Under the pieces are notes generated by a model. The model was not told where the DNA came from, searched no databases, and saw nothing but the letters and a program-made list of their open reading frames with translations. DNA of 64,000 nt from Saccharopolyspora sp. SCSIO 74807 (lineage in GTDB: Bacteria; Actinomycetota; Actinomycetes; Mycobacteriales; Pseudonocardiaceae): assembly GCF_037023755.1 (NCBI RefSeq), contig NZ_CP146100.1, forward strand, positions 5,363,501-5,427,500, given 5' to 3'. A program made the position numbers and the translations under genes. Positions 1-64,000 of the stretch are shown one piece after another (the stretch's first letter is position 1; each line of letters begins with the position of its first letter).

Positions 1-224
1 CCGGAAGCTCGATTCGTGTGGTTGGCGCGCAACTTCGTCCTCGGACACAGAATTACCCCACGGGTTTGATCTTTCGTAGCGTAGGGGTCCTTGATATCAG
101 CCGAGGCGAGGCTACGGTCTCGCCTCGGTCGCGTCTAGGGCTGTTTTCGCAGCTTGCCTGCCTGGTGCTCGCTCGGCATTTCGCCAACGCCCGCGTTCCT
201 CGCGGTACCCGGCCGATGCGTCGG

Positions 225-1245
225 TCAGCACCCTGGTAGGGACAGCTGTGTCCCGCTGAGTGGTGGTGCTGTGGGTGCCGGTTCGGGCTGGAGCTGTTCG
301 AGTATCCAGTCCGGACCGAGGTAGACGATCACCAACCCGTTCGCGCGAAGATAGTTGACCACATCCTCCTCGGCGCCGCTGACCTCCGGCAGCCGGGATC
401 GCAGCCCGTCGAGAAGGTGTTCCTCCCTGACATAGACGCTCTTCAGACCCGGCGCCTCGGCCCGGGCGCTCGTGCGGCCGTGACGGCAGCGGTAACCGGG
501 GCAGTTATGCGCCCAGTGCGAATCGAACCGCCGATCACACGCCCCACACACCACCAACCCCGCCAGCCGATACCTTCGGGTCCCACCGTCCTGGGATCTC
601 CTCGCCGCCCGGATGCCCCGCACCGAACGAAACGTCGCCTCGTCCACCAACGCCGCATGCGCCGGCGCGTCCGACACCGCCCACTCCCCCGCGTTCGTCC
701 GACGGCCCGTACCGCCGGCACGACGAGCCGCCCCGAGGCTCTGGGTCGTGCCGGTGCGGTTCCACACCTGCCTGCCGGTGTAACGCGGATTCTCCAAGAT
801 CCCGGCCACCGTCGGCGTCCTCCACGCCCGCCCCGAACGATGCCGATTCCGCCGCGAATCAGCACCCGACGGACACACCACCCCACGATCGTTGAGCTCC
901 CGTGCAATGCCGGCAATGCTCCGCCCCACCGCACGCTGCTGAAAAATCCACCGCACCCACGGCCCCGTCACCGGATTCGGCTCCAACTGACGCAACCGAC
1001 GCCCCCACCGCGCATGCGCCTCCAACGGATGCGGACCCGCATCCACAAGCCGATACCCATACGGCGGCCGACCACCCAAAAACCGCCCCTGCACACACGC
1101 CTGCGTCCGCATCGCCGGCCAACACCCGATACCGCGACCGCACCACCCCACGCCGCGACTGCGAACCCAACAACACCGTCAACGCCCGATGCTCCGGATC
1201 AGCTAGATCCACCGGCCCATCCGTCTCCCGCAACCACAACTGGAT
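225..1245 (-). pseudogene. Serine recombinase remnant, catalytic domain missing
   Basis: The large serine recombinase family excises or integrates mobile elements. Here the minus strand encodes the motif WLRETDGPVDL, then GGRPPYGYRL typical of the recombinase domain, then a zinc-ribbon with CGACD and a second Cys pair near the C-terminus. The N-terminal resolvase domain of about 120 residues with its catalytic serine is absent: similarity stops at about 1245, where unrelated sequence begins. A single-base insertion near position 1115 separates the first 40 codons from the rest, so the expected reading VLAAMRTQAC is broken. The product cannot be active. It marks an old mobile element at the left edge of a degraded region. 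No attachment site or partner gene was found. Confidence 0.85.
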
Positions 1246-1713
1246 GCCCCGCTCGGCAAGAACCGGTACCGGCTCGGCACCGAGATCGTCAAGCTCAGCG
1301 ACGACGAGGCCGAGCAGACCTGGACGGCAATGCGGACGGCCGACCCCGCCCGGATGACCTACGAGGAAGCTCTGGTCCGGTTACCGACTTCATCACCAGC
1401 ACGGACCCGCAGGCGGCGGGAAACCGGCTGCTGGGGCCGTTCTGATTCGTACGAGCACGAACGTGCGGAACGAATGGACGCAAATCGACTCCGGTGCCGG
1501 ACGAGGACTGCATGTCCGCACCCCAGGCGCGCGAATCCGGCTTGCCCGCCAACATCGCCGGACCGTCCACAGTGCTCGGTGGCGCGCGCAGCGGGGACGT
1601 TCCCCGGATCCAGGCCTTTCACCACCTGTTCGGCTTCCGATCGTCCGGACGGCTGCCGTTCCTGCCGGGAACGGAAAAACGCAGCCACGCCAAGAATAGT
1701 AGCCAGAGCCGAT
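1246..1713. other. Stretch with one unidentified coding remnant
   Basis: No intact gene is visible. From about 1250 to 1385 the plus strand reads as a protein-like stretch containing RYRLGTEIVKLSDDEAEQTW, with codon use like a real gene but no start and no recognisable family. It abuts the broken end of the recombinase and looks like the tail of another disrupted gene. Nothing was seen in the remainder. Confidence 0.4.
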
Positions 1714-1890
1714 CAGTCCCCCGGCACCTACGAGTTGGTCGCCATCTTCGATGCCCTCCACAACATGGACGACCCGGTCGCCGTCGGTCGGCACGTGCAT
1801 GCGTCGCTGCCCCCCGGACGGCACCGCATGCTCTTCGAGCCCGCAGCCGGTGATCAGATCACGGACAACCTGAATCCGGTCGGCCGGCGC
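1714..1890 (+). pseudogene. Class I methyltransferase fragment
   Basis: The frame encodes IFDALHNMDDPVAVGRHVH, then LFEPAAGD and DNLNPVGR. These match the central part of a common actinobacterial SAM-dependent methyltransferase (usual wording FFDCLHDMGDP, EPFAGD, NLNPVGR). Only about 60 residues remain: the SAM-binding N-terminal half and the C-terminal third are gone. It is a gene relic in a run of broken genes and has no expected function. The family assignment rests on motif resemblance only. Confidence 0.6.
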
Positions 1891-2115
1891 TGCCAGCCGC
1901 CCGTAGCGCGGAAACGATCCTCGCCGCCATCCGCCTTCTAGCGCCGTCGTACTCGTCCAGACCTCCGATCACGGCGTCGCCGTCCCGGCGAACCAGCGGC
2001 GGGGCGAGGGTTCACGCCCGAGCCGCCCGGGTACGGCGGGTGCGGGGCGCCGCAGGTTGGAGGCAGTGATGGGACAACCTCGCAGCAGCAAACACCACCC
2101 GGTCTGACGGGCGAG

Positions 2116-2903
2116 ATGACCCCGGTTCCCGATCACGGTGAGACGACCTATACCGGTGCCGTGCGGCTGATCGGCAAGGCCACCGCCATCACCGGCGGCG
2201 ACAGCGGTATCGGGCGTGCCGTGGCGATCGCCTTCGCCCGCGAGGGCGCCGACGTGCTGCTGCCCTACCTCGACGAGCACGAGGACGCCGAGTCCACCGC
2301 ACGACTGGTCGAGGAGGCGGGCAGCAAGTCGGTGCTGGTTCCCGGCGATCTCGCCGAGCCCGCGCACTGCCGCAGCATCATCGAACGCGCCGTCGACGCG
2401 TTCGGCCGGATCGATGTTCTGGTCAACAACGCGGCGTTCCAGACGACGCGCGCGGCTCGAAGACGTCCCCGACGAGGAGTGGGACTACACCCTCGCGGTC
2501 AACCTCAGCGCGTTGTTTCACCTGTGCAAAGCGGCGCTGCCGCACATGGGGCCAGGCGCGTCGATCATCAATTCGACCTCGGTGAACTCTGACATGCCAC
2601 CACCGACGCTGCTGGCCTACGACACCACCAAGCGGGCATCGCCAACTTCACCGCCGGGCTCGCCCGGCTCTACGGCCCACGGGGCATCCGAACGAACAGC
2701 ATCGCCCCCGGCCCGATCTGGACGCCGCTGATTCCCGCGACGATGCCACCCGAGCAAGTCGAGCACTTCGGTGAAGACGTTCCCCTGGGGCGCCCGGACA
2801 ACCCGCTGAACTCGCCGGCACCTACGTCCTGCTCGCCGCCGACGAGTCCAGCTACGTTTCCGGCACTCGCATCGCGGCCACCGGCGGGGAGCCGATCCTC
2901 TGA
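2116..2903 (+). pseudogene. SDR-family oxidoreductase with three frameshifts
   Basis: This was a short-chain dehydrogenase of the YghA-like group (N-terminal extension MTPVPDHGETTY, then GKATAITGGDSGIGRAVAIA for NAD(P) binding, then VNNAAF). Reading must shift frame near 2455 (before LEDVPDEEWDYTL), near 2632 (before IANFTAGLA) and near 2805 (before TYVLLAADESSYVSGT) to recover the full family sequence ending at the stop in 2901-2903. The active-site region reads LLAYDTTK where YATTK is usual. Each lesion is a small indel. Because neighbouring genes are also broken while the rest of the window is not, true decay is more likely than sequencing error. Confidence 0.85.
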
Positions 2904-3025
2904 CGCCACACTGGTACCCGGTGCGGCTGGAAACACCCGTCGCGGCCCATGTCTTCGGAGGGCGAGCGATCGTCGACCGGTTCGGCCGCAGCAGACCTGT
3001 CTGGCCAAACGGCGGCGGGCATCGG

Positions 3026-3247
3026 TCAGATGAAGCTGCGGCTGTTCAGGAAGTGCAGTGCGGCTCGGTCGGGGCTCGCGCCGTGCAGGTCGACCATGCC
3101 GTTCAGTTCCACCATCGTCTCTTCGGTGAGCTCCTGCCCGATTCTCCGGGCGAGTTCGCCAACTTCGGGATGTGCCCGCACGAGTTCCGAGCGCGTGGTG
3201 AGCGCTGCGAGCTGGGTGCTGAACTGCGTCTTCTCACCACCGGCAAC
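3026..3247 (-). pseudogene. C-terminal tail of OpuC-type substrate-binding protein
   Basis: In a different frame from the permease piece upstream, the minus strand reads LTTRSELVRAHPEVGELA, then LTEETMVELNGMVDLHG and ends with SRSFI and a stop. This is the C-terminus of a glycine betaine/choline/proline ABC-transporter binding protein (family ending like ELNGKVDVDG...LKSKGFI). The signal peptide and about 75 percent of the protein are missing. A deletion has fused this tail to the preceding permease gene, so neither product is functional. The family call is firm although the fragment is short. Confidence 0.7.
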
Positions 3248-3522
3248 AGCGCGTACATGGTGAGCGCGACGATCGACGGCGCGTTGCCTAGCCCCAGCGG
3301 TGCGATGAGCAGGCCGAACAACGCGTACGAGGGGATCGTCAGCAGCAGCGCGGTGGCGCCGAGCACCGCGGCGCGCAGGGCGTCGGTGCGGTAGACCACT
3401 ACCGCCACCGGCACTCCGATCAGCACCGCCAGGCCGAGCCCTTCGAGGACGAGCACAGCGTGCGCGGTCGTCGCCCCGAGGACCTCCGTCCAGTTTCCGG
3501 CGAGATATTCGAGGAATCCCAT
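3244..3522 (-). pseudogene. OpuCB-type osmolyte ABC permease, truncated
   Basis: The first 93 residues are a normal start of a compatible-solute ABC permease: MGFLEYLAGNWTEVL, two or three hydrophobic segments, then LTIPSYALFGLLIAPLGLG and IVALTMYALLPVV. A family member should continue with RNT and two more membrane helices, about 210 residues in all. Instead the frame is lost at about 3244 and the tail of the binding protein follows. The gene starts 16 bases after the hydrolase gene upstream and was probably part of the same transcription unit. It is a deletion product between permease and binding-protein genes of one transporter operon. Confidence 0.75.
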
Positions 3523-3537
3523 GCCGCGGGTGCTCGC

Positions 3538-4449
3538 CTAGCCCACCGGCGCGCGGTCGAGCGCGTCGGCGAAGAAGTCGTCGAGCCGGTCGACGAGGCC
3601 GCAGAAGGTCGGGTGCTCGTCGAACATGAACTCGGTGTGTCCGGCGTCGTCGATGAGTTCCAGCCGCTTGGGCTCAGCCGCATGTGCGTAGAGGGAGCGG
3701 GCCTCTTCGGGCTTGTGCAGTTCGTTGGTACTGCCGTGGACCACCAGCAGCGGGCGCGGGGCGATGCGGTGCGCCACCGCTTCAGGGGAGAACCGCAGGA
3801 GCATGTCGGCGGATTCCAGGGTGACGCCGGAACCGAAGCCGGGGGCGCGGTAGAGCTCCGTGCCGACGTAGCCGTCGGTGTTGTCGTCCAGGTCAAGCCG
3901 TACGATGTCCCACGGTGAAGTGATCTCGGAACGGCCGAGTTCGGTGCGACGTGCGCGATCGGCCATGACCCGCTCCAGCAGGCTGTTCCACGTCCGCTCG
4001 TCGTGCATGGCGCGAGTGGAACGGGCGCCGTCGGCAATGGCGTTGACGGACGCGACGGCCCGGACGCGCGGGTCCTCGGCCGCTTCGGAGACGACGACGC
4101 CGCCGCCCATGCCCCAGCCGAGCAGCCCGATCCGGTCTGCGTCGAGTTCGTCCACAGCGGACACCCGGTCGACAGCGGCACGCAGGTCCTCGGCCCACTC
4201 CTGCGGAATCAGCCTGCCACGTTCCCCTTCGCTGAAGCCGAAACCGCGGTAGTCGAAAGCGAGCACCGCATAGCCCCGAGGTGTGAGCGCGCGGGCGAAG
4301 CGCTCCGGGTGGATGACCTTCAAGCCCTGGAATCCGGACGACGGGACGACCACCGGGTACGGGGCGCCCGCACCGCCGTCGTCGGGCAGGTGCAGGTCAG
4401 CGTCCAAGCGCAGGCCGCTGCTGAAGAACGGCAGAGGTCGGGAGATCAC
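3538..4449 (-). CDS. Alpha/beta hydrolase without a visible nucleophile serine
   Basis: A cytosolic alpha/beta-hydrolase fold protein of 303 residues, near the dienelactone-hydrolase and acetyl-xylan-esterase-like groups. The oxyanion region (VPSSGFQGLK), the strand AVLAFDYRGFGFSEGE, an acidic residue near the C-terminus and the catalytic-type histidine in DDAGHTEF are present. The nucleophile elbow, normally G-x-S-x-G, reads GWGMGG with Gly where Ser is expected. Either the protein is non-catalytic, or it uses an unusual mechanism, or a substitution has disabled it. It starts at a GTG behind AAGGAGG and lies 20 bases after an IclR-type regulator gene on the same strand, so it is the likely target of that regulator. 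Substrate unknown. Confidence 0.85.
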   Translation of the reverse strand: MISRPLPFFSSGLRLDADLHLPDDGGAGAPYPVVVPSSGFQGLKVIHPERFARALTPRGYAVLAFDYRGFGFSEGERGRLIPQEWAEDLRAAVDRVSAVDELDADRIGLLGWGMGGGVVVSEAAEDPRVRAVASVNAIADGARSTRAMHDERTWNSLLERVMADRARRTELGRSEITSPWDIVRLDLDDNTDGYVGTELYRAPGFGSGVTLESADMLLRFSPEAVAHRIAPRPLLVVHGSTNELHKPEEARSLYAHAAEPKRLELIDDAGHTEFMFDEHPTFCGLVDRLDDFFADALDRAPVG

Positions 4450-4469
4450 GATTCCTCCTTGTCGGTGGG

Positions 4470-5282
4470 TTACCGGCCCGGTATGTCCTGGCCGGTGGTC
4501 TTATCGCAGGCCGACTCGATACCGGCCATCGCGCGTGAGATCCGCCCTGCCGCAGTGCGGACGATGCGCCCGGCGCGGTCTAGGTCGCGGCCGAGGCGGA
4601 ACTTCGGCGCGGAAACGTTCAGCGCTGCGACCACGCGGTTGCGGAAGTCGCGCACGGGTGCGGCCGCGGCGACGAGGCATTCTTCGAACTCCTCGTGCAC
4701 CAGGGCGTAGCCGCGGGCGCGGGCCTCGCGCACGCGGGAGATCACTTCCTCGGCGTCCTGCGGGGCGCGTGGGCCCGCCCGGTCGAACACGGCGTCGTCG
4801 AGCAGGTCCCTGATCTCGTCATCGTCGTGGTCGAACAGCAGCGCCCGGCCGGACGAGGTGGTGTGCAGCGGAGTCACCCGGCCCACCCAGCCCGCCGTCT
4901 GCACGGCGCGCATCGGGCTCTCCGACATCACGGTCAGCGCACCGTCGCCGTCGAGCACGGTCAAGTGCGCACGTTCCTTGGTCACCGACACGACGCTGCG
5001 CAGCACCGGCGGCGCCTCCGCCAACAACCGCTGCTGGCCGACGTGGGCGGCCATCGTGAACATCCGCCAGCCCAGCCGGTAGCCGAGCGTCTCGGGATCG
5101 CGAGCGACCATCCCGGTCTCTTCGAGCACCCGCAACGCACGGGAGATCTGCGTCTTCTCCCTCCGCACGCGGCGGGCGATCTCGACCACTCCGAGGCTGC
5201 CCCGTTCGGCAGCGTCCACCGAGCCCAAGACCCCCAGGATGGCCGCCGCGCGGTGAACGCTGGACGAGCTTTCCTGATTCAT
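4470..5282 (-). CDS. IclR-family transcriptional regulator
   Basis: A 270-residue DNA-binding regulator. Residues 8-70 form the winged helix-turn-helix (VVEIARRVRREKTQISRALR, then wing), and the rest is the IclR effector-binding domain with HTTSSGRALL and the C-terminal GYALVHEEFEECL...AAAAPVRDF signature. The start at 5282 (MNQESSSS) was chosen because the longer frame upstream has no family similarity. The gene is followed after 20 bases by the alpha/beta hydrolase and sits downstream of a nitrilase and a DUF6282-type hydrolase on the same strand. It probably controls these catabolic genes in response to a small acid; the ligand is not known. Confidence 0.9.
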   Translation of the reverse strand: MNQESSSSVHRAAAILGVLGSVDAAERGSLGVVEIARRVRREKTQISRALRVLEETGMVARDPETLGYRLGWRMFTMAAHVGQQRLLAEAPPVLRSVVSVTKERAHLTVLDGDGALTVMSESPMRAVQTAGWVGRVTPLHTTSSGRALLFDHDDDEIRDLLDDAVFDRAGPRAPQDAEEVISRVREARARGYALVHEEFEECLVAAAAPVRDFRNRVVAALNVSAPKFRLGRDLDRAGRIVRTAAGRISRAMAGIESACDKTTGQDIPGR

Positions 5283-5590
5283 GGCCGGAATAGTGAAAGC
5301 CGCACGTGGCGCGGGCAACCATCGTTGCTGCCCGAGCAACGGCAAGTTCCTCGCTGATCGGCATGTCGCACGCACCAGTTCGGAGTGAAGTGTCCGAGGA
5401 GACGTCCGGCCGGAGCCGATAGGCGGTTCCCGCCCATTCCTTCCCGCGGTCGCATCGCTGGACGAACCTCGTCGAGCACCACGCCGGGTTCGACGCCGTG
5501 CGTGCGCCGTTGCGGAGCGATCTCGCTGATTCCGGTGATGTGGCGGGAATGTCAGGTCTCGGGCCGCGCGGAAGTCAGCTGCCGATGGTG
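5283..5590. other. Intergenic stretch upstream of the IclR gene
   Basis: No gene is visible on either strand. It should hold the promoter of the IclR gene (minus strand) and the end of the transcript from the two hydrolase genes upstream. No clear terminator hairpin or operator palindrome was recognised by eye. Confidence 0.5.
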
Positions 5591-6454
5591 CTAGCGGCTC
5601 ACCAGTGCGTCAGGCCGCTCGCCCGCGCAGGCACGCAGCGCGCCGCGGTCGAGGCCCTGCCCGGTGAGCACGTCGACGAGCAGTTCCAATGCCTCGGGCG
5701 GATTCGGCGAGTCCTGCTGGCCGGCGTCCGAGGACAGCACCACGTTGGCCAGCCCGACCTCGTCGGCGAACGCCGCCAGCATTTCCGGAGTGCACCCGGT
5801 CTGGTGCAGCAGCTGGAACGTCGTGATCTCGGCGAGCGCCCCGTGCGCGATCAGGGCCGTCGCTTGCGACGCCGTCATGGCGGGCACGGTGTAGCTCGGA
5901 TGGGTCAGCAGGATCCTGCGCACCCCCTGCTGCCGGGCCGTGGGAACCAGCCAGGCCGCCTCGTCCCCGCTGATGTGGCCGGTCGCCAGCACCGCGTCGG
6001 CTTCCGCGATCAGCCGGCAGATCGCCCGCGCGTCGTCAGCGGTGGACGGATCCACCGGCGGGAGCGCGTAGCTATGGCCCGACAGCTCCGGACGGGTACC
6101 GCACAGGCTGGGCAATCTCGCCGACCGCTGGGTGTGCGCATCGGCCGTCGGCATCCACACGAAGCGGCCACCTGCGTCCAGGCATGCCGCCACTGCAGCG
6201 GGATTGACGCCACCGACGTGCTGGTTGAGCGCGATGCCGCCGTACACGCGCACCGGCTGCCCGCGGCCCGCTGCGACCGCGCGCCCGACCGTAGACTCGT
6301 AGTGTCCTTTGAGGACGCAACCGGTGAATCCCGCAGCCGCGTAAGCGGCCACCACGTCCCGGTCATCGGCCCGGCGCGGCGTCACGTCCGGTGCGGCATG
6401 CACATGGAGGTCGAACACGCCGACCACTGTGGGACCCGACCCGGTCGTTGACAA
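5591..6454 (-). CDS. DUF6282-like metal-dependent hydrolase
   Basis: A protein of about 287 residues with an amidohydrolase/PHP-like pattern. It has an early FDLHVHAAPD metal-binding motif, GCVLKGHYEST, GGIALNQHVGGVN, a conserved VWMPTADA, LATGHISGDEA, LLTHPSYTVP, and a late acidic VVLSSDAGQ. These are hallmarks of the DUF6282 family, whose members are assumed to hydrolyse small amides or lactams. The start is uncertain: TTG at 6454 and GTG at 6427 are both possible, since the upstream nitrilase ends at 6484. The two genes are probably co-transcribed. Substrate unknown; the nitrilase and regulator neighbours suggest breakdown of a nitrogen-containing compound. Confidence 0.75.
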   Translation of the reverse strand: MSTTGSGPTVVGVFDLHVHAAPDVTPRRADDRDVVAAYAAAGFTGCVLKGHYESTVGRAVAAGRGQPVRVYGGIALNQHVGGVNPAAVAACLDAGGRFVWMPTADAHTQRSARLPSLCGTRPELSGHSYALPPVDPSTADDARAICRLIAEADAVLATGHISGDEAAWLVPTARQQGVRRILLTHPSYTVPAMTASQATALIAHGALAEITTFQLLHQTGCTPEMLAAFADEVGLANVVLSSDAGQQDSPNPPEALELLVDVLTGQGLDRGALRACAGERPDALVSR

Positions 6455-6483
6455 CGCTCGTTGCTCGCCCGGCAATGCGGCGA

Positions 6484-7314
6484 TCAGTCCGCGCCTTCCT
6501 CCAGCAACCTGTTGACCTCCCGCGACACCAAGCCGAACCGGGACTCCTGCAACAACGGCATCTCTCGGCGCCGCCTCCGCGCCGCCTGCACCTCGATGTC
6601 GACAACGGTCAGCGCGGAATCCCAGCGGGGTGCCTCGGCGACCACCTCGCCCCACGGATCGAGCACCCTCGATCCGCCCCAGAACGAAACACCTGCCTCG
6701 TCACCGACCCTGTTGACGAACACCACCCAGCACTGCTGCATTCGCGCGATGAACAGCAGCAAGTCGCGCCAATACGACTCGGTGTCGACGGCACCGGGCG
6801 CCACACCGGAGGCGCTGTTGGCCGGCACCAACAGCACTTCCGCACCGTCTTGGGCGGCCAGCCAGGGCAATACGGGCTGCCAGGCGTCGTTGCAGACCAA
6901 CGTCGCCATCCGTGCGTGCCGCGTCTCGTAGGCGCGCAGCGCCGTCCCAGGGCTGGCGTGCTTGCGCTCCTCCCAGCTCAAGTAGTTCGGCAAGTAGAGC
7001 TTGCGATGGGTGTGCAGCACGTGGCCATCAGCGCAGTAGGTCGCCGAGTTGTACCGCCGCAGACGGCCGTCCTCGTGCAGGCCGACGAGCACGTCCGGCC
7101 CGAAGCGCGACAACCGCGCAACCCGATCATCGGTCACCGCGATCGACCGGTCATCGGGCAGTTTCCCGAGCGCGTAACCGTGCAAGCTCAGCTCCGGGAA
7201 GACCACGAGTTCGACCTCGCGCTCGGCCGCCTGCCGCACGACCGCCTCGGCAGCACCGGAATTCGCCTCGACATCACCAAGCGCCGTATCGACCTGCGCC
7301 AAAGCCAGCCGCAT
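6484..7314 (-). CDS. Nitrilase-superfamily C-N hydrolase
   Basis: A 276-residue carbon-nitrogen hydrolase. The catalytic triad is visible: Glu in FPELSLHGY, Lys in HRKLYLPNY, and Cys in LVCNDAWQP. The length fits amidase-type members such as carbamoylases rather than true nitrilases of about 340 residues, and the CNDAW form also favours amidase or carbamoylase activity. The start at 7314 was chosen because GGGAGAGG lies seven bases upstream; a longer start at 7341 is less well supported. It is the first gene of a minus-strand run with the DUF6282-like hydrolase. The actual amide or nitrile substrate cannot be read from the sequence. Confidence 0.9.
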   Translation of the reverse strand: MRLALAQVDTALGDVEANSGAAEAVVRQAAEREVELVVFPELSLHGYALGKLPDDRSIAVTDDRVARLSRFGPDVLVGLHEDGRLRRYNSATYCADGHVLHTHRKLYLPNYLSWEERKHASPGTALRAYETRHARMATLVCNDAWQPVLPWLAAQDGAEVLLVPANSASGVAPGAVDTESYWRDLLLFIARMQQCWVVFVNRVGDEAGVSFWGGSRVLDPWGEVVAEAPRWDSALTVVDIEVQAARRRRREMPLLQESRFGLVSREVNRLLEEGAD

Positions 7315-7671
7315 CCACAACCTCTCCCAACGAGCCGACATCCTGCTACGGCAAGTGCCGCCTCCGAGTCCTGGCACGCTGCATAACTGCTGGCACACGC
7401 AGCCGCCAAGCATCGTTGCTGGACCGACAACGCGGACGTCGCCGTTCTCGCGCTCCCAACAGGAGCCGATGCGCCGCCACCGAGGCGCAGTGTGGCTCCG
7501 TACGGACCCAGCCCCCTGTTGCGTGCGGCCGCGCAGGCCCTGGCGCACGCCGGTTCGCAGTCCTAAGTGGATTCCGATGGACTTCCCGGCGTGCCGGCGG
7601 AAACGGTGCGGAAAGTGCGAGCTCGAGCCTAGGGTTCGCGAGCTGGAGCGGACCATCGAGGCGCAAACCCG
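7315..7671. other. Intergenic stretch between nitrilase and oxidase remnant
   Basis: This stretch separates the divergent nitrilase gene from the amine-oxidase relic. A frame is open on the plus strand but shows no amine-oxidase similarity before about 7672, so the missing FAD-binding half of that gene has been deleted or replaced here. The nitrilase promoter must lie in it. No operator was recognised. Confidence 0.45.
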
Positions 7672-8249
7672 CAATCGACTTTACCCCGCCATCGGTCACC
7701 AACCGCATCACCTTCAGCCCCGCACTGCCGGTACGGCGGGCCGGACTGCAACAACGCATGCCGATGGGGTCGGTGATCAAGATGCACATCGCCTACCCGA
7801 CACCCTTCTGGCGCCACCGCGGGTTGAGCGGCGCGGCCATGAGCACCGACCGCGCCCTGGCGCTCGTCTTCGACCAGACGCTCCAGAACGAGAGCGTCGG
7901 GGTGCTCGTCGGTCTCATCGAGGGCGAGCATGCAGTGCAGTACAGCCAGCTGAGCGTCGACGAGCGTCGCGAAGCCGTCATCGAGGACCTCGTCCACTAC
8001 TTCGGCGAAGACGCCGCGTCTCCGATCGAGTACGTCGATTACGACTGGATCCGGGACGAGTGGGCCGAGGGCGGCTACGGCGCCCACATGCCACCCGGCA
8101 TCGTGACCGGCTACGGCGACACCATCCGTGAACCCGTCGGGCGGATCCACTGGGCCGGCACCGAAACCGCCACCGAACACATCGGCTACTTCGAAGGTGC
8201 ATTGCAATCAGGCATCCGAGCCGCGCGCGAAGTCATCGACGCAGGCTGA
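7672..8249 (+). pseudogene. Flavin amine oxidase, N-terminal half lost
   Basis: About 190 residues match the C-terminal half of bacterial flavin monoamine or putrescine oxidases: TPPSVTNRITFSPALP, RMPMGSVIKMHIAYPTPFWR, the substrate-domain strand, YVDYDWIRDEWAEGGYG, and the FAD-contacting end GRIHWAGTETATEH...GYFEGALQSG. The N-terminal Rossmann motif that binds FAD is absent upstream, where a further 250 residues should be. The frame itself is unbroken in the part that remains. It is a deletion relic. The short gene downstream starts 30 bases after it with its own ribosome binding site. Confidence 0.8.
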
Positions 8250-8278
8250 CCGGGCACACCACGATCGGAGGCAAGAAG

Positions 8279-8749
8279 ATGAAGTTCGCGGACTTCGCCG
8301 ACGGGTTCCGCCTCGAATTGGCCAACCGAGAGTTCGCCCGCAGCGCGATGACCCTGCTCGCGGCCCGCGCCGGAGGATGCGACTCGGGACCGTTCTGGGT
8401 CGGCTACGCGAAGCTGGAGGAATTCAACGCACCCAGGTACCGAGCCGCCGCCCGACGAATGAAAATCAGCTTCGAACCCGACTGGAGGACCCGTACCCGA
8501 GGCTGGCTCGTTGGCCACACGCCCATGCCGCTCTTGCACGAACTCCTGCGGATCGCGTACCCGCGGACCGTCGAGTACGCCGAAGACATCAGACGACTCA
8601 AAGACGCAGGGCCACCACGGGAAGCGGCCTTCCTCGATTACATGATCAGGCAGGAGGACCTCCAGGTGCGCATGATGCACGCAGCCTTGATCGGGACCGC
8701 CAGCGAGGTAACCGCGCTGGTCGACGAATTCATCGCATCGGAGCGCTGA
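8279..8749 (+). CDS. Hypothetical helical protein, 156 aa
   Basis: An intact frame starting at ATG with GGAGGCAAGAAG directly upstream. The product is soluble, rich in helix-forming residues and charged. It opens with MKFADFADGFRLELA, has an internal GWLVGHTPMPLLHELLRIAY, and ends in an amphipathic helix around VDEFIASER. No signal peptide, membrane segment, metal-binding motif or known domain was recognised. It follows the amine-oxidase remnant by 30 bases and was probably co-transcribed with the original oxidase. Its good ribosome binding site and lack of lesions suggest it may still be made. Confidence 0.6.
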   Translation: MKFADFADGFRLELANREFARSAMTLLAARAGGCDSGPFWVGYAKLEEFNAPRYRAAARRMKISFEPDWRTRTRGWLVGHTPMPLLHELLRIAYPRTVEYAEDIRRLKDAGPPREAAFLDYMIRQEDLQVRMMHAALIGTASEVTALVDEFIASER

Positions 8750-9043
8750 CGACAAACCCATCAAAGTACTTTGCGGAACCTGGCGGATTTTGCACTGCCA
8801 GCAAATGGAACAAATACAACGCCTAGGGAGGCCCATCATCGCTGAACTTCTTGTTGGATGAGCTCAGCCGTGCGCCCGGCCAGCCGAATGTGCAGCAATG
8901 CGTCTTCTTCGAAGCCGTCGCCGACACGGGCCCGGACCTCCGCCGTGCCCGTGAGGCCAAGCGGCTCCCGCTCCGGTTGGCTGAACGGGGTCAACGAGCT
9001 CCCCGTCCGCTACACGCAGCAGACCCCGGCGGCGAGGATGTCT
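8750..9043. other. Intergenic stretch with a possible protein relic
   Basis: No intact gene. On the minus strand, about 8850-8960, a frame contains EVRARVGDGFEEDALLHIRL and ends in a stop. It reads like the C-terminus of some protein but has no start, and no family was recognised. The rest holds nothing clear. Confidence 0.3.
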
Positions 9044-9400
9044 CTACAGCGGTAGCCCGGCCTTCGGGGAGAGCCACCTGGCTTCGTCGGTCTTGCGTAG
9101 AGCGGCGATGGTCGGCTGGTGCCGTTCGATATACCCGATCACCTGATCAAACATGTTGATGATCTCGTGCATCTCGCCGTGTGCCGCATACACCGCCGGG
9201 CGGCTGGTGTCGAGCTTGGTCATCAGCACGCTCACGAGGTGCCGGAACTCGTACAGGATTGAGGTGTCCACTGCCGCGTAGCAGCACAGCTCGTCGCTGA
9301 CCTGGGCGGTTGTCTGCTCGCGTACGGCATTGACGGCCGCTTCAAGCGCATCGCGGGCGTGGTACAGCGTCTCAAGCGGGTGCTCAGCGGGTGCGCTCAT
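9044..9400 (-). CDS. Hypothetical protein, 118 aa
   Basis: A small soluble, mostly helical protein starting at ATG with AGGAGAAGCGTC upstream. Residues 5-30 (LETLYHARDALEAAVNAVRE) and 70-100 (HEIINMFDQVIGYIERHQPT) look like amphipathic helices, with two adjacent cysteines (CCYAAVD) between. No known domain was recognised. The start codon overlaps the stop of a short hydrophobic frame (9397-9600) by four bases in ATGA form, which suggests coupled translation. Function unknown. Confidence 0.6.
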   Translation of the reverse strand: MSAPAEHPLETLYHARDALEAAVNAVREQTTAQVSDELCCYAAVDTSILYEFRHLVSVLMTKLDTSRPAVYAAHGEMHEIINMFDQVIGYIERHQPTIAALRKTDEARWLSPKAGLPL

Positions 9401-9600
9401 GACGCTTCTCCTCTCCGCGCGTTGAGCGCCCCATGGTGCCGCAAATGACCGCTACGACCAGGAGCACTCGGTCCTTTCACCCAGTTGGGTGACACCGCCG
9501 CCGCGACCGTTGTCGGTGGACCGCCCGCTGGGACCAGGACGATGAGTACGGCCCCGGAGGCGGCGAAAATCGCGCTCGCCAGGCGAACCCAGGCCCGCAA
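9397..9600 (-). CDS. Possible small membrane protein, 67 aa
   Basis: A short frame, beginning at a TTG, encodes one hydrophobic segment (ASAIFAASGAVLIVLVPAGG) followed by a polar tail. Its stop overlaps the start of the downstream 118-residue gene by four bases. There is no good ribosome binding site and no family similarity was recognised. It could be the relic of a larger membrane protein. Confidence 0.25.
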   Translation of the reverse strand: MRAWVRLASAIFAASGAVLIVLVPAGGPPTTVAAAVSPNWVKGPSAPGRSGHLRHHGALNARRGEAS

Positions 9601-9977
9601 CCGTGGCTTGATCGAAGCATGGGCGCGTCGGCAGAGCTCCGCTCATGCCACCAGGATACGAACGTGGTGCCGTCGATCACCGATCACGGTCATCATCGGT
9701 GGTGAACGGGGTGCGCAGCCGGTGCATGGTGCCGTCGCTCCGGTCTGCCTGCCGGTGATGACGAGGGCTCGGGGTGCTGCGGGGCCGGTCAGGTTCGAGG
9801 AACACGACGGGAGCGACGGGCCTCAGCGTGCTGGATCCATGTCCGGCGGGCGGGCATGCGCCGGGACGCTGCGGCGTGCTGCGCCGATCGACGCTGGCGG
9901 GGCCGTTCCGAGTCCGGCTGCTGGAGTGAACGGGGGAAGAAGGAGGCATGAGTCAGTCCTTTCAGGACAGAGGGCCA
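9601..9977. other. Stretch without a recognisable gene
   Basis: Several overlapping frames are open on both strands, but none has family similarity. A minus-strand frame starting at 9949 with GAAAGGACTGACTC upstream encodes 90 residues of low-complexity, Ser/Arg/Pro-rich sequence. It was not accepted as a gene. Confidence 0.4.
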
Positions 9978-10296
9978 CGCAGTGAGCGCGTGGAGCCGAC
10001 GGGAGTAAGTCGGTGCCGAAGGCCGCGTGCAGCACGCTGTGCACGCAGGGCGTCGCGTTGACGGGGCGAAGCGCGAGTCCTCAGTGGATTGCGTAGGTGC
10101 GTGCGGACGCGAAGAGGTCGACCCCAGCGACATCGACGCTGGCGGCCGCGGCCAGGTCCACGAGCGTGGCCGATGGCGCGGTCAGCAGATGTGGCCAGAG
10201 CTGCTCGGCCCGCCGGGTGATTTCCGGGCCGGCGAGGTCACCGTCCACTGTGAACGTGGCCGTGGTCGTGATCGGGTGAGAGATGATGGCCCGCAC
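9978..10296 (-). pseudogene. STAS-domain protein interrupted by an in-frame TGA
   Basis: The first 71 residues have the fold and motifs of an anti-sigma-factor antagonist or STAS domain: FTVDGDLAGPEI, TLVDLAAAASVDVAGVDLF and ARTYAIH. A TGA follows at 10083-10081. In the same frame the reading then continues as family-like sequence (GLALRPVNATPCVHSVLHAA, then FGTDLLPS). A CGA to TGA change would explain this, since an Arg is common there. STAS proteins act in partner-switching control of sigma factors or sensing. As it stands the product lacks the last helices and is probably inactive, unless the stop is read through. Confidence 0.6.
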
Positions 10297-10636
10297 CGGG
10301 CCTCCAATGCATGGTGGAAGGTCCCCACGGCCTGGCGCCGACGCGGAAAGCGTCGCTGCTGCAGGCCACAGGGCGCGTTGACGAGCCGAGTATCGGCCCG
10401 TGGCACCAGGCCTGGGCTCGACTAGGAAAGAAAAGTTCCGATGTGCAACAGGTAGCGGCCAGCTGGTTGCTCACGCGCCCTGCGGGGCAGCGGCATCGCG
10501 GCGGCGCCGGTGTTGCTGCGGTAACTCCGATCGACACGTCTCAACCGCACGCAGCAGGCGGATGCGGGAACGGTGCCGACGGGACCGCAGTCCCCGGCCC
10601 GCGCAGCACGCGAGCCGGGGAGGGTACAGCGCAACC
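10297..10636. other. Intergenic stretch upstream of the STAS remnant
   Basis: No gene is recognised on either strand between the STAS remnant and the end of the cold-shock gene, both on the minus strand. It holds the presumed promoter of the former and terminator of the latter; neither could be defined by eye. Confidence 0.4.
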
Positions 10637-10840
10637 TCAAATGGCGCGGACGAGGTCCGCCTGGGCGCCCTTGGGGCCCTGGCTGACCTCGAAGCTCACC
10701 TGCTGGTTCTCTTCGAGAGTGCGGAAGCCCGTGCCGTCGATGGCCGAGTAGTGCACGAACACGTCCGGCCCGCCCTCGTCCGGGGCGATGAAGCCGAAGC
10801 CCTTTTCCGAGTTGAACCACTTCACGGTTCCCTGAGTCAT
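10637..10840 (-). CDS. Cold-shock protein, CspA family
   Basis: A 67-residue single cold-shock domain that binds single-stranded RNA and DNA as an RNA chaperone. Both nucleic-acid motifs are intact: RNP1 as KGFGFIAPD and RNP2 as VFVHYSAI. The start is [14 protein letters not shown] at 10840; the frame extends 13 codons further but the family always begins here. It stands alone. The upstream 250 bases carry no gene and may hold a long leader, as is common for this family. Confidence 0.95.
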
Positions 10841-11092
10841 GTACGTCTCCATTCGGGAGCTAGAGGAATCACGGGACACCGCACCGCGCGGCAGCCCCGG
10901 GCCGGGGATCTCAGACGGCGGCTCAACTCCAGCTACACCAAAGACAGCAGCTCGCCCGCATCAACATCCTGCGAGCATGCGCGAAACACGAACCCAGAAA
11001 CAACGACCACCCTGGACGCTACACGCCACCGGCGCCGGTGACCAACCACCCCGCGATCAGGCGCGCCTGAGTCCTGTTCGGACGGATGCCGG

Positions 11093-11311
11093 CTACTCGG
11101 CGGGAAGATCGGAGGCGCGCAGCTCAAGATAGGACTGCCCGCGGTGGAAGCGCACGGCGCTGTGCAAGACCGGCAGCACCAGCCGGTTGCCGACGTTGAC
11201 CGCAACCGGAATGTCACCGGCGTCGGTCTCCTGCAACTGCCCCAGCACAACCGCAAGCTCATTACGTCGCCGGCGGCCACGGATACCGAAGCTGCTGGCT
11301 GCGGCGCACAT
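11093..11311 (-). CDS. Hypothetical short protein or relic, 72 aa
   Basis: A small frame whose second half (DAGDIPVAVNVGNRLVLPVL, then HSAVRFHRGQSYLELRAS) alternates hydrophobic and polar residues like a beta-rich domain. The N-terminal 15 residues are arginine-rich and may not be coding. No domain was recognised and no ribosome binding site is convincing. It may be the end of a degraded gene. Confidence 0.3.
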   Translation of the reverse strand: MCAAASSFGIRGRRRRNELAVVLGQLQETDAGDIPVAVNVGNRLVLPVLHSAVRFHRGQSYLELRASDLPAE

Positions 11312-11503
11312 TCCGCTGAGGCGTCGCTGCGGGTGTGCCCCGTTTCCAGCGAGACACGCAGCGACGCCCGCCCCCGCACCGCGCGGCCACCGGCATCGCT
11401 GCGGCCATCCGCTGGACTGACCCGTATCAAATCAGCGCCGTGTGGCGACGATGATCAGAATCCGCCGTTCCTCGATCGTGACGCGCGAAGGCCCAGTTGC
11501 TGC

Positions 11504-12118
11504 TCAATCGGCGTCGTCGCGTTTGCGGTAGCGGATATGGGTGGTCAGCGGCGAGTGGAGCACCTCGACGGGCTCGAAACCGAAGGTCTCGACGCCCTCG
11601 AACAAGCGCTCGCCGCTGCCGAGCAGGACGGGTGCGATGTCGAGGGTGAGTTCATCGATCACGCCGGCGTTGAGTGCCTGTCGAACCGTCGAAGCGCCAC
11701 CGGCGATGTCCACACCCTTGCCGTCGGCGGTTTCGAGCGCCTGCGCGTGAGCGGTGTCGAAGCCCTCGGTGACGAAGTGGAAGGTGGTCCCGCCCTCCAT
11801 CTCGATCGGTTCGTGGGCGTAGTGAGTGAGCACGAACACCGGGGCGTGATAAGGGGGCTCGGGTCCCCACCATCCGTCCCACGTCTCGTTCCACTCACCT
11901 CGGATCGGCCCGAACATGTTTCGGCCCATGACATAGGCGCCGCGCGGGCGCATCAGCCACCTGTCGGCCGTCTTGTCGGCTTCAGTCGCGCGCGGGTCGC
12001 CGATGTGCCAACCGTGCAGCTCGTGGCCGCGCTTGCCCAGCGGATCGTCTCGGCTCTGCTCGGGTCCGGCGACGAAGCCGTCGAGCGAGATCGACATGTG
12101 GCATGTGGTGTCGGACAA
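11504..12118 (-). CDS. RibD C-terminal/dihydrofolate-reductase-like protein
   Basis: A 204-residue reductase-fold protein of the RibD C-terminal type. It has MSISLDGFVAGPEQ at the N-terminus, the pyridine-nucleotide site around GAYVMGRNMF, VFVLTHYAHEP, and the conserved DIAGGASTVRQAL followed by LTLDIAPVLLGSGERLF. Such proteins reduce small heterocycles with NADPH; the natural substrate of these stand-alone forms is mostly unknown. The start was set at a TTG (12118), because GGAGAG lies six bases upstream and the sequence from there fits the family. An ATG at 12178 gives an unsupported extension. Single gene. Confidence 0.85.
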   Translation of the reverse strand: MSDTTCHMSISLDGFVAGPEQSRDDPLGKRGHELHGWHIGDPRATEADKTADRWLMRPRGAYVMGRNMFGPIRGEWNETWDGWWGPEPPYHAPVFVLTHYAHEPIEMEGGTTFHFVTEGFDTAHAQALETADGKGVDIAGGASTVRQALNAGVIDELTLDIAPVLLGSGERLFEGVETFGFEPVEVLHSPLTTHIRYRKRDDAD

Positions 12119-12307
12119 CAGCTTCTCTCCGAACGTAGTAGTTGCGGGTTGCGCTGCGGTCATCGGACCGCATGACACACGTACAGACTGGCGGAGGCCA
12201 CCGAAATCATCGCGACAGCGCGAAAGCCGTTCAAGGCTTGAACCGCCCGAGGGTGTCCGGAGACTTCAGCCTTGGGAGGCCGCGGCGAGCGCGGCGTGGT
12301 TCGCGGG

Positions 12308-12568
12308 GCCGCGCGACCGGCACCGCCCGAACGCGCCACAGTCGCGCTGGTGGCACTGATCGGCGCACAGCTCGGCCAAACCTTGGCGCTGCGAGGTCGA
12401 ACTCCCCTCGTAGCCGCCGCGGCACTCGCGTCCACGGCAGCCTTGGCCCTCGCCGTGCAGACCCCGGGCGTCAGCACCTTCTTCGGTTCCACTCCACTGT
12501 GGCCACACGGCTGGGCCACCGCGCTAGCGTCCGCCACCGCGGCCACCCTCGCCAGTGTCGTGATTTAG
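12308..12568 (+). pseudogene. P-type cation ATPase, C-terminal remnant
   Basis: The frame reads RATVALVALIGAQLGQTL, then two hydrophobic segments, then LAVQTPGVSTFFGS and a final alanine-rich helix. This is the C-terminal membrane end of a large metal-cation-transporting P-type ATPase of the mycobacterial CtpI type (usual wording TVALVALVGTQLGQTL, VVQTPGVSQFFG). The phosphorylation (DKTGT) and ATP-binding domains are absent. Only about 85 of more than 1,400 residues remain. Confidence 0.7.
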
Positions 12569-12629
12569 CACCGCGCAACGAACCGGATCGGCGCAGACAA
12601 CAGGCCCGACCACAGCGAAAACGCGCGCA

Positions 12630-13085
12630 CTACCGGTCCGCCCGCAGGGCAGTCGCATTCGCGCGACGCTCGCTGGCACGTGCTTCGACATCCGCATCGG
12701 AACAGAAGCCGAGACCCGTGCGTTTCAGACACAGCAACCCACGCAACATGCCTTGGTCATCGATGACGGCCAGGCGCCGACGCTGATTCGCGGTCATCAC
12801 GCTCCAGGCAGCGTCCAGATCAGCATCAGGACGAACGACCCGCCCCTGCAACCGCCCGCTCAACCAGGCCGGAACCTGCGGAGACATCGAGCTGATGTCC
12901 GGCCGCTCCACCACAGCCAGCAGCCGACCACCGTCGACGACCAGCACCGCGTGCACGTGGTCGTCTTCAAAAATCTCGCGCGCCTGAGCAACCGTCGTCG
13001 CCGAACCGCACACCTTGGGTGCATGCAACATCGCATCAGCCACCGTCACGCCACCGCCAACGCACTGAATGCCCGCGCGACTCAT
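12630..13085 (-). CDS. CBS-domain pair protein
   Basis: A 151-residue protein made of two CBS motifs, a module that binds adenosine nucleotides. The first runs from VTVADAMLHAPKVCG through AREIFEDDHVHAVLVVDGGRLLAVVE. The second runs from LQGRVVRPDADLDAAWSVM through RRLAVIDDQGMLRGLLCL. The second repeat contains the conserved VIDDQG turn. The start at 13085 is the first ATG; an internal GTG ten codons later is possible. Such stand-alone pairs are usually regulators or sensors, but the partner is not evident here. Confidence 0.8.
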   Translation of the reverse strand: MSRAGIQCVGGGVTVADAMLHAPKVCGSATTVAQAREIFEDDHVHAVLVVDGGRLLAVVERPDISSMSPQVPAWLSGRLQGRVVRPDADLDAAWSVMTANQRRRLAVIDDQGMLRGLLCLKRTGLGFCSDADVEARASERRANATALRADR

Positions 13086-13235
13086 GATGACGAATGCTCC
13101 AGCGACTCCACGCTGCCCAATCTACGGCGTCCACACACACGTGCAAGGTACTCGGCGTAGCCGCAGTTGCCGGATCGCGATAATTCAACACCGAGCTGTC
13201 GCGAGCGAACCACGTCGAAGCCACATGTCACCGAC

Positions 13236-13517
13236 CTAATGACGACTCCCGACCTCGACCCGACCAATGTCACGACCAGGGTGCGCCGGTAGCGCGGTGC
13301 CTTCTGAACAACGCACTACGACGCCCTGCAGATGCGATTTCAGATTCCGCACCTTCTGATCGAGACGGTGTTTCATCCGCATCAGCACAACGAACAGGCC
13401 ACCCAATCCGACCTGAACCCATTCCGACGCTTGCCCGCCCGGTAGGACCAGCGCGCCAATTGCAATCGTGAGGGCCACTCCCGTGGGCAGCACCAGGATC
13501 AAACGAAGGTAACGCAT
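13236..13517 (-). CDS. Small two-helix membrane protein
   Basis: About 93 residues. Two hydrophobic segments (LRLILVLPTGVALTIAIGAL and VQVGLGGLFVVLM) are separated by a short polar loop. A basic cytosolic region (RMKHRLDQKVRNLKSHLQ) follows, then a variable tail. No signal peptidase site or known domain was recognised. It is unlinked to its neighbours except by strand. It may be a real small membrane protein, but evidence is limited to its composition. Confidence 0.45.
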   Translation of the reverse strand: MRYLRLILVLPTGVALTIAIGALVLPGGQASEWVQVGLGGLFVVLMRMKHRLDQKVRNLKSHLQGVVVRCSEGTALPAHPGRDIGRVEVGSRH

Positions 13518-13649
13518 TTCAGCCACCTGCACCCACCATTGATGCCTACTTTTCCAGTAGCAGCGCCCGAAAAACCGAAGATGCCACCCGCGCAGGTTCG
13601 TATTTCTTCCATCGCCGGCACGATCAACTTCGTCACGTGATCAGCCGTC

Positions 13650-14919
13650 CTACAGCCGGGTATATGCGTCGATATCCTGCTCAAACGTCGCGATGGCATC
13701 GGCGCTCAGCGTCGGGCGGGCGTCGGCGATCGCTTGCAGGTAGTCCGTGGTGACAGCGAGTTCACCGCTGTGTTCCAGCACGTCGCGCTCGAACGCGGCT
13801 TGGGCGCCCTGGCGCGCGGCGAACTCGATGTCGGCCGGTGTGAACAGTTCCGTTCGTTGCACCAGCAGATCCAGGTCGACGTTGTCCCGCGCCGGTCCGA
13901 GATAGCGCGACCAGATCGCTCGCCGCGCGGGAGGATCCGGTGGCCCGACCGGGATGATGTAGTCGAACCTGCCGGGCCGCAGGAAAGCGTGATCCAACGA
14001 GCTCACGGAGTTCGTGGCGCAGACCAGCAGGCGGTGGTCGTGTTCGCGGAAACCCGGGATGAGCTTGAGCAACTCATTGGTCACCCCATGGGCCGGACCC
14101 GCTGCCGGGCCAGAACGCGTACCAGCGATCTCTTCGACCTCGTCGATGAACAGGACGAGGTCGTCGAGCTCCTCCAGCTGCGCGAAGATCTCGCGCAGCG
14201 AAGCCGCCAACCCGTCCGGTGAGGAAGCGGCCAAGCGGGACGGGAACAATTCCACAAACGGCCAGTTCAGCCGGGAAGCGACCGCCTTGGCGAAGCTGGT
14301 CTTGCCGGTACCCGGAGGTCCGAACAGGACGATGGCTTTCGGGGGCAGCACACCGTGCCGTTCCGCCGGCCCCGGATGGGCGATCGGCAGCACGACCCGG
14401 CGTTCGATGACGTCCTTCTCCCGCCGCATCCCGGCCAGCGCGTCCCACCGGCCGGGTGGGAGAAGGCCGCCGCCGAGGTGTTCCAGCACGTCGAAGTCGG
14501 CTGGGTCGAGCTCGTCCACCTTTTCGAAGTAGGTCAGGTCGGTGCGCGGCCGGTAGCCCGAGTTGATCATCGCCTTGGACCCGGCGGCTCCTTCGGGCAC
14601 CAAGCTGGCGATGCACCCCGTGCGCGCGCAGCCGCTTTTCGAGTTCAGCCAGCAGCGCGCTGCCGATGCCCCGGTTGCGCCACCGCGCGTCGAGGGCGAA
14701 CAGCGCCAGCCACGCCCGCTCGCCCTCCACCTTGGCCGCCGCCATGCCGACGACGTCCTGCTGCACGACCGCGACCATCGCCGGATGCCCGGCCTGCGCG
14801 ATCGAGACCACCTCGGCAGCCGAGAACACCGGTTCGGTGCCTTCCCGGCTCTGATCCCAGATGTGGATCGCCTGGTCCAGGTCATCACCATGGAAATCGC
14901 GCACTCGCCAAGACGGCAC
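13650..14919 (-). pseudogene. GNAT-AAA ATPase fusion with one frameshift
   Basis: Two frames together encode one protein of about 420 residues. Translation would start at GTG 14919 behind AGGAGG. The first 100 residues are a GNAT acetyltransferase domain (LALFALDARWRNRGIGSALL with its acetyl-CoA loop). One base is lost near 14610, and reading continues in the next frame as LVPEGAAGSKAMINSGYRP. A full AAA ATPase follows: Walker A GPPGTGKTS, Walker B LVLFIDEVEE, sensor CATNSVSSLDHAFLRPGRFD and a small C-terminal lid. The fusion suggests an ATPase that remodels or senses a partner while acetylating. Everything except the one indel is intact, so a sequencing error or recent mutation is possible. 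Confidence 0.75.
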
Positions 14920-15234
14920 AGCACACCTCCTCGTCGCTCGGGCAGCGGCGTCGAGTAAAACGCCTCCACGACCCGTTGCCGCTGCGCCCGTTCCGATACC
15001 GGCGCCCACGACCGGTTCGTAGCGGGCGCAGCGGGCGGTCGAAAATCCCTTGAAACGATCGAATGCTCAGCACGGGCAACTTCTGCTGAAACGAAGTGCA
15101 ACACATCTCGACCAGTGCGTCCAAAAGCTACTTTCGATGCTCCGATAACTCGAATCTATCAACGGAAATCGTTGCTGCACCGGGTCTGCGCACTCTTGCG
15201 CGACGCCCGGGGCACGCTCGGTCGCCGTGCCGGC

Positions 15235-16013
15235 GGCGGCTAGCGCCGGTCTGCAGCCGCGGGTTCTGGTGCCCGATGACCAGACCGGCCACGACCACGG
15301 CAAGGAGCCCCCGACGTCCGGCACAGCTCAGCTAGGACGTAGGCGGCGAAGGCGGTCGCCAACGAGATCACGTTGACCGACAGCGGGTCGGTGAGCAACA
15401 GCCGGGACAGTGCACCAGCCACGCCACCGCCGCACCGACCGACAGTCCGCCCAGTGCGGCCAGCAGGAAGCTGCCCGTGGCAGCGCCGAAGGAGAACTGA
15501 CCACCGACGGCGACGGCTACCGCGACTTGGTACACCGTGAGCGCCGTCGCGTCGTTGAGCAGACCTTCGCCTTCGATCAACGTCGACAACCGCGCGGGCA
15601 GCCGCGCGCGCCGTCCCACCGCGAGCGAGGCGACGGGGTCCGGAGGCGCAACCGCCGCTCCCAGCGCGACCGCCGCGGCCAGCGGAACCGCAGGCACCAG
15701 CCACGCCACCAGCCCGCCCACCGCGAACGCCGTTGCGAGCACGAGCAGCACCGACAGGCTGATGACAGCGCGGAGACGGCTTCTCACCGCCAACAGGCTG
15801 GAGCTGGGCGCAGCGTGGTAGAGCAGCGGCGGCAGCACCACGTCGAGCACGACTTCCGGCTCGAGCCGCAACTTCGGTCCCGGTAGCGCGGCGTACACGA
15901 GGCCGATCACCGTGAGCAGGACCGCGGCCCGGCAGCTGCGTCCGTCCGCTGATCTTGCCGACCAGCACCACGACCCCGACGAGCGCAAGCACGAAGCCGA
16001 TCTCACCTAGCAT
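15235..16013 (-). pseudogene. CPA1-type Na+/H+ antiporter with three frameshifts, truncated
   Basis: The start is clear (GGAGG seven bases before ATG 16013; MLGEIGFVLALVGVVVLVGK). Frame must be changed near 15935 (to AVLLTVIGLVYAALPG), near 15412 (to GALSRLLLTDPLSVN) and near 15312 in a run of G (to LLAVVVAGLVIGHQNPRLQT). The joined sequence is a cation/proton antiporter with the family motifs LPPLLYHAA, GAAVAPPDPVA and EGEGLLNDATALTVY. Only about 260 of more than 500 residues are present, so the C-terminal half is deleted as well. Inactive relic of a membrane transporter. Confidence 0.8.
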
Positions 16014-16201
16014 GTGAATGCCTCCGCATCGAGGTGGCCGCGCACGCGGAAAAGGTCCGCCGCGGACCACGCCTCCGCATCCGGAGTACGCCGCAGGAGA
16101 CCTCGCCGTCCCCGCCGGTGCTCGAACCCGCGTTGCCCAGGTTCGCCGCCCCATGGCGGACGAGCACTCGGCCGATCTCCGGGCTCACGCACCTGCGCCG
16201 G

Positions 16202-17218
16202 TCAAGCACCCCCGATCGTCAACGACGTGTCGGCTTCGTTCGTGGGCCTGGCTTCCGGCACCGGAGGCTGATCAGCGAGGAAATCGGCGGTCGGCACGAC
16301 GAACAACGACCCGGTGACCGCCGTGGAGAAGTCCAGGATTCGGTCGTGCGTTCCGGGCCCGGAGCCGACGAACATTTTGTCCAGCATCGTTTCGATGACC
16401 GCCGGGTCGCTCGCGTACCCGATGAAGTAGGTGCCGAACTCGCTCGATCCGACTCGTCCGAAGGGCATGTTGTCGCGCACGATCTGCAGTTCCTCGCCGT
16501 CCGGACCGTTGACCGTGTTGACAGCGATGTGCGAGTTCGGGGGCTTCGCGGCATCGTCAAGCTCGATGTCGTCGAGCTTCGTACGCCCGATCACCCGTTC
16601 CTGCTCCTCGGTCGACAACGCATTCCAGGCGCCGGTGTCGTGCAGGTACTTCTGCACGACGACGTAACTCGATCCCTCGAACGCGGGGTCCTGCTCGGCG
16701 GTGACCGTCACCGCCGCTCGAGCCGCCCCGCCGCTCGGGTTCTCAGTGCCGTCGACGAAGCCGAGCAAGTCGCGTTGATCCCAGTACTTGAACCCGTGCA
16801 CCTCGTCGACCACCGTGGCCGAGCCGCGCAGCCGAGCCATTACCTGTGCGGCGAGTTCGAAGCACAGGAACAGCTGCCGCGCGCGGATGTGCAGCAGCAC
16901 GTCGCCGGGAGTCGAAACCGCCCGGTGCCGGGGTCCTTCGAACTCGGGCAACCGGTGCAGCTCGGCAGGTCTGGGACCGGCGAACAACCGGTCCCAGGCC
17001 GCCGATCCGATGCCCGCGACGCAGGCCAGGCCACCTTCCGGGTAGCGGAACCCGACCGCACGCTGCAAACCGGCCAGGTCGGCGAGCAGGTCCCGCACGG
17101 CGGACTCGCCACCGTCGTCGATCGTCAGAACCAGGAACACCGCCGACTCGGTCAGCGGAGTCAGCACCGGTTGCTGCTCGGGGTACTCGCCCGGGGAGGT
17201 CGAGCTGGTCAACCCCAT
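16202..17218 (-). CDS. DyP-type haem peroxidase
   Basis: A 338-residue dye-decolourising peroxidase. The catalytic GxxDG motif is intact as GFVDGTENP, the proximal haem histidine lies in NSHIAVNTVNG, and the distal Arg region is FGRVGSSEFGTYFIGYASDP. The protein has no signal peptide. Family members oxidise dyes, phenols or Mn(II) with hydrogen peroxide and are often packed in encapsulin shells. No encapsulin gene lies in this window, and no typical cargo-loading tail is seen at the C-terminus, which ends TNEADTSLTIGGA. The start ATG 17218 touches the stop of a 14-codon open frame (TGAATG). Confidence 0.95.
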   Translation of the reverse strand: MGLTSSTSPGEYPEQQPVLTPLTESAVFLVLTIDDGGESAVRDLLADLAGLQRAVGFRYPEGGLACVAGIGSAAWDRLFAGPRPAELHRLPEFEGPRHRAVSTPGDVLLHIRARQLFLCFELAAQVMARLRGSATVVDEVHGFKYWDQRDLLGFVDGTENPSGGAARAAVTVTAEQDPAFEGSSYVVVQKYLHDTGAWNALSTEEQERVIGRTKLDDIELDDAAKPPNSHIAVNTVNGPDGEELQIVRDNMPFGRVGSSEFGTYFIGYASDPAVIETMLDKMFVGSGPGTHDRILDFSTAVTGSLFVVPTADFLADQPPVPEARPTNEADTSLTIGGA

Positions 17219-17263
17219 TCAGGCCTCCATGTCGTAGTGGGGAAGCACAGTCAGATCGGTCAT
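17219..17263 (-). CDS. Possible 14-aa leader peptide before the DyP gene
   Basis: ATG 17263 with AGGACGGGAA close upstream opens a 14-codon frame (MTDLTVLPHYDMEA) whose TGA directly precedes the DyP start codon. The layout would allow translational coupling, since the DyP gene itself lacks an obvious ribosome binding site apart from the GGAGG inside this frame. Whether the peptide is made or is only a ribosome landing site is not clear. Confidence 0.35.
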   Translation of the reverse strand: MTDLTVLPHYDMEA

Positions 17264-17362
17264 TTTCCCGTCCTTCGCTCCTGGCACGGAAGCGCCCTGC
17301 CCGCAGTCGCGAGCCGCCTACGCCAATAACCGGACCGGCATTTCTCCGAAGTCGTACGCCGA

Positions 17363-18421
17363 CTACGCGCCGCGACCGGCCTCGACGCCCGCACCGGCGG
17401 TATACGATTTCGCGCCTGTACCGGCCAGTTCGCCGCCTTCGACGATCAGGTACGCCTCCCGGATGTGGCGCCCGGCGAGGAAGTCCTCGAGGACCTCCCG
17501 CGTACCCGCGGCGTAGCGGGCCTGCGCCGACAGCGTCGTGCCCGACACGTGCGGCGTCATCGCTTGGTGCGGCATCGAGCGCCACGGGTGGTCGGTCTCC
17601 GGTGGCTGGGGGTACCAGACATCCCCTGCGTAGCCGGCCAGTTGACCGCTTTCCAATGCCTCGACCACGTCGTCTCGAACTGTGATCTCGGCTCGTGCGG
17701 TGTTGACGATGTACGAGCCGCGGCGCATCGAGTTGATCATCTCGCGGTCGAACAGGTGGTACGTCTGCGGATGCAACGGCGCGTGCAATGAAACGACATC
17801 GACCGACCTAGCGAGCGAGCCCGCATCGGGATGGAAGGCCGTCCCGAGCTCGTGTTCCACATCCGTCGGCAGTCGCATCGGGGAGAAGTAGTGCAACCGC
17901 ACGCCGAACGGGGCCAATCTCCGCAGCACGGCCTGGCCGATGCGACCGGCGCCGATCACTCCCACATCCATGCCCTCCAGGTCGTACGATCTGGAGGCGG
18001 CATCAGCGATGTTCCAGCCACCGTTGACCACCCACTCGTGGGCGGGCAGGAAGTTGCGCACCAAGGTCAAAATTTGCATGACCGCGTGCTCGGCGACGCT
18101 GATGCTGTTGCTGTAGGTCACCTCGGCGACCGTGACCCCGGCCCGGATCGCGGCATCCAAGTCGACGTGATCCGACCCGATTCCCGCTGTCAGGGCCAGC
18201 TTCAGCTTCGGCGCCTTGGCGATCCGCTCGGCGGTGAGGTAAGCGGGCCAGAACGGCTGGGAGATGACGACCTCCGCGCCGGGCAGCTCACGTTCGAAAA
18301 CGGAGTCGGGACCGTCCTTGTCGGAAGTGACGACCAGCTCGTGTCCCTGGGCTTCCAGGAACTCGCGCAACCCCAGCTCGCCGGAGACGCAGCCAAGCAG
18401 ATGACCGGGAGTGAAGCCCAA
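17363..18421 (-). CDS. Formate dehydrogenase (D-2-hydroxyacid DH family), N-terminus missing
   Basis: The 352 residues match metal-free NAD-dependent formate dehydrogenase of methylotrophs from residue 50 on. Active-site residues are present: SQPFWPAYL, GIGSDHVDL, the Asn of SNSISVAEH, Arg of VNTARAE, Gln of PQPPETDHPW and His of TPHVSGT. The Rossmann motif is GAGRIG. The position equal to Asp221 of the Pseudomonas enzyme, which selects NAD, is Ser (YFSPMRLP for YTDRHRLP). Upstream codons continue the family (TLPTPSALGFTPG), but a stop and no start follow, so the first 40-45 residues are lost. The enzyme would feed electrons from formate, fitting the methanol genes nearby. It may no longer be translated well. 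Confidence 0.8.
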   Translation of the reverse strand: MGFTPGHLLGCVSGELGLREFLEAQGHELVVTSDKDGPDSVFERELPGAEVVISQPFWPAYLTAERIAKAPKLKLALTAGIGSDHVDLDAAIRAGVTVAEVTYSNSISVAEHAVMQILTLVRNFLPAHEWVVNGGWNIADAASRSYDLEGMDVGVIGAGRIGQAVLRRLAPFGVRLHYFSPMRLPTDVEHELGTAFHPDAGSLARSVDVVSLHAPLHPQTYHLFDREMINSMRRGSYIVNTARAEITVRDDVVEALESGQLAGYAGDVWYPQPPETDHPWRSMPHQAMTPHVSGTTLSAQARYAAGTREVLEDFLAGRHIREAYLIVEGGELAGTGAKSYTAGAGVEAGRGA

Positions 18422-18941
18422 TGCCGACGGGGTGGGCAGCGTCTTCCAATTCCGAACCGCCCTTTTCGCAGTCCGGCCAAGTTACCGATCGGCGCCGCCC
18501 CACTGAACCGCCGAGTCCACTTCGGACTTCGCTGCCCTCAACTGCCCGAGGTTTGCGACGAACCTCAACTTGCAACCAGCATAAATTATGGACGATCGCG
18601 ATTCCGGCGTCTAAGCGGAAATAACGAATAGCCGACAAGGGGCGTTTATGATGACCGGTCGATCGATCATCGCTTTTTCGCGCGACGAAAACCTCGTCGT
18701 GGAAAGATCGTCCAGTAACCCGGTGGGAAGCCGATCCCGAGCGCAGCGACTCGTCCCACTCTGCCGCCGACAGAACCGCCCTTCACTCAGGCCCCGTCAG
18801 CCGCCAACCCCTCCAGGCGGCGCGTGTCCCCGCCGCTCTCGCCGGTCCCTGCGGATCGTTCCGGTAAGCCGCACGGAGGTTGTGACTCGCGTGCAACACC
18901 GAGCTCAAACCAGGGAAACGGGGAGGGGCGATCCTCGGAGC
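18422..18941. other. Divergent intergenic stretch
   Basis: No gene is recognised. From 18422 to about 18480 the minus strand still carries in-frame remains of the formate dehydrogenase N-terminus. Around 18560-18620 the DNA is unusually AT-rich (GCATAAATTATGG) for this genome and may hold a promoter, possibly for the plus-strand ACT-GNAT gene. The plus-strand frame open from 18648 has arginine- and proline-rich content without similarity. Confidence 0.45.
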
Positions 18942-20237
18942 ATGCGCTGGATGCGACAGACAGGCTTTGTGCGCTGGGTACGAGCGCACGGCCGGGGCTG
19001 CTACGTTTTCGTGGGCGTGCTCGTCTGGATGACCGGACTCGTGTGGGCGGCGGCCGGTGGCGGGACCGCAACAGCGCTCATCGGCGCCGCGTTGTCAGCG
19101 CTGGCCGCAGTGACCGTCGGCGCGGCGAGCCGCAACGGCGCATCGAGTGGTGGGGCGGCCCCGGCAACAGCGTCGGAGACGCAGCGGCCGCTGGAGGTAC
19201 GCGAAGCGGAACCCGACCGAAAACCGGTGCTGTGGCGCGTGCGCACCGGCGTGGTCGATGCGCCCGGCCAGTTGGCCGAAGTCGCTGCCGCACTTGCCGC
19301 TCTCGGCGCCGACATCCGCACCGTGCAAGTGCACCCCACCACCGAAGGTGCGGTGGACGAGATTCTCTTGCACGCCCCATCCGGGGTACGTCGTCGCGAC
19401 CTCCTGCGGGCCGTGCGGGTTGCCGGAGGAACCAGCGTCCGTGTGGCGCGCGCTGAGGTGCACGAGCTTGATGACATACCGACGCGGGCATTGAGTGTCG
19501 CCACGGGACTGGTCACCGGGCGGACCGAACTGCGGCGTGGACTGGCCGTGCTACTCGGCGAGGTCGCGGTGGACTGGTGCGAACCGAACGTCCGCATCCA
19601 GGAGGACCAGCACACAATCGCCGTGCCCGCGCCCGGTGGAGGAATGTTCCGGGTGCACCGCAGCAACGGGGAATTCACACCGGCCGAGCAGGCCCGGGCC
19701 CAGCGCCTAGCGGATCTGGCGGCGCGCTCGTGGGAACGCACGCCCGCCCACGCCGACGTGATCGGCACACGTTCCGGCCGGGAACTTCCAACGCGAGTGG
19801 TGGACCGCAGCGACTACGCCCACCTCCTCGCCTTCTACCGAGCATGTTCACCGGCGTCCCGACACCGCCGCCACCGCGCAGGCCCTCCCGATCAAGACGA
19901 GATCCTGCGTCTGCTCACCCCGGGAGTCGGCCGGGCACTAGCGGTCTTCGACGGCGACGACATCATCGCGTGGGGAAACCTCGTGTACGAAGGCGAGCAA
20001 GGAGATGTGGCCCTACTCGTCCGCGACGACTGGCAACGGCGCGGCATCGGTACGGCGCTGGCACGACTGCTCGTCGACCACGCCGAACGCGTCGGCCTCT
20101 CCGCGGTATCAGCACGCACACAGGTGGACGACAGCCCCACTGCCGCGACACTACGCGCCGCCGGTTTCATCCTGCACCGCGTTCCCGAACCCGGCGAGTG
20201 GCACTGGACCCACACCGCGTCCGAACACGCCATTTGA
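18942..20237 (+). CDS. Membrane-anchored ACT-GNAT fusion protein
   Basis: A protein of about 431 residues with an unusual layout. Two hydrophobic segments near the N-terminus (YVFVGVLVWMTGLVWAAAGG and ALIGAALSALAAVTVGAA) are followed by an ACT-like ligand-binding domain (VDAPGQLAEVAAALAALGAD, then EILLHAPSGV). A middle region with CEPNVRIQEDQHT comes next, then a C-terminal GNAT acetyltransferase with DWQRRGIGTALARLLV as the acetyl-CoA loop. ACT domains usually bind amino acids, so acetylation may be controlled by one, as known for some actinobacterial protein acetyltransferases. The start at 18942 is the best supported, since the longer frame upstream is not protein-like. Target unknown. Confidence 0.8.
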   Translation: MRWMRQTGFVRWVRAHGRGCYVFVGVLVWMTGLVWAAAGGGTATALIGAALSALAAVTVGAASRNGASSGGAAPATASETQRPLEVREAEPDRKPVLWRVRTGVVDAPGQLAEVAAALAALGADIRTVQVHPTTEGAVDEILLHAPSGVRRRDLLRAVRVAGGTSVRVARAEVHELDDIPTRALSVATGLVTGRTELRRGLAVLLGEVAVDWCEPNVRIQEDQHTIAVPAPGGGMFRVHRSNGEFTPAEQARAQRLADLAARSWERTPAHADVIGTRSGRELPTRVVDRSDYAHLLAFYRACSPASRHRRHRAGPPDQDEILRLLTPGVGRALAVFDGDDIIAWGNLVYEGEQGDVALLVRDDWQRRGIGTALARLLVDHAERVGLSAVSARTQVDDSPTAATLRAAGFILHRVPEPGEWHWTHTASEHAI

Positions 20238-20556
20238 CCGGCCGACGCAGCGAACCTCAGCGAGGACGCCCTACTTTGTTCCCGGAGAACGTTCGAAAAG
20301 GATCAGGCATGTGACGAGCCGTCAGAAGGCCGCCGGTGTAGTCGGCGCTGATGTCGTCGAGATCCAGGCTCGCGGGCGCTCGGCACTGATGTAGCTGACC
20401 GCGCCCTCACCAATGACGGCGATCCGCCACGCGTTGGCCAATGGTCGAACCCGGTGGTTTTGCTCCGACCTTTCGGCAACTGGCGGCCGGTGACGAGCAC
20501 AAGCGCGAGACAACCGGCCGCGCATGGGATGGTGATGTCGGCAAGAGCAGGCGTTG
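20238..20556. other. Convergent intergenic stretch
   Basis: It lies between the 3' ends of the ACT-GNAT gene and the MerR gene. No gene or clear terminator stem was recognised. The frames open here on the minus strand continue past the MerR stop in other frames and carry no similarity. Confidence 0.4.
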
Positions 20557-20868
20557 TCAACCTTCTCCGTCCGCGGGTGTGGCGCGCAGCTGCGCCAGCT
20601 GGTCTTCCAGGGCGATGATCCGGCACGCTCCCCACACCGGCATGCCCTGATCCACCAGCTCGCGCACCCGCGCGGCCCGCCGCAGCTGCGCGCGCGAATA
20701 GCGCCGATGCCCGCCTCCGGAACGCACTGGGACGAGCAACCCCGATTCCTCCAGCGAACGCAAGAACGGCTGGGTCGCACCCACCATCTCCGCCGCTCGC
20801 CCCATCGTGTACGCCGGGTACTCGGCGTCGTCGAACTTGTCCTCGATCCCGGCGTGTTCCTCGCTCAT
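20557..20868 (-). CDS. MerR-family transcriptional regulator, short form
   Basis: A 103-residue DNA-binding protein. The MerR helix-turn-helix covers residues 18-80: YTMGRAAEMVGATQPFLRSL, EESGLLVPVR, GGHRRYSRAQLRR, then RVRELVDQGMPVWGACRII. A short coiled region (LEDQLAQLRATP) follows in place of the usual long effector domain, so it is close to HspR-like or BldC-like small regulators and has no metal-binding cysteines. The start at 20868 (MSEEHAG) matches the family; upstream codons do not. Its target is not evident. Confidence 0.85.
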   Translation of the reverse strand: MSEEHAGIEDKFDDAEYPAYTMGRAAEMVGATQPFLRSLEESGLLVPVRSGGGHRRYSRAQLRRAARVRELVDQGMPVWGACRIIALEDQLAQLRATPADGEG

Positions 20869-21094
20869 CGCACTCCCACGTAAGCCCCTCCACAAACGGA
20901 CCCCCGACGCATCATCCGGCCTCCACGCCACCGCACTCCCATGGTCTGGCGTCACTGACCACCACCCTCGATGATCTGGCGGGCCCCGCCGTTCGGCACG
21001 ACCAAGAACGTGGCCATCTCCGTCGCACGGCGAACTCAACACCTCGACCGCAAGCCCACGCGCTGCACTTCACAGGCACGGATGCAGGGGAGAT

Positions 21095-21113
21095 GAGAAT
21101 GAGAACCATTTTC
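21095..21113 (+). promoter_or_regulatory. Fur/Zur-like operator
   Basis: GAGAATGAGAACCATTTTC matches the classical 19-base Fur box (GATAATGATAATCATTATC) at 15 positions and has arms GAGAATG and CATTTTC. It ends 14 bases before the ATG of the downstream gene, a position where a bound repressor would block transcription. In actinobacteria such sites are bound by Fur, Zur or Nur proteins. Which metal is meant cannot be told by eye. Confidence 0.5.
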
Positions 21114-21127
21114 GATAAGCTTCCGTC

Positions 21128-21523
21128 ATGCGGCATACGGAAGGATTCACGGCGGTGGCGTGCGGGGTTGATCCCTGTCCGGCTGGGGGTGTCGACCCGC
21201 TGGCAGCGCTCCGATTAGCCGTCCGGCAATGCGAGCACGGCGTGCTGGTCCGAAGCGGTGGGTGCCCGCTGGCACTCCTGCCACGGACGAGCGGCACCCC
21301 AGCCTGCACGACATCGCAGCCGGGGGCGGGGCCGTTCGTTCTCGTGCAACCGTGCGACGCCGCCCGCCGAGCGAGCGGCGAGGTGGTGGTCGCGGGGCCG
21401 TTGCACGAATTGGCCGACGTGATCGACCTGTGCCACTGGCTCACCGATGGGCTGCTCACCGGCACGCCTCTCCCTGGCCACCTCCGGCCGGCGTTCGTCA
21501 TCAGTACCGATCGCCGCTCGTAG
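21128..21523 (+). CDS. Cysteine-rich ferredoxin-like hypothetical protein
   Basis: A 131-residue protein with seven cysteines, among them CGVDPC near the N-terminus, CEHGVLVRSGGC at residues 35-47, and single cysteines at 60, 75 and 102. The central half reads PFVLVQPCDAARRASGEVVV and LADVIDLCHWLTDGLL, which resembles the thioredoxin-like (2Fe-2S) ferredoxin fold seen in small actinobacterial proteins. The exact family was not settled. The start directly follows a Fur/Zur-like operator, so expression is probably metal-dependent. A role in metal or iron-sulfur homeostasis is an inference from that site. Confidence 0.6.
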   Translation: MRHTEGFTAVACGVDPCPAGGVDPLAALRLAVRQCEHGVLVRSGGCPLALLPRTSGTPACTTSQPGAGPFVLVQPCDAARRASGEVVVAGPLHELADVIDLCHWLTDGLLTGTPLPGHLRPAFVISTDRRS

Positions 21524-21932
21524 CCTCTCCCGACGATCAGTACGCACCCCCGGGCTCACGCCAGCTGCCGCGGTTTCGACATGCAGGGACGGCCCGGTAT
21601 TTCCATGCTCAATCGCGGAAAACCTCGCCACCGAAGTGGCGACCGCGGACGAAGCTCGCCACGTGCGACAACGACCACCCCGACCGCCCCAGACGACCTC
21701 TGTGTCCACTGTGGATGACTTCTGCACTCGCAGCGGCGCTGCGACTCTCGATGTGCCCAAGATGAGCCACGGCGCGTACCGCCGCAGTTCCGGTTCCGCG
21801 CTCCGGTCCCTGCCCAGTTGGACAGGTGCAGGCCCGATCGACTGGGGAGGTTACGTCCCCGTGAGAGACAGATTACGGTCGGGACTTGTCGAGGTCACTG
21901 TCGTAGCGCTGCTAGTGCACCGAGGAGAACCG
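21524..21932. other. Stretch without a recognisable gene
   Basis: Frames are open on both strands but none shows a domain or a proper ribosome binding site. It should carry the promoter for the short DUF4242-like frame and the alcohol dehydrogenase that follow. Nothing distinctive was seen. Confidence 0.4.
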
Positions 21933-22105
21933 CTGTGGACCGTTACGTGGTGGAACCGAACTTCCCCGATGCCGGGGGGCTTTCCGAAGACGGCCTACGC
22001 ACACTGTCGGCGGCGAACGAGGTACTCCGATCCACGCACTACGACCTGCAGCTGCTCGTGCGAGTGACCTCACCTGACGAGCCGTCCCAGACCGCGAGCG
22101 CTTGA
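21933..22105 (+). CDS. DUF4242-like N-terminal remnant, 57 aa
   Basis: GTG 21933 lies behind GGAGAACCGCT. The first 35 residues (VDRYVVEPNFPDAGGLSEDG, then LRTLSAANEVLRS) match the beginning of DUF4242 proteins, which are about 90 residues long. The end is unrelated, so the second beta-alpha unit is lost. The stop TGA shares one base with the ATG of the iron alcohol dehydrogenase (TGATG). The remnant may therefore survive as a ribosome-loading leader for that gene. No independent function is expected. Confidence 0.45.
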
Positions 22106-23352
22106 TGCCCCGGGTTGGCGTGGGCCCAGGCTCCAACGGCGACTGGACTGGGACGGAGCAACTGGCGGGACCTCGTGTGCCGGCTGAGCCGACGACAGCG
22201 AGCGGACAGCTCGCCAAGTTTCATGCGCCCGAGATCGTGTTCGGCCAGAACGCGCTGTTGGAACTCGGACACAGCGCGGGGCGCCTCGGAGCGCGGCACC
22301 CATTCCTGCTGACCGACGCAGGTGTGGTGGAGGCAGGCTGGGCGCATCGAGCGTGCGAGCAGCTCAGGTCGGTCGGGCTGCACCCCGTTGTGTGGTCCGA
22401 CCTGACCCCCAATCCCAAGGACTTCGAGGTCCAGGCGGCATACGACCGGTACGTCGACTCCGGTGCGGACGTGATCATCGCGGTAGGGGGTGGCTCCTGC
22501 GTGGACGCCGCCAAAGGCGTCGCGATCCTGTCCGGCAACGGCGGCCACATCCTCGATTACGAAGGGGTCGACGAGGTCGTCAAGCCGATTCCACCACTTG
22601 TGATGGTGCCCTCGACTTCCGGCACGGGAGCCGACGTTTCCCAATTCTGCGTGGTCACCGACACCTTCCAGGAGACCAAGGTGACCATCATCAGCCGCAC
22701 CCTCGTTCCCGAGATATCGATCGTCGACCCGCTTCTGCTGACCACGATGCCGGAGTGGCTCAACGCCGCCACCGGCCTCGACGCTCTTGCCCACGCCGTC
22801 GAGTCCTACGTCTCCCGTGCGCACAACCCGCTCACCGATCACCACGCGTTGCACGCGGTCAGCCTGGTGACCGAGAATCTCTTGCGCACGCTCGTCGATC
22901 CCCAGAACATGCAGGCACGAACGGCGATGGCCCAAGGGTCCTTGGAAGCCGGCATGGCCTTTACCAACGCGATCCTTGGCGCCACCCACGCGATGAGCCA
23001 CCAAGTGGGAGGGCTCCTGGACGCGCCGCACGGAATGATCAACGCCATCCTGCTGCCCCACGTCATCCGGTTCAACGCCGCGGAAGACCCCGTCCGCTAC
23101 GGGCCCCTGGCTCGTGCAGCCGGGATCGACATCGACCGGGTGCGGGCGGACCAGGCCGCCGAGCTGCTCGCCGACCGCGTGCGCGAATTGGCCGACTCGC
23201 TCGGCGTGCCGCGAGGACTGCGCGGGCTGGGAGTCGGCGAGCACAACGTCGCCAGCCTGGCCCGGACGACGATGCGGGACGCTTGCTTGACGACCAACCC
23301 CCGGACCATGGACCAGCAGCAGGCCGTGGCGCTGTTCCGCGCCGCCATGTGA
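22105..23352 (+). CDS. Iron-containing alcohol dehydrogenase
   Basis: A 415-residue group III alcohol dehydrogenase that oxidises primary alcohols or diols with a nicotinamide cofactor. The NAD-binding GGGSCVDAAKG, the STSGTGADVSQF loop, and the metal ligands in GLDALAHAVES and THAMSHQVGGLLDAPHG are intact. The first 35 residues before LAKFHAPEIVFGQ are extra relative to the family, so a later start is possible. It stands directly before the MnoS/MnoR-type sensor pair. From memory, the M. smegmatis methanol/1,3-propanediol locus has a 1,3-propanediol-type dehydrogenase in the same position. A diol or short alcohol substrate is therefore likely, but this is inferred. Confidence 0.9.
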   Translation: MPRVGVGPGSNGDWTGTEQLAGPRVPAEPTTASGQLAKFHAPEIVFGQNALLELGHSAGRLGARHPFLLTDAGVVEAGWAHRACEQLRSVGLHPVVWSDLTPNPKDFEVQAAYDRYVDSGADVIIAVGGGSCVDAAKGVAILSGNGGHILDYEGVDEVVKPIPPLVMVPSTSGTGADVSQFCVVTDTFQETKVTIISRTLVPEISIVDPLLLTTMPEWLNAATGLDALAHAVESYVSRAHNPLTDHHALHAVSLVTENLLRTLVDPQNMQARTAMAQGSLEAGMAFTNAILGATHAMSHQVGGLLDAPHGMINAILLPHVIRFNAAEDPVRYGPLARAAGIDIDRVRADQAAELLADRVRELADSLGVPRGLRGLGVGEHNVASLARTTMRDACLTTNPRTMDQQQAVALFRAAM

Positions 23353-23359
23353 GGGCCCC

Positions 23360-24721
23360 ATGCACGACCCGGACCGCTCCGAATCGCCCGCGCTCGGGAA
23401 GTTGACCGGAGTCCGTTCGAGCAAGCACTCGTTCTACCCGGAGTACCGGCGCTCGAACGAACGGCTGACGCACACCGTCCGCGCGTTGGACGAGATCTCG
23501 CAGGCACTCGTGCGGTCCGCGGAAGGGCCGCGCGCGCTGGTGGAAGCCGTGGTCACCGCGGCGGCCGATCACCTGCAGGCGCAGTGGCTGCTGCTGGCGA
23601 TCTCCGGCGGCCAGCTCAGCGGGATGCGGCCGAGCCAGTTGCTCTACCACCACGGGACGTTCATCGACGACCAGCACGACATGCCGCGGCCGATCCGCCA
23701 TCACTTGACCATGGTGCGCACCTCCCCGTGGGAACTGGGCACCTGCTCGTTGAACAACGGACTGGTTCGCGCGCCGATGATGCTCGACGACGAACCGGTC
23801 GGCGGGATCGTCGCGCTCGCGGGCGAGGACGTGCAGCTCGCCGACACGGACCTGGCCATCATCCGCGTGCTGGCCAACCAAGCGGCGGTGGCGCTGTACA
23901 ACTCGCATCTGTTCCAGACCGCGACGCACTTGCGGGGCCGCACCGACCAGCTCACTGCAGAGGCGTCCCGGCAAGCCGAACACCTCGTTCAACGGCAAGC
24001 GGAACTGGAGCACGTTCAGCAACAGCTGACCGCGGCCATCCAACGCCAAGTGATCGACGAAGAGCGCCACCGCATCGCCAGGGAGCTGCACGACAGCGTC
24101 ACGCAAGCCGTGCTCAGCGCCGGAATGATCGTCGAGGTTTGCCGTTCCGAGCTGGAGGTCCTTCCGCCGCCTGCCCCGGCCCTTGCCCAACGGCTGGAGC
24201 CGGCCAAGGAGCTCACCCAGCAAGCCGTCGCGCAGCTGCGATCGGCGATCTACGCGCTGCACAACGCCAGTGACGAAGCCCCGGGGTCGCTACCGGTGCT
24301 GCTGGAACGACTCTCGCACGTGCACCTGCCCACCGAGTTGGAGGTCGCGGTGCGCGTGGAAGGCGACGCGATCGCACTGCCGCCCGCGATCGAGCACTCG
24401 ATGCTGCGACTGACCGGCGAGGCGCTGTTCAACACGGCGATGCACGCCCACGCCGATCAAGCCGTGGTCGTTCTCCGGTACCGGCCCGATCGGGTCCTGC
24501 TGTCGGTCGGCGACGACGGAACCGGCGACCCGGATGTTCTGCAGCGCGACCTGCTTTCCGCCGGCAATGAGCACAGCGGATACCACTGCGGTTTGGCGAA
24601 CATGGTGCACCGAGCCGAGGAGATGGGCGGCACGCTGAGCATTCGACGCGCGGAGCTCGGCGGCGTGTTGGTGCACCTGGATGTCCCGCTTTCCCCGGCA
24701 TGGAGGGTTTCCGATGATTGA
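23360..24721 (+). CDS. mnoS: Sensor histidine kinase MnoS-like
   Basis: A cytosolic 453-residue kinase without membrane segments. Residues 30-190 form a GAF-type sensor domain, residues 195-225 a coiled coil (HLVQRQAELEHVQQQL), then the HisKA_3 phospho-acceptor box ERHRIARELHDSVTQ, and a C-terminal ATPase domain with LFNTAMHAHA and VGDDGTGDP. It starts seven bases after the alcohol dehydrogenase, and its stop overlaps the response-regulator start. In mycobacteria the equivalent pair MnoS/MnoR activates methanol and 1,3-propanediol oxidation. The same gene context here supports that role, and the signal is presumably the alcohol or its aldehyde. Confidence 0.85.
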   Translation: MHDPDRSESPALGKLTGVRSSKHSFYPEYRRSNERLTHTVRALDEISQALVRSAEGPRALVEAVVTAAADHLQAQWLLLAISGGQLSGMRPSQLLYHHGTFIDDQHDMPRPIRHHLTMVRTSPWELGTCSLNNGLVRAPMMLDDEPVGGIVALAGEDVQLADTDLAIIRVLANQAAVALYNSHLFQTATHLRGRTDQLTAEASRQAEHLVQRQAELEHVQQQLTAAIQRQVIDEERHRIARELHDSVTQAVLSAGMIVEVCRSELEVLPPPAPALAQRLEPAKELTQQAVAQLRSAIYALHNASDEAPGSLPVLLERLSHVHLPTELEVAVRVEGDAIALPPAIEHSMLRLTGEALFNTAMHAHADQAVVVLRYRPDRVLLSVGDDGTGDPDVLQRDLLSAGNEHSGYHCGLANMVHRAEEMGGTLSIRRAELGGVLVHLDVPLSPAWRVSDD

Positions 24722-25394
24722 GGCAGCACAGCGGCACGAACCGCCCCGGGGCTCGCAGGAGGAGACCGTGGGGATCATGCTGGTCGACGACCACGCCATC
24801 GTCCGGCAAGGGCTTCGCGCCGTGCTGGAGCGAGAAACGGATCTGGCGGTGGTGTGCGAGGCTTCCAGCGCCGAGGAAGCGCTGGCATCCGTGACGCGGT
24901 ACGCCCCCACCGTCGTCCTGCTCGACCTGAAGCTCTCCTACGGCGACTCCACCGAAGGCTTGCGGTTGTGCGAAGAACTCATCCGCGCACGTCCCAACAT
25001 CGGCGTGCTCGTGTTCACGACCTTCCTCGAAGACAACCTCGTGATCGAGGCACTTCGGCGGGGGGCGAGAGGTTACGTGGTCAAAGATGTCGACACCACC
25101 GAGTTGGTCCGGTCCATCCGCGCGGTCGCGCGCGACGAGAGCGCGTTCGACTCGCGGTCCGCAGCTGCGATGGCGCACTCGATCAGCAACCAGGACGACA
25201 CGCCTGAGCTGACACCCCGAGAGCTAGGGGTGCTGCAGCTGCTCGCACGCGGTATGAACAACCGGGAGATCGGTGAGCAGCTCCACATCTCCGAGACGAC
25301 GGTGAAGTTCCACACCCGCAACGTCAAGCGCAAGCTCAGCGTGTGCAGCCGAGCGGAGGCCGTCTACGCCGCGAGCAAAGAAGGATTGATCTGA
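24714..25394 (+). CDS. mnoR: Response regulator MnoR-like, LuxR output
   Basis: A 226-residue NarL/FixJ-type regulator. The receiver domain has the acidic pair in LVDDHAIVRQG, the phosphorylated Asp in VVLLDLKLS and the Lys of YVVKDVDTTE. The LuxR-type helix-turn-helix reads LTPRELGVLQLLARGMNNRE and then ISETTVKFHTRNVKRKL. The start ATG 24714 overlaps the end of the kinase gene by eight bases, so both are translated together. It probably binds upstream of mno and of the mycofactocin genes; repeated CAGGAAA elements in the 30376-30792 spacer are candidate sites. Confidence 0.9.
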   Translation: MIEAAQRHEPPRGSQEETVGIMLVDDHAIVRQGLRAVLERETDLAVVCEASSAEEALASVTRYAPTVVLLDLKLSYGDSTEGLRLCEELIRARPNIGVLVFTTFLEDNLVIEALRRGARGYVVKDVDTTELVRSIRAVARDESAFDSRSAAAMAHSISNQDDTPELTPRELGVLQLLARGMNNREIGEQLHISETTVKFHTRNVKRKLSVCSRAEAVYAASKEGLI

Positions 25395-25408
25395 CCACCG
25401 ACGCCGCA

Positions 25409-26317
25409 TCAGCGGCGATCGATGACCAACCAGCCGCCGTGGTGCTCCTCCACCCGGAAATGTGCTCCGGCGCCGCGGCCGAGTTCTTCCAACGCCGGTA
25501 GGTCGAACGTGCGTACGTGGCCGTAGGCCGCAGTGGGCTCCGGCTCGAACGGGACGGCGATGACCACCCGTTCCCGCGCGAGGCGAAGTGCCTCGGCCAG
25601 GACCGCGGCGCCATGGACCGGTTCGAGATGTTCGAGCAGGTGCACGGCGAGCACCGTGTCCACGGCGCCGTCCGGCAACGGGATTCGGGCTGCGTCGCAG
25701 ACGAGGGTGCCGACGGGCGTGCGGCGCTGCCGCGCCATTCGTCGCAGCAGATCGATGCTGCCCTGGTCGATGTCCGCGGCGATCACCTCGGTACCGGCGC
25801 GTGCGGCCAACAGCATCGCCAGGAATCCGAAGCAGGACCCGACGTCCAGAACGCGCCCGGGTGGCACGAGTTCCAGACTGCGGCGGTAGACCGGAACGAT
25901 CTCCGCTATCGCGGAGCAGCGGGGTCCCGGTTCAGCGGTCCACAGCCGCCGGATGTGCTCGAGGGTGTTGTCGTAGAACAGCGACCAGGCTCGCCCGGGA
26001 TCGTCCACAGTGGTCTTGACGACGCCGGTGAACACGCGCTCGAAGATGTCGACGCTGCTGCTGAGCCAACCCGGGGCGAACAACTCGTGGCGGAGCAGTC
26101 CGGCGAGGTCGTTGTCGAGCTGCTCCGGTGGGATCCGGTGACCGATCCGGAGGCGGTCCCCGTTGCGGTGCAGACAGAAGTGCCGCGTGCGGGCCACCGT
26201 TACCGCATCGGATGCATCGTGGTCTCCGCCGCGCACGACTTCGACCAGCCCGTCGTCGTAACGTCCCGGGGTCGAAGGGCCGAGCGTGTCGAGCGGCCCA
26301 CCGGCTCGCTGGTTCAT
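25409..26317 (-). CDS. mftM: Mycofactocin oligosaccharide methyltransferase MftM
   Basis: A 302-residue SAM-dependent methyltransferase. The SAM site is VLDVGSCFGFLAMLLAARAG with the acidic end of the next strand in IAADIDQG, followed by DTVLAVHLLEHLEP and VVIAVPFEPEPTAAYGHVR. MftM methylates one glucose of the glycan attached to mycofactocin in mycobacteria. The identification rests on its place in the methanol/mycofactocin locus, beside the MnoSR pair as remembered for M. smegmatis, and on overall pattern, not on an alignment. Its ATG overlaps the VWA gene stop by four bases, so it is the last gene of the mno operon. It converges with mnoR, 14 bases apart. Confidence 0.7.
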   Translation of the reverse strand: MNQRAGGPLDTLGPSTPGRYDDGLVEVVRGGDHDASDAVTVARTRHFCLHRNGDRLRIGHRIPPEQLDNDLAGLLRHELFAPGWLSSSVDIFERVFTGVVKTTVDDPGRAWSLFYDNTLEHIRRLWTAEPGPRCSAIAEIVPVYRRSLELVPPGRVLDVGSCFGFLAMLLAARAGTEVIAADIDQGSIDLLRRMARQRRTPVGTLVCDAARIPLPDGAVDTVLAVHLLEHLEPVHGAAVLAEALRLARERVVIAVPFEPEPTAAYGHVRTFDLPALEELGRGAGAHFRVEEHHGGWLVIDRR

Positions 26318-27831
26318 CGGCCGGTCACCTCCGCGGCCATGCGCTCCGCCGTGCGGCGCAGCCCGGTCAGGTCACGCACCACTTGGACCCGGTCGCAGTG
26401 TTCGGCGTAATGCGGCAGGTCGCAGCCCCCGAGGCCCCACGAGTACCGCGGTTCCGGGGTCAGCCAGATGAGTTCCTTGCAGTGCCGGGAAATCTCGTTC
26501 AACCCGGGTAGATTGGCCGGACGCCCGTTGTTGCGCCCATCCCCGAGGATCACGACCGTGGTGCGGCTGTCGATCGCGTCGCGGAAATCAGCGCGGAAGT
26601 CGGCCAAGACGCGTCCGTAGTCGGAGTCGGCGTCGACGTCGAGGGTGTGCCCGTCGAAGATGAGCCCGAGCGCGTGTTCGGCCGGGTGCGCGCTGAACAG
26701 CGCGGTCACCTCGACGATTTCGGCCACGAACGCGAAGCTGCGAACCTTGCGGAACTGGTTCTGCAAGCCGTGCACCAAGTGGAGCGTGAACCGAGCGGTG
26801 GCTCGCACGGACAGGCTCACGTCGGCGAGCACCACCAACCGCGGCTTGTCCTCGCGACGCCGCACGGTGACCGGCCGGAACGGCACGCCGTCGAAGCGCA
26901 TGTTGCGACGCATCGTGCGCGCCGAGTCGATGCGTCCTCGCGGAGAAACCACGCGCCGGCTGGTGAGCCCGCCGCGGAGGCTGCGGGCGAGTTGGTCGAG
27001 TGATCGCTCGAGTTCGTCACGCTCACCTTGGTCGACGTGGTCCGAGCAGGACGGATCATCGACCTCGGAAGCGGAGTGCCCGGCCGCCAGCAGGCGGGCG
27101 ATGTGTTGCTCGAGCGCTTCCGGGAGGTTGTTCAACAGCCCGGACAGCCGGGCGCGCAACTCCTCGGCGTCATCGAGGTCTCCATCGTCGCGCGCACTGG
27201 TGGGGTCGGTGAGCGGGCTGAGCCATCCCAGCAGGGCGTCCTGCTGCTGATCGCTGAGGTCGGCGTCGATGCGGTGCGCGTTGGCCGCGGACAACCGGCC
27301 GGGCGGTGGTGTGCCGCCCATCCGGTCGGTCTCCAGCTGCACGTGATCGCTGTTGCCGATGCTGGCCACGTCGTCCTGGGAGAGCATGAGCTCGTCTTCC
27401 GAATCGGAGCTCATGCTGATCGGGTTGAGCTCCGGGTGCGGGCTGTAGCGTTCGACGAGGTCGTTGTCGTCGAACAGATCACCGACCGCTGCGTCCGGGC
27501 TTTCCATGTCCGCCCGTGGTGGGCGCTGCTCGACGTCTCCGAGGACGAAGTCCTCCAGCGGTTCACCGCCGCCCTGGGATCGCCCTTCGTGTCCCTCGCT
27601 CACGGCCGCGGCAGGCGCCTCGACGAATACGATGTGGAAGAGTTCGTCGAACACCGGGTCGTCGCGGTGATCCTTGATCAAGGCGCTCCGGAGTGCTTCC
27701 CGGAACGCCGGCCGCTGCGCCAACACCCCGGGGGCGCACAGCGCGCGCAGCGCGTCGACGACTTCGGAGACCGATATGCGCACGTTCCGCGCGCGCAACG
27801 AGCGAGCGAAACGCAAGATCGTGAACTCCAT
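26314..27831 (-). CDS. VWA-domain protein, CoxE-like
   Basis: A 505-residue protein. The N-terminal 60 residues form a helical CoxE-type segment (RFARSLRARNVRISVSEVVD). A long acidic, low-complexity linker follows, and a C-terminal von Willebrand A domain has a MIDAS-like metal site (VVLADVSLSVRATARF) and GHTLDVDADSDYG. Proteins of this type pair with MoxR-family AAA ATPases, encoded here 10 bases upstream, to insert metals or remodel dehydrogenases. The likely client is the methanol dehydrogenase encoded first in the operon. The start is ATG 27831 with GGAGCG near it. Confidence 0.85.
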   Translation of the reverse strand: MEFTILRFARSLRARNVRISVSEVVDALRALCAPGVLAQRPAFREALRSALIKDHRDDPVFDELFHIVFVEAPAAAVSEGHEGRSQGGGEPLEDFVLGDVEQRPPRADMESPDAAVGDLFDDNDLVERYSPHPELNPISMSSDSEDELMLSQDDVASIGNSDHVQLETDRMGGTPPPGRLSAANAHRIDADLSDQQQDALLGWLSPLTDPTSARDDGDLDDAEELRARLSGLLNNLPEALEQHIARLLAAGHSASEVDDPSCSDHVDQGERDELERSLDQLARSLRGGLTSRRVVSPRGRIDSARTMRRNMRFDGVPFRPVTVRRREDKPRLVVLADVSLSVRATARFTLHLVHGLQNQFRKVRSFAFVAEIVEVTALFSAHPAEHALGLIFDGHTLDVDADSDYGRVLADFRADFRDAIDSRTTVVILGDGRNNGRPANLPGLNEISRHCKELIWLTPEPRYSWGLGGCDLPHYAEHCDRVQVVRDLTGLRRTAERMAAEVTGR

Positions 27832-27841
27832 GACCGCTCCT

Positions 27842-29002
27842 TCAACCGCGGCGGCGGAACTTGGAGGTGAACGACCGCTCCCCTTGTCCGGTGCTGACCC
27901 GCGGCCGCGCGGGCTGCCCGTCGACGGCCGGTTGGCTGCGTTCGCCGTACGTTCCGGGGCCGTGCCTGCCGGGGTGGTCCTTGGCGCTGCGCACCGTCCG
28001 GCCCTCTCGATCAGCCGGCGCGTGTTCGGTTGCGGCGTCCACTTGAGCCGGCACCGAGGCGGGTTCGGGGATCTCGCCCTGGACGAGCGCCGCCAACTGC
28101 TCGCGGGCTCGGGCGAGATCCTTGTCGTACTTGAGGACCACCGACAACGTCTCGTCCAGTTCGGCCGTGCCGAGCTCGGAAATGCCGAGGACCGCCAGCG
28201 TGCGCGCCCAGTCGATGGCCTCGGAGATGCTTGGCGGCTTGCGCAAGTCGAGTTCCCGGAGCCCGCGCACGACCTGCACCAGGTGCTCGGCGACGGCGTC
28301 GCCGAGGCCGGTTCCCTTGGACTGGATGATCTGCAGTTCGCGATCGGCATCGGGATAGTCGAGGAACAGGTGCAGGCAACGCCTCTTCAACGCCGCAGAC
28401 AGATCGCGGGTGTTGTTGGAGGTCAACACGACGTACGGCGCGTGGCGGGCGACGAAGGTTCCGATCTCGGGTATCGAGATCTGGCCTTCGGCCAAGACCT
28501 CCAGCAGCACGGCCTCCAGCGCCTCGTCGGCGCGGTCGATCTCGTCGACGAGCAGGACCACCGGGGCCTCGGAGCGGATCGCTTCGAGCAGGGGGCGCGA
28601 GGAGAGGAAGCGCTCGGAGAAGAACACGTCGTCGTGCGAACCGATCTGCTCGATGGCCTCGGCGATGCCGGTCGAGCTCTCGACGATGTCACCGATCTTC
28701 TCGCGCAGCATCTGGGTGTAGAGCATCTGCTTGCCGTAGTCCCACTCGTACAGGGCGCGGCTTTCGTCCTGCCCCTCGTAGCACTGCAACCGCACCACGC
28801 GGCGACCGGTGCTGTCGGCCAGCGCGTGGGCGAGCTCGGTCTTGCCGACGCCGGCCGGGCCTTCCAGCAGCACCGGTTTGATCAGCCGGGTCAGCAGGTA
28901 CACGGTGGTCGCCAACCTCCGGTCGGCCAGGTAACCCACCTCCGCCAGCCGGCTGATCGTGTGCTCGACGGAGTCGAATTCGTAGCTCGGCGTGGGATTC
29001 AC
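27842..29002 (-). CDS. MoxR-family AAA+ ATPase
   Basis: A 386-residue chaperone-type ATPase. Walker A is EGPAGVGKTELA, Walker B is VVLLVDEIDRAD, the sensor is VVLTSNNTRDLSAALKRRC, and the lid follows. The last 80 residues are basic and disordered (ending TSKFRRRG) and are longer than usual. The start is GTG 29002 (VNPTPSYEF) behind AAAGGCGAG; the open frame continues far upstream through the methanol dehydrogenase in another frame but is not coding there. It lies between mno and the VWA gene on one transcript, so it probably activates the methanol dehydrogenase, as MoxR does for quinoprotein enzymes. Confidence 0.9.
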   Translation of the reverse strand: MNPTPSYEFDSVEHTISRLAEVGYLADRRLATTVYLLTRLIKPVLLEGPAGVGKTELAHALADSTGRRVVRLQCYEGQDESRALYEWDYGKQMLYTQMLREKIGDIVESSTGIAEAIEQIGSHDDVFFSERFLSSRPLLEAIRSEAPVVLLVDEIDRADEALEAVLLEVLAEGQISIPEIGTFVARHAPYVVLTSNNTRDLSAALKRRCLHLFLDYPDADRELQIIQSKGTGLGDAVAEHLVQVVRGLRELDLRKPPSISEAIDWARTLAVLGISELGTAELDETLSVVLKYDKDLARAREQLAALVQGEIPEPASVPAQVDAATEHAPADREGRTVRSAKDHPGRHGPGTYGERSQPAVDGQPARPRVSTGQGERSFTSKFRRRG

Positions 29003-29082
29003 GGACTCGCCTTTCCACGTGGTTTCGACTGGCCGGTGCCCGCCCGCGCATCGGCGGGCGGGCACCGGAGGAGGACTCGACC

Positions 29083-30375
29083 TCAGCTCACCAGGTCTTC
29101 CAGGTCCCCGTTGAAGGCGTGCTCGACGACCGGGCGAACGGTCTCGAACGTCGTCTCCTTGGGGTTCCCCGGCGTGCAGCTGTCGCCGAGGATGTGCCGG
29201 GAGACGCGATCCACGTCTTCCTTGTCGCCCTTGATCGCCGTGCGCTTCTGGTAGAACTTCGTGGGCCCCTGACCGAGGCGGTTCTTCTCGTGGGTGTCCT
29301 GGGTGATGTCGGTGAGCTTCTCCGGAATGCCCACGTCGCGCAGGAGCCGGATCGCGGCGTCCACTGCGGCGTCCGCGGCCTTGACGTCCGTCATTCCGTG
29401 GGTGTCCACGCCCAGCGCCTCGGCAAGCTTGGCGTACTGCTTGTAGGCCACCGGCAGGTTCCAGGCCCACACGCGCGGCAGTGCGATCGCGTTGTTCAGG
29501 CCGTGGTGGGTGTCGTAGAACGCGCTGACCGCGTGCGAGATCGAGTGCACCACGCCGAGGCCGCCGGAGTTGAAGGCCTGCCCCGCGATGTACTGCGCGT
29601 ACATCATCCCTTCGCGGGCGGCCAGGTTCTGACCGTTCCACGTGGCGGTGCGCAGGTGCTGGCCGACGAGCTCGGCAGCGTGCCGCGCCTGCCCCATCGA
29701 CGGGGTGAAGTCGAGTCGGGCGACGTAGGGCTCGGAGGCGTGCGCGAGCACGTCGAAACCGCACTGGGCGCTGAAGTGCGTCGGCAGGTCGTAGTACAGC
29801 ACCGGATCATCGATGGCCAGCGTGCTCACCGAGTGGTCGTCGAAGGCGACGTACTTGTGCGGGTTGTCCGGGTCAGTGGTCGTATCCGTGATCACGTACG
29901 CCCACGAGGTCTCCGAGCCGGTTCCTGCAGTGGTGGACACCGCGATGTGCGGCGGGTTCTTCGAATTCTCGCTCTTGTTGAACCCTTCGAATTCATTCAC
30001 GTTCCGCCCGTCGTGCGCCACCGAGATCCGCGCGCCCTTGCAAGCATCGTGGGAGGACCCACCGCCGATGGAGACGAAGCCGTCGCACTTGTTCTCCTGG
30101 TAGAGCTGCACCGAATCCATGACGTTGTAGTCCTTGGGATTCGACTCCACCTGGTCGTACAGCACGGGATCGAGCCCGTGGTACTTCAGCGACTCGAAGA
30201 TCTTGTGCACGATGTCGGTGCCGCGAAGTCCAGAGGTCATCACGAGCGGGCGACGCATCCCGATCTTCAGCGCTTCCGGGCCGATCATCTCGTGCGACCC
30301 AGGCCCTAGAAGTGCTCGGGGAACCGGGTGGAACTCCTTGAGCGGGAAGGGCTTGAACAGCTCTTCGACCTGCAT
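29083..30375 (-). CDS. mno: NDMA-dependent methanol dehydrogenase
   Basis: A 430-residue iron-family dehydrogenase close to methanol:NDMA oxidoreductase of Amycolatopsis and mycobacteria. It opens with MQVEELFKPFPLKEFHPVPR. The cofactor loop is SIGGGSSHDACKGA and the metal ligands lie in FDVLAHASEPY and HSISHAVSAFYDTHHG. The enzyme oxidises methanol and other alcohols with a tightly bound NAD(H), and re-oxidation depends on mycofactocin, whose genes start divergently 417 bases away. The second ATG was chosen because AGGAG is six bases upstream. It heads the operon mno-moxR-VWA-mftM. Confidence 0.9.
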   Translation of the reverse strand: MQVEELFKPFPLKEFHPVPRALLGPGSHEMIGPEALKIGMRRPLVMTSGLRGTDIVHKIFESLKYHGLDPVLYDQVESNPKDYNVMDSVQLYQENKCDGFVSIGGGSSHDACKGARISVAHDGRNVNEFEGFNKSENSKNPPHIAVSTTAGTGSETSWAYVITDTTTDPDNPHKYVAFDDHSVSTLAIDDPVLYYDLPTHFSAQCGFDVLAHASEPYVARLDFTPSMGQARHAAELVGQHLRTATWNGQNLAAREGMMYAQYIAGQAFNSGGLGVVHSISHAVSAFYDTHHGLNNAIALPRVWAWNLPVAYKQYAKLAEALGVDTHGMTDVKAADAAVDAAIRLLRDVGIPEKLTDITQDTHEKNRLGQGPTKFYQKRTAIKGDKEDVDRVSRHILGDSCTPGNPKETTFETVRPVVEHAFNGDLEDLVS

Positions 30376-30792
30376 TCGCATCTCCTCTCGCCGCGCTTTG
30401 CCGAACCGTGCGTTCACGCGGTTCGGACTACCCAAGTGATCGGCGTCACTGAAATCTGACGCTAGGGCTTTCAGCGCGGCGAGCGGAAGACGTCGCGCGG
30501 CGAACCGACGCTTCGGCGAGGCAAGAACGACTGATCGGGCCGGACGGATCCTGCCTACGTGGGCAGGAAATCGTTGTCCACTCCGCAGGAAACGAGCCGC
30601 ACCGCACGTCTCGGACGGCGACCATCCACCTCTGGTATCGAGTGGGACAGGTTGCGACCCTGACCAACCGGACAGGAAATCCGTGCCCGCTCGCACGGCG
30701 ACCGTGCTGCGCGGCGCCGACTAACTTCAGCACCTGCTCCGTTTTCCACCCCGCTTCGCGCTGCGAAAAGCACGACCAGGAGGAATTGCCCG
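30376..30792. promoter_or_regulatory. Divergent control region between mno and mftA
   Basis: No gene is visible. The region must hold promoters for mno (minus) and mftA (plus). It contains three direct copies of CAGGAAA (30564-30570, 30586-30592, 30673-30679) and an inverted repeat CCTGCC/GGCAGG (30550-30567). These are candidate binding sites for MnoR or a mycofactocin regulator. No match to a known operator is claimed. Confidence 0.45.
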
Positions 30793-30894
30793 ATGAGTGA
30801 GCAGAACAGTGCCGAGCAACCACCCGCCGAGGACATCGAGAACGACGTGCTGGTCGAGGAGGTTTCGATCGACGGGATGTGCGGTGTCTACTGA
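30793..30894 (+). CDS. mftA: Mycofactocin precursor peptide MftA
   Basis: A 33-residue peptide starting at ATG 30793 behind AGGAGG. It ends in IDGMCGVY, the signature C-terminus of the mycofactocin precursor. The final Val-Tyr pair is converted by MftC into the redox core, with decarboxylation of Tyr and ring formation. The N-terminal part is an acidic leader (EDIENDVLVEEV) recognised by MftB. Its last 11 bases overlap mftB. This is a firm identification because the C-terminal octapeptide is specific for the family. Confidence 0.97.
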   Translation: MSEQNSAEQPPAEDIENDVLVEEVSIDGMCGVY

Positions 30895-31192
30895 GGACCG
30901 CTCCTCCGGGGTTCCGGTCCCGGAGGATTCCTCGGAGTTCCACCCGGACCGCGCCTACCGGCTCAGTGCCGACGTAGCGCTCCGCGCGGAGCATTTCGGC
31001 GCGCTCGCGTACCACTTCGGCACCCGCAAGCTGTCGTTCCTGAAGACACCGCAGCTGGTGGAACTCGTGACGAACCTGCACCAGCATCCTTCCGCACGAT
31101 CCGCGGTGAGCCACCTGCCTGGCGCCGAGCGAGCGAGCTACCTGCGCGCCCTGGCCGGATTGGCCGGTGCGCGCATGATCGTGCCCGCTTGA
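30884..31192 (+). CDS. mftB: Mycofactocin peptide chaperone MftB
   Basis: A 102-residue RiPP recognition element (PqqD-like winged helix). It starts at GTG 30884 inside the mftA stop region. Family features are FHPDRAYRLSADVALRAEHF, GALAYHFGTRKLSFLKTPQL and the C-terminal helix ERASYLRALAGLAGARMI. It binds the MftA leader and presents the C-terminal Val-Tyr to MftC. The overlap with mftA suggests translational coupling. It is followed by mftC after 30 bases. Confidence 0.93.
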   Translation: MSTEDRSSGVPVPEDSSEFHPDRAYRLSADVALRAEHFGALAYHFGTRKLSFLKTPQLVELVTNLHQHPSARSAVSHLPGAERASYLRALAGLAGARMIVPA

Positions 31193-31222
31193 GCGCGCCC
31201 CACCGCAGTCGAAAGGTCAGCT

Positions 31223-32446
31223 ATGCACGCACCTCTGAAAACCAGCACCGGCGGCACCTCGCAGGTACTGCCGCTCGTCGAGCAGTTCAAGTCCGGGTTG
31301 GCGTCACCGATCTGCCTGACCTGGGAGTGGACCTACGCCTGCAACCTGTCCTGCGCGCACTGCCTGTCCTCATCCGGTCGCCGCGATCCGGACGAGCTGG
31401 GCACCGACGAGATCAAGTCCGTGATCGACGAGCTGGAGCGGATGCAGGTCTTCTACGTCAACATCGGCGGTGGGGAACCCACCGTGCGCCCGGACTTCTG
31501 GGAACTCGTCGAGTACGCGGTCGACCATCACGTCGGTATCAAGTTCTCCACCAACGGCTACCGCATCACCCAGGAGCGGGCACGCTGGCTGGCCGAGGCC
31601 GACTACGTGGACGTGCAGATATCACTGGACGGCGCCACACCCGAAGTCAACGACGCCGTACGCGGCCCGGGCTCGTACACCACCGCGATGCGGGCGATGG
31701 AGAACCTCGCAGCCGCCGGGATGCGGGGGTTCAAGATCTCGGTGGTGATGACCAGCCAGAACGTCGGCCAGCTCGACGAGTTCAAGCGCATCGCCGACCA
31801 CTTCGACGCCCAGCTGCGCATCACCCGCCTGCGCCCGTCGGGACGCGGCGCGGACGTGTGGGACGAACTGCACCCCACCGCCGCGCAACAGCGCCGGCTC
31901 TACGACTGGTTGGTGGCGCACGGCGAGGACGTACTCACCGGTGACTCGTTCTTCCACCTCAACGCCCTCGGATCGGACCCGCTGCCCGGACTGAACCTGT
32001 GCGGGGCGGGCCGGGTCGTGTGCCTGATCGATCCGGTCGGAGACGTCTACGCCTGCCCATTCGCCATTCACGACGCTTTCCACGCGGGCAACATCCGCGA
32101 GGCGGGGTTCGGGCCGGTGTGGCGGGATTCAGAGCTCCTCAACGACCTGCGACGTCCGCAGACCGGCGGAGCGTGCGTCTCGTGCTCCGCCTACGACGCC
32201 TGCCAAGGTGGCTGCATGGCCGCGAAGTTCTTCACCGGCCTGCCCCTCGACGGCCCCGATCCCGAGTGCGTCAAGGGCCACGGTGAGGCCGAGCTGGCCC
32301 GGGTCGACGCGCAACAGGCACCACGTCCGGCGCAGGACCACTCCAAACCCAATGCCAAGCGACAACAGGTGATGCTCGGACTCCCCGGGCTGCGCCAGCG
32401 TCCGGACCGCGCCTGCGACCAGAGCCCGCTCGCGGGCTTGTCCTGA
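31223..32446 (+). CDS. mftC: Mycofactocin radical SAM maturase MftC
   Basis: A 407-residue radical SAM/SPASM enzyme. The SAM iron-sulfur cluster motif is CNLSCAHC, with NIGGGEPTVRPDF for SAM binding. The C-terminal SPASM region holds further Cys residues (NLCGAGRVVCLID, VYACPFAI, CVSCSAYDACQGGCMA) for two auxiliary clusters. The enzyme oxidatively decarboxylates the last Tyr of MftA and cross-links it to Val. The last 50 residues (after HGEAELARVDA) are more basic and variable. The gene is in the usual position between mftB and mftD. Confidence 0.96.
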   Translation: MHAPLKTSTGGTSQVLPLVEQFKSGLASPICLTWEWTYACNLSCAHCLSSSGRRDPDELGTDEIKSVIDELERMQVFYVNIGGGEPTVRPDFWELVEYAVDHHVGIKFSTNGYRITQERARWLAEADYVDVQISLDGATPEVNDAVRGPGSYTTAMRAMENLAAAGMRGFKISVVMTSQNVGQLDEFKRIADHFDAQLRITRLRPSGRGADVWDELHPTAAQQRRLYDWLVAHGEDVLTGDSFFHLNALGSDPLPGLNLCGAGRVVCLIDPVGDVYACPFAIHDAFHAGNIREAGFGPVWRDSELLNDLRRPQTGGACVSCSAYDACQGGCMAAKFFTGLPLDGPDPECVKGHGEAELARVDAQQAPRPAQDHSKPNAKRQQVMLGLPGLRQRPDRACDQSPLAGLS

Positions 32447-32499
32447 GCGGCCCCGCTGACTGCCCCGCCCCGTTCGCCGATGTGAAAGAGGAAGTGCCC

Positions 32500-33666
32500 A
32501 TGGGTAGAGGCTGGTTCGAAACGGTCGCCGAAGCACAGCGCCGCGCGCGAAAACGCCTCCCGGCATCGGTCTACAGCGCCTTGATCGCCGGTGCCGAGCA
32601 GGGCAGCACGCTCGAAGACAACCAGGCGGCGTTCACGGAGCTGGGTTTCGCGCCGCACGCGGCGGATCTCTACGGGCAACGAGACCTCGGCACCACGGTG
32701 ATGGGCCAGTCGCTCTCGTTGCCCGTGCTCATCTCCCCCACCGGTGTGCAAGCCGTGCATCCGGACGGTGAAGTGGCCGTCGCGCGCGCCGCTGCCGCCC
32801 GCGGTACAGCCATGGGGCTGAGCGGATTCGCGAGCAAACCCGTCGAAGAAGTCGTCCGGGCCAACCCGCAAACCTTCTTCCAGACCTATTGGGTGGGCAG
32901 CCGCGACGACATCGAACGGCGGATGCAGCGTGCGCGCGAGGCCGGCGCGATCGGCCTGATCGCCACCACCGACTGGTCCTTCTCGCACGGCCGGGACTGG
33001 GGCAGCCCCGCGATCCCGGAGAGGATGAACCTGCGCACCAAGCTCAAGTACGCCCCGCAGGCGCTGACGCACCCCGGCTGGTTCGCCGAGTTCGCCAAGC
33101 GACGCCAGATCCCCGACCTGACTGTTCCGAACATGCAGCAAGGTGACGATGCGGCGCCGACCTTCTTCGGCGCCTACGGCACCTGGATGTTCACCCCGCC
33201 GCCGAGCTGGGAGGACATCACCTGGATGCGCAAGCAGTGGGACGGGCCCTTCATGCTCAAAGGCATCTGCCGGGTCGATGATGCCAAGCGCGCCGTGGAC
33301 GCAGGGGTCACCTCGATCTCCGTGTCCAACCACGGCGGCAACAACCTCGACGGCACACCGGCGAGCATTCGCGCACTACCCGCGATCACCGACGCAGTGG
33401 GCGATCAAGTAGAAGTGCTGCTCGACGGCGGAGTGCGGCGCGGTACCGATGTCGTCAAAGCGCTCGCACTCGGCGCCCGGGCGGTCATGATCGGTCGCGC
33501 CTACCTCTGGGGCCTGGCGGCCAACGGGCAAGCGGGTGTCGAGAACGTACTCGACATCCTGCGCGGCGGGATCGACTCCGCCCTGCTCGGGCTCGGACAC
33601 CGCTCGGTGCACGAACTCGGCCGGTCCGACCTCCTAGTTCCACCCGGATTCGCAAGAGGGCTCTGA
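32500..33666 (+). CDS. mftD: Mycofactocin dehydrogenase MftD (FMN-dependent)
   Basis: A 388-residue FMN-dependent alpha-hydroxy-acid-dehydrogenase fold. The barrel motifs LPVLISPTGVQAVHPDGEVA, the Lys in FMLKGI, SNHGGNNLDG and LLDGGVRRGTDVVKALALGA bind FMN. MftD oxidatively deaminates the released core to give premycofactocin. The substrate-site Arg found in lactate oxidases (SNHGGRQ) is Asn here, as is usual for MftD. The start ATG 32500 follows AGAGGAAG. It is the last mft gene: no mftE peptidase or mftF glycosyltransferase follows, so these must be elsewhere or absent. Confidence 0.94.
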   Translation: MGRGWFETVAEAQRRARKRLPASVYSALIAGAEQGSTLEDNQAAFTELGFAPHAADLYGQRDLGTTVMGQSLSLPVLISPTGVQAVHPDGEVAVARAAAARGTAMGLSGFASKPVEEVVRANPQTFFQTYWVGSRDDIERRMQRAREAGAIGLIATTDWSFSHGRDWGSPAIPERMNLRTKLKYAPQALTHPGWFAEFAKRRQIPDLTVPNMQQGDDAAPTFFGAYGTWMFTPPPSWEDITWMRKQWDGPFMLKGICRVDDAKRAVDAGVTSISVSNHGGNNLDGTPASIRALPAITDAVGDQVEVLLDGGVRRGTDVVKALALGARAVMIGRAYLWGLAANGQAGVENVLDILRGGIDSALLGLGHRSVHELGRSDLLVPPGFARGL

Positions 33667-33872
33667 AACAGCACGTACTACGGCCACAACGCACCACGCC
33701 ACCGACCTGCTCACCAGCCCGCACCACCAACGACGCGGTGTGGACCAGTTGTATTCCCGCCGCGCCGAGGCCAGGATCCCGACCGGGATCATGACGACGA
33801 AAGCGCCGATGAAGAACTGGCCGTCGAGCTCCGCGCGGTGCCCTGGTCGCGGGCAATGGGCTGCGTACCGAG

Positions 33873-34811
33873 ATGAGCGCCGCCGCTCAGGAATGCGCGA
33901 ACCGCATCGAAGAGGCCAAAGGAATGCGGTTCCAGGAACCCCCGGGCACGTTGGATCTGATCAGCCAGGGACGGGATTTCATCCGGGAGAACAAAGATGC
34001 TCTCAAAAACATCTCCGAGGCCCTGAAGATCGTCTCCGCGGGACTCGCGGTCGTTGGCCTTGCCTTGCAGGCCATCCCGGTGGTCGGCAATGCCGTCGGA
34101 GGAGCGTTCCTAGTGGCCGCCGGGATCACCGGCGGCGCCGCGCTGGCCATCGACGCCGGCATCTACGCCGCCACCGGCGAAGGCAGCCTCACCTCAATTT
34201 TGGTCGACACCGCGTTGACGGTCATTCCCATAGGCAAGTTGGCGAAACTCGGCAAAGCTGCCTTCAGCATGGCCAAGGACTGGCGTTTTCTTGCACGCCC
34301 CACGTCACACATTTCCGAACCGGCGATCCACGCAGGCTCGGCGAATCCGGCCATGAGGAGGTGGTTCCTCCGTGATCAGCACTCGTGGATGAATGGCGAA
34401 AATGCCATCAATGCCCCTCGGTTCAATGCGAGCACACCTGGCTACGTGGAGAACTGCTCGAACAACGTGGCCACCGTTGAACATCGGTTGAACGGGGTCG
34501 AGGTCTCGACCGCACCGTTGCACAACCCGCGGTGGCCGGATCCGGCCGCACTGGGCAATCCCAATGCCAGGTTCCAGGACGTGTCCAGCTATGATGACAT
34601 CATCAAGGACATGCACGCCCGCGGTGCAGGATCACGTGGTGTGGTCTACATCAATCGTCCGGGCAACCCGGACTTGTTCATAAAGCCCACGGCCCACGTG
34701 TTCAACGTCCATCACGGCCCGCACGGGGTGGAGTTCCTTGATGGCCAAACGGGTAATCTCGCGGAGCTGGAACAAAATGTCGACCGCATTGGATACATGC
34801 CGTACCGGTAG
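33873..34811 (+). CDS. Papain-like polymorphic toxin (Tox-PL-type), 5' truncated
   Basis: The C-terminal 120 residues form a papain-fold toxin domain: the nucleophile Cys in ENCSNNVATVEHRL, SRGVVYINRPG, the His of HVFNVHHGPHG, and the acidic residue of FLDGQTGNLAELE. Such domains deamidate or cleave target proteins in rival cells. The middle has two long hydrophobic segments (SAGLAVVGLALQAIPVVGNA and the next), the usual pre-toxin region of type VII-secreted toxins. Protein-like sequence continues before the ATG (ALVAGNGLRTE), but a stop at 33811 cuts it off. The N-terminal secretion module is therefore missing and the gene is probably an orphan toxin module. An immunity gene follows after 30 bases. 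Confidence 0.7.
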   Translation: MSAAAQECANRIEEAKGMRFQEPPGTLDLISQGRDFIRENKDALKNISEALKIVSAGLAVVGLALQAIPVVGNAVGGAFLVAAGITGGAALAIDAGIYAATGEGSLTSILVDTALTVIPIGKLAKLGKAAFSMAKDWRFLARPTSHISEPAIHAGSANPAMRRWFLRDQHSWMNGENAINAPRFNASTPGYVENCSNNVATVEHRLNGVEVSTAPLHNPRWPDPAALGNPNARFQDVSSYDDIIKDMHARGAGSRGVVYINRPGNPDLFIKPTAHVFNVHHGPHGVEFLDGQTGNLAELEQNVDRIGYMPYR

Positions 34812-34841
34812 GTGCGCGACAGGTTGAGGAGTGCAGCTGGA

Positions 34842-35141
34842 ATGGTTTCGAAAGACGACGCCAACCGCGCCGCTGAACAATTTTTGGCGGAGGTTTACGG
34901 CGACGATGCGGTTGGGTCCACGATCGTCATCGAAGGAATCGGCGAGGTCCCCAACGCATGGATCGTGGCATTCGACCTGGCCGACAGCGACACGGATGAT
35001 CCGACCCAGTTGCCGATGGTGCGGAACATCATCGTCCCCAAGGACGGCACTCCCGCGCACCTGCCACCGACAGCGCTTCCGATCCCGAAGTATCTGTCCA
35101 TGGTCGAGTCCGGAGAATGGAACTGGGTCGGCGCGCCATAA
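34842..35141 (+). CDS. Imm35-like immunity protein
   Basis: A 99-residue acidic soluble protein. The pattern MVSKDDANRAAEQFLAEVYG, a central IGEVPNAWIVAFDLADS, NIIVPKDGTPAHLPPT and the C-terminal YLSMVESGEWNW fit Imm35/YrhB-type immunity proteins, which bind and block a cognate toxin. Its place 30 bases after a papain-like toxin gene supports the role. ATG 34842 was taken as start; GAGGAG is 11 bases upstream, and a GTG at 34812 is possible. Specific pairing is inferred from position only. Confidence 0.65.
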   Translation: MVSKDDANRAAEQFLAEVYGDDAVGSTIVIEGIGEVPNAWIVAFDLADSDTDDPTQLPMVRNIIVPKDGTPAHLPPTALPIPKYLSMVESGEWNWVGAP

Positions 35142-35151
35142 TTCCGACCCC

Positions 35152-35373
35152 ACCCTGCCCCTGACGATTCATGCCTGCTGCCTGGTGACATCCAGGTTCG
35201 GCAAGCCGAGCGGGTCGGTCCGGTCACTCGGCTGGCACGCGGGCCAGCGCCTGAAGATCCGCGCACTGGCCGGCTCGGTGCTGGTGGCGGTCACCAGCCC
35301 GAAATCGCCGACCCGGGAATCGCTGCGCCGCCTGGTTCTCCCCAGGCGGCGCAGCGGTCGTGGTGCCGGGTGA
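35152..35373 (+). pseudogene. AbrB-like DNA-binding relic
   Basis: A frame without a start reads VRSLGWHAGQRLKIRALAGS, then VLVAVTSPKSPTRESLRRLV. This resembles the RALGW-APGTRLDIRE region of small actinobacterial AbrB/MazE-like proteins. The second strand pair of the fold is missing. It is likely the end of a broken gene. Assignment is weak. Confidence 0.3.
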
Positions 35374-35376
35374 TCG

Positions 35377-36396
35377 TCAGCGCAGCGTGGCTTCGACGAT
35401 GGAGTACGGCGTCGGGGTTTCCACGATGCGGTCCAGGGTGAAACCGGCCCGGTCGAGCAGCACCCGGTATTCCTCGGCGCTGCGCTCCTGACCGGTCAGC
35501 ATCCCGAGCATGGTCAGGTCCATCATCTTGCTCAGGTGCGGGAGGTCGTCCGCGGGAACGACGCCTTCGAGCAGCAGCACCCGCGCCCCGGAATCGGCCG
35601 CCGCGGCGATCGAACCGAGGATGCGCAGGCTCGACTCGTCGTCCCAGTCGTGCAGGATGTAGGACAGCACGTAGACATCGGCGGTCGGAACCGATTCGAA
35701 GAAGTCGCCGGCGACGACCTCGACCCGGTCCGCCAACCCGTTGCGGGCCAGGCTGTCCCGCGCGCCGGACACGATCGCCGGAAGGTCGAAGACGATCCCG
35801 AGCCGGTCCGGGTCCGCCCCCAGCAGCTCGGCCAGGACGTTGCCGCTGGCACCGCCGATGTCGGCGACGACCTTGCCCTCGGGCAGGACGTAGCCGTCGA
35901 ACATGCCCGTCCGCAGGCTCGAGCTGAACTCCGTCATCGCCCGGTTCTGCAGCTCGGCGCGGTCGGAATCGGCCGCGATCCAGTCGAAGAACGGTTCGCC
36001 GAGGTGGACGTCGGCTGCCGGTCGGCCGGTGCGCGCGGCGGTGAGCAACTCGCTGAACGGGAGGTAGTGCGTCTCCATCCAGTAGCAGATCGCGTTGTAC
36101 ATCGACGAGGGGTGCTCGCGGGAAAGGATCGCGCCCAGCTCCGTGACGCGGACCCGGTCCCCCTCGCTGCTGAACACGCCCAGCGGGGTCAAGGATCGGA
36201 TCAGCCGGTGCAGCGCGCCCGGATCGGCTCCGGCGCGCTCGGCGAGCACGTTCACCGGCAGCGGGCCGTCGTTCGCCAGCATGGTCGGCACATCCAGCTT
36301 CGCCACCGCGTACAGCGCCTGCGACACCTGGAAACCGGCCATCAGGCGGCTGATCTGGGCGGTCGGCGGCGGGGTGGGATGGCTTTCCGAGGTCAT
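35377..36396 (-). CDS. Class I O-methyltransferase, acetylserotonin-type
   Basis: A 339-residue SAM-dependent O-methyltransferase of the plant-like type common in actinobacterial secondary metabolism. The N-terminal 100 residues are the dimerisation winged helix (YAVAKLDVPTMLANDGPLPV). The SAM site is VVADIGGASGNVLAELL, and the catalytic base is the His of LSYILHDWDDESS. The start at ATG 36396 follows a GAGGATCG element. It stands alone between a toxin-immunity relic and the amine-catabolism operon, and no biosynthetic genes surround it. A substrate with a phenol or hydroxyl group is expected; its identity is unknown. Confidence 0.9.
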   Translation of the reverse strand: MTSESHPTPPPTAQISRLMAGFQVSQALYAVAKLDVPTMLANDGPLPVNVLAERAGADPGALHRLIRSLTPLGVFSSEGDRVRVTELGAILSREHPSSMYNAICYWMETHYLPFSELLTAARTGRPAADVHLGEPFFDWIAADSDRAELQNRAMTEFSSSLRTGMFDGYVLPEGKVVADIGGASGNVLAELLGADPDRLGIVFDLPAIVSGARDSLARNGLADRVEVVAGDFFESVPTADVYVLSYILHDWDDESSLRILGSIAAAADSGARVLLLEGVVPADDLPHLSKMMDLTMLGMLTGQERSAEEYRVLLDRAGFTLDRIVETPTPYSIVEATLR

Positions 36397-36601
36397 CGAT
36401 CCTCCGAGTTCGGGGTCGCGCGGGCGAACTTCCGGCCGGCTCGCACCGGAAAGTTCCTTGATCGACAACCTATCGGCACCCGCTGCCGAACGTCCACGCA
36501 CGTGCGCGACCAACAGCCCCCAACACGCCGGCCGACCTGAGATGATCTTGATGTGGCTGCGCCACGGCAACCATCCGAAGAACTGCGATACGCACCGCTA
36601 G

Positions 36602-37384
36602 TCACAATTCCTCGGTGAGGAGCAGTTCGAACTCCTCCCTGGTCGCGGCGAGATGCCGGGTCATCTCTACCGCCGCTCGGTCCGGGTCTCGATCCCGGAC
36701 GGCGGCGAGCACCAGCGCATGCCCCTGCACGCAGGACCCTTTGAGGAACTGGAAACCCAGGAGGTCGACCGGCGCGAACATCTTGACCCTGGCGTCTTCG
36801 ACGGCGACCGCGAGCTCGTGGTTCCCGGAAGCACGCGCGACCGCGAGGTGGAACGCCGTGTCCGCATTGCGGGAGTCGTGCAGCGCCTCGGACGCTTCGA
36901 GCTCGGCCTGCGCCTGTTCCATCGCGGCGAGGTCCTCGTCGCTGCGCCGTTCGGCGGCGAAGCGTGCCGCGGCGCTGTCGATCACGGCGCGGAACTCGAC
37001 GAGCGCCACGATGGCACCCGCCCGTTCGCGGACGTCCTGGCGGATCCGCCACGCCTCGACCATCGAGGCCTGCACGAACGCTCCACCGCGGGCACCGCGG
37101 CGGATGGCGATCTGCCCACTGCCCTCCAGGATCCGCAGCGCCTGGCGCAGCGTGTCCCGTGCGACCCCGAGCTGTTCGGCCAGCTGCCGCTCCGGGGGAA
37201 GACGGTCCCCGGGCCGGATACGTCCCAGCGTCATCTCCCGCCGGAGATGATCGACGATGGCCTGGTAGCCGGAAATGGCCCGCGGCGACGTGGCTGCAGC
37301 CGAGGTGTCCGGGATGGCCTGCGCTGCCGAGTCGGCCGGGCTTCCCGAGGCGGCTGAGACGTCACCGGCCCGCTTGCTCGTCAC
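36602..37384 (-). CDS. FadR-subfamily GntR regulator
   Basis: A 260-residue regulator. Residues 40-105 form the GntR winged helix (GRIRPGDRLPPERQLAEQLG, then VARDTLRQALRILEGSGQI). The C-terminal helical FCD domain has the metal-binding pattern D-x4-H (DTAFHLAVARASGNHEL) and a later His (MTRHLAATREEF). The first 35 residues are a variable Ala/Ser-rich extension. It starts 19 bases after the aldehyde dehydrogenase gene, so it is the last gene of the gamma-glutamylation operon and probably represses it. A CTAG-centred imperfect palindrome at 42164-42178 before the operon is a candidate operator. Confidence 0.9.
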   Translation of the reverse strand: MTSKRAGDVSAASGSPADSAAQAIPDTSAAATSPRAISGYQAIVDHLRREMTLGRIRPGDRLPPERQLAEQLGVARDTLRQALRILEGSGQIAIRRGARGGAFVQASMVEAWRIRQDVRERAGAIVALVEFRAVIDSAAARFAAERRSDEDLAAMEQAQAELEASEALHDSRNADTAFHLAVARASGNHELAVAVEDARVKMFAPVDLLGFQFLKGSCVQGHALVLAAVRDRDPDRAAVEMTRHLAATREEFELLLTEEL

Positions 37385-37403
37385 GCTCGCACCCCGCTCG
37401 GAC

Positions 37404-38846
37404 TCAGAGGGGAAGACCGGGCGCGTCGGTTCCCACGATCCTCTTGCCGAGGAAGAACTCTAGCAGTTCAGCGTCCCCGTGCCCCCCGATACCGGAGCTG
37501 CCGAAGAAGCTCTGCGCCGAGTGCGGCGACATGTCCAGCACGCTCGTCCCGTTGACCTTCACCTCTCCGGCGACGAGCCGGGCACCGAGCGCACCTGCCT
37601 CGTCGATGTCCTCGGAGAAGACGTATCCGGCGAGTCCCACCTGGCCGGAATTCGCGCGGCGCACCGCATCCTCGGGTTCGTCGAAGGCCTCGATCGTGAG
37701 TAGTGGGCCGAAGATCTCCGAGTCCGGCTCGACGGCTTCGCCGACGGCGAGCGTCGGGGGAAAGAAGAAGCCTTCGTCGGGCGTCGGGCCTGTCTCGACG
37801 ATCGTGGCGCCGCGGGCGGCGAGGACATCGCGCTGCGCGGTCAGCTGCTGCCGCCGTCCCTCGAAGGCGACGGGCCCGAGCGTCGTCGTGTCGTCGAGGC
37901 TGGAACCGATCCGCAGCGTGGCGAGTTCCGCGCGCAGCCCCTCGACGAGCCTGTCACGCACCGCGCGCGACGCGAGGACCCGCCGCGGTGCCTCGCACCA
38001 CTGGCCGGAGAGCTTCATGGCGCCGCCCGCGAGCGCCTTTGCGGTGACCTCGACATCGGCGTCCGGCAACACGATCGCCGGGTTGTTCGAGCCGAGCTCG
38101 AGGCGGAGCTTGGCGAAGCGGGGTGCGGCGGCGGCCGCGATGGCGCGGCCGGTCGGAGTGGAGCCGGTCATCGAGATCGCGGCGATCCGCTCGTCCTCGA
38201 CGAGCCGGGATCCAGCCTCCGCGCCGCCGAGCACCAGGTTCACGACGCCGTCGGGAATGCCCGCTTCGGCGGCCGCTTCCGCGACGAGCAGCGCGCTCCA
38301 CGGCGAGGCCGGTGACGGTTTCATGACGGCGCTCGCGCCGGCCGCGAGTGCGAAACCGAGCTTCTTGACGGCCATCGCCGAGGGTGCGTTCCAGGGCATC
38401 AGGAGGGCGGCGGGGCCCCACGGCACGCGGTGGATGCGCACGTCCCGGCCGTCCGCGGGCAGGGCCGCGGCGTCGCCGAGCGCGAGCGCCCGGTCCGCGG
38501 CGGAGCGCACGGTGTCGCCGTTGCTGGACGCGAACAGCCGGGTCACCGAGATCGGCACGCCCGAGTTGATCGCGTCGAGGCGGGCGATCTCGTCGGCACG
38601 GGCGTCCAGACCGTCGGCGAGGGCCCGCAGGAACGGTGCGCGCCTCTCGGCGCCGAGCGAGGACCAGCGCCCGTCGGCATGTGCACCGGCCGCGGCGCCG
38701 ACGGCCCGGTCGATCTGCTCGCTCGACGACGAGCGACTCGGTGCGAGTTCGGCGCCGGTGTTCGGGTCGCGCAGCGATGCTCCGTCGTCGGTGCGGCTCT
38801 GCTCGGCGCGGCCGTCGATCCAGGTGCACGGGGAGGGAAAGGTCAT
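37404..38846 (-). CDS. NAD(P)-dependent aldehyde dehydrogenase
   Basis: A 480-residue aldehyde dehydrogenase. Cofactor and catalytic motifs are present: VPWGPAALLMPWNAPSAMAV, ISMTGSTPTGRAI, the general-base Glu in LELGSNNPAIVL and the nucleophile Cys in SGQWCEAPRRV. The usual LELGG reads LELGS. In the operon it lies five bases after the glutamine-synthetase-like gene. It would oxidise a gamma-glutamyl-amino-aldehyde to the acid, as PuuC does in putrescine breakdown. The start ATG 38846 follows GGGAGG in the end of the upstream gene. Confidence 0.92.
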   Translation of the reverse strand: MTFPSPCTWIDGRAEQSRTDDGASLRDPNTGAELAPSRSSSSEQIDRAVGAAAGAHADGRWSSLGAERRAPFLRALADGLDARADEIARLDAINSGVPISVTRLFASSNGDTVRSAADRALALGDAAALPADGRDVRIHRVPWGPAALLMPWNAPSAMAVKKLGFALAAGASAVMKPSPASPWSALLVAEAAAEAGIPDGVVNLVLGGAEAGSRLVEDERIAAISMTGSTPTGRAIAAAAAPRFAKLRLELGSNNPAIVLPDADVEVTAKALAGGAMKLSGQWCEAPRRVLASRAVRDRLVEGLRAELATLRIGSSLDDTTTLGPVAFEGRRQQLTAQRDVLAARGATIVETGPTPDEGFFFPPTLAVGEAVEPDSEIFGPLLTIEAFDEPEDAVRRANSGQVGLAGYVFSEDIDEAGALGARLVAGEVKVNGTSVLDMSPHSAQSFFGSSGIGGHGDAELLEFFLGKRIVGTDAPGLPL

Positions 38847-38851
38847 GCTCG

Positions 38852-40222
38852 TCAGATCCGATCGAAATAGCGCTGCAGGTCCCATTGCGTCACCGTGGAT
38901 TGGTAGACGCGCCACTCCAACTCGGCGAGGTGGCGGAAGTGCGATGTGTTCTCTTCACCGATGAGCCGGCGGACGAAATCGGACGTCGCGAACATCTCGG
39001 CTGCCTCGGCGAGCTGCGTGGGCATGGCCGCGTCGATCTCCCCGTCGTAGGCGTTGCCCACCGTCATCGCGGGCGGTGTCGCCGAACGTGCGATGCCGTC
39101 GCGGGCGGAGGCGAGCACCCCGCCCAGGGTCAGATAGGGATTGGTGTCTGCGCCGGGTATCCGGTATTCCACACGCAGGGCGGACGACGTGTGCCCGACG
39201 ATCCGCGCTGAGACCGACCGGTTCTGCACCGCCCATGTCCGGCCGTACCCCGCGATCTCCTGTGAGTTGGTGCGCCGGTAGGAGTTGACGGTCGGCGCGT
39301 ACCAGGCCATGAACGCGGGGGTGTGCTCGAGCATCCCGGCGACGGCCGAACGCAGCGTGTCGCTCATGCGGTGCTCGGCGTCGGCGTTCCAGAAGACCGA
39401 CCCACCCGCGTCGTCGAGCAGCGAAAGGTGCACGTGGCAGGACGAGCCGGGCTGGTCGTTGAGCGGGCGCGCCATGAACGTCACCGACATGCCCGCTGCC
39501 ACCGCGCTGTCGCGCACGGCGAGCTTGTAGAGCGCGTGCCGGTCGGCCATCTCGAGCGGGTCGCCGTAGGCGAAGGTCATCTCCCACTGCCCGGTTCCCC
39601 ATTCGGACTGCCCCGCCTCCACCTCGATACCGCTGTCCCGCAGGTCGCGACGCAACTTCTGGAAGAAGGGCTCGTAGCCGTTGCCCTCGTGGATCATGAA
39701 GTCGCTCGGCGTGAGGGTCGTGGGGTCCAGGTCGTCCCGAAAGTCGCTCTTGCGCAGCGCACGAGGGTTGTTCGCGAACAGGTAGAACTCCAGCTCGGTA
39801 CCGGCCTGCGGCGAGTAGCCCATGTCCCGGTACCTGGCGAGCTCCTTCTTGAGCAGCACGCGCGGCGAGATGTCGAGCGGTTCGCCGGTCGTGGGCCACA
39901 CGGGGTCGGCCATGCAGATGGCGACTCCCTGCAGCCACGCGGCTCGGCGCAGCGTGCCGACGTCGGGGATGAGCGCCACGTCGGGTGCGCCGTTGTGCAT
40001 GCTGCAGACGGCGAGGACGCCCGCGCCGATGAGGTCGAAGGACTGCTCGACGTCCCAGGCCCACGCGCAGGTGCAGATCTCGACGCCGCACTCCAGGATG
40101 CCGGGGAAGCGCTCCGCGGGAACCCGCCGTCCCACCAGGCGGCCCTGCAGGTCCGGGGTCGCGACGATCACCGTGTGGATGCCCGCTCCTTCGAGCTGGC
40201 GCGGGTCAAGGAGAGGGGTCAT
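38852..40222 (-). CDS. Glutamine-synthetase-like gamma-glutamyl-amine ligase
   Basis: A 456-residue enzyme of the PuuA/GlnA3/GlnA4 group. It keeps the ATP/metal motifs ELEFYLFANNP, GQSEWGTGQWEM, SCHVHLSLLDD, NSYRRTNSQEIAGYG and the C-terminal VEYRIPGADTNPYL, but lacks the Tyr loop of adenylylated glutamine synthetases. Such enzymes couple glutamate to an amine, for example putrescine or ethanolamine, as the first catabolic step. Its partners here are an SDR in place of an amine oxidase, an aldehyde dehydrogenase and a GATase-type hydrolase. This layout resembles the GlnA4 ethanolamine pathway more than the putrescine pathway. Start ATG 40222 overlaps the SDR stop by four bases. Confidence 0.88.
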   Translation of the reverse strand: MTPLLDPRQLEGAGIHTVIVATPDLQGRLVGRRVPAERFPGILECGVEICTCAWAWDVEQSFDLIGAGVLAVCSMHNGAPDVALIPDVGTLRRAAWLQGVAICMADPVWPTTGEPLDISPRVLLKKELARYRDMGYSPQAGTELEFYLFANNPRALRKSDFRDDLDPTTLTPSDFMIHEGNGYEPFFQKLRRDLRDSGIEVEAGQSEWGTGQWEMTFAYGDPLEMADRHALYKLAVRDSAVAAGMSVTFMARPLNDQPGSSCHVHLSLLDDAGGSVFWNADAEHRMSDTLRSAVAGMLEHTPAFMAWYAPTVNSYRRTNSQEIAGYGRTWAVQNRSVSARIVGHTSSALRVEYRIPGADTNPYLTLGGVLASARDGIARSATPPAMTVGNAYDGEIDAAMPTQLAEAAEMFATSDFVRRLIGEENTSHFRHLAELEWRVYQSTVTQWDLQRYFDRI

Positions 40223-40989
40223 CGCGTCAACCACCCGCCGTCCACCGGCAATTCGATGCCGTCGATCCAGGCCGCCTCGTCCGAGAGCAGCCACGAGATC
40301 GCCGAAGCCACGTCGGCCGGCGTTCCGACCCGGCGCACGAGCAGGCGCTGTCCCAGGAACTCCATGGCCTCGGGGCTCGTGACGTCCTCGTAGGAGAAGA
40401 AGTCCGTCGCGATGGGTCCCGGCGCGACGCAGTTGACGCGGATGTTCTTTGGGGCGAGTTCGACGGCGAGCGCCTTGGTGAGTGCGGGTACGCCGCCCTT
40501 GCTCGCGTTGTAATGCGGCTGCGCGGTGCTGCCGCTGGTCACGACCACGGACGCCTCGACGGTGGAGAGGTTGACGATCGCGCCGCCCCCGGCGGCATCG
40601 AGGTGCGGGGCCACCTCCTGCGCGACCAGGAACTGGCCCTTGAGGTTGACGTCGAGCACGAGGTCCCAGGCGTCGTCGGTGAGGTCGGACAGCGAGTGCG
40701 GAGTCACCAAGCCCGCATTGTTGACGAGCAGGTCGAGCGATCCCCACGCCGCGGCCGCGGCCTCGGCGGCGGCCCGGATGCCGGAGCGCTCACGCACGTC
40801 GACGGCGGCGGACAGCGCCGTACCGCCATCGGCCTCGACGAGTTCCGCGGTTTCCCGGGCAGCGTCGCCGTTGACGTCGGTCGCCATGATCCTCGCGCCC
40901 TCGCCCGCCAGGCGCAGCGCGGTCTCCCGGCCGATACCGCCGCCTGAGCCGGTGATGAAGACCGATCGGCCGGCATGTCGTTCGCTCAT
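40219..40989 (-). CDS. SDR-family dehydrogenase
   Basis: A 256-residue classical short-chain dehydrogenase. The nucleotide motif is TGSGGGIGRETALRLA, NNAG occurs as VNNAGLVTP, the catalytic Ser lies in NLSTVEAS, and the Tyr-x3-Lys is YNASK. It lies between the GATase-type and GS-like genes with four-base overlaps on both sides, so all three are translated together. A plausible task is oxidation of a gamma-glutamyl-amino alcohol to the aldehyde used by the next enzyme. This is inferred from the operon. Confidence 0.9.
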   Translation of the reverse strand: MSERHAGRSVFITGSGGGIGRETALRLAGEGARIMATDVNGDAARETAELVEADGGTALSAAVDVRERSGIRAAAEAAAAAWGSLDLLVNNAGLVTPHSLSDLTDDAWDLVLDVNLKGQFLVAQEVAPHLDAAGGGAIVNLSTVEASVVVTSGSTAQPHYNASKGGVPALTKALAVELAPKNIRVNCVAPGPIATDFFSYEDVTSPEAMEFLGQRLLVRRVGTPADVASAISWLLSDEAAWIDGIELPVDGGWLTR

Positions 40990-41768
40990 CGTGCGACCTC
41001 CTGTGCGTTGTCGTTGCGGGTGAGCCCGGCCTTGGCGGACGCGGTGCGGGCGAGCCAGGTGAAAATCGGGTCGTTGCCGAAGGTCTCGGGATGCCACTGC
41101 ACTCCGATCGCGGACGTGCCCGCGATCTCGATGGCCTCGGCGGTGCCGTCCGGGGCACGGCCGACGACGGTCACCCCGTCGCCGGGACGGTCGACCGCCT
41201 GGTGGTGGAAGGAGTTGACTCTGGTGCGCGTGCCGTAGACGGCCGCGTGCGTGCTGCCCTCGGTGAACTCCACGTCGTGGACCCGGTGCGCACGCGGATA
41301 GGCGTAGGAGCCGTGCGACTCGCCTTCCCCGAGCTCGAGATGCTGCTGCAGCGTGCCCCCGAGCACCACGTTGAGAATCTGCTGGCCCCGGCAAACGCCG
41401 AGGATGGGGATGTCCCGCTCCAGTGCCGCGGTGACGAGGTCGGTCTCGAACTGGTCGCAGGCCGGATCCACGACCGTCGTGAAAGGACCGGGCGCCTGGC
41501 CGTACCGGCGCGGGTCGACGTCGTCCCCGCCGACCAGAACGAGCCCGTCGAGTCGCGCCACGAGCGCCCGCGCGTCGCCGTCGAGAGGCAGGTGCACCGC
41601 GAGCGCGCCTGCGCCCTGTACCGACGTGGCGAATTCGGCGAAGTAGACGTCGATGGGCGCGTCGGAGAATCCCCGCGGAGCCGTCATGATCGCCGCGCTC
41701 TTCCGGCGACCGGTCAGCCCGATCAGCGGGCTCGCCGCGGCGGCAGTCGCGTACCGAGTCGGATTCAT
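40986..41768 (-). CDS. Gamma-glutamyl-amine hydrolase, class I GATase (PuuD-like)
   Basis: A 260-residue peptidase C26/GATase. The nucleophile Cys is in ILGVCRGQQILNVVLGG, and the His-x-Glu of the triad is VQWHPETFG. The N-terminus SPLIGLTGRRK matches PuuD. It releases glutamate from the gamma-glutamylated acid at the end of the pathway. The start ATG 41768 follows GGGAG nine bases upstream. The frame stays open further upstream because the C-terminus of a broken permease gene is fused to it in frame. Confidence 0.9.
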   Translation of the reverse strand: MNPTRYATAAAASPLIGLTGRRKSAAIMTAPRGFSDAPIDVYFAEFATSVQGAGALAVHLPLDGDARALVARLDGLVLVGGDDVDPRRYGQAPGPFTTVVDPACDQFETDLVTAALERDIPILGVCRGQQILNVVLGGTLQQHLELGEGESHGSYAYPRAHRVHDVEFTEGSTHAAVYGTRTRVNSFHHQAVDRPGDGVTVVGRAPDGTAEAIEIAGTSAIGVQWHPETFGNDPIFTWLARTASAKAGLTRNDNAQEVAR

Positions 41769-41794
41769 CGGATCGAACTCCCGGTGTCGTTCGT

Positions 41795-42133
41795 GGTCGA
41801 GTTCCTGTGCGCTCAGGGCGAAATCCGCGGGATCGCGAGCTTTGACCAACAGCGCTCGCACCGCGCCGAGACCCGGCGCCAGGACGACGATCGCGAGCAG
41901 CACGTAGCCCACGTCCCCAGGTGGCTTGCCCGCGGCGCCGACGTCTTCGACGACCAACGGGAGGTTGCTGGCGATCAGTTGGGCGGCTACGGCGAGGCCC
42001 ACCGGGCCGGCGAGCGGCGCAACCGCATCACGGGCAGACCGACTCCGTTACCGACCAGGAAGCCGATCGGCATGAAGGTCACGGCGCGCGGGCCGAGGGT
42101 GCTGCTCAGCCGGTATTCGCCCTGGACGCTCAT
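41795..42133 (-). pseudogene. APC-type amino acid permease, internally deleted
   Basis: ATG 42133 follows AAGGAGG by seven bases and encodes the start of an amino-acid/amine permease (YRLSSTLGPRAVTFMPIGFL, VGNGVGLPV). The frame is lost at about 42005. A second piece in another frame reads LIASNLPLVVEDVGAA and GYVLLAIVVLAPGLGAVRAL, the last membrane helix and tail of the same type of permease. About 350 residues between them are gone. The transporter that once brought in the substrate of the gamma-glutamylation operon is therefore lost, although its promoter and ribosome binding site remain. Confidence 0.65.
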
Positions 42134-42163
42134 CGGCGAACCTCCTTCAGGAGCGTTTGGCCC

Positions 42164-42178
42164 AATAACTAGACCATT
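42164..42178. promoter_or_regulatory. Candidate operator of the FadR-type regulator
   Basis: AATAACTAGACCATT is an imperfect palindrome around CTAG and lies 31 bases before the first start codon of the operon. It is AT-rich compared with its surroundings. FadR-type regulators bind palindromes of this size. The link is positional only. Confidence 0.3.
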
Positions 42179-42363
42179 CGTCCATGGGCGCCGAAAACCC
42201 AAGGCGGGAGAGTTGACCGAACCGTTACGCGGCGCGTGCTCGCCGACGTCCGGGCCCTCCGCCGAATACTTGTCAGACGTTCGGACGACACGGCCGAGCC
42301 GCGGTCTCATGCAGCCGATCGCGTTGCCACAGCGTGGAATTCGAGCCAACCGCCCGCCTCGGC

Positions 42364-43584
42364 TCACTTCCCGCGAAGACGGCCGATTCGCTTGATCCGG
42401 TCCAGCAGGGTGCCGAGCATCATGCGCAGCGCGCTCGGCGCGGCGTGGGACCGCTGCGGTGCTTCTCCGGTGGTGGCGGCCTGGCGGACCGAGTCGGCGA
42501 ACTGCTCGAACATGCGTCGGCTGATGTCGCCTGCCAGCGCTCGGCCGAACTGGGCGATGCGGCCGGTCAGGTACACGGCCGCGTCGGCGCGGAGTTCCGT
42601 TCCCGCTGCGGTCGCATGCGCCCGCAGCGTGATGTCGGCCTGGGTTTGCGCCCCTCCGGTGTCCTGCCCCTGCGCGAGCACGCGGATCGTCCCGGTTTCC
42701 CGGTCCTGTTCGAGTACCCGGGCGACCCCGTGGAACGAGAGCTTGATGGGTCCGACCGCGACTCGCGCGCGTCCGGCGTAGAGCTGGTCGCCGAGTTCCT
42801 CGGTGAGCTCCGCGCCGGGAAGGCATCCCGCCAGCACGTGCACGTCGTCGAGCACCCGCCACACCTGATCGAACGGCAGCTCCAAGGCGGTGTCCACCTG
42901 CACCGCGATCGTCGGATCTCCCTCGGGGAGCACGATCTCCACGTTCCCGGCAGGTTCGCCCGACGGTTCTGCGTTCTCCTCGGTGACCGTGGCCGACTGG
43001 CCGCCGGAGCGGCCGACCAGCGCCCGCCGGGCGCAGTTGCCCGGCTCGGGGATTCCCTCCGGGTGCGCGGCGCGGGTTTCGGAGACGGCGGTCATGATGT
43101 TCCGGTAGCCGGTGCAGCGGCAGATCACGCCGGACAGCTCCGCGGGGAGCTCCTCGTCGGTGACCTCGGGTTCGTTGCTGAGCAGGTCGTAGGAGCTGAG
43201 CAGGAAACCCGGGGTGCAGAAACCGCATTGCAGGGCGTGGTTCCGCCCGAAGGACTCCTGCAGCGGGTGCAGGTCGTCCGGACGCCCGAGCCCTTCGACG
43301 GTGACGACCTCGGAGCCGTCGAGCTGACAGGCGAACAGCAGGCAGGCGCGGACTGCTTCGCCGTCGACCAGCACGGTGCACATCCCGCAGACCCCGTGCT
43401 CGCAGCCGACGTGGGTTCCGGTCAGTCCCAGGTGGTCGCGCAGCGCGTCCGCCAGCGTGACGCGGGCGGGGAGGTTCAGCACCGCGGGTGTGCCGTTGAC
43501 CGTGAACCGCACTTCGACGGTTTCGCCGGCTTCGGCGCGGACCGGTCGAAGGCCTTCCTGCACGGGTTCTCGTGCGCTCGTCAT
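42364..43584 (-). CDS. Iron-sulfur subunit fused to a CoxG-like domain
   Basis: A 406-residue fusion. Residues 20-185 are the two-cluster [2Fe-2S] small subunit of molybdenum hydroxylases, with GCEHGVCGMCTVLVDG and AC for one cluster and CGFCTPGF/CRCTGY for the other. Residues 215-365 form an SRPBCC/CoxG domain (VDTALELPFDQVWRVLDDVH, LAGCLPGAELTEELG). A helical tail (LRMMLGTLLDRIKRI) may touch the membrane. CoxG is thought to anchor CO dehydrogenase to the membrane and is normally a separate protein. Here the fusion would carry electrons from the FAD subunit and tether the complex. Start ATG 43584 overlaps the FAD gene stop. Confidence 0.9.
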   Translation of the reverse strand: MTSAREPVQEGLRPVRAEAGETVEVRFTVNGTPAVLNLPARVTLADALRDHLGLTGTHVGCEHGVCGMCTVLVDGEAVRACLLFACQLDGSEVVTVEGLGRPDDLHPLQESFGRNHALQCGFCTPGFLLSSYDLLSNEPEVTDEELPAELSGVICRCTGYRNIMTAVSETRAAHPEGIPEPGNCARRALVGRSGGQSATVTEENAEPSGEPAGNVEIVLPEGDPTIAVQVDTALELPFDQVWRVLDDVHVLAGCLPGAELTEELGDQLYAGRARVAVGPIKLSFHGVARVLEQDRETGTIRVLAQGQDTGGAQTQADITLRAHATAAGTELRADAAVYLTGRIAQFGRALAGDISRRMFEQFADSVRQAATTGEAPQRSHAAPSALRMMLGTLLDRIKRIGRLRGK

Positions 43585-44468
43585 GCTTCCACCTCCGCTG
43601 TGCCGCGCACCGCACGGCGGTATGCCTTGGCTGTTTCGCGGGGCGCCAGCGCGCGCAGGAGGCGCCGGCGGTAGCCGTTCGACGCGTGCGCGTCGCCGTC
43701 GGTGTCGACGACCTCGCGCACCACGTCGTCGAGCGCACCGGCCAGCTCGGACTGGTCGCCACCGGCCGTGCGGACGAGGCCGGTCAGGTCACGGGTGACG
43801 GGCCGGTCGGAAACTCCGAAAGCCGTCATCGTCGCGGCGGACACGCCGCCGCCGTCATCGACGCGGACGTGCGTTGCTACTCCGGCCAGCGCGAAGTCAC
43901 CGTGCCTGCGCGCGATCTCGGCGAAGCCGAAGCCCTCCCCCGGCCCGGCCGCCGGGAAGGAGACCGCGGCCAGGACGTCCTCCGCGCGCAGTGCGGTCGT
44001 CATCGCCCCGTCGAAGAACCCGCGGGCTCGAACGGCGCGTTCGCCCTCGGGGCCCGCCAGGGTCAGCTCCGCGTCCAGGCAGCAGGCGACCGCCGGGAGC
44101 TCGGCGGCCGGATCGGCGTGCGCCAGGCTCCCGCAGATCGTGCCGCGGCTGCGCAGTTCGCGGTGCCCCACCCAGGGCAGCGCGAGCCGCAGCAACGGCA
44201 CCTGCGCGGACTCGGGCGCGCGCTCCACTCGACGCTGCCGGACGGTGCCGCCGACCTCCAGCCGGTCGCCCACTGCCCGCAGCGCGTCGAGCCCGGTGAC
44301 CGCGTTGATGTCCACCAGGGTCGTCGGCCGCGCCAGCCGCATGGCCAGCACCGGAACCAGGGATTGCCCGCCGGCGATGACCTTGCCGCCGCCGTCTGCG
44401 TCGACGAGTTCGGCAACGGCGTCGGACAACGCCGCGGGGCGCGCGTACGCGAAGGGTGCGGCCTTCAT
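43581..44468 (-). CDS. FAD subunit of molybdenum hydroxylase (CoxM-like)
   Basis: A 295-residue FAD-binding subunit. The FAD motifs are KVIAGGQSLVPVLAMRLARP and GTICGSLAHADPAAELPAV, followed by the CO-dehydrogenase-type C-terminal domain. It transfers electrons from the molybdenum and iron-sulfur subunits encoded beside it. ATG 44468 was chosen because GAGGAG precedes it. The start lies nine bases beyond the end of the enoyl-CoA hydratase gene. The gene ends in a four-base overlap with the iron-sulfur fusion gene. Confidence 0.92.
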   Translation of the reverse strand: MKAAPFAYARPAALSDAVAELVDADGGGKVIAGGQSLVPVLAMRLARPTTLVDINAVTGLDALRAVGDRLEVGGTVRQRRVERAPESAQVPLLRLALPWVGHRELRSRGTICGSLAHADPAAELPAVACCLDAELTLAGPEGERAVRARGFFDGAMTTALRAEDVLAAVSFPAAGPGEGFGFAEIARRHGDFALAGVATHVRVDDGGGVSAATMTAFGVSDRPVTRDLTGLVRTAGGDQSELAGALDDVVREVVDTDGDAHASNGYRRRLLRALAPRETAKAYRRAVRGTAEVEA

Positions 44469-44476
44469 CCAGCTCC

Positions 44477-45256
44477 TCACCGCCCCTGGAACTTCGGGGT
44501 GCGCTTCTCGCCGAACGCGGCGACGCCTTCGGCGAAGTCCTTGCTGGAGCGCAGCATCGCGTAGGCCTTGCGCTCCAGCTCGATCCCGCTGTACAGCGGG
44601 GCGTCGACGCCGCGGTCGAGAACTTCCTTGGCAGTGCGCGCGGCCAGCGGGGAGAACCCGATCAGCTTGGTCACCAGCCGCTCGACCTTCTCGTCGAGCT
44701 CCGCTCGATCGGCGGCCAGCTCGGCGAGAAGTCCCCAGTCCTTGGCGTCGTCGGCGTTGATCCGGGACGCGGTCAGCACGTGGTACTTGGCGCGGGAGAG
44801 CCCGATCAGCCGGGCGAGGCGTTGCGTTCCGCCGGAGCCCGGGATCATGCCGAGGTTCATCTCCGGAAGCGCGAACTGGCTTCGTTCGGTCGCCACGCGG
44901 ATGTCCGAGGACAGCGCGAGTTCGAACCCAACGCCGAAGCAGTAGCCGTCGACGGCGGAAATGACGACCTTGGAACTGCGGGAGGGCGCGGTCACGTTGT
45001 GCCCGAGGTCGGTGAAGTCGACCGGGTCGACCTCCATGAAGCCCGCGATGTCGCCGCCCGATGAGAAGTGCTCGCCTTCGCCCCGGATGACCACGACCTG
45101 GATGGCGTCGTCGGCGTCGATCTCGGCGAACCGGTCGGCCATGACCTGCCGGGTCTCCCAGGTGATGATGTTGTACTTGCCGTGGTCCAGCGTCAGGTAC
45201 GCGACCCGGCCGTCGTGGCCGCGGGTCAGCTTGATCTCGCCTCCGGTGAGGGCCAT
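44477..45256 (-). CDS. Enoyl-CoA hydratase/isomerase family
   Basis: A 259-residue crotonase-fold enzyme. The oxyanion-hole motifs (FSSGGDIAGF and AVDGYCFGVGFELAL) and the acidic residue in ALPEMNLGMIPGSGGTQRLA are present. Such enzymes add water to, or rearrange, CoA-bound acids. It is encoded between the molybdenum subunit (four bases apart) and the FAD subunit, so its substrate is a CoA ester processed together with the hydroxylase and the acyl-CoA ligase. An aromatic or cyclic acid is possible but not shown. Confidence 0.9.
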   Translation of the reverse strand: MALTGGEIKLTRGHDGRVAYLTLDHGKYNIITWETRQVMADRFAEIDADDAIQVVVIRGEGEHFSSGGDIAGFMEVDPVDFTDLGHNVTAPSRSSKVVISAVDGYCFGVGFELALSSDIRVATERSQFALPEMNLGMIPGSGGTQRLARLIGLSRAKYHVLTASRINADDAKDWGLLAELAADRAELDEKVERLVTKLIGFSPLAARTAKEVLDRGVDAPLYSGIELERKAYAMLRSSKDFAEGVAAFGEKRTPKFQGR

Positions 45257-45260
45257 GTCG

Positions 45261-47714
45261 TCAGTACTCCCCTTCTGTTCCTTCGAGCACCGCGGTGTCC
45301 GTTGTCGCCGCGAGCAGTCGGTGGATCACGTCGCCGTGAATCGGCAGCGTGGTGATGTCGGCGCCGGACGGCGCGAGCGCGTCCGCGACCGCGTTGGCGA
45401 TCGCCACCGGCAGGCTCATGCAGCTGCCTTCGCCGCAGCCCTTGGCACCGAGGCGGGTCAGCGGCGAAGGCGTTTCCAGGTGGTCGCTGCGCAGCTCGTA
45501 GCCGACCTCCGCGGTGGTCGGGCACAAGTAGTCCATGAACGTCGCGGAGGTGGGCTGGCCGTTGTCGGCGTAGCGCAGCTCCTCGTACATCGCGCCGCCG
45601 ATGGCGTGCGCCAGCGCGCCGTGGACCTGCCCTTCCAGCAGCACCGGGTTCAGGATGGTGCCCGCGTCGTGCACTGTGGACACCAGCTCCAGGGTGAGTT
45701 CGTAGGTCTGCGGGTCGATGCGGCAGACCACGAGCTCGGCGACGAAGCCGTAGCACAGGCTGGAGTTGATCTGGTCGTCCCGGCTGGCCGCTTTGGCCTG
45801 CGGTGGTGTGAAGGCGGCTTCCTCGTACAGCCGGGCCGAGGTTCCCTCCGGCAACGAGCCGGGGTCCCAGTGCACCACTCCGGCGGCGTGGCGGAAGTCC
45901 ACCGACTTCGCGTGGTCGTCGCGGTGCCGGATCCGGCCTTCGGCGAATTCGAACTCTTCGGGGTCCAGCCCCAGCATCGACCCGGCCGCCGTCCGCATCG
46001 TGCGGGCGAGCCGGTCGCACGCTTCGACCAGCGCGCTGGTCAGCAGCGGCGCGAACCTCGACGAGTAGCTGCCGGAGCTGATCGTCCACGGAGTGGTGGC
46101 GGTGTCCATCTCCACCACCGGTCGGACCTTCTCCAGCGGCAGTCCGAGCCTGTCGGCCACGACCTGCTGCGCGACGGTGGCGTGCCCCTGGCCCTGCGGG
46201 ACGGTTCCCAGCAGGACCGAGACGACCCCGTTGACGTCGACGCTGACCCGCACGTGCTCGGTGGAACCCGACTTTCCGCGCCCGGGCGGGCGTTCGTCGG
46301 CCGGAGTGGCCAGTCCGACGTACCCGATGTTGGTCGCCGACGGATCGACGATGGTGGCCAGCCCGATGCCGAAGTGCTCGCCGCGCTCCCGCGCCTCCCG
46401 CTGGCGCTGCCGCAGCGCCGGGTAGTCGGCGTTCTTCAACGCCATGTCCAAGGCCCGCGGATAGTCGCCCGAGTCGTAGATGCCGCCGGTCGCCGTCCGG
46501 TACGGGAACGCGTCCGCGGGCACCAGGTTGCGCTGGCGGATCTCCGCGACGTCGATCCCGCACGTCGCGGCGATCTTGTCCATCAGCCGCTCCAGCCCGA
46601 AGTAGAGCTGCTGGCCCCCGAAACCGCGGTTGAGCCCGGTCGGCGTCTTGTTGGTCACCACCGCGCGCGAGCGGATCTGCACGGCTTCGACGTCGTAGGC
46701 GCCGGTGAGGTTTCCGAAGCACCGGTAGAGCGTGCTCGGTTCCGGCGGGCGCAGGTAGGCGCCGACGTTGTCGACGAGATCCGCCCGCAACGCCTGGACC
46801 TGGCCTTCCGCGCTGACCGCGGCTTCGAAGCGCATCGCCCGGTCCGAACCCGCTGAGCTGGCCAGCAGGTGTTCGCTGCGGTCCTCCGTCCAGCGCACCG
46901 GGCGCCCGGCGTGCTTGCTGGCCAGCGCCATCAGCACCACGTAGGGGTAGATCCCGGCCTTGATGCCGAAGCTGCCGCCGTTGTCCGCCGGGATCATCAG
47001 CCGCACGCGAGAGGCCGGCACGCCCAGCGAACCCGCGATCACCGGGACCATGGAGAACGGACCGTGGAAGTTCGCCCAGGCGGCGATGGCCGGACCGTCC
47101 ACTTCGTCCTGCCACTCGGCGATCACCGAGTAGCACTCCATCGGTGTCGACGAATAGCGCGGAAATCGGTACTCGCCGCGGACGACGTGATCGGCTGCGG
47201 CGAAGAGCTCGTCCACGGGTCCGAAGTGGAACGTGCGGTCGGTGGCGACGTTGCTGTCGGCCGCGTCGTGCAGTCGCGGTGCCTCGGGGCGCAGCGCGGC
47301 GTCGACGTCCACGACCGGTGGCAGCGGCTCGTAGTCCACGGAGACCAGCTCGGCGGCGTCCTCGGCGGCGTAGCGGTCGGCGGCGACCACGACCGCGACG
47401 GGTTCGCCGACGAAGCGCGCCCGATCGGTCGCCGTCGGGTAGTACGACATGGGCGTCTTCAGCGACAGCGGGAACGGGTTCAGCGCTTCCAGCACCTCGT
47501 CGGGTCCGATCACCGCCGCCACACCGGGGTGCGCGCGAGCACGGGTGAGGTCGACGCCGCGGATGCGGGCGTGCGGATGCGGGCTGCGCACGATCGCCGC
47601 GGTCAACGTGCCCGGCAGCGGGTCGAGGTCGTCGAGGAACCGGCCGCGCCCGGTCAGCAGGGCGGGGTCCTCGATGCGTGCCGTGGTGCGCGCAGGCGTC
47701 ATCGAAGTGCTCAC
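45261..47714 (-). CDS. Molybdenum hydroxylase large subunit (xanthine dehydrogenase family)
   Basis: An 817-residue molybdopterin subunit. The active-site Glu is in LGAKGCGEGSCMSLPVAIAN. The cofactor loop in TGLNRGFGGQQLYFGLERL lacks the AYRCSFR of true CO dehydrogenase, so the enzyme is not form I CODH. The pterin-binding GQGHATVAQQ is present. It hydroxylates an unknown carbon centre. The start was placed at GTG 47714, which overlaps the ligase stop (GTGA); an ATG five codons later is an alternative. Ligase and hydratase neighbours suggest that the substrate is an activated aromatic or N-heterocyclic acid. Confidence 0.92.
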   Translation of the reverse strand: MSTSMTPARTTARIEDPALLTGRGRFLDDLDPLPGTLTAAIVRSPHPHARIRGVDLTRARAHPGVAAVIGPDEVLEALNPFPLSLKTPMSYYPTATDRARFVGEPVAVVVAADRYAAEDAAELVSVDYEPLPPVVDVDAALRPEAPRLHDAADSNVATDRTFHFGPVDELFAAADHVVRGEYRFPRYSSTPMECYSVIAEWQDEVDGPAIAAWANFHGPFSMVPVIAGSLGVPASRVRLMIPADNGGSFGIKAGIYPYVVLMALASKHAGRPVRWTEDRSEHLLASSAGSDRAMRFEAAVSAEGQVQALRADLVDNVGAYLRPPEPSTLYRCFGNLTGAYDVEAVQIRSRAVVTNKTPTGLNRGFGGQQLYFGLERLMDKIAATCGIDVAEIRQRNLVPADAFPYRTATGGIYDSGDYPRALDMALKNADYPALRQRQREARERGEHFGIGLATIVDPSATNIGYVGLATPADERPPGRGKSGSTEHVRVSVDVNGVVSVLLGTVPQGQGHATVAQQVVADRLGLPLEKVRPVVEMDTATTPWTISSGSYSSRFAPLLTSALVEACDRLARTMRTAAGSMLGLDPEEFEFAEGRIRHRDDHAKSVDFRHAAGVVHWDPGSLPEGTSARLYEEAAFTPPQAKAASRDDQINSSLCYGFVAELVVCRIDPQTYELTLELVSTVHDAGTILNPVLLEGQVHGALAHAIGGAMYEELRYADNGQPTSATFMDYLCPTTAEVGYELRSDHLETPSPLTRLGAKGCGEGSCMSLPVAIANAVADALAPSGADITTLPIHGDVIHRLLAATTDTAVLEGTEGEY

Positions 47715-49279
47715 TTTCGCGATCCGATCGAAGCAGCGGAGACCTCTGCCAGCGGCGTGAACCGCCCATCGGTGAGTTCGCGGCGCAAGATCTTGCCCAC
47801 CGCCGATTTCGGGACCTCGGCGACCGCGACGACCCTCTTGGGCCGTTTCAGCGGCGGCAGCCCGGCCCCGGAGCGGATGTACCCGGTCAGCGCGGCGGCG
47901 GCGTCCTCCGGGGTGAGCCCCGCTGCGGGGACGAAGAACGCGGTGACGGCCTGCCCCCAGCGGTCGTCCGGCATCCCGACGACCACGACGTCGGCGACCT
48001 CCGGGCAGCGGATCAGCGCGTCCTCGATCTCGTCGGGGTAGATGTTCTCGCCGCCCGAATTGATCATGTTGTCGACGCGTCCGGACACCCACAGGTCGCC
48101 GTCCTCGTCCGCGACGGCGAGATCACCCGGGAAGTACCAGCCGCCGCGGATGGATTTCGCATCCGCGTCGGGCCGGTTCCAGTACCCGGTGAAGGCTTCC
48201 GGCGACTCCATCGAGATCGCGATCTGGCCCTGCTCGCCGGCACCGACCAGCGCGTCCGGGGTGGCCCGCGGGTGCGGGTCGACCAGGCGAACCCGGGTGA
48301 ACACGCCGGGGCGCCCGGCGCAGCCCGGTTTCGCCGCGACGTCCGGCCCGATGGTGAAGGTGTAGATCTCGGTGCTGCCGAAGTGGTTGACCAGCACCTC
48401 GGGTTCGAGTTCGGCGACGAGCCGTTCCGCCAGCGCCGGGGTCATCGCGGCTCCGGCGTAGGCGAGCTTGCGGACGCCGGTCTCCCCCAGCCGGCCCGTT
48501 CCCAGCAGGCTCCAGTAGATCGTGGGCACCAGGTACAGCGCGGAGACGCGCTCCCGGGTGATCAGCTCCAACGATTCCTCGGCGTCGAACCGGACCTGCG
48601 GGACCCAGGTCCCGGCGCTGACCACGCTGGCCAGCAGGGTGCGCAGGCCCATCGTGTGGAACATGGGCATCACGCCGAGGGTCGTCTCGAAGGGAGCCGA
48701 CCGGCTCTGGTGCAGGTGCGCGACGGCGGCGTAGAACTCCGCTCGGTGCGTGCGCGGAACACCTTTCGGCTTCCCGGTGGTGCCCGAGGTGTAGAGCATG
48801 ACGCTCGTGTCGGAGTCGCGCACCGGTGCGTCGATCGCGCCGTCGGGCTGAGCAGCGGCGGATCCCAGCAGCTCCTCGACACCGGCCGGAGCGCCTTCCC
48901 CGACGTGCGCGTGCGGCAGGGGCTCGGTGCGCTGCAGCGCCTCGCACGCCCTCTCGACCGTGGACACGTCCGTGACCACCAACCTCGGCGCCGCGTCCGA
49001 CAAGCAATAGGCGAGCTCGTCGACACCGAAGCGGAACGACAGCGGAACCGAGACGGCTCCGAGCTTCTGCGCCGCCAGGTGCAGCGAGGCCATCGGTTCG
49101 CCACCGGCGAGCAGGAACACGACCCTGTCCCCGTGACCGACGCCGCGCGCGGCCAAGGCACGAGCCAGCCGGCTGGTGTGGACGTCCCACTCCGCGTAGG
49201 TCATCGAGCGCTCGCCGCCGACCGCGCGGCCGGCGGGGTACCGCTCGGCGGTCCAGCTCAACACTCTCCCGAGATCCAT
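47711..49279 (-). CDS. Acyl-CoA ligase, benzoate/chlorobenzoate-type
   Basis: A 522-residue AMP-forming CoA ligase. The ATP loop is VMLYTSGTTGKPKGVPRTHR, and VNHFGSTEIYTF and GWYFPGDLAV follow. The catalytic Lys is in the C-terminal PKSAVGKILRREL. The overall pattern is nearer to 4-chlorobenzoate-type ligases than to long-chain fatty acid ligases. It activates the substrate of the operon. Start ATG 49279 has AGGACTGGGA upstream. The promoter is shared with the divergent padR-type gene, with a repeat operator between. Confidence 0.9.
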   Translation of the reverse strand: MDLGRVLSWTAERYPAGRAVGGERSMTYAEWDVHTSRLARALAARGVGHGDRVVFLLAGGEPMASLHLAAQKLGAVSVPLSFRFGVDELAYCLSDAAPRLVVTDVSTVERACEALQRTEPLPHAHVGEGAPAGVEELLGSAAAQPDGAIDAPVRDSDTSVMLYTSGTTGKPKGVPRTHRAEFYAAVAHLHQSRSAPFETTLGVMPMFHTMGLRTLLASVVSAGTWVPQVRFDAEESLELITRERVSALYLVPTIYWSLLGTGRLGETGVRKLAYAGAAMTPALAERLVAELEPEVLVNHFGSTEIYTFTIGPDVAAKPGCAGRPGVFTRVRLVDPHPRATPDALVGAGEQGQIAISMESPEAFTGYWNRPDADAKSIRGGWYFPGDLAVADEDGDLWVSGRVDNMINSGGENIYPDEIEDALIRCPEVADVVVVGMPDDRWGQAVTAFFVPAAGLTPEDAAAALTGYIRSGAGLPPLKRPKRVVAVAEVPKSAVGKILRRELTDGRFTPLAEVSAASIGSRK

Positions 49280-49329
49280 TCCCAGTCCTCGCAATATCAC
49301 CGGTGCGAAACAAGCCCGAGGCAGATCAT

Positions 49330-49371
49330 CCGTTTCAAATCGTCCGAAACAGATGGTTGGAAACGTACGGT
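49330..49371. promoter_or_regulatory. Candidate PadR operator between ligase and regulator
   Basis: The spacer of the two divergent genes holds CGTTTC (49331), CGAAAC and GGAAACG (ending 49365). The outer pair, CGTTTC and GAAACG, are exact inverted copies, with a third copy between. Position and symmetry fit a PadR-type operator that controls both genes. Confidence 0.5.
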
Positions 49372-49383
49372 AGGGTTCGGAGC

Positions 49384-49935
49384 GTGTCAACGGTTCGGCT
49401 TTCCACGACCTCGTACGTCGTGCTGGGGATGATCGCGATGCGCGGGCCATCGACCTCGTACGACCTCAAGCGGGCCATCGGCCACTCGGTGGGCTACTTC
49501 TGGCACTTCCCGCACGCCCAGCTCTACTCCGAGCCCAAGCGGCTCGAACAGCTGGGACTGCTCGAGGTCGAGGAGGAGGACGACGGGCGCCGCCGGCGCA
49601 CCTACACGATCACCGACACCGGCCTCTCGGCCATGCGCTCATGGCTGGCCGAGCCCACCGACCAGCACTTCGAGCTGCGCGACATCGCCGAGATCAAGCT
49701 TTTCTTCAACGAGCTCGCCGACTCCGACGACGTCGAGCGGCTCGCGCAGGACCAGATCAAGCAGCACCAGGCGCGCATCGCCGAGTACGAGCAGATGCAG
49801 CAGCGCTTCGGCGACGAACCGGCCATTTCGCGGCGCATGGTCACGCTCGGCCTCGGGCTTGAGATGGAGCACGCCGCCCTGCGGTTCTGGACCTCGCTCG
49901 CCGAACGCGCCGAGCGAGGCGAGTTCGAGGACTGA
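49384..49935 (+). CDS. PadR-family transcriptional regulator
   Basis: A 183-residue regulator. The winged helix spans residues 5-75 (YVVLGMIAMRGPSTSYDLKR, FPHAQLYSEPKRLEQLGLLE, wing RRRRTYTITDTGLSAMRSWL). A C-terminal coiled-coil dimerisation domain of the Vir type follows (DQIKQHQARIAEYEQMQQRF). GTG 49384 was chosen as start because the winged helix begins just after it. PadR proteins repress genes for phenolic acid handling until the acid binds, which fits the divergent ligase/hydroxylase operon. Confidence 0.9.
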   Translation: MSTVRLSTTSYVVLGMIAMRGPSTSYDLKRAIGHSVGYFWHFPHAQLYSEPKRLEQLGLLEVEEEDDGRRRRTYTITDTGLSAMRSWLAEPTDQHFELRDIAEIKLFFNELADSDDVERLAQDQIKQHQARIAEYEQMQQRFGDEPAISRRMVTLGLGLEMEHAALRFWTSLAERAERGEFED

Positions 49936-50157
49936 CGCCGGGCGGGCCGATCGGACGCGGCGTCCGCGAGCAGGGTGGAATTCCCCGACCGCCAAACGTT
50001 GCACACTCGGACGACGACCTCGCCGTTCACCGCAGGCCGGGCGCCGCGGAATGACCTCGCAGCGCCGACCGTGGTCAACTGATGGCGCGAGATGCGGCGT
50101 GCGGCACCCTCCGCGTCCGGGGTCCGCAAACGGAGCGGCACGAACGGAGAGCTGTTC

Positions 50158-50604
50158 ATGGCAAGTCGACGTGACACCACGCCCGGTCCCACGCCCTTCG
50201 AGATTCACGAGTCCGGGGCTCTGCTGCACGGCACGAAGGCGGATCTCGCGGTCGGCGACCTGCTGCTGCCGGGCCGCCTTTCGAACTTCGAGGCGGGCAG
50301 GGTCATGAACCACGTCTACGTGACCGAGACGCTCGACGCCGCCACCTGGGCAGCCGAACTCGCCGCGGGCGCAGGTCCCGGACGCATCTACCTGGTGGAA
50401 CCCACCGGCCCGATCGAGGACGACCCCAACGTCACCGACAAGAAGCTGCCCGGCAATCCCACTCGTTCCTATCGGACCCGCGAACCCGTCCGCATCATCG
50501 GTGAACTCGAGAACTGGACCGGCCACACCCGCGAGCAGCTACAGGCGATGCAGGACACCCTCGACGATCTCAGGCGACGCGGACTCGACGTCATCTACGA
50601 CTGA
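50158..50604 (+). CDS. arr: Rifampin ADP-ribosyltransferase Arr
   Basis: A 148-residue enzyme that transfers ADP-ribose from NAD to the C23 hydroxyl of rifamycins and inactivates them. Family motifs are FEIHESGALLHGTKADLAVG, DLLLPGRLSNF, NHVYVTETLDAATWAAELAA, VEPTGPIEDDPNVTDKKLPG and NPTRSYRTREPVRI. The length is that of mycobacterial and actinobacterial Arr. GGAGAGCTGTTC precedes ATG 50158. It is an intrinsic resistance gene, and no transposon or integron parts surround it. Confidence 0.95.
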   Translation: MASRRDTTPGPTPFEIHESGALLHGTKADLAVGDLLLPGRLSNFEAGRVMNHVYVTETLDAATWAAELAAGAGPGRIYLVEPTGPIEDDPNVTDKKLPGNPTRSYRTREPVRIIGELENWTGHTREQLQAMQDTLDDLRRRGLDVIYD

Positions 50605-51120
50605 CCCGCTCGATGCCGCGGCCGGCGCGATCGCCGGCACCGGCGTCGTCGAACAGCGGGATTCCGGGCGGGACGCGAAGTCGTCGTGCAGCGGCAAAGC
50701 GTCAACTTTCCATTATGGACTCAAATTCCCGTTTCGGGAATGCTCAGGGTCGGCGGGCCGGTCGCATCGACAGTGAGCCGCGAGTACTCGATCGCCGGAT
50801 TTCGCGATTCGGCCCACACCGCCCGGAAGTCCTGCTAGCTTCGAATCGCCGTTGAAGTTGGATCGTCGGCGTGCGTGAGCGGGCTGGGGGCCGACACGAC
50901 GAACGTTCGTCGTCGGGAGACGAAATCCGCCGATGCTTGCTCGATTCGCCGGCATTGCGGATACCGACTGCAACCGAGTGCACCGCCACCGGCAGCTCGG
51001 GGAATGCGAGAGCTGTACCGACGCGCGGGGATTCTCCGGTGCCGCGACCTTTCGCCTGCCATTCCAGTGCCGCCCAGCACGACCGGGGTTCACGACTCGA
51101 TTCCCGAGGGGGACAACGCA
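50605..51120. other. Intergenic stretch with two palindromes
   Basis: No gene is recognised in these 516 bases. ATTCCCGTTTCGGGAAT at 50725-50741 is a perfect 7-base inverted repeat around TTT, with AT-rich DNA before it (CCATTATGG). It may be a terminator-like stem after arr or an operator. A longer palindrome at 50896-50913 lies before the thiamine-diphosphate enzyme and is listed separately. Confidence 0.45.
50896..50913. promoter_or_regulatory. Perfect 18-base palindrome, candidate operator
   Basis: ACGACGAACGTTCGTCGT reads the same on both strands without a spacer. It lies about 200 bases before the start of the thiamine-diphosphate enzyme gene. Such unspaced palindromes are typical for TetR-type repressors. 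No regulator gene lies next to it, so the binding protein is unknown. Confidence 0.45.
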
Positions 51121-53037
51121 GTGACCGAAGCCAAGCACGAGCAGCACACCCAGTGGCTCCCGATCGAGCAGGAGAACAATCCCCGGCTCGGCCGGGACAT
51201 CATCTTCGACTACCTCAAGACCGCCGGTGTCGACCGGCTCTACGGGGTGCCCGGCACCAACGAGATCCCGCTCATCGACGGCACCGACGTTCCGGAGCAC
51301 CGCGTCGAGTACGTGCCCTGCCTGCACGAGAACATCGCCCTCGGCGCCGCCATGGGGTACGCGCGGCACCGGCGGACCGAGACCGGCGACGTCGTGCCCG
51401 GTGCGGTCGGATTGCACGTCACGCCGGGAGTCGGGCACGCGATCGGGAACCTCTTCAACGCGTTCCGGTCGCACATCCCGCTGGTGGTGCTGTGCGGACA
51501 GCAGAACAGCAATCTCCTCATCCAGGAACCGCTGTTGGGCTCGGACCTGGCTCAAGTCGCCAAGCAGTACACCAAGTGGGCCTACGAGGTGCGCGGCCCG
51601 AACGAGATCGGCATGGCCATGCAGCGCGCGCTGAAAACCGCGCTCACACCTCCGATGGGGCCGGTCTTCCTGTCGATCCCGTGGGAGTTCCTGGTGCAGC
51701 AGGGAGCCGATCCGCAGCGCGGCCGGTTCACCAGGATAGCTGGGGAATTCCACGCACAGCCGTCCGAATTGGACAAGGCCGCGGATCTCCTCGCCAAGTC
51801 GCGGTATCCGGTAATCGTCGCCGGTGACGGTGTCGGCGATGCCGAGGCGTGGCACGAACTGCAGGACTTGGCCACGGCCATCGGCGCACCGGTGTACAAC
51901 GAGCAGTCCAGCAGCCACCTCAACTATCCCCACCACCTGGCACATGCGCGCGGCGAGCTGCCCAGCGTGCAGCAACAAGTCCGGCAAGTTCTCGGGCGCA
52001 AAGATCAGGACACGGTGCGGGACACCGTGTTCTTGTGCGGATTCAACGCGCAGGCGCAGCTCGTCATCTACAACTGGGATGACGGCCCCCTGATCCCCGG
52101 GCACCTGACCCAGGTCTACCTGCACAACGATCCGTGGCAGATCGGCAAGAACCACTACGGGGCGGCGGCGCCGCTGGGCGACATCAAGGACGCCTTGCCC
52201 AAGATCACCGCGGCGATCAGGGCCCATCCCGGGTACGACAAGGGGCACGTGGACGGCCTGAACGAGCAGCTGGCGCAGGAAGACCGGTCGCTCGCGCAGG
52301 ATTTCCAGCAGCGGGCGAAGGAGGTCCCGGACACCGGCATCGCTCCCGCGATGCTCGTGAACGCGCTCAACACGGCGCTGCGCGACCACTCGGTCCGCCT
52401 GATCAACGAAGCGTGTTCGGACACCGCGGATTTCCAGCAGGGTTTGTCCTTCGATTCGCCGAGCAGCTACATGTCGTCCGAAGGAGGCTCGCTGGGCTAC
52501 TCGATGCCAGCCAGTCTCGGTGTCGCCGACGCGGTGATCCGCTCCGGTGCGGGCGCGGCGGAGCCGGGCGACAAGCCGCCCATCGTGGTCAACGCGGTCG
52601 GAGACGGATCGGCACTGTTCTACCTGAACACGTGGTGGACCGCGGTCAAGTTCCAGCTCCCGGTGCTGTACCTGATCACGAACAACAAGCAGTACAAAAC
52701 GCTCCGGGTCGGCTTGGACGTGTTGCGGAAGTCCTACGACTGGGATCCCAGCGGCAAGACCGAGTACCTCCATCTCGACGGAGAGCCCCAGCTGTCGTTC
52801 GTGGAGCTGGCGGCGGGCTTCGGTGTCGACGGCTGTCTGATCGAAAACGCGGGCGACCTCGAGCAGGCGCTGGCCGAGGCGGTTCGCGAGGTCGGCGCGG
52901 GCAAGCCCTACGTGGTGGAAGTCCTCACCGACCCGGCCCTTCCGGACATGGGCGAGGTCGACATCAGCACGAACGGCCGTCTCAGCGCGAAGGCGGACGT
53001 CGCCGAACGGGCCATTTGGAACTTCGGCCCCGCTTGA
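51121..53037 (+). CDS. Thiamine-diphosphate-dependent enzyme (acetolactate synthase/decarboxylase family)
   Basis: A 638-residue TPP enzyme. The activating Glu lies in PCLHENIALGAAMGYAR, and the cofactor motif is GDGSALFYLNTWW with NN in LITNNKQYKT. Middle and C-terminal domains fit acetolactate synthase, benzoylformate decarboxylase or related lyases, but it is about 60-80 residues longer than these, with insertions around LGRKDQDTVRD. GTG 51121 follows GAGGGGG. It stands alone, ends 57 bases before a strong terminator and has a perfect palindrome upstream. Substrate, probably a 2-keto acid, is unknown. Confidence 0.85.
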   Translation: MTEAKHEQHTQWLPIEQENNPRLGRDIIFDYLKTAGVDRLYGVPGTNEIPLIDGTDVPEHRVEYVPCLHENIALGAAMGYARHRRTETGDVVPGAVGLHVTPGVGHAIGNLFNAFRSHIPLVVLCGQQNSNLLIQEPLLGSDLAQVAKQYTKWAYEVRGPNEIGMAMQRALKTALTPPMGPVFLSIPWEFLVQQGADPQRGRFTRIAGEFHAQPSELDKAADLLAKSRYPVIVAGDGVGDAEAWHELQDLATAIGAPVYNEQSSSHLNYPHHLAHARGELPSVQQQVRQVLGRKDQDTVRDTVFLCGFNAQAQLVIYNWDDGPLIPGHLTQVYLHNDPWQIGKNHYGAAAPLGDIKDALPKITAAIRAHPGYDKGHVDGLNEQLAQEDRSLAQDFQQRAKEVPDTGIAPAMLVNALNTALRDHSVRLINEACSDTADFQQGLSFDSPSSYMSSEGGSLGYSMPASLGVADAVIRSGAGAAEPGDKPPIVVNAVGDGSALFYLNTWWTAVKFQLPVLYLITNNKQYKTLRVGLDVLRKSYDWDPSGKTEYLHLDGEPQLSFVELAAGFGVDGCLIENAGDLEQALAEAVREVGAGKPYVVEVLTDPALPDMGEVDISTNGRLSAKADVAERAIWNFGPA

Positions 53038-53093
53038 CGCACTCGGGCCGCGGAACCGCCGAGTCCGCCCGCCGCGGTCGTCCGAATCCGCTC

Positions 53094-53126
53094 ACCTCGG
53101 CTGTCTCGAAGCGAGACAGCCGAGGT
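53094..53126. terminator. Bidirectional terminator hairpin
   Basis: ACCTCGGCTGTCTCG (53094-53108) and its exact reverse complement (53112-53126) form a perfect 15-base stem around an AAG loop. It lies between the 3' ends of two convergent genes, 57 bases after the TPP enzyme and 40 bases before the end of the Fae homologue. There is only a short T stretch on one side, as is usual in high-GC genomes. Confidence 0.85.
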
Positions 53127-53165
53127 TTGCGTTGACAGCAATGGGTTCTCGTGCCGGCGCACGAT

Positions 53166-53681
53166 TCAGGGCACGTAGAAGGGGTGCGTGAGCTCGTCCC
53201 GGGCGGCGATCAGATCGGTGGCGTCCGCGCGCCCTCGCAGAGCTTCCCGAACGGCTGCGCGCATCGCGGTGCGGGTCGCCAGGCGCACCGCGTCTCCGCG
53301 TTCGGCCGCCGGATCGAGCCAGACCGCGGCGAAAACCAGCGAGTCATGATCCTCGGCGAGCAGTCCGTCGGCGACGGAGTCGAGCACGCCTTGCGCGATG
53401 CCGAGCTGGCAGGCGCCCGAGACCAGGTTCACGTGCTCATCGGTGGGCGATGTGGTCTTGTTCAGCATGATCGTCGGTGGGCGCACGGTCCGGTACGACG
53501 GCTGGTCCTCGCCGACGCACACGAGGATCGGGGTGAACCCTTCCGCGGGGCGCGCGAGCGTGCCCGTCATGATCGCTGCGGTGGGTGATCCGCGTTCGGC
53601 GAGCACCACGTTGAGGTGCACGCCGTCCGGGTTGGTTCCGCCCCACGCCTGGGAGCTGCGGCCGTCGATTCCGGTGCTCAT
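53166..53681 (-). CDS. Formaldehyde-activating enzyme (Fae) family protein
   Basis: A 171-residue Fae-fold protein. Matching features are GVHLNVVLAERGSP (in Fae the catalytic His followed by Asp), the EGFTPILV stretch, PPTIMLNKTT, and CQLGIAQGVLDSVADGLL. True Fae condenses formaldehyde with tetrahydromethanopterin, a cofactor not expected in actinobacteria. Here the His is kept, but the Asp two residues later is Asn (HLN for HID/HVD). The protein may act on another pterin or thiol adduct. It is 81 bases after a short IclR-type gene and an alcohol dehydrogenase on the same strand. A role in formaldehyde handling is plausible but inferred. Confidence 0.75.
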   Translation of the reverse strand: MSTGIDGRSSQAWGGTNPDGVHLNVVLAERGSPTAAIMTGTLARPAEGFTPILVCVGEDQPSYRTVRPPTIMLNKTTSPTDEHVNLVSGACQLGIAQGVLDSVADGLLAEDHDSLVFAAVWLDPAAERGDAVRLATRTAMRAAVREALRGRADATDLIAARDELTHPFYVP

Positions 53682-53762
53682 GATCCGGTTCCTTTCCGTG
53701 GTTCGCCGGAGACCGGCAGGGCGTGCGTCTCCGGTGCGAGTGGTGCCGAGCGGATGGACGGG

Positions 53763-54047
53763 TCAGTTCGCCGGCGGCCCCTCGCCACCGTCGGGTTCGG
53801 CGTAGGTGGCCATTCGCGGGCCGACGACGAACCGTCCGTTCCCGGCTTTGCGGACCACGCCGAGCTCGCACATCGTCGCCAGCAGCCGGTGCACCGAGCT
53901 CTTCGGCGCGCCGACTCGCTGCACGACCTCGCTCAACCGCAGACCTCGCTGCCCGTCGGCGAGCACGTCGAGCACCGCGAAGGCCTGCGCGACGGCGGGG
54001 CTGCGGTTGCCTTCCCCTCGCTCGCCCGGCGCCGGATGCGCGCTCAT
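53763..54047 (-). CDS. IclR-type regulator, DNA-binding domain only
   Basis: A 94-residue protein equal to the winged helix of IclR regulators (FAVLDVLADGQRGLRLSEVV, QRVGAPKSSVHRLLATMCEL, wing VRKAGNGRFVVGPRM). The effector domain of about 170 residues is absent, and the frame closes cleanly, so it is a short stand-alone form rather than a visible frameshift. ATG 54047 overlaps the alcohol dehydrogenase stop by four bases. It probably controls the dehydrogenase and Fae genes, but without its own ligand domain. Confidence 0.75.
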   Translation of the reverse strand: MSAHPAPGERGEGNRSPAVAQAFAVLDVLADGQRGLRLSEVVQRVGAPKSSVHRLLATMCELGVVRKAGNGRFVVGPRMATYAEPDGGEGPPAN

Positions 54048-55159
54048 CGGCCGGCGAGTTCCGCATCGACGAGCACGACGCCGCGCCGGCTCGCACCCGT
54101 GGCCAGATCGGCGAACGCGGTGTTGATCTCGTCGAAGCGGTAGGTCTTCGAGATCAGTTCGTCGATCGGCAGCTTGCCGGTGCCGAACTGGTTCAGCAGC
54201 TTCGGGATGTCCTGGGCCGGGCGGCTGGAGCCGTAGAGGCTGCCGGTCAGGTACTTCTCCTCGCGCACGAAGCGCGCGGCGGGAACGCTCGCGTACGCCG
54301 TGGCCGCGGGAACACCGACGCACACCACGCTGCCGCCCGGTGCGGTGGCGTCGAACGCCTGCTCCAGCAAGCCTTCCTTGCCGACCGCGTCGATGGTCAC
54401 GTCAGCGCCGCCGTTGAGCCCGTGCACCTCGGCGACCACGTCGTCCTCCGGCGCCAGCACGCGCGTTGCTCCGAACAGCACGGCGCCCGCTCGCTTGTCC
54501 GGGTGCGGCTCGACGACCACGATCTCGTCCGCCCCGGACAGCCGCGCTGCCATGATCGCGCTGAGTCCGACACCGCCCGCGCCGTAGACGAGCACCACGT
54601 CGCCCGGCGCCACCCGGGCGCGGTTCACCACGGCGCCGTAACCGGTGAGCACTCCGCAGCCGACGAGTGCGGCGACCGGAAATGGGATCGTTGCGGGGAT
54701 TTTGATGGCACTGGCGGCAGGAACCACCGTGTTCTCGGAGAACGTGGACAGGAACGAGTAGTGGTGGACGTCGCGCTCGCCGTCGTGCATCCGGACGGTC
54801 CCGTCCAGCAAGGTGCCCGCCAGCAGCGCGGGCGCGCTGGCCGTGCACAGCACCGGGCGGCCCGCTTGGCAGTAGCGGCACCGGCCGCAGCTGGGCAGCC
54901 AGCACAGCGCGACGTGGTCACCGACCTCGACGTGCCCGACTCCGGCACCGACCGCGGTGACGACGCCGGCCCCCTCGTGGCCGAGGACGGCGGGCAGCGG
55001 CGACGGGATGCGCCCGCTGATCGTGTGCGCGTCGCTGGCGCACACGCCGGTCGCGGCGATCCGCACCGCGACTTCTCCCGGGCGGGGCTCGTCCAGGCGG
55101 AGCGTGCGGAATGCGAGCGGGGCGGCGGTCTCTTCGAGGACCGCGGCACGAGTTTCCAT
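54044..55159 (-). CDS. Zinc-dependent alcohol dehydrogenase, class III-like
   Basis: A 371-residue medium-chain dehydrogenase. Catalytic zinc ligands are in ATGVCASDAH and LGHEGAGVV. The structural zinc site is CGRCRYCQAGRPVLC, and the NAD loop is VYGAGGVGLSAIMAARLSGA. The C-terminal half (GSLYGSSRPAQDIPKLLNQF) is nearest to the mycothiol/NDMA-dependent alcohol dehydrogenase group of actinobacteria. This group often works with mycofactocin, which is encoded elsewhere in the window. It could oxidise an alcohol or a formaldehyde adduct. ATG 55159 is the start and heads the ADH-IclR-Fae run. Confidence 0.88.
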   Translation of the reverse strand: METRAAVLEETAAPLAFRTLRLDEPRPGEVAVRIAATGVCASDAHTISGRIPSPLPAVLGHEGAGVVTAVGAGVGHVEVGDHVALCWLPSCGRCRYCQAGRPVLCTASAPALLAGTLLDGTVRMHDGERDVHHYSFLSTFSENTVVPAASAIKIPATIPFPVAALVGCGVLTGYGAVVNRARVAPGDVVLVYGAGGVGLSAIMAARLSGADEIVVVEPHPDKRAGAVLFGATRVLAPEDDVVAEVHGLNGGADVTIDAVGKEGLLEQAFDATAPGGSVVCVGVPAATAYASVPAARFVREEKYLTGSLYGSSRPAQDIPKLLNQFGTGKLPIDELISKTYRFDEINTAFADLATGASRRGVVLVDAELAGR

Positions 55160-55417
55160 TCGAGCAACTCCTCGGGAATCGTTGAGACGGGGCCACTCGA
55201 ACGACATTCGTTCCACATGTGGAACACGTTTCTCGGGGGCCGCGCAGAGTGTGGATATCGGTTACCCGGAGTGTCAATAGGACGTTGAGGCGGGCGCCGC
55301 CCGCCCTTGCCGAATGCCCTCCCCGCAGCACCGCCCGCCGACCAGCACCCGGCTCGACCCTGGCGCGGCCCCGCGCACGATCGCCGCCACAGCCCGGAAA
55401 AACCGGACCAGCGCGTC
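55160..55417. other. Divergent intergenic stretch
   Basis: It separates the zinc alcohol dehydrogenase from the leader of the transporter operon. It has GGAACACG-rich sequence near the dehydrogenase start (TTCCACATGTGGAA at 55209-55222, a perfect 14-base palindrome and good operator candidate) and otherwise nothing recognised. Confidence 0.45.
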
Positions 55418-55447
55418 TTGACGCCCGCGTCCGGCCGCGGCTACGCT
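55418..55447 (+). promoter_or_regulatory. Sigma-70-type promoter of the transporter operon
   Basis: TTGACG (55418-55423) and TACGCT (55442-55447) are separated by 18 bases and match the -35 and -10 consensus well for an actinobacterium. Transcription would start near 55453, about 120 bases before the first gene. The terminator hairpin then lies inside the leader RNA. Confidence 0.6.
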
Positions 55448-55489
55448 CCCGCGAACAGCACAACTGAAAACCACGTTACTAAGAGACCC

Positions 55490-55539
55490 AGAGAACAGTA
55501 ACCCCATTCGAAGCACGGGGGATGCTGTTCTCTTTTTTT
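55490..55539 (+). terminator. Leader terminator/attenuator, likely GlpP-type target
   Basis: AGAGAACAG (55490-55498) pairs with CTGTTCTCT (55525-55533), with an inner CCCC/GGGG pairing, and is followed by seven T. It is a textbook intrinsic terminator read on the plus strand. Because the upstream gene runs the other way and a promoter lies just before it, its only possible purpose is to stop the transcript of the operon starting 35 bases later. GAACAGCA at the 5' end of the transcript (55453-55460) can pair instead with TGCTGTTC (55523-55530), which would disrupt the terminator stem. A GlpP-family antiterminator gene lies at the end of the operon. Confidence 0.8.
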
Positions 55540-55574
55540 GTGCCCGGCAGGGCCCCACAACGAGGTGGAGGCAG

Positions 55575-56855
55575 GTGAGCGATGTGCGGAGACGGCTGAG
55601 TTATCTGCTGCTGTGCACGTCCGGCGGGGTCATATTCCAGGTGGCCTACATCAGATTCGTTTTCCTGGAACCGACCTATCAGGCGCTCGGACTCAGCGGA
55701 CCGGAATACGGCGACATCATGTCGGTGTTCGGCGCGGTCGCCGCGGTGATGTACTTCGCGGGTGGCTGGTTCGCCGACCGGTTCGCCCCGCGTGCGCTCG
55801 TCGCGACGGCGCTGACGATCACCGGGCTCGCCGACCTGGCGCTGATCGCCGTGCCCGGCTACGCCACCGCGCTGCTCGCGCACGTCGTCATGGCCTTCGC
55901 CGGGATGGCGCTCTATTGGCCGGCGCTGGTGCGCGCGATCGGCTCGTTCGGTTCCTCCGCGCAGCAAGGCAGGTTGTTCGGCTTCCTGGAGGCGATCCGC
56001 GGCGTCACATCGACGGTGATCAGCGGGATCGCCGCGTTGCTGATCGGGACCGCGCTCGCCCCGGCAACAGGGGTGCGCGCGCTGATCGGGACCTATGGCG
56101 TGCTGTGCCTGGTGCTGGCGGGCCTGATCTGGCTCGCGCTGCGCGGCCCGGCCGACGGCATCGCGAGCGGCGAACGTTCGGCCCTGTCGGTGCGCGATCT
56201 GGCCGCGGCCGCGCGGAACAAGTACACCTGGCTGCTCGGCGGATCGATCATGCTGATGTACTGCTTCTACACCACGCTGGGCTACTTCTCCCCGCTGCTG
56301 CAGCACGAATTCGGCGTCACGGCCGCCATGATCGGCGTGCTCGGCGTCGTGCGCAGCTACGTGTTCCAGTTCGTCGCGGGGCCGCTCGGCGGGTTCTGCG
56401 TGGACAAGGTGACCCGGTCCACTCCCCGCTTCCTGCGGCTGGCGTTCGTCGCAGCAGCGGTGTGCGTGGTCGTGCTGCTGTTCCTGCCGCGCGAATCAGG
56501 GTTGAAGTGGGTCGCGGTGGCGCTGATGTTCGCGCTGTCGCTCGTGGTCTTCGCCAGCCGCGGGGTGTACTGGGCGAGCATGACCGAGGCCCGCATCCCC
56601 GAGCACCAGCGGGGCGGCGTGATCGGCCTCGCCTCGGGACTGGCCTACCTGCCGGATGCGTTCCTGCCCGGTCTCGTCGCCAGGTGGATCGGCGACCCCG
56701 GCACGGGCACGGCCGCGCAAGGCGGCTACGGCATCTTGTTCGGCGTGCTGGCCGGTGCCGCCGTCCTGGGGATCGCGCTGACCACGCTGACGCTGCGCGT
56801 GCAGCGACATGAGCCGGACGCCGGACCGCAGCCGCGGCCGGCCGCGGTGCGCTGA
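55575..56855 (+). CDS. MFS transporter of a GlpP-controlled operon
   Basis: A 426-residue major facilitator protein with 12 predicted membrane helices. It shows the motif GGWFADRFAPRALVA between helices 2 and 3 and the pattern GPLGGFCVDKVTR in the second half. There is no signal peptide. GTG 55575 follows GGTGGAGGCAG. It is the first of four genes (transporter, SDR, FAD oxidase, FGGY kinase) that match the content of the E. coli ygcS-ygcW-ygcU-ygcE cluster. The substrate is probably a polyol, sugar acid or related small molecule. Expression should depend on read-through of the leader terminator. Confidence 0.9.
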   Translation: MSDVRRRLSYLLLCTSGGVIFQVAYIRFVFLEPTYQALGLSGPEYGDIMSVFGAVAAVMYFAGGWFADRFAPRALVATALTITGLADLALIAVPGYATALLAHVVMAFAGMALYWPALVRAIGSFGSSAQQGRLFGFLEAIRGVTSTVISGIAALLIGTALAPATGVRALIGTYGVLCLVLAGLIWLALRGPADGIASGERSALSVRDLAAAARNKYTWLLGGSIMLMYCFYTTLGYFSPLLQHEFGVTAAMIGVLGVVRSYVFQFVAGPLGGFCVDKVTRSTPRFLRLAFVAAAVCVVVLLFLPRESGLKWVAVALMFALSLVVFASRGVYWASMTEARIPEHQRGGVIGLASGLAYLPDAFLPGLVARWIGDPGTGTAAQGGYGILFGVLAGAAVLGIALTTLTLRVQRHEPDAGPQPRPAAVR

Positions 56856-56887
56856 CCGACCCGGCTCCTGCACGGAAAGGATTCTCG

Positions 56888-57664
56888 TTGGACATCCAGG
56901 ACTTCTCCCTCGACCTGTTCTCGCTGCGCGGCCGCAACGCCATCGTCACGGGCGGCAACACGGGACTCGGCCGGGCGTTCACGGTGGCGCTCGCGAAAGC
57001 GGGCGCGAACGTCTTCGCGCCCACCGTCGCAGACGACGGCGGCACGACCCGGCAACTGGTCGAGGAAACGGGTGCTCGTCTGGAGACGCAGGAGATCGAC
57101 CTCACCGGGCCGGGTGCTCCCGAGCGGGTCGTGGAGTCCTGTGTGGACGCATTCGGCTCGGTCGACGTACTGGTCAACTCGGCAGGAATCGCCGAGCTCG
57201 CACCGGTCGCGGAGTTCGGCAGGCAGCACTGGGACCCGATGATCGCGCTGAACCTGACCGCGCCGTTCGAACTCGGCTGGTGCGCCGGGCGCCGCATGGC
57301 GCAGCAGGGCCGCGGCAAGATCATCAACATCGCGTCGCTGTTCTCGTTCCTCGGCGGCCAAAGCTCACCGGCCTACGCCGCTACCAAGCACGGCATCGTC
57401 GGCTTCACCAGGGCCTACTGCGACGAGCTCGGCGCGCACAACGTCCAGTGCAACGCGATCGCACCCGGATACTTCGCCACCCCGCTCACCGAGCGGACCC
57501 GGGCCGACCCCGCGCAGAACCAGCGGGTGCTCGAGCACATCCCCGCCGCACGTTGGGGCGAACTGGGCGACTTGATGGGCGCGACGGTCTTCCTCGCCAG
57601 CCGCGTCTCCGACTACGTCAACGGGCACGTCCTGAGCGTGGACGGCGGCTACCTCACCCGATGA
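56888..57664 (+). CDS. SDR dehydrogenase, KduD/YgcW-like
   Basis: A 258-residue short-chain dehydrogenase. The motifs are VTGGNTGLGRAFTVALAKAG, VNSAGI in place of NNAG, the Ser of NIASLFSFLG, and YAATK. It begins MDIQDFSLDLFSLRGRNAIV, typical of the gluconate/deoxygluconate dehydrogenase group. TTG 56888 was taken as start because GGAAAGG lies nine bases upstream. It probably oxidises the imported sugar-like compound with NAD. Its stop overlaps the next gene by four bases. Confidence 0.88.
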   Translation: MDIQDFSLDLFSLRGRNAIVTGGNTGLGRAFTVALAKAGANVFAPTVADDGGTTRQLVEETGARLETQEIDLTGPGAPERVVESCVDAFGSVDVLVNSAGIAELAPVAEFGRQHWDPMIALNLTAPFELGWCAGRRMAQQGRGKIINIASLFSFLGGQSSPAYAATKHGIVGFTRAYCDELGAHNVQCNAIAPGYFATPLTERTRADPAQNQRVLEHIPAARWGELGDLMGATVFLASRVSDYVNGHVLSVDGGYLTR

Positions 57665-59139
57665 CCCGAAGCACCGAGAGCACGGAGACCGAAGTGGACA
57701 ACAACGCCATCATCGACGAGCTGCGCGAGATCGCGGGCCCGCAGCGGGTGGACACCGACGAGCAGCTGCTGCGGGAGGCCAGCGTCGACCGCTTCAAGAA
57801 GTACACCGCGGTCCACGGCATCTACGACGGGCCGCTACCGCTGGCGATCGTGCGCGCGGGCAGCGCCGAGCAGGTGGCCGCGGTCCTGGCGTTCGCGAAC
57901 GAGCACGGCGTCAACATCGTCGCCCGCACCGGTCGCACCGGAACCGAGGGCGGGCTCGAAACCAGTCACGAGCGGACCGTCGTGCTGGACGGGTCCGGCA
58001 TGGCCGAGATCGTGCGCATCGATCCGGTCGACATGCAGGCCACCGCCCAGTGCGGCACTCCGCTGCAAGTGTTGGAGCAGCGCGTGCGCGAGTTCGGGCT
58101 CACCACCGGGCACTCGCCGCAATCCAAGCCGCAGGCGCAGCTGGGCGGGCTGGTCGCCACCCGCTCGATCGGCCAGTTCTCCACGCTCTACGGCGGGATC
58201 GAGGACATGGTCGTCGGCCTGGAAGCGGTGTTCCCGGACGGCTCGATCAGCCGGATCAAGAACGTGCCGCGCCGCGCCGCGGGACCGGACATCCGCCACG
58301 TCGTGATCGGCAACGAGGGCGCGCTGTGCTTCGTCACCGAGGTCACGGTGAAGTTGTTCGCGCACCGGCCGGAGAACGACCACTTCCACGGCTACCTGCT
58401 CGACGACGTTCGCACCGGGATCGAGATCCTGCGCGAGATCGTGACCGCCGGTTACCGGCCTTCGGTGGCGCGGGTCTACTCCGAGCAGGACGCCGCCCAG
58501 CACTTCGCGCACTTCGCCGACGGCAAGTGCGTCGCGGTCTTCCTCGCCGAAGGACCGGCCGGGCTCGCCGAGGCCACCAGCGCGGAGATCGACCGGGTGG
58601 TGCGCGAGCACGCGCACGAACGCGTCGAGCCGGAATTGATCCGCGAGTGGTTCGACGACCTGAACTGGGGCCCGGACAAGATCCGCGCCGAACAGCGGAC
58701 CATGCTCGCCGAACGGCGACTCGGCTACACCACGGAGGTATCCGCCAACTGGTCGGTGATCGGCGACATCTACGAGGCCGCCATCGCCCGGATCACCGCG
58801 GAATTCCCGCGCTTCGCGGACATCACGCTGCTCGGCGGGCACTCCTCGCACAGCTACCAGACCGGCACCAACATGTACTTCGTCTACGACTACCGCATCA
58901 ATTGCGAGCCGCGGGAGGAGATCATCGAGTACCACGTCCCGCTCAACGCGATCATCGTCGAGGAGACGCTGGCCCGCGGCGGATCGATGGTGCACCACCA
59001 CGGCATCGGGAAGTACCGCGCGCCGTGGACCGAGCAGGAGCACGGCAGCGCCTACCCGGTGCTGCGCAAGCTCAAGGACGCCTACGACCCCAACGGAATC
59101 ATGAACCCGGGCACCATCTTCCCCACCGGAGACCGGTGA
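57661..59139 (+). CDS. FAD-linked oxidase, alkyl-DHAP-synthase/GlcD-like (YgcU-like)
   Basis: A 492-residue PCMH-type flavoprotein. The FAD-binding half has ARTGRTGTEGGLETSHERTV and an IGNEGALCFVTEVTV loop. The C-terminal half has the signature GGSMVHHHGIGKYRAPW of the alkyl-dihydroxyacetone-phosphate synthase and glycolate-oxidase group. No CPR cysteine site or membrane helix is seen. It may use FAD to oxidise a hydroxy acid or polyol derivative. ATG 57661 overlaps the SDR stop, and the end shares one base with the kinase start. Confidence 0.88.
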   Translation: MTRSTESTETEVDNNAIIDELREIAGPQRVDTDEQLLREASVDRFKKYTAVHGIYDGPLPLAIVRAGSAEQVAAVLAFANEHGVNIVARTGRTGTEGGLETSHERTVVLDGSGMAEIVRIDPVDMQATAQCGTPLQVLEQRVREFGLTTGHSPQSKPQAQLGGLVATRSIGQFSTLYGGIEDMVVGLEAVFPDGSISRIKNVPRRAAGPDIRHVVIGNEGALCFVTEVTVKLFAHRPENDHFHGYLLDDVRTGIEILREIVTAGYRPSVARVYSEQDAAQHFAHFADGKCVAVFLAEGPAGLAEATSAEIDRVVREHAHERVEPELIREWFDDLNWGPDKIRAEQRTMLAERRLGYTTEVSANWSVIGDIYEAAIARITAEFPRFADITLLGGHSSHSYQTGTNMYFVYDYRINCEPREEIIEYHVPLNAIIVEETLARGGSMVHHHGIGKYRAPWTEQEHGSAYPVLRKLKDAYDPNGIMNPGTIFPTGDR

Positions 59140-60503
59140 TGGCGGACTACCTGCTCGGCATCGACAACGGCTCCCAGAGCACCAAGGTCGCCGTGTTCGA
59201 CACGCGCGGCACAGTGCACGCCCGGGCCCGCGTTCCGTTGCGCCCCAACGATTCCCCGCGCCCCGGTGTCGTCGAGCATCCGGACGACGACCTGTGGGAT
59301 TCCGTAGGTGCCGCGACCCGCGCGGCGCTGCGCGACTTCGCAGGCGGTCCGGAGCAGATCCGCGGCGTCGGGCTCTGCACGATCCGGTTCTGCCGCGCCA
59401 TGTTGCGCGCCGACGGCACGCTCGCCCAGCCGGTGCTGAGTTGGATGGACGAACGCGTTTCGCGGCCGTACCAGCACGTGAATCCGGACGTCCGCTACGT
59501 CACCACGTCTTCCGGCTACATCACCGCGCGGATGACCGGGCGGTTCCGCGACACCGCGGCGAACTACCAGGGCGTGTGGCCGATCGACACCGACAGCTGG
59601 GACTGGGTCGCAGCACCCGACATCCCGCGGGAGATGCTGTTCGAGCTCGTGCAGCCCGGCGAGAAGCTCGGCACCGTCACCGCGCGAGCAGCCGCGCACA
59701 CCGGGCTGCCGGAAGGTCTGCCGGTGTTCGCCACGGCCAACGACAAGGCGACCGAGGCGCTCGGCAGCGGCCTCGCCGACGACCGCAGCGTGCTGCTGTC
59801 GATGGGCACCTACATCGCCGGCATGACCACCGGAACGCGCAACGTTGCCGACGCCGAGGCGTTCTGGACCAACTTCGCCTGCCGCCCGCGCGAATACCTC
59901 TACGAGAGCCGCGGCATCCGCCGCGGCATGTGGACGGTCAGCTGGCTGCGCGACCTGCTCGGCTCCGAAGATTGGCTCAACGAAGGTGCGGCCACCGTAC
60001 CGGCCGGTTCCGACGGGCTGATCGCGGTGCTGGACTGGCTGGCCCCGGTCGACGCGCCGTTCCGCAAGGGCGCGTTCCTCGGATTCGACGGCAGGCAGGG
60101 ACCGTTCCACATGTACCGGGCGGTGCTCGAAGCGATCGCGCTGACCATGTGCGCCAACGCGGGCGACATGGCAGGCGAACTGGGCGCGGAGTTCGAGCGA
60201 GTGCTGGTCTCCGGCGGTGGCGCCGGATCCGACGTGCTCGTGCAGATCGTCGCCGACGCGTTCGACCGGCCCGCGCGGCGTGCGCAAGGCGGGGCGGAGC
60301 TCGGCTCGGCGATCTGCGCAGGCGTCGGGCTCGGCCTCTTCGCCGGTTTCGACGAGGCGGTGGCGGCGATGGTCCGCAATGGCAGCGAGTTCGTTCCCGA
60401 CCCGGAGGCGCACGAGCATTACCGGCGGCTGCGCGAGGTGTACCGCGCACTGCCCGGCCACACCGACCCGCTGTTCGCGTGGCTGGCCACCGCTGGGCGG
60501 TGA
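59139..60503 (+). CDS. FGGY-family carbohydrate kinase (YgcE-like)
   Basis: A 454-residue sugar/polyol kinase. The ATP-fold motifs LGIDNGSQSTKVAVFDTRG, VLLSMGTYIAGM and VSGGGAGSDVLVQIVADAF are present, as is a catalytic Asp in TANDKATEALG. FGGY members phosphorylate glycerol, xylulose and related polyols. The substrate here is not identified. The phosphorylated product is a good candidate for the signal read by the GlpP-like protein, as glycerol-3-phosphate is in Bacillus. It ends seven bases before the convergent antiterminator gene. Confidence 0.9.
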   Translation: MADYLLGIDNGSQSTKVAVFDTRGTVHARARVPLRPNDSPRPGVVEHPDDDLWDSVGAATRAALRDFAGGPEQIRGVGLCTIRFCRAMLRADGTLAQPVLSWMDERVSRPYQHVNPDVRYVTTSSGYITARMTGRFRDTAANYQGVWPIDTDSWDWVAAPDIPREMLFELVQPGEKLGTVTARAAAHTGLPEGLPVFATANDKATEALGSGLADDRSVLLSMGTYIAGMTTGTRNVADAEAFWTNFACRPREYLYESRGIRRGMWTVSWLRDLLGSEDWLNEGAATVPAGSDGLIAVLDWLAPVDAPFRKGAFLGFDGRQGPFHMYRAVLEAIALTMCANAGDMAGELGAEFERVLVSGGGAGSDVLVQIVADAFDRPARRAQGGAELGSAICAGVGLGLFAGFDEAVAAMVRNGSEFVPDPEAHEHYRRLREVYRALPGHTDPLFAWLATAGR

Positions 60504-60510
60504 AACCTGC

Positions 60511-61083
60511 CTACATCGACCAAACGTCCACATTGGACGAGGCGATGGCGGTCGCGCCCGCGCTCAGCGCGGCCAGCACGTCGTTCTTGTCGCAGACCAG
60601 CCCGCCCGCGATGATCGGCACGTCGGTGTCGTTGCGCAGCCACTCGATCACCCGCGGCACGCACCCGGGCAGGATTTCGATGTAGTCCGGCCGCGAGATC
60701 GCCAACTGCTTGCCGAGGTTGTGGTACGAGAACGAGTCGACGAGGAAGAACCGGTGCACCGCAAGCAATCCGCGCTTCCGGGCCGCCTTGACGATCGACG
60801 CCTTGCTGCTGAGCACCCCGTCCGCCCGGGTGCGTTCGCCCACGAACTCCACGGCGACGTCGCGGCTTTCCAGCCCCTCGACCATGTCCACGTTCACCAG
60901 CACGACCTTCCCGGCCGCGCGCAGCCGGTCGACCAGGTCCGGCAGCGTCAAGATCGAGCCGCAGAGCAGGAAGACCACGCCTGGTTCCGAGTCGATGACC
61001 GAGCGCGCCCCGGCCTCGTCCTTCACGCTCGCCACGACCGGGGAATCCAACAGGACATCACGCACCGGCGCACTATGGCACAC
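60511..61083 (-). CDS. GlpP-family antiterminator (glycerol-3-phosphate-responsive type)
   Basis: A 190-residue protein of the GlpP family, a TIM-barrel RNA-binding antiterminator. Matching elements are VVFLLCGSILTLPDLVDRLR, KVVLVNVDMVEGL (family HVDLV...), VHRFFLVDSFSYHN, YIEILPGCVPRVIEWL and the hallmark PIIAGGLVCDKNDVLAALSA followed by GATAIASSN. In Bacillus subtilis GlpP with glycerol-3-phosphate binds leader RNAs and prevents their termination. The E. coli homologue YgcP lies beside ygcU/ygcE-like genes. Starts at GTG 61083 or GTG 61062 are possible. It is convergent with the kinase and is the likely regulator of the leader terminator at 55490-55539. Confidence 0.85.
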   Translation of the reverse strand: MCHSAPVRDVLLDSPVVASVKDEAGARSVIDSEPGVVFLLCGSILTLPDLVDRLRAAGKVVLVNVDMVEGLESRDVAVEFVGERTRADGVLSSKASIVKAARKRGLLAVHRFFLVDSFSYHNLGKQLAISRPDYIEILPGCVPRVIEWLRNDTDVPIIAGGLVCDKNDVLAALSAGATAIASSNVDVWSM

Positions 61084-61160
61084 CGCCCGCCCGCTGCTTC
61101 CGCGCCACGGCCCACGCCCTGCTCGAATCGCCGTCGTAGCCCGCCTGGCGCTACGCCGCC

Positions 61161-61289
61161 ATGAGCGTCAGCGGGCGGTTCGGCCTGGCCGCACTCGTGT
61201 CTTTCCTCGCCGCCGACGAGGCCGGTTTCATCGCCGGCCAGATCCACACGGTAGACAGCGGCCGCACGGCCAAGCTGAGCCTGCCTTAG
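61161..61289 (+). pseudogene. SDR C-terminal fragment
   Basis: About 40 residues (GRFGLAALVSFLAADEAGFI, AGQIHTVDSGRTAKLSL, stop) match the last part of a short-chain dehydrogenase, usually FLASDEAGFITGQ...DGGR. The rest of the gene is missing. It is a relic between the antiterminator gene and the HIRAN gene. Confidence 0.6.
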
Positions 61290-61394
61290 CACTACGTCGT
61301 GGCGCCCGAACACTCCGTCGCCGCCAACGACAACGGCTGAGAAATGCGAACGCCGAAGCCTGCCGCGGCGATCAGCAGCGTTCGCCCAACGGAT

Positions 61395-63362
61395 TCAGGC
61401 GAGCGGCCGCAGGCTGTCGAACCAGTCCTGCGGCACGTCTCGGGCGCGCGCTACGTACACCGTGACATCGGCCTTCGTGGGCTCGCCGACGACGGCCGCG
61501 CGCGCCACCGGCAACCCGCCGACACGCTCGACGCTGCTCACCAGCGGCCCGACCTTGGCACTGGTCGCCGGGGTGAACCGCCCGACCGGCTCCCCATCGA
61601 GTCGGACCTGCACCAAGTCCAGCGGCTTGCCCGCCTTCTCGACCGTGATGCCGTGGAGGGTCACTGCGACGTCCTGCCCGGCATACGGCAGCAGGAAGTC
61701 GACGTGCTCTTCCTCGCCCGTCACCTGAAACGCATTGCCGAACGGCAGCAGCACGGCGTTGGCGTCACCGGGCATCGACGCCGGGTAGCCGAAGTCCTCG
61801 GCTTCCGCGACGAAAAGCGTGACGCGGGCCCGGAATCCGCTCCCGTTGTAGTTCTCGGCGGCCCACACGCGCGCATCGACCGTCACAGCGCAACCTCGAG
61901 CGGTGCTGACCGAGACCTGCGGGAAGTACCCAGCGGACTTCTCGTGCGGGAGGTAACCAACGTGGTGCCGGCGCACGAAGACAGCCACCGCATGCCCCGC
62001 ACCGTGCGGGTTGCCGGGGTCGGGCACCAGCACTGCCTTTTCCCGCGACTCGGAGCCGCCGGGCTCCTCGTACTCCGGCGCCCCGGCGAACAGCGCCGCG
62101 AAGGCCTTCTCGTGAAAGGACTCGCCCGCGACCTCGATCGTGCTCCAGGGACGCCCCCACGGTTCGAGCGGCCGACCCGCCGGGTCTGGTGGTACGTGCT
62201 CGTTCCCGGCAGCGGACTTCGGTCGGCGGACCGGTGCGGGTGGCGCGGTGATCGTTGGAGGCCCCGGTTCGGCCGCGTTCGTCGTTGCGGCCGTAGGTGC
62301 CGGTAGAGCCGAAGAGACCGCAGCGTCCGCCAGCCGCGCGCTCGTCAGCAACGGCGTTCGCGGACGGGCGCGGAGAGTCCGCTGCCACCACGTCGCGGCC
62401 TCGTGCCGCGACAGTTGCAAGGACCAGCCGAGTCCTCCGGATGAGGACAGCGTGACTTCGGAATAGCTCATCACCGGCAGGCGGCGGTTGTTCTTGAAGC
62501 GGCGGTCCGGCCCGCCCTTCACGTTGGCGTACTGCCACGTTTCGCCGAGCCGCACTCCATCGCGAGGTATCGAGCCTTCTTCGACGAACCTGATCCGGCG
62601 CACGGTCACATCGAGGTGGTTGTAGTCCACGTCGCTCCAGCGACCACCGGACTTCACCAGCAACCTGTCGGGCAGGAACAGCAGGCTGTGCCGCTTTGCC
62701 TGCACCGTGGGGACTTCGACGTTCGCGTTCAGCGCGAGCGGCAACCTCGTCGGAAACGACAGGTCGTGCCGCGACACGAGATCACCGGCGCCGGCGTTCG
62801 TCTTCCGGTCGTGCGTCCGGTTGAGGTGCGTGCTCGTCTGCACCCGCCATTTGCCATCGGTCCGGGCGAACGCGGGCCACCCGGTGACGAGGTCGTTGAA
62901 CCACTTGGTCAGGTCCGAATCGACCTCGTAGTGCAGCACGACGCGGCGCCGCGCGAAGCCGACCAGAGCAACGACCAGCGCCGCCACCGCCGGGATGAAA
63001 AACAGCGGCACGGCGAAGGAAACGAACGCGCAGACGACGGTCGCCCAACCCCACCCGGTGATCCAGCGCTGCGCGCGGTTGAGCTGGGCTGCGAGTTCGT
63101 CGGCCCCGGTGGGCACAAGTTGCTCAGCGCCGGCACCGATCAGGTCGGTGGTCGTGGTGTCGCCGGGCAGGTGGACCGGGCCGCGGTCAACCGCGGGAGC
63201 TTTGCTGCTCGGCGTGCGCCTCGTCGTCGTACGGCGAGCACGTGGTCCTGAGCCGGAGTTCGCATGGACCGAGAATGGGCCGACGCCACTGCTGATCCCC
63301 AGCCCCCGCGTGCTCACTCGGACGCGAAAGAGTCGTGGCCCGATGCGGACTCCGAAACCCAT
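61395..63362 (-). CDS. DUF4236-HIRAN domain membrane protein
   Basis: A 655-residue protein of mixed architecture. The first 35 residues (GFGVRIGPRLFRVRVSTRGL, GISSGVGPFSVHA) are a DUF4236 motif. Two hydrophobic segments at about 100-150 (VVCAFVSFAVPLFFIPAVAA and its neighbour) suggest membrane anchoring. A beta-rich central domain of unknown type follows, then a Pro/Ala-rich linker. A HIRAN domain of about 90 residues (VAGESFHEKAFAALFAGAPE, VLVPDPGNPHGAGHAVAVFV, VGYLPHEKSAGYFP) comes next and usually binds DNA 3' ends or other ligands. A further beta-rich domain ends the protein. No enzyme motif was found. Function unknown. Confidence 0.75.
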   Translation of the reverse strand: MGFGVRIGPRLFRVRVSTRGLGISSGVGPFSVHANSGSGPRARRTTTRRTPSSKAPAVDRGPVHLPGDTTTTDLIGAGAEQLVPTGADELAAQLNRAQRWITGWGWATVVCAFVSFAVPLFFIPAVAALVVALVGFARRRVVLHYEVDSDLTKWFNDLVTGWPAFARTDGKWRVQTSTHLNRTHDRKTNAGAGDLVSRHDLSFPTRLPLALNANVEVPTVQAKRHSLLFLPDRLLVKSGGRWSDVDYNHLDVTVRRIRFVEEGSIPRDGVRLGETWQYANVKGGPDRRFKNNRRLPVMSYSEVTLSSSGGLGWSLQLSRHEAATWWQRTLRARPRTPLLTSARLADAAVSSALPAPTAATTNAAEPGPPTITAPPAPVRRPKSAAGNEHVPPDPAGRPLEPWGRPWSTIEVAGESFHEKAFAALFAGAPEYEEPGGSESREKAVLVPDPGNPHGAGHAVAVFVRRHHVGYLPHEKSAGYFPQVSVSTARGCAVTVDARVWAAENYNGSGFRARVTLFVAEAEDFGYPASMPGDANAVLLPFGNAFQVTGEEEHVDFLLPYAGQDVAVTLHGITVEKAGKPLDLVQVRLDGEPVGRFTPATSAKVGPLVSSVERVGGLPVARAAVVGEPTKADVTVYVARARDVPQDWFDSLRPLA

Positions 63363-63577
63363 AGGTCTCAGGATACTCGCGGAAAACGGCGCTGACGCTC
63401 GTTCTGACGTTGGACGTCGTTGCCGCGTCCGCTCCGGTGCGTGCGCGAGCGCTGCTCCAATGGGGTCACCACGCACCGCGACGTTCAACAATCCCGGCGG
63501 CAATGCGACCCAGCGCTGAACACGATTTTCCTATGCCGGGTGCGTAATTCGTCTTTGCCACTGGCTCTATTCCGCAA

Positions 63578-63994
63578 CTATTTCGAAAGCACGGATGCGT
63601 CGAAGCCGACGGCCTCCAACGCCGCCTTCGGGTCCGCGACGAGCTTCCGGGCGTCCAGATCCATCAGACCGAGAACGCATCCGATCTCGGCCGACACCGC
63701 ACCACTGTCCTTGGTGACCACCGAGTCGAGGTGGAACGACTTCCCCTCCCCGAAACTCACCTCGCAGGACACCTCGAACCGCTCATCGACCCGCAACTCC
63801 TGCCGGAAGTGCACCGTGGTGCTCAGCAGCACCGGGGCCAGGTTCTTCTCGATCAGCCCGTCCCAGTCGCAACCGGCCGCCCGGAACCCGGCTACTCGCG
63901 CCACCTCGCCGTACTGGTGGTACACGGCGTGGTTGACGTGACCGAGGGCGTCCAGCTCGTAGCTGCGGACCTGAAGGGGAACACGAATAGCCAC
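63578..63994 (-). CDS. Hot-dog fold acyl-CoA thioesterase
   Basis: A 138-residue 4HBT-type protein. The active-site segment is ELDALGHVNHAVYHQYGEVA, with the catalytic Asp and the Gly-His-Val-Asn pattern. Such enzymes hydrolyse short or aromatic acyl-CoA esters. The start is GTG 63994, six bases from the window end, so its ribosome binding site cannot be checked. It stands alone in what can be seen. Confidence 0.9.
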   Translation of the reverse strand: MAIRVPLQVRSYELDALGHVNHAVYHQYGEVARVAGFRAAGCDWDGLIEKNLAPVLLSTTVHFRQELRVDERFEVSCEVSFGEGKSFHLDSVVTKDSGAVSAEIGCVLGLMDLDARKLVADPKAALEAVGFDASVLSK

Positions 63995-64000
63995 CGGCCC

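Follow-up and report, generated by a model that had tools for sequence, protein, structure and literature searches.

In the BglG/SacY/LicT systems, a protein holds a weak RAT hairpin that overlaps a terminator. To our knowledge, high-GC actinobacteria offer few described cases in which a metabolite-binding protein controls attenuation at an intrinsic terminator. A survey from 2010 counts these organisms among the groups with few predicted terminators (PMC2965389). Antitermination by LicT is described in the review PMC7430163, as is the closest system to the one considered here, that of GlpP, a PF04309 protein which acts at glpD, glpFK and glpTQ in Bacillus subtilis. According to that review, GlpP bound to glycerol-3-phosphate (G3P) binds an antiterminator in the leader, and relief of the terminator by GlpP is reported in PMC9604022.

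We analysed a stretch of 64,000 nucleotides from Saccharopolyspora sp. SCSIO 74807 (the window), in which a leader terminator precedes a metabolic operon with a PF04309 gene convergent to it. Judging from sequence comparison and from the Bacillus precedent, we consider it highly probable that the neighbouring PF04309 protein acts on this leader to prevent termination, in a YgcP-type version of the GlpP system known from Bacillus. As in B. subtilis, a PF04309 protein is combined with a leader terminator and metabolite-dependent read-through would be expected; unlike there, the operon carries MFS, SDR, FAD and FGGY genes and not glycerol genes. The likeness to BglG, SacY and LicT lies in a weak hairpin that overlaps the terminator and that, as we propose, is held by a protein, whereas the protein is unrelated and the RNA different.

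Organisation of the locus

The operon lies on the plus strand and encodes an MFS transporter (55575-56855, GTG start; Pfam MFS_1, E 5.3e-26), a KduD-like SDR dehydrogenase similar to YgcW (56888-57664; 60% identity to the E. coli protein, under the KduD equivalog cut-offs), a YgcU-like FAD-dependent enzyme (57661-59139; 62% identity to E. coli) whose nearest solved relative is alkyl-DHAP synthase (AGPS), and a YgcE-like FGGY-family kinase (59139-60503; 45% identity to E. coli). The kinase is below the cut-off for all 12 NCBIfam families listed, scoring 76-77 bits where the GlpK cut-offs stand at 498 and 590, and glpF, glpK and glpD, which would mark a glycerol-gene regulon, are absent from these four genes. 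On the minus strand, convergent to the operon, lies the gene of the proposed antiterminator (60511-61083).

A sigma-70-like promoter was read from the sequence at 55418-55447 on the plus strand (TTGACG at 55418-55423, an 18 nt spacer and TACGCT at 55442-55447), followed by the upstream box CAACTGAAAA (55461-55470, plus strand; ACAACYGAATA-like) between promoter and antiterminator. A TTGA-type promoter precedes 14/14 Pseudonocardiaceae leaders, with a spacer of 18 nt in 13 and 17 nt in one and at a variable distance from the hairpin. The same pattern, sought up to 90 nt upstream, was matched by the two Enterococcus leaders and had no match at the three Streptomyces, one Leucobacter and two E. 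coli leaders. A generic scan listed no promoter in 53-64 kb of the window, nor did it list the terminator, since its loop limit is 8 nt; being blind to both features by its own rules, it provides no evidence against either. The preliminary description had joined promoter, U-run terminator, transporter-SDR-FAD-FGGY operon and convergent PF04309 gene into one unit, and every one of these parts was confirmed in the window, as was the placing of the terminator in the operon leader, its U-run 36 nt before the first gene. The nearest gene upstream, a zinc alcohol dehydrogenase, is on the minus strand and the closest upstream plus-strand reading frame that we judged by eye to be a gene stops at 53037, 2.4 kb away, so that the hairpin belongs to the operon leader. 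Scanning 55448-55521 for ATG, GTG and TTG gave no start codon, and a leader peptide is therefore not predicted.

Two mutually exclusive hairpins

The intrinsic terminator (55490-55539, plus strand) pairs 55490-55500 with 55523-55533 in an 11-bp stem, encloses an inner 4-bp stem and ends in a U-run of seven T at 55533-55539. Its predicted energy is -23.3 kcal/mol (z -3.96), and 0/200 shuffled sequences were equally stable. Upstream lies the weaker antiterminator hairpin P1 (55475-55502, plus strand), in which GTTACT at 55475-55480 pairs with AGTAAC at 55497-55502. The 3' arm of P1 is also part of the 5' arm of the terminator, so that only one of the two folds can form at a time. The P1 loop carries two GAGA boxes on the plus strand, spaced 8 nt in the window and 7-9 nt in register among leaders: box 1 (55483-55486), each of its four positions being invariant or conserved at 90% or above in alignment A1, and box 2 (55491-55494), with four positions invariant in that alignment and base-paired once the terminator forms. 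P1 typically has a 6-7 bp stem and a purine-rich loop of 14-16 nt; it was absent from the preliminary description, which had the terminator only. An extra pairing of the conserved GUGCCC past the U-run, suspected by eye, was dropped as it had no consistent partner.

Covariation was assessed on 22 leaders (14 Pseudonocardiaceae, three Streptomyces, one Leucobacter, two E. coli and two Enterococcus), and bears out the earlier expectation of covarying stems for both P1 and terminator. In P1, 94.8% of cells are paired and two-sided changes occur in 5/7 pairs, with a covariation score of 0.329 against 0.185 in shuffled alignments, a value reached in 0/500 shuffles; the tree shows five changes of pair 6-28, all of them two-sided. 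The terminator is paired in 95.3% of cells, with two-sided changes in 5/11 pairs (0/500 shuffles). One of the five covariation measures, the number of further pair types, did not rise above shuffles (8 against 8.1 for P1, 9 against 8.5 for the terminator), and an independent-pairs sign test on five pairs gave p 0.0625. Across all 22 leaders P1 ranges from -1.4 to -8.8 kcal/mol and the terminator part from -19.3 to -31.0 kcal/mol, and a U-run terminator stands at the end of the element in each.

These features suggest the following mechanism, in which the binding of the protein, its dependence on a ligand and the sense of the switch would follow the precedent of Bacillus GlpP. Transcription would start near 55454, as placed from the promoter. 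Without inducer, the weak P1 would yield to the much stronger terminator, which would capture the P1 3' arm together with GAGA box 2, and transcription would halt before reaching the first gene. Once a phosphorylated pathway metabolite resembling glycerol-3-phosphate is present, the GlpP-like protein would bind it, grip both GAGA boxes of the P1 loop and keep P1 closed, blocking the terminator and allowing the operon to be transcribed. Binding of the protein to this element might instead have the reverse effect, or chiefly influence how stable the mRNA is or how it is translated; the reported effects of GlpP in B. subtilis include stabilisation of glpD mRNA (PMC7430163). We hold such alternatives to be very unlikely, as antitermination best fits a strong U-run terminator that is overlapped by the P1 3' arm and conserved in 22/22 leaders.

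Distribution of the leader

Two search models were kept apart by training set, R2 being built on the 14 Pseudonocardiaceae leaders only and R3 on eight leaders outside this family (Streptomyces, Leucobacter, E. coli, Enterococcus). R3 matched the window once, at 55473-55537 (E 8e-9), and this element is also its sole match in the whole 6.7 Mb genome (8.3e-7), so that R3 detects no second leader there. Recovery by a model with no Pseudonocardiaceae training argues that the element is more than chance. R3 further recovered 15/15 Pseudonocardiaceae loci, and R2 recovered the Streptomyces and Leucobacter leaders, both E. coli leaders (3.4e-10, 1.6e-9) and those of Enterococcus (5.6e-7, 7.4e-7).

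At loci whose GlpP resembles the window protein, the leader was found in 20/20 (19 and the window, some from the same genome or species), and it is kept at the operon start regardless of whether the first gene is MFS, SDR or FAD. Among 200 Pseudonocardiaceae genomes 15 have the leader and the same 15 have a YgcP-like GlpP, which agrees with the co-occurrence that had been predicted, although the positives are largely the model's own training sequences and the independent parts are the absences and the held-out results of R2 and R3. The operon FAD gene is present in 21 of these genomes, 15 with GlpP and leader and six with neither. The six, which retain SDR, FAD and FGGY, gave no leader match with model R1, and the stretches examined contain no U-run terminator; they also lack the MFS gene, so that leader loss is inseparable here from loss of the first gene.

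These absences bear on two other explanations. Unregulated termination, whether by constitutive attenuation or at an ordinary terminator (e.g., of a short RNA), would require nothing beyond the hairpin and U-run, which alone suffice as a terminator; it would however need neither the covarying alternative stem nor the conserved loop, the upstream gene is divergent, and the six GlpP-less operons have neither leader nor U-run terminator in those stretches, making this very unlikely. That P1 is a stand-alone riboswitch, its loop binding a metabolite directly while the GlpP-like protein does other work, would accord with the high conservation of the loop and with two exclusive folds as seen in many riboswitches. 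We judge it very unlikely, given that a simple stem with a 14-16 nt loop seems too plain for a known aptamer, that the leader tracks the GlpP gene (15/15 operons with it against 0/6 without), and that similar boxes occur in leaders of glp genes, for which recognition by GlpP is described in B. subtilis (PMC7430163). No Rfam 15 family reached its gathering score in the window, the weak matches of the leader being far below and chance-like.

For PF04309 proteins of other subgroups, the models found a leader at 0/5 divergent Pseudonocardiaceae loci and nothing credible at the loci from Klebsiella, Burkholderia, Cupriavidus, Arthrobacter, Fusobacterium and Vescimonas, indicating that not every member of the Pfam family is accompanied by the element. 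Across 249 genomes of another actinobacterial family, a sample without a known positive, R2 had no match, and GlpP is present there only in divergent form (30-35% identity, weak matches in nine genomes); R1 matched only the genome of origin among 394 genomes of the class. A descriptor scan combining two GAGA boxes with an overlapping terminator produced 13 matches in three rounds of shuffled sequence, and its weaker matches in real sequence, e.g., in Enterococcus coding regions, were discounted for this reason. We define the YgcP-type element as a P1 stem with two GAGA boxes, located next to a YgcP-like gene and sharing its 3' arm with a U-run terminator; the window leader has all of these features.

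Comparison with the glycerol leaders

Read by eye, the glp leaders of Listeria, Cytobacillus and Paenibacillus have an upstream box and a pair of GAGA boxes, together with an overlapping terminator, and no element was seen at Fusobacterium glpF. Under the models these leaders score poorly (Cytobacillus glpD, E 0.31, 0.345 and 3.8; Paenibacillus glpP, 3.1), with no match at E up to 10 for those of Listeria, Paenibacillus glpD and S. cohnii. The window leader nevertheless appears to follow a plan common to the Bacillota glp leaders, as far as boxes and stems of 3-5 bp read by eye allow. In those relatives, too, the two GAGA boxes are preceded by a box like CAAGTTAATA. The antiterminator stem is 6-7 bp and covarying here against 3-5 bp in the Bacillota relatives, a comparison drawn on species other than B. 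subtilis itself. The upstream-box consensus CAASYKAAYA is matched at 9-10 of 10 positions in 12 of 18 actinobacterial leaders, at eight in five and at seven in one, at 8-10 in seven Bacillota glp leaders, and at seven, the same as shuffles, in E. coli and Enterococcus, the consensus being derived from the scored sequences themselves and the shuffle values hence not independent.

The proposed regulatory protein and its possible inducer

The GlpP-like protein matches Pfam G3P_antiterm over positions 1-173 of 173 (193.3 bits, cut-off 27), is the only PF04309 match in the genome and has a solved relative in 3kts (7e-26). PF04309 was the only domain above cut-off in a Pfam scan, with no PRD or CAT domains of BglG/SacY. 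It is 44% identical to E. coli YgcP, compared with only 27% for Cytobacillus and 26% for Listeria GlpP, and being nearer to YgcP than to the glycerol type, G3P itself cannot be assumed as its ligand. The inducer would be a G3P-like phosphometabolite. The preliminary description had proposed the kinase product; our guess is likewise the product of the FGGY kinase, probably a substituted or oxidised C3-type phosphate, the FAD enzyme being nearest to alkyl-DHAP synthase among solved proteins. That the circuit is right and the inducer another compound, e.g., plain G3P or the product of the FAD step, is compatible with antitermination by the PF04309 protein and has close to an even chance. R111, D116-S117, E136, P139 and G161 are invariant in 12 sequences of YgcP and glycerol types, and a later intermediate of an AGPS-like enzyme could also be G3P-like; against this reading, H110, C164 and D165 are invariant in 10 YgcP-type sequences and differ in Listeria and Cytobacillus GlpP, and the operon has no glpF, glpK or glpD.

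More broadly, we tentatively suggest, at somewhat less than even probability, that a single old switch of PF04309 barrel and GAGA boxes serves the glycerol genes in Bacillota and a ygc-type phosphometabolite pathway in Actinomycetota, Enterococcus and E. coli, where YgcP would run two divergent operons through two copies, the inducer being a novel G3P-like compound that the FGGY kinase would form from a substituted glycerol. With this element, PF04309 proteins that are annotated only by analogy outside Bacillus would gain a specific RNA target and a mode of action.

The E. coli ygc genes

The preliminary description had compared the gene content with E. coli ygc, and this likeness was borne out: E. 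coli K-12 has two leader copies, one upstream of yqcE-ygcE and one upstream of the divergent ygcWUSRQ. Together with co-occurrence and covariation, this comparison strongly supports the circuit proposed earlier, a leader terminator relieved by the neighbouring GlpP-like protein. Regulator, SDR, FAD enzyme and kinase are 44%, 60%, 62% and 45% identical to those of the window and the leader is present, whereas E. coli differs in that its genes form two operons, each with a leader, where the window has one of either, that its leaders yielded no upstream box, and that the flavoprotein genes ygcQR are added.

Our search of the literature, in which subscription journals were thinly covered, found nothing on this leader or on regulation by YgcP. 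PMC4448311 assigns riboswitch predictions to ygcW that, according to its own table, are 3.5 and 4.2 kb distant. The 15 weak Rfam 15 matches in the E. coli intergenic region include none over gathering score, the best being SurA sRNA at 25.9/100 bits. Further control besides the leader is likely at the ygcW-yqcE spacer, which is included in a CRP genomic-SELEX list (PMC3105977). From the element one can predict which protein regulates this uncharacterised cluster and which two operons it controls, and the prediction can be put to the test in E. coli K-12, where read-through is assayable by reporter. It is also a tool for finding the ygc substrate, since whatever induces the leader is, or turns into, the ligand. 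The leader stretch upstream of yqcE was matched in 5015 of 5426 E. coli genomes.

Leader architecture

The preliminary description had joined a promoter, a leader terminator, an operon and a convergent GlpP-family gene in one unit, and each of these was found, by sequence and by a PF04309 match. The promoter, read from the sequence as TTGACG-N18-TACGCT (55418-55447), is followed by a U-run terminator (55490-55539) folding at -23.3 kcal/mol, with 0 of 200 shuffles as stable. Since the upstream neighbour gene is divergent, the terminator does not belong to it. Four closely spaced genes follow in the order MFS, SDR, FAD enzyme and FGGY kinase, the first lying 36 nt past the terminator. Convergent with them is the gene for P0001 (61083-60511, minus strand), a GlpP-family protein of YgcP type and the sole PF04309 match in the genome; the GlpP of Saccharopolyspora sp. 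HNM0986, which is the same species, is 100% identical.

What the preliminary description had not seen is an antiterminator hairpin, P1, formed by the complementary arms GTTACT (55475-55480) and AGTAAC (55497-55502). Its loop, AAGAGACCCAGAGAAC, contains two GAGA boxes, starting at 55483 and 55491. The AGTAAC arm also lies within the 5' arm of the terminator, and P1 and the terminator are therefore mutually exclusive; box 2 is open in the antiterminator and paired in the terminator.

Conservation and covariation

Every one of the 20 loci that encode a P0001-like GlpP (the window and 19 fetched loci, not all from separate species or genomes) carries this leader. We aligned 22 distinct leaders, 14 from Pseudonocardiaceae, three from Streptomyces, one from Leucobacter, and two each from E. 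coli and Enterococcus. Pairing is retained in 94.8% of antiterminator cells and 95.3% of terminator cells, with both-side changes in 5 of 7 and 5 of 11 pairs respectively. Covarying stems had been expected, and across these leaders both stems do covary: the antiterminator scored 0.329 vs 0.185 in shuffles and the terminator 0.213 vs 0.146, neither score being reached by any of 500 shuffles. Further pair types were no more numerous than in shuffles (8 vs 8.1 for the antiterminator, 9 vs 8.5 for the terminator). On a tree of 21 loci, P1 pair 6-28 underwent five A-U/G-C switches, both sides changing each time; with five pairs only, the sign test gives p = 0.0625 and 0.05 is out of reach. By eye, some leaders (e.g., L029, L032, L033 and L035) carry an extra hairpin of ~20 nt abutting the antiterminator, 3' of the upstream box; the window leader lacks this hairpin 5' of its antiterminator.

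Proposed mechanism and its precedents

Computed energies run from -1.4 to -8.8 kcal/mol for P1 alone and from -19.3 to -31.0 for the terminator part. The terminator being far stronger, termination is the default and P1 needs holding. By default, then, the terminator would form and transcription would end, and the convergent PF04309 protein would hold P1, acting like Bacillus GlpP, for which the relevant passages of PMC9604022 describe relief of a leader terminator. From that published action we conclude, by analogy, that the window protein probably has the same role. Antitermination by PF04309 proteins has already been described in Bacillus. The features that seem new are the YgcP-type element itself, its occurrence in three phyla, an antiterminator that covaries and excludes the terminator, and what is predicted for E. 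coli. The element had no Rfam 15 match at gathering score, and no paper on it turned up in a search of the open-access literature.

Seven glycerol leaders were read alongside it: Cytobacillus glpF and glpD, Listeria glpD and glpF, Paenibacillus glpD and glpP, and a plasmid-borne S. cohnii glpF. These carry a box like CAAGTTAATA and two GAGA boxes, spaced 8 nt apart in six of the seven and 5 nt in Listeria glpF. The 5' arms of their terminators begin inside box 2 (just past it in Listeria glpF). The alternative stems span only 3-5 bp, and S. cohnii glpF showed none. The actinobacterial leaders have an ACAACYGAATA-like sequence at the analogous position, 12 of 18 matching 9-10 of 10 positions. 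Of the seven, only Cytobacillus glpD (0.31, 0.345, 3.8) and Paenibacillus glpP (3.1) were matched by our RNA models, and these weakly; no element was found at Fusobacterium glpF. Our own reading of these sequences is that the two kinds of leader are probably related. The S. cohnii glpF with its GlpP-type leader lies on a 30-kb plasmid (CP054809.1; L129) absent among plasmid records with a PF04309-like match, so its regulator would be host-encoded elsewhere.

Distribution of leader and regulator

Among 200 Pseudonocardiaceae genomes a PF04309 match occurs in 24, 20 of them above the cut-off and 15 of P0001 type. The anticipated co-occurrence with the GlpP gene was borne out, the leader being found once each in precisely those 15, which are largely the training set, and in 0 of the remaining 185, absences independent of that set. 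The operon's FAD gene (E up to 1e-80) is present in 21 genomes, the same 15 plus six, at 67-83% identity, from which GlpP and leader are both absent. All six fetched loci retain SDR-FAD-FGGY and are missing the MFS gene; they gave no match to leader model R1 (filters off, E up to 10), and the stretches fetched contain no U-run hairpin. The leader thus tracks the regulator, not the operon. Whichever of the MFS, SDR and FAD genes comes first, the leader sits at the head of the operon, a placement that identifies it as a control element. Among 394 genomes of the class, the leader matched in its own genome only.

Two held-out models were run. R2, built from the 14 Pseudonocardiaceae leaders and searched against 29 loci (540 kb), matched S. 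clavuligerus (6.2e-17), two other Streptomyces (3.4e-15 and 8.3e-12), Leucobacter (3.7e-14), E. coli yqcE (3.4e-10) and ygcW (1.6e-9), and two Enterococcus (5.6e-7 and 7.4e-7), each match preceding operon or transporter genes. Weaker were an E. raffinosus site immediately 3' of glpP (0.0039) and a minus-strand echo at the S. clavuligerus site (0.0087), followed by 14 further matches with E values between 0.17 and 9.8. R3, the converse model, was built from eight leaders, none from Pseudonocardiaceae; it gave a single match in the window (8e-9) and in the whole genome (8.3e-7). Within Pseudonocardiaceae it matched 15 of 15 loci carrying P0001-type GlpP and none of the five whose GlpP is divergent.

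In E. coli K-12, where YgcP is annotated as a putative anti-terminator only, the ygcW/yqcE intergenic region contains two outward-facing elements, one for each operon. The yqcE leader stretch was matched in 5015 of 5426 E. coli genomes. Two other strains differ from K-12 at 5 and 4 single bases of the 360-nt stretch. These changes spare the ygcW element and the stems and boxes of the yqcE element, of which only the first flanking base is hit, once. The spacer is also among those listed from CRP genomic-SELEX in the part of PMC3105977 concerned.

Ligand and pathway

Consistent with a common type of ligand, R111, D116-S117, E136, P139 and G161 do not vary among 12 diverse PF04309 members. H110, C164 and D165 are invariant in 10 YgcP-type sequences and different in Listeria and Cytobacillus GlpP, a pattern consistent with a YgcP-type ligand distinct from that of glycerol-type GlpP. 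Because the best solved relatives of the FAD enzyme (57661-59139) are alkyldihydroxyacetonephosphate synthases (2.1e-40; HHHG-(I/V)-GK common to both), homology hints at a reaction on a compound resembling DHAP or a glycerol ether. Among solved proteins the kinase is closest to FGGY, autoinducer-2 and glycerol kinases, and the SDR to KduD-like enzymes. Our guess is that the inducer is a substituted glycerol phosphate. In a genome search of Saccharopolyspora flava (L030; G063) the FAD gene match crosses one in-frame TGA; the gene may be broken in this genome, or its sequence misread.

Other PF04309 loci

A divergent, ~30% identical PF04309 group (L043-L047, L051-L052, L118-L123) showed no GAGA-box leader by RNA models at the loci searched; in five Pseudonocardiaceae loci (L043-L047) its gene lies beside a different FAD gene. 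A second PF04309 gene in Enterococcus gilvus (L115) lies between a glycerol dehydrogenase gene and a pair of FGGY and FAD genes; the genes next to it are preceded by two degenerate elements resembling the leader (7756-7812 and 9603-9659; E 0.17 and 0.041), which might represent a third specificity. At the Enterococcus raffinosus locus, an IS110 transposase gene (L060, 9810-11039) separates the glpP-like gene and its downstream leader-like site from the SDR gene, which in E. gilvus comes directly after the glpP-like gene without that insertion. Finally, MT835755.1, labelled 'Bacteriophage sp.', encodes a PF04309-like protein (L108, 7965-8549) 45% identical to P0001; by eye, its gene adjoins reading frames resembling metabolic oxidoreductases and a kinase, and the record looks like a gut-bacterium contig, not phage.
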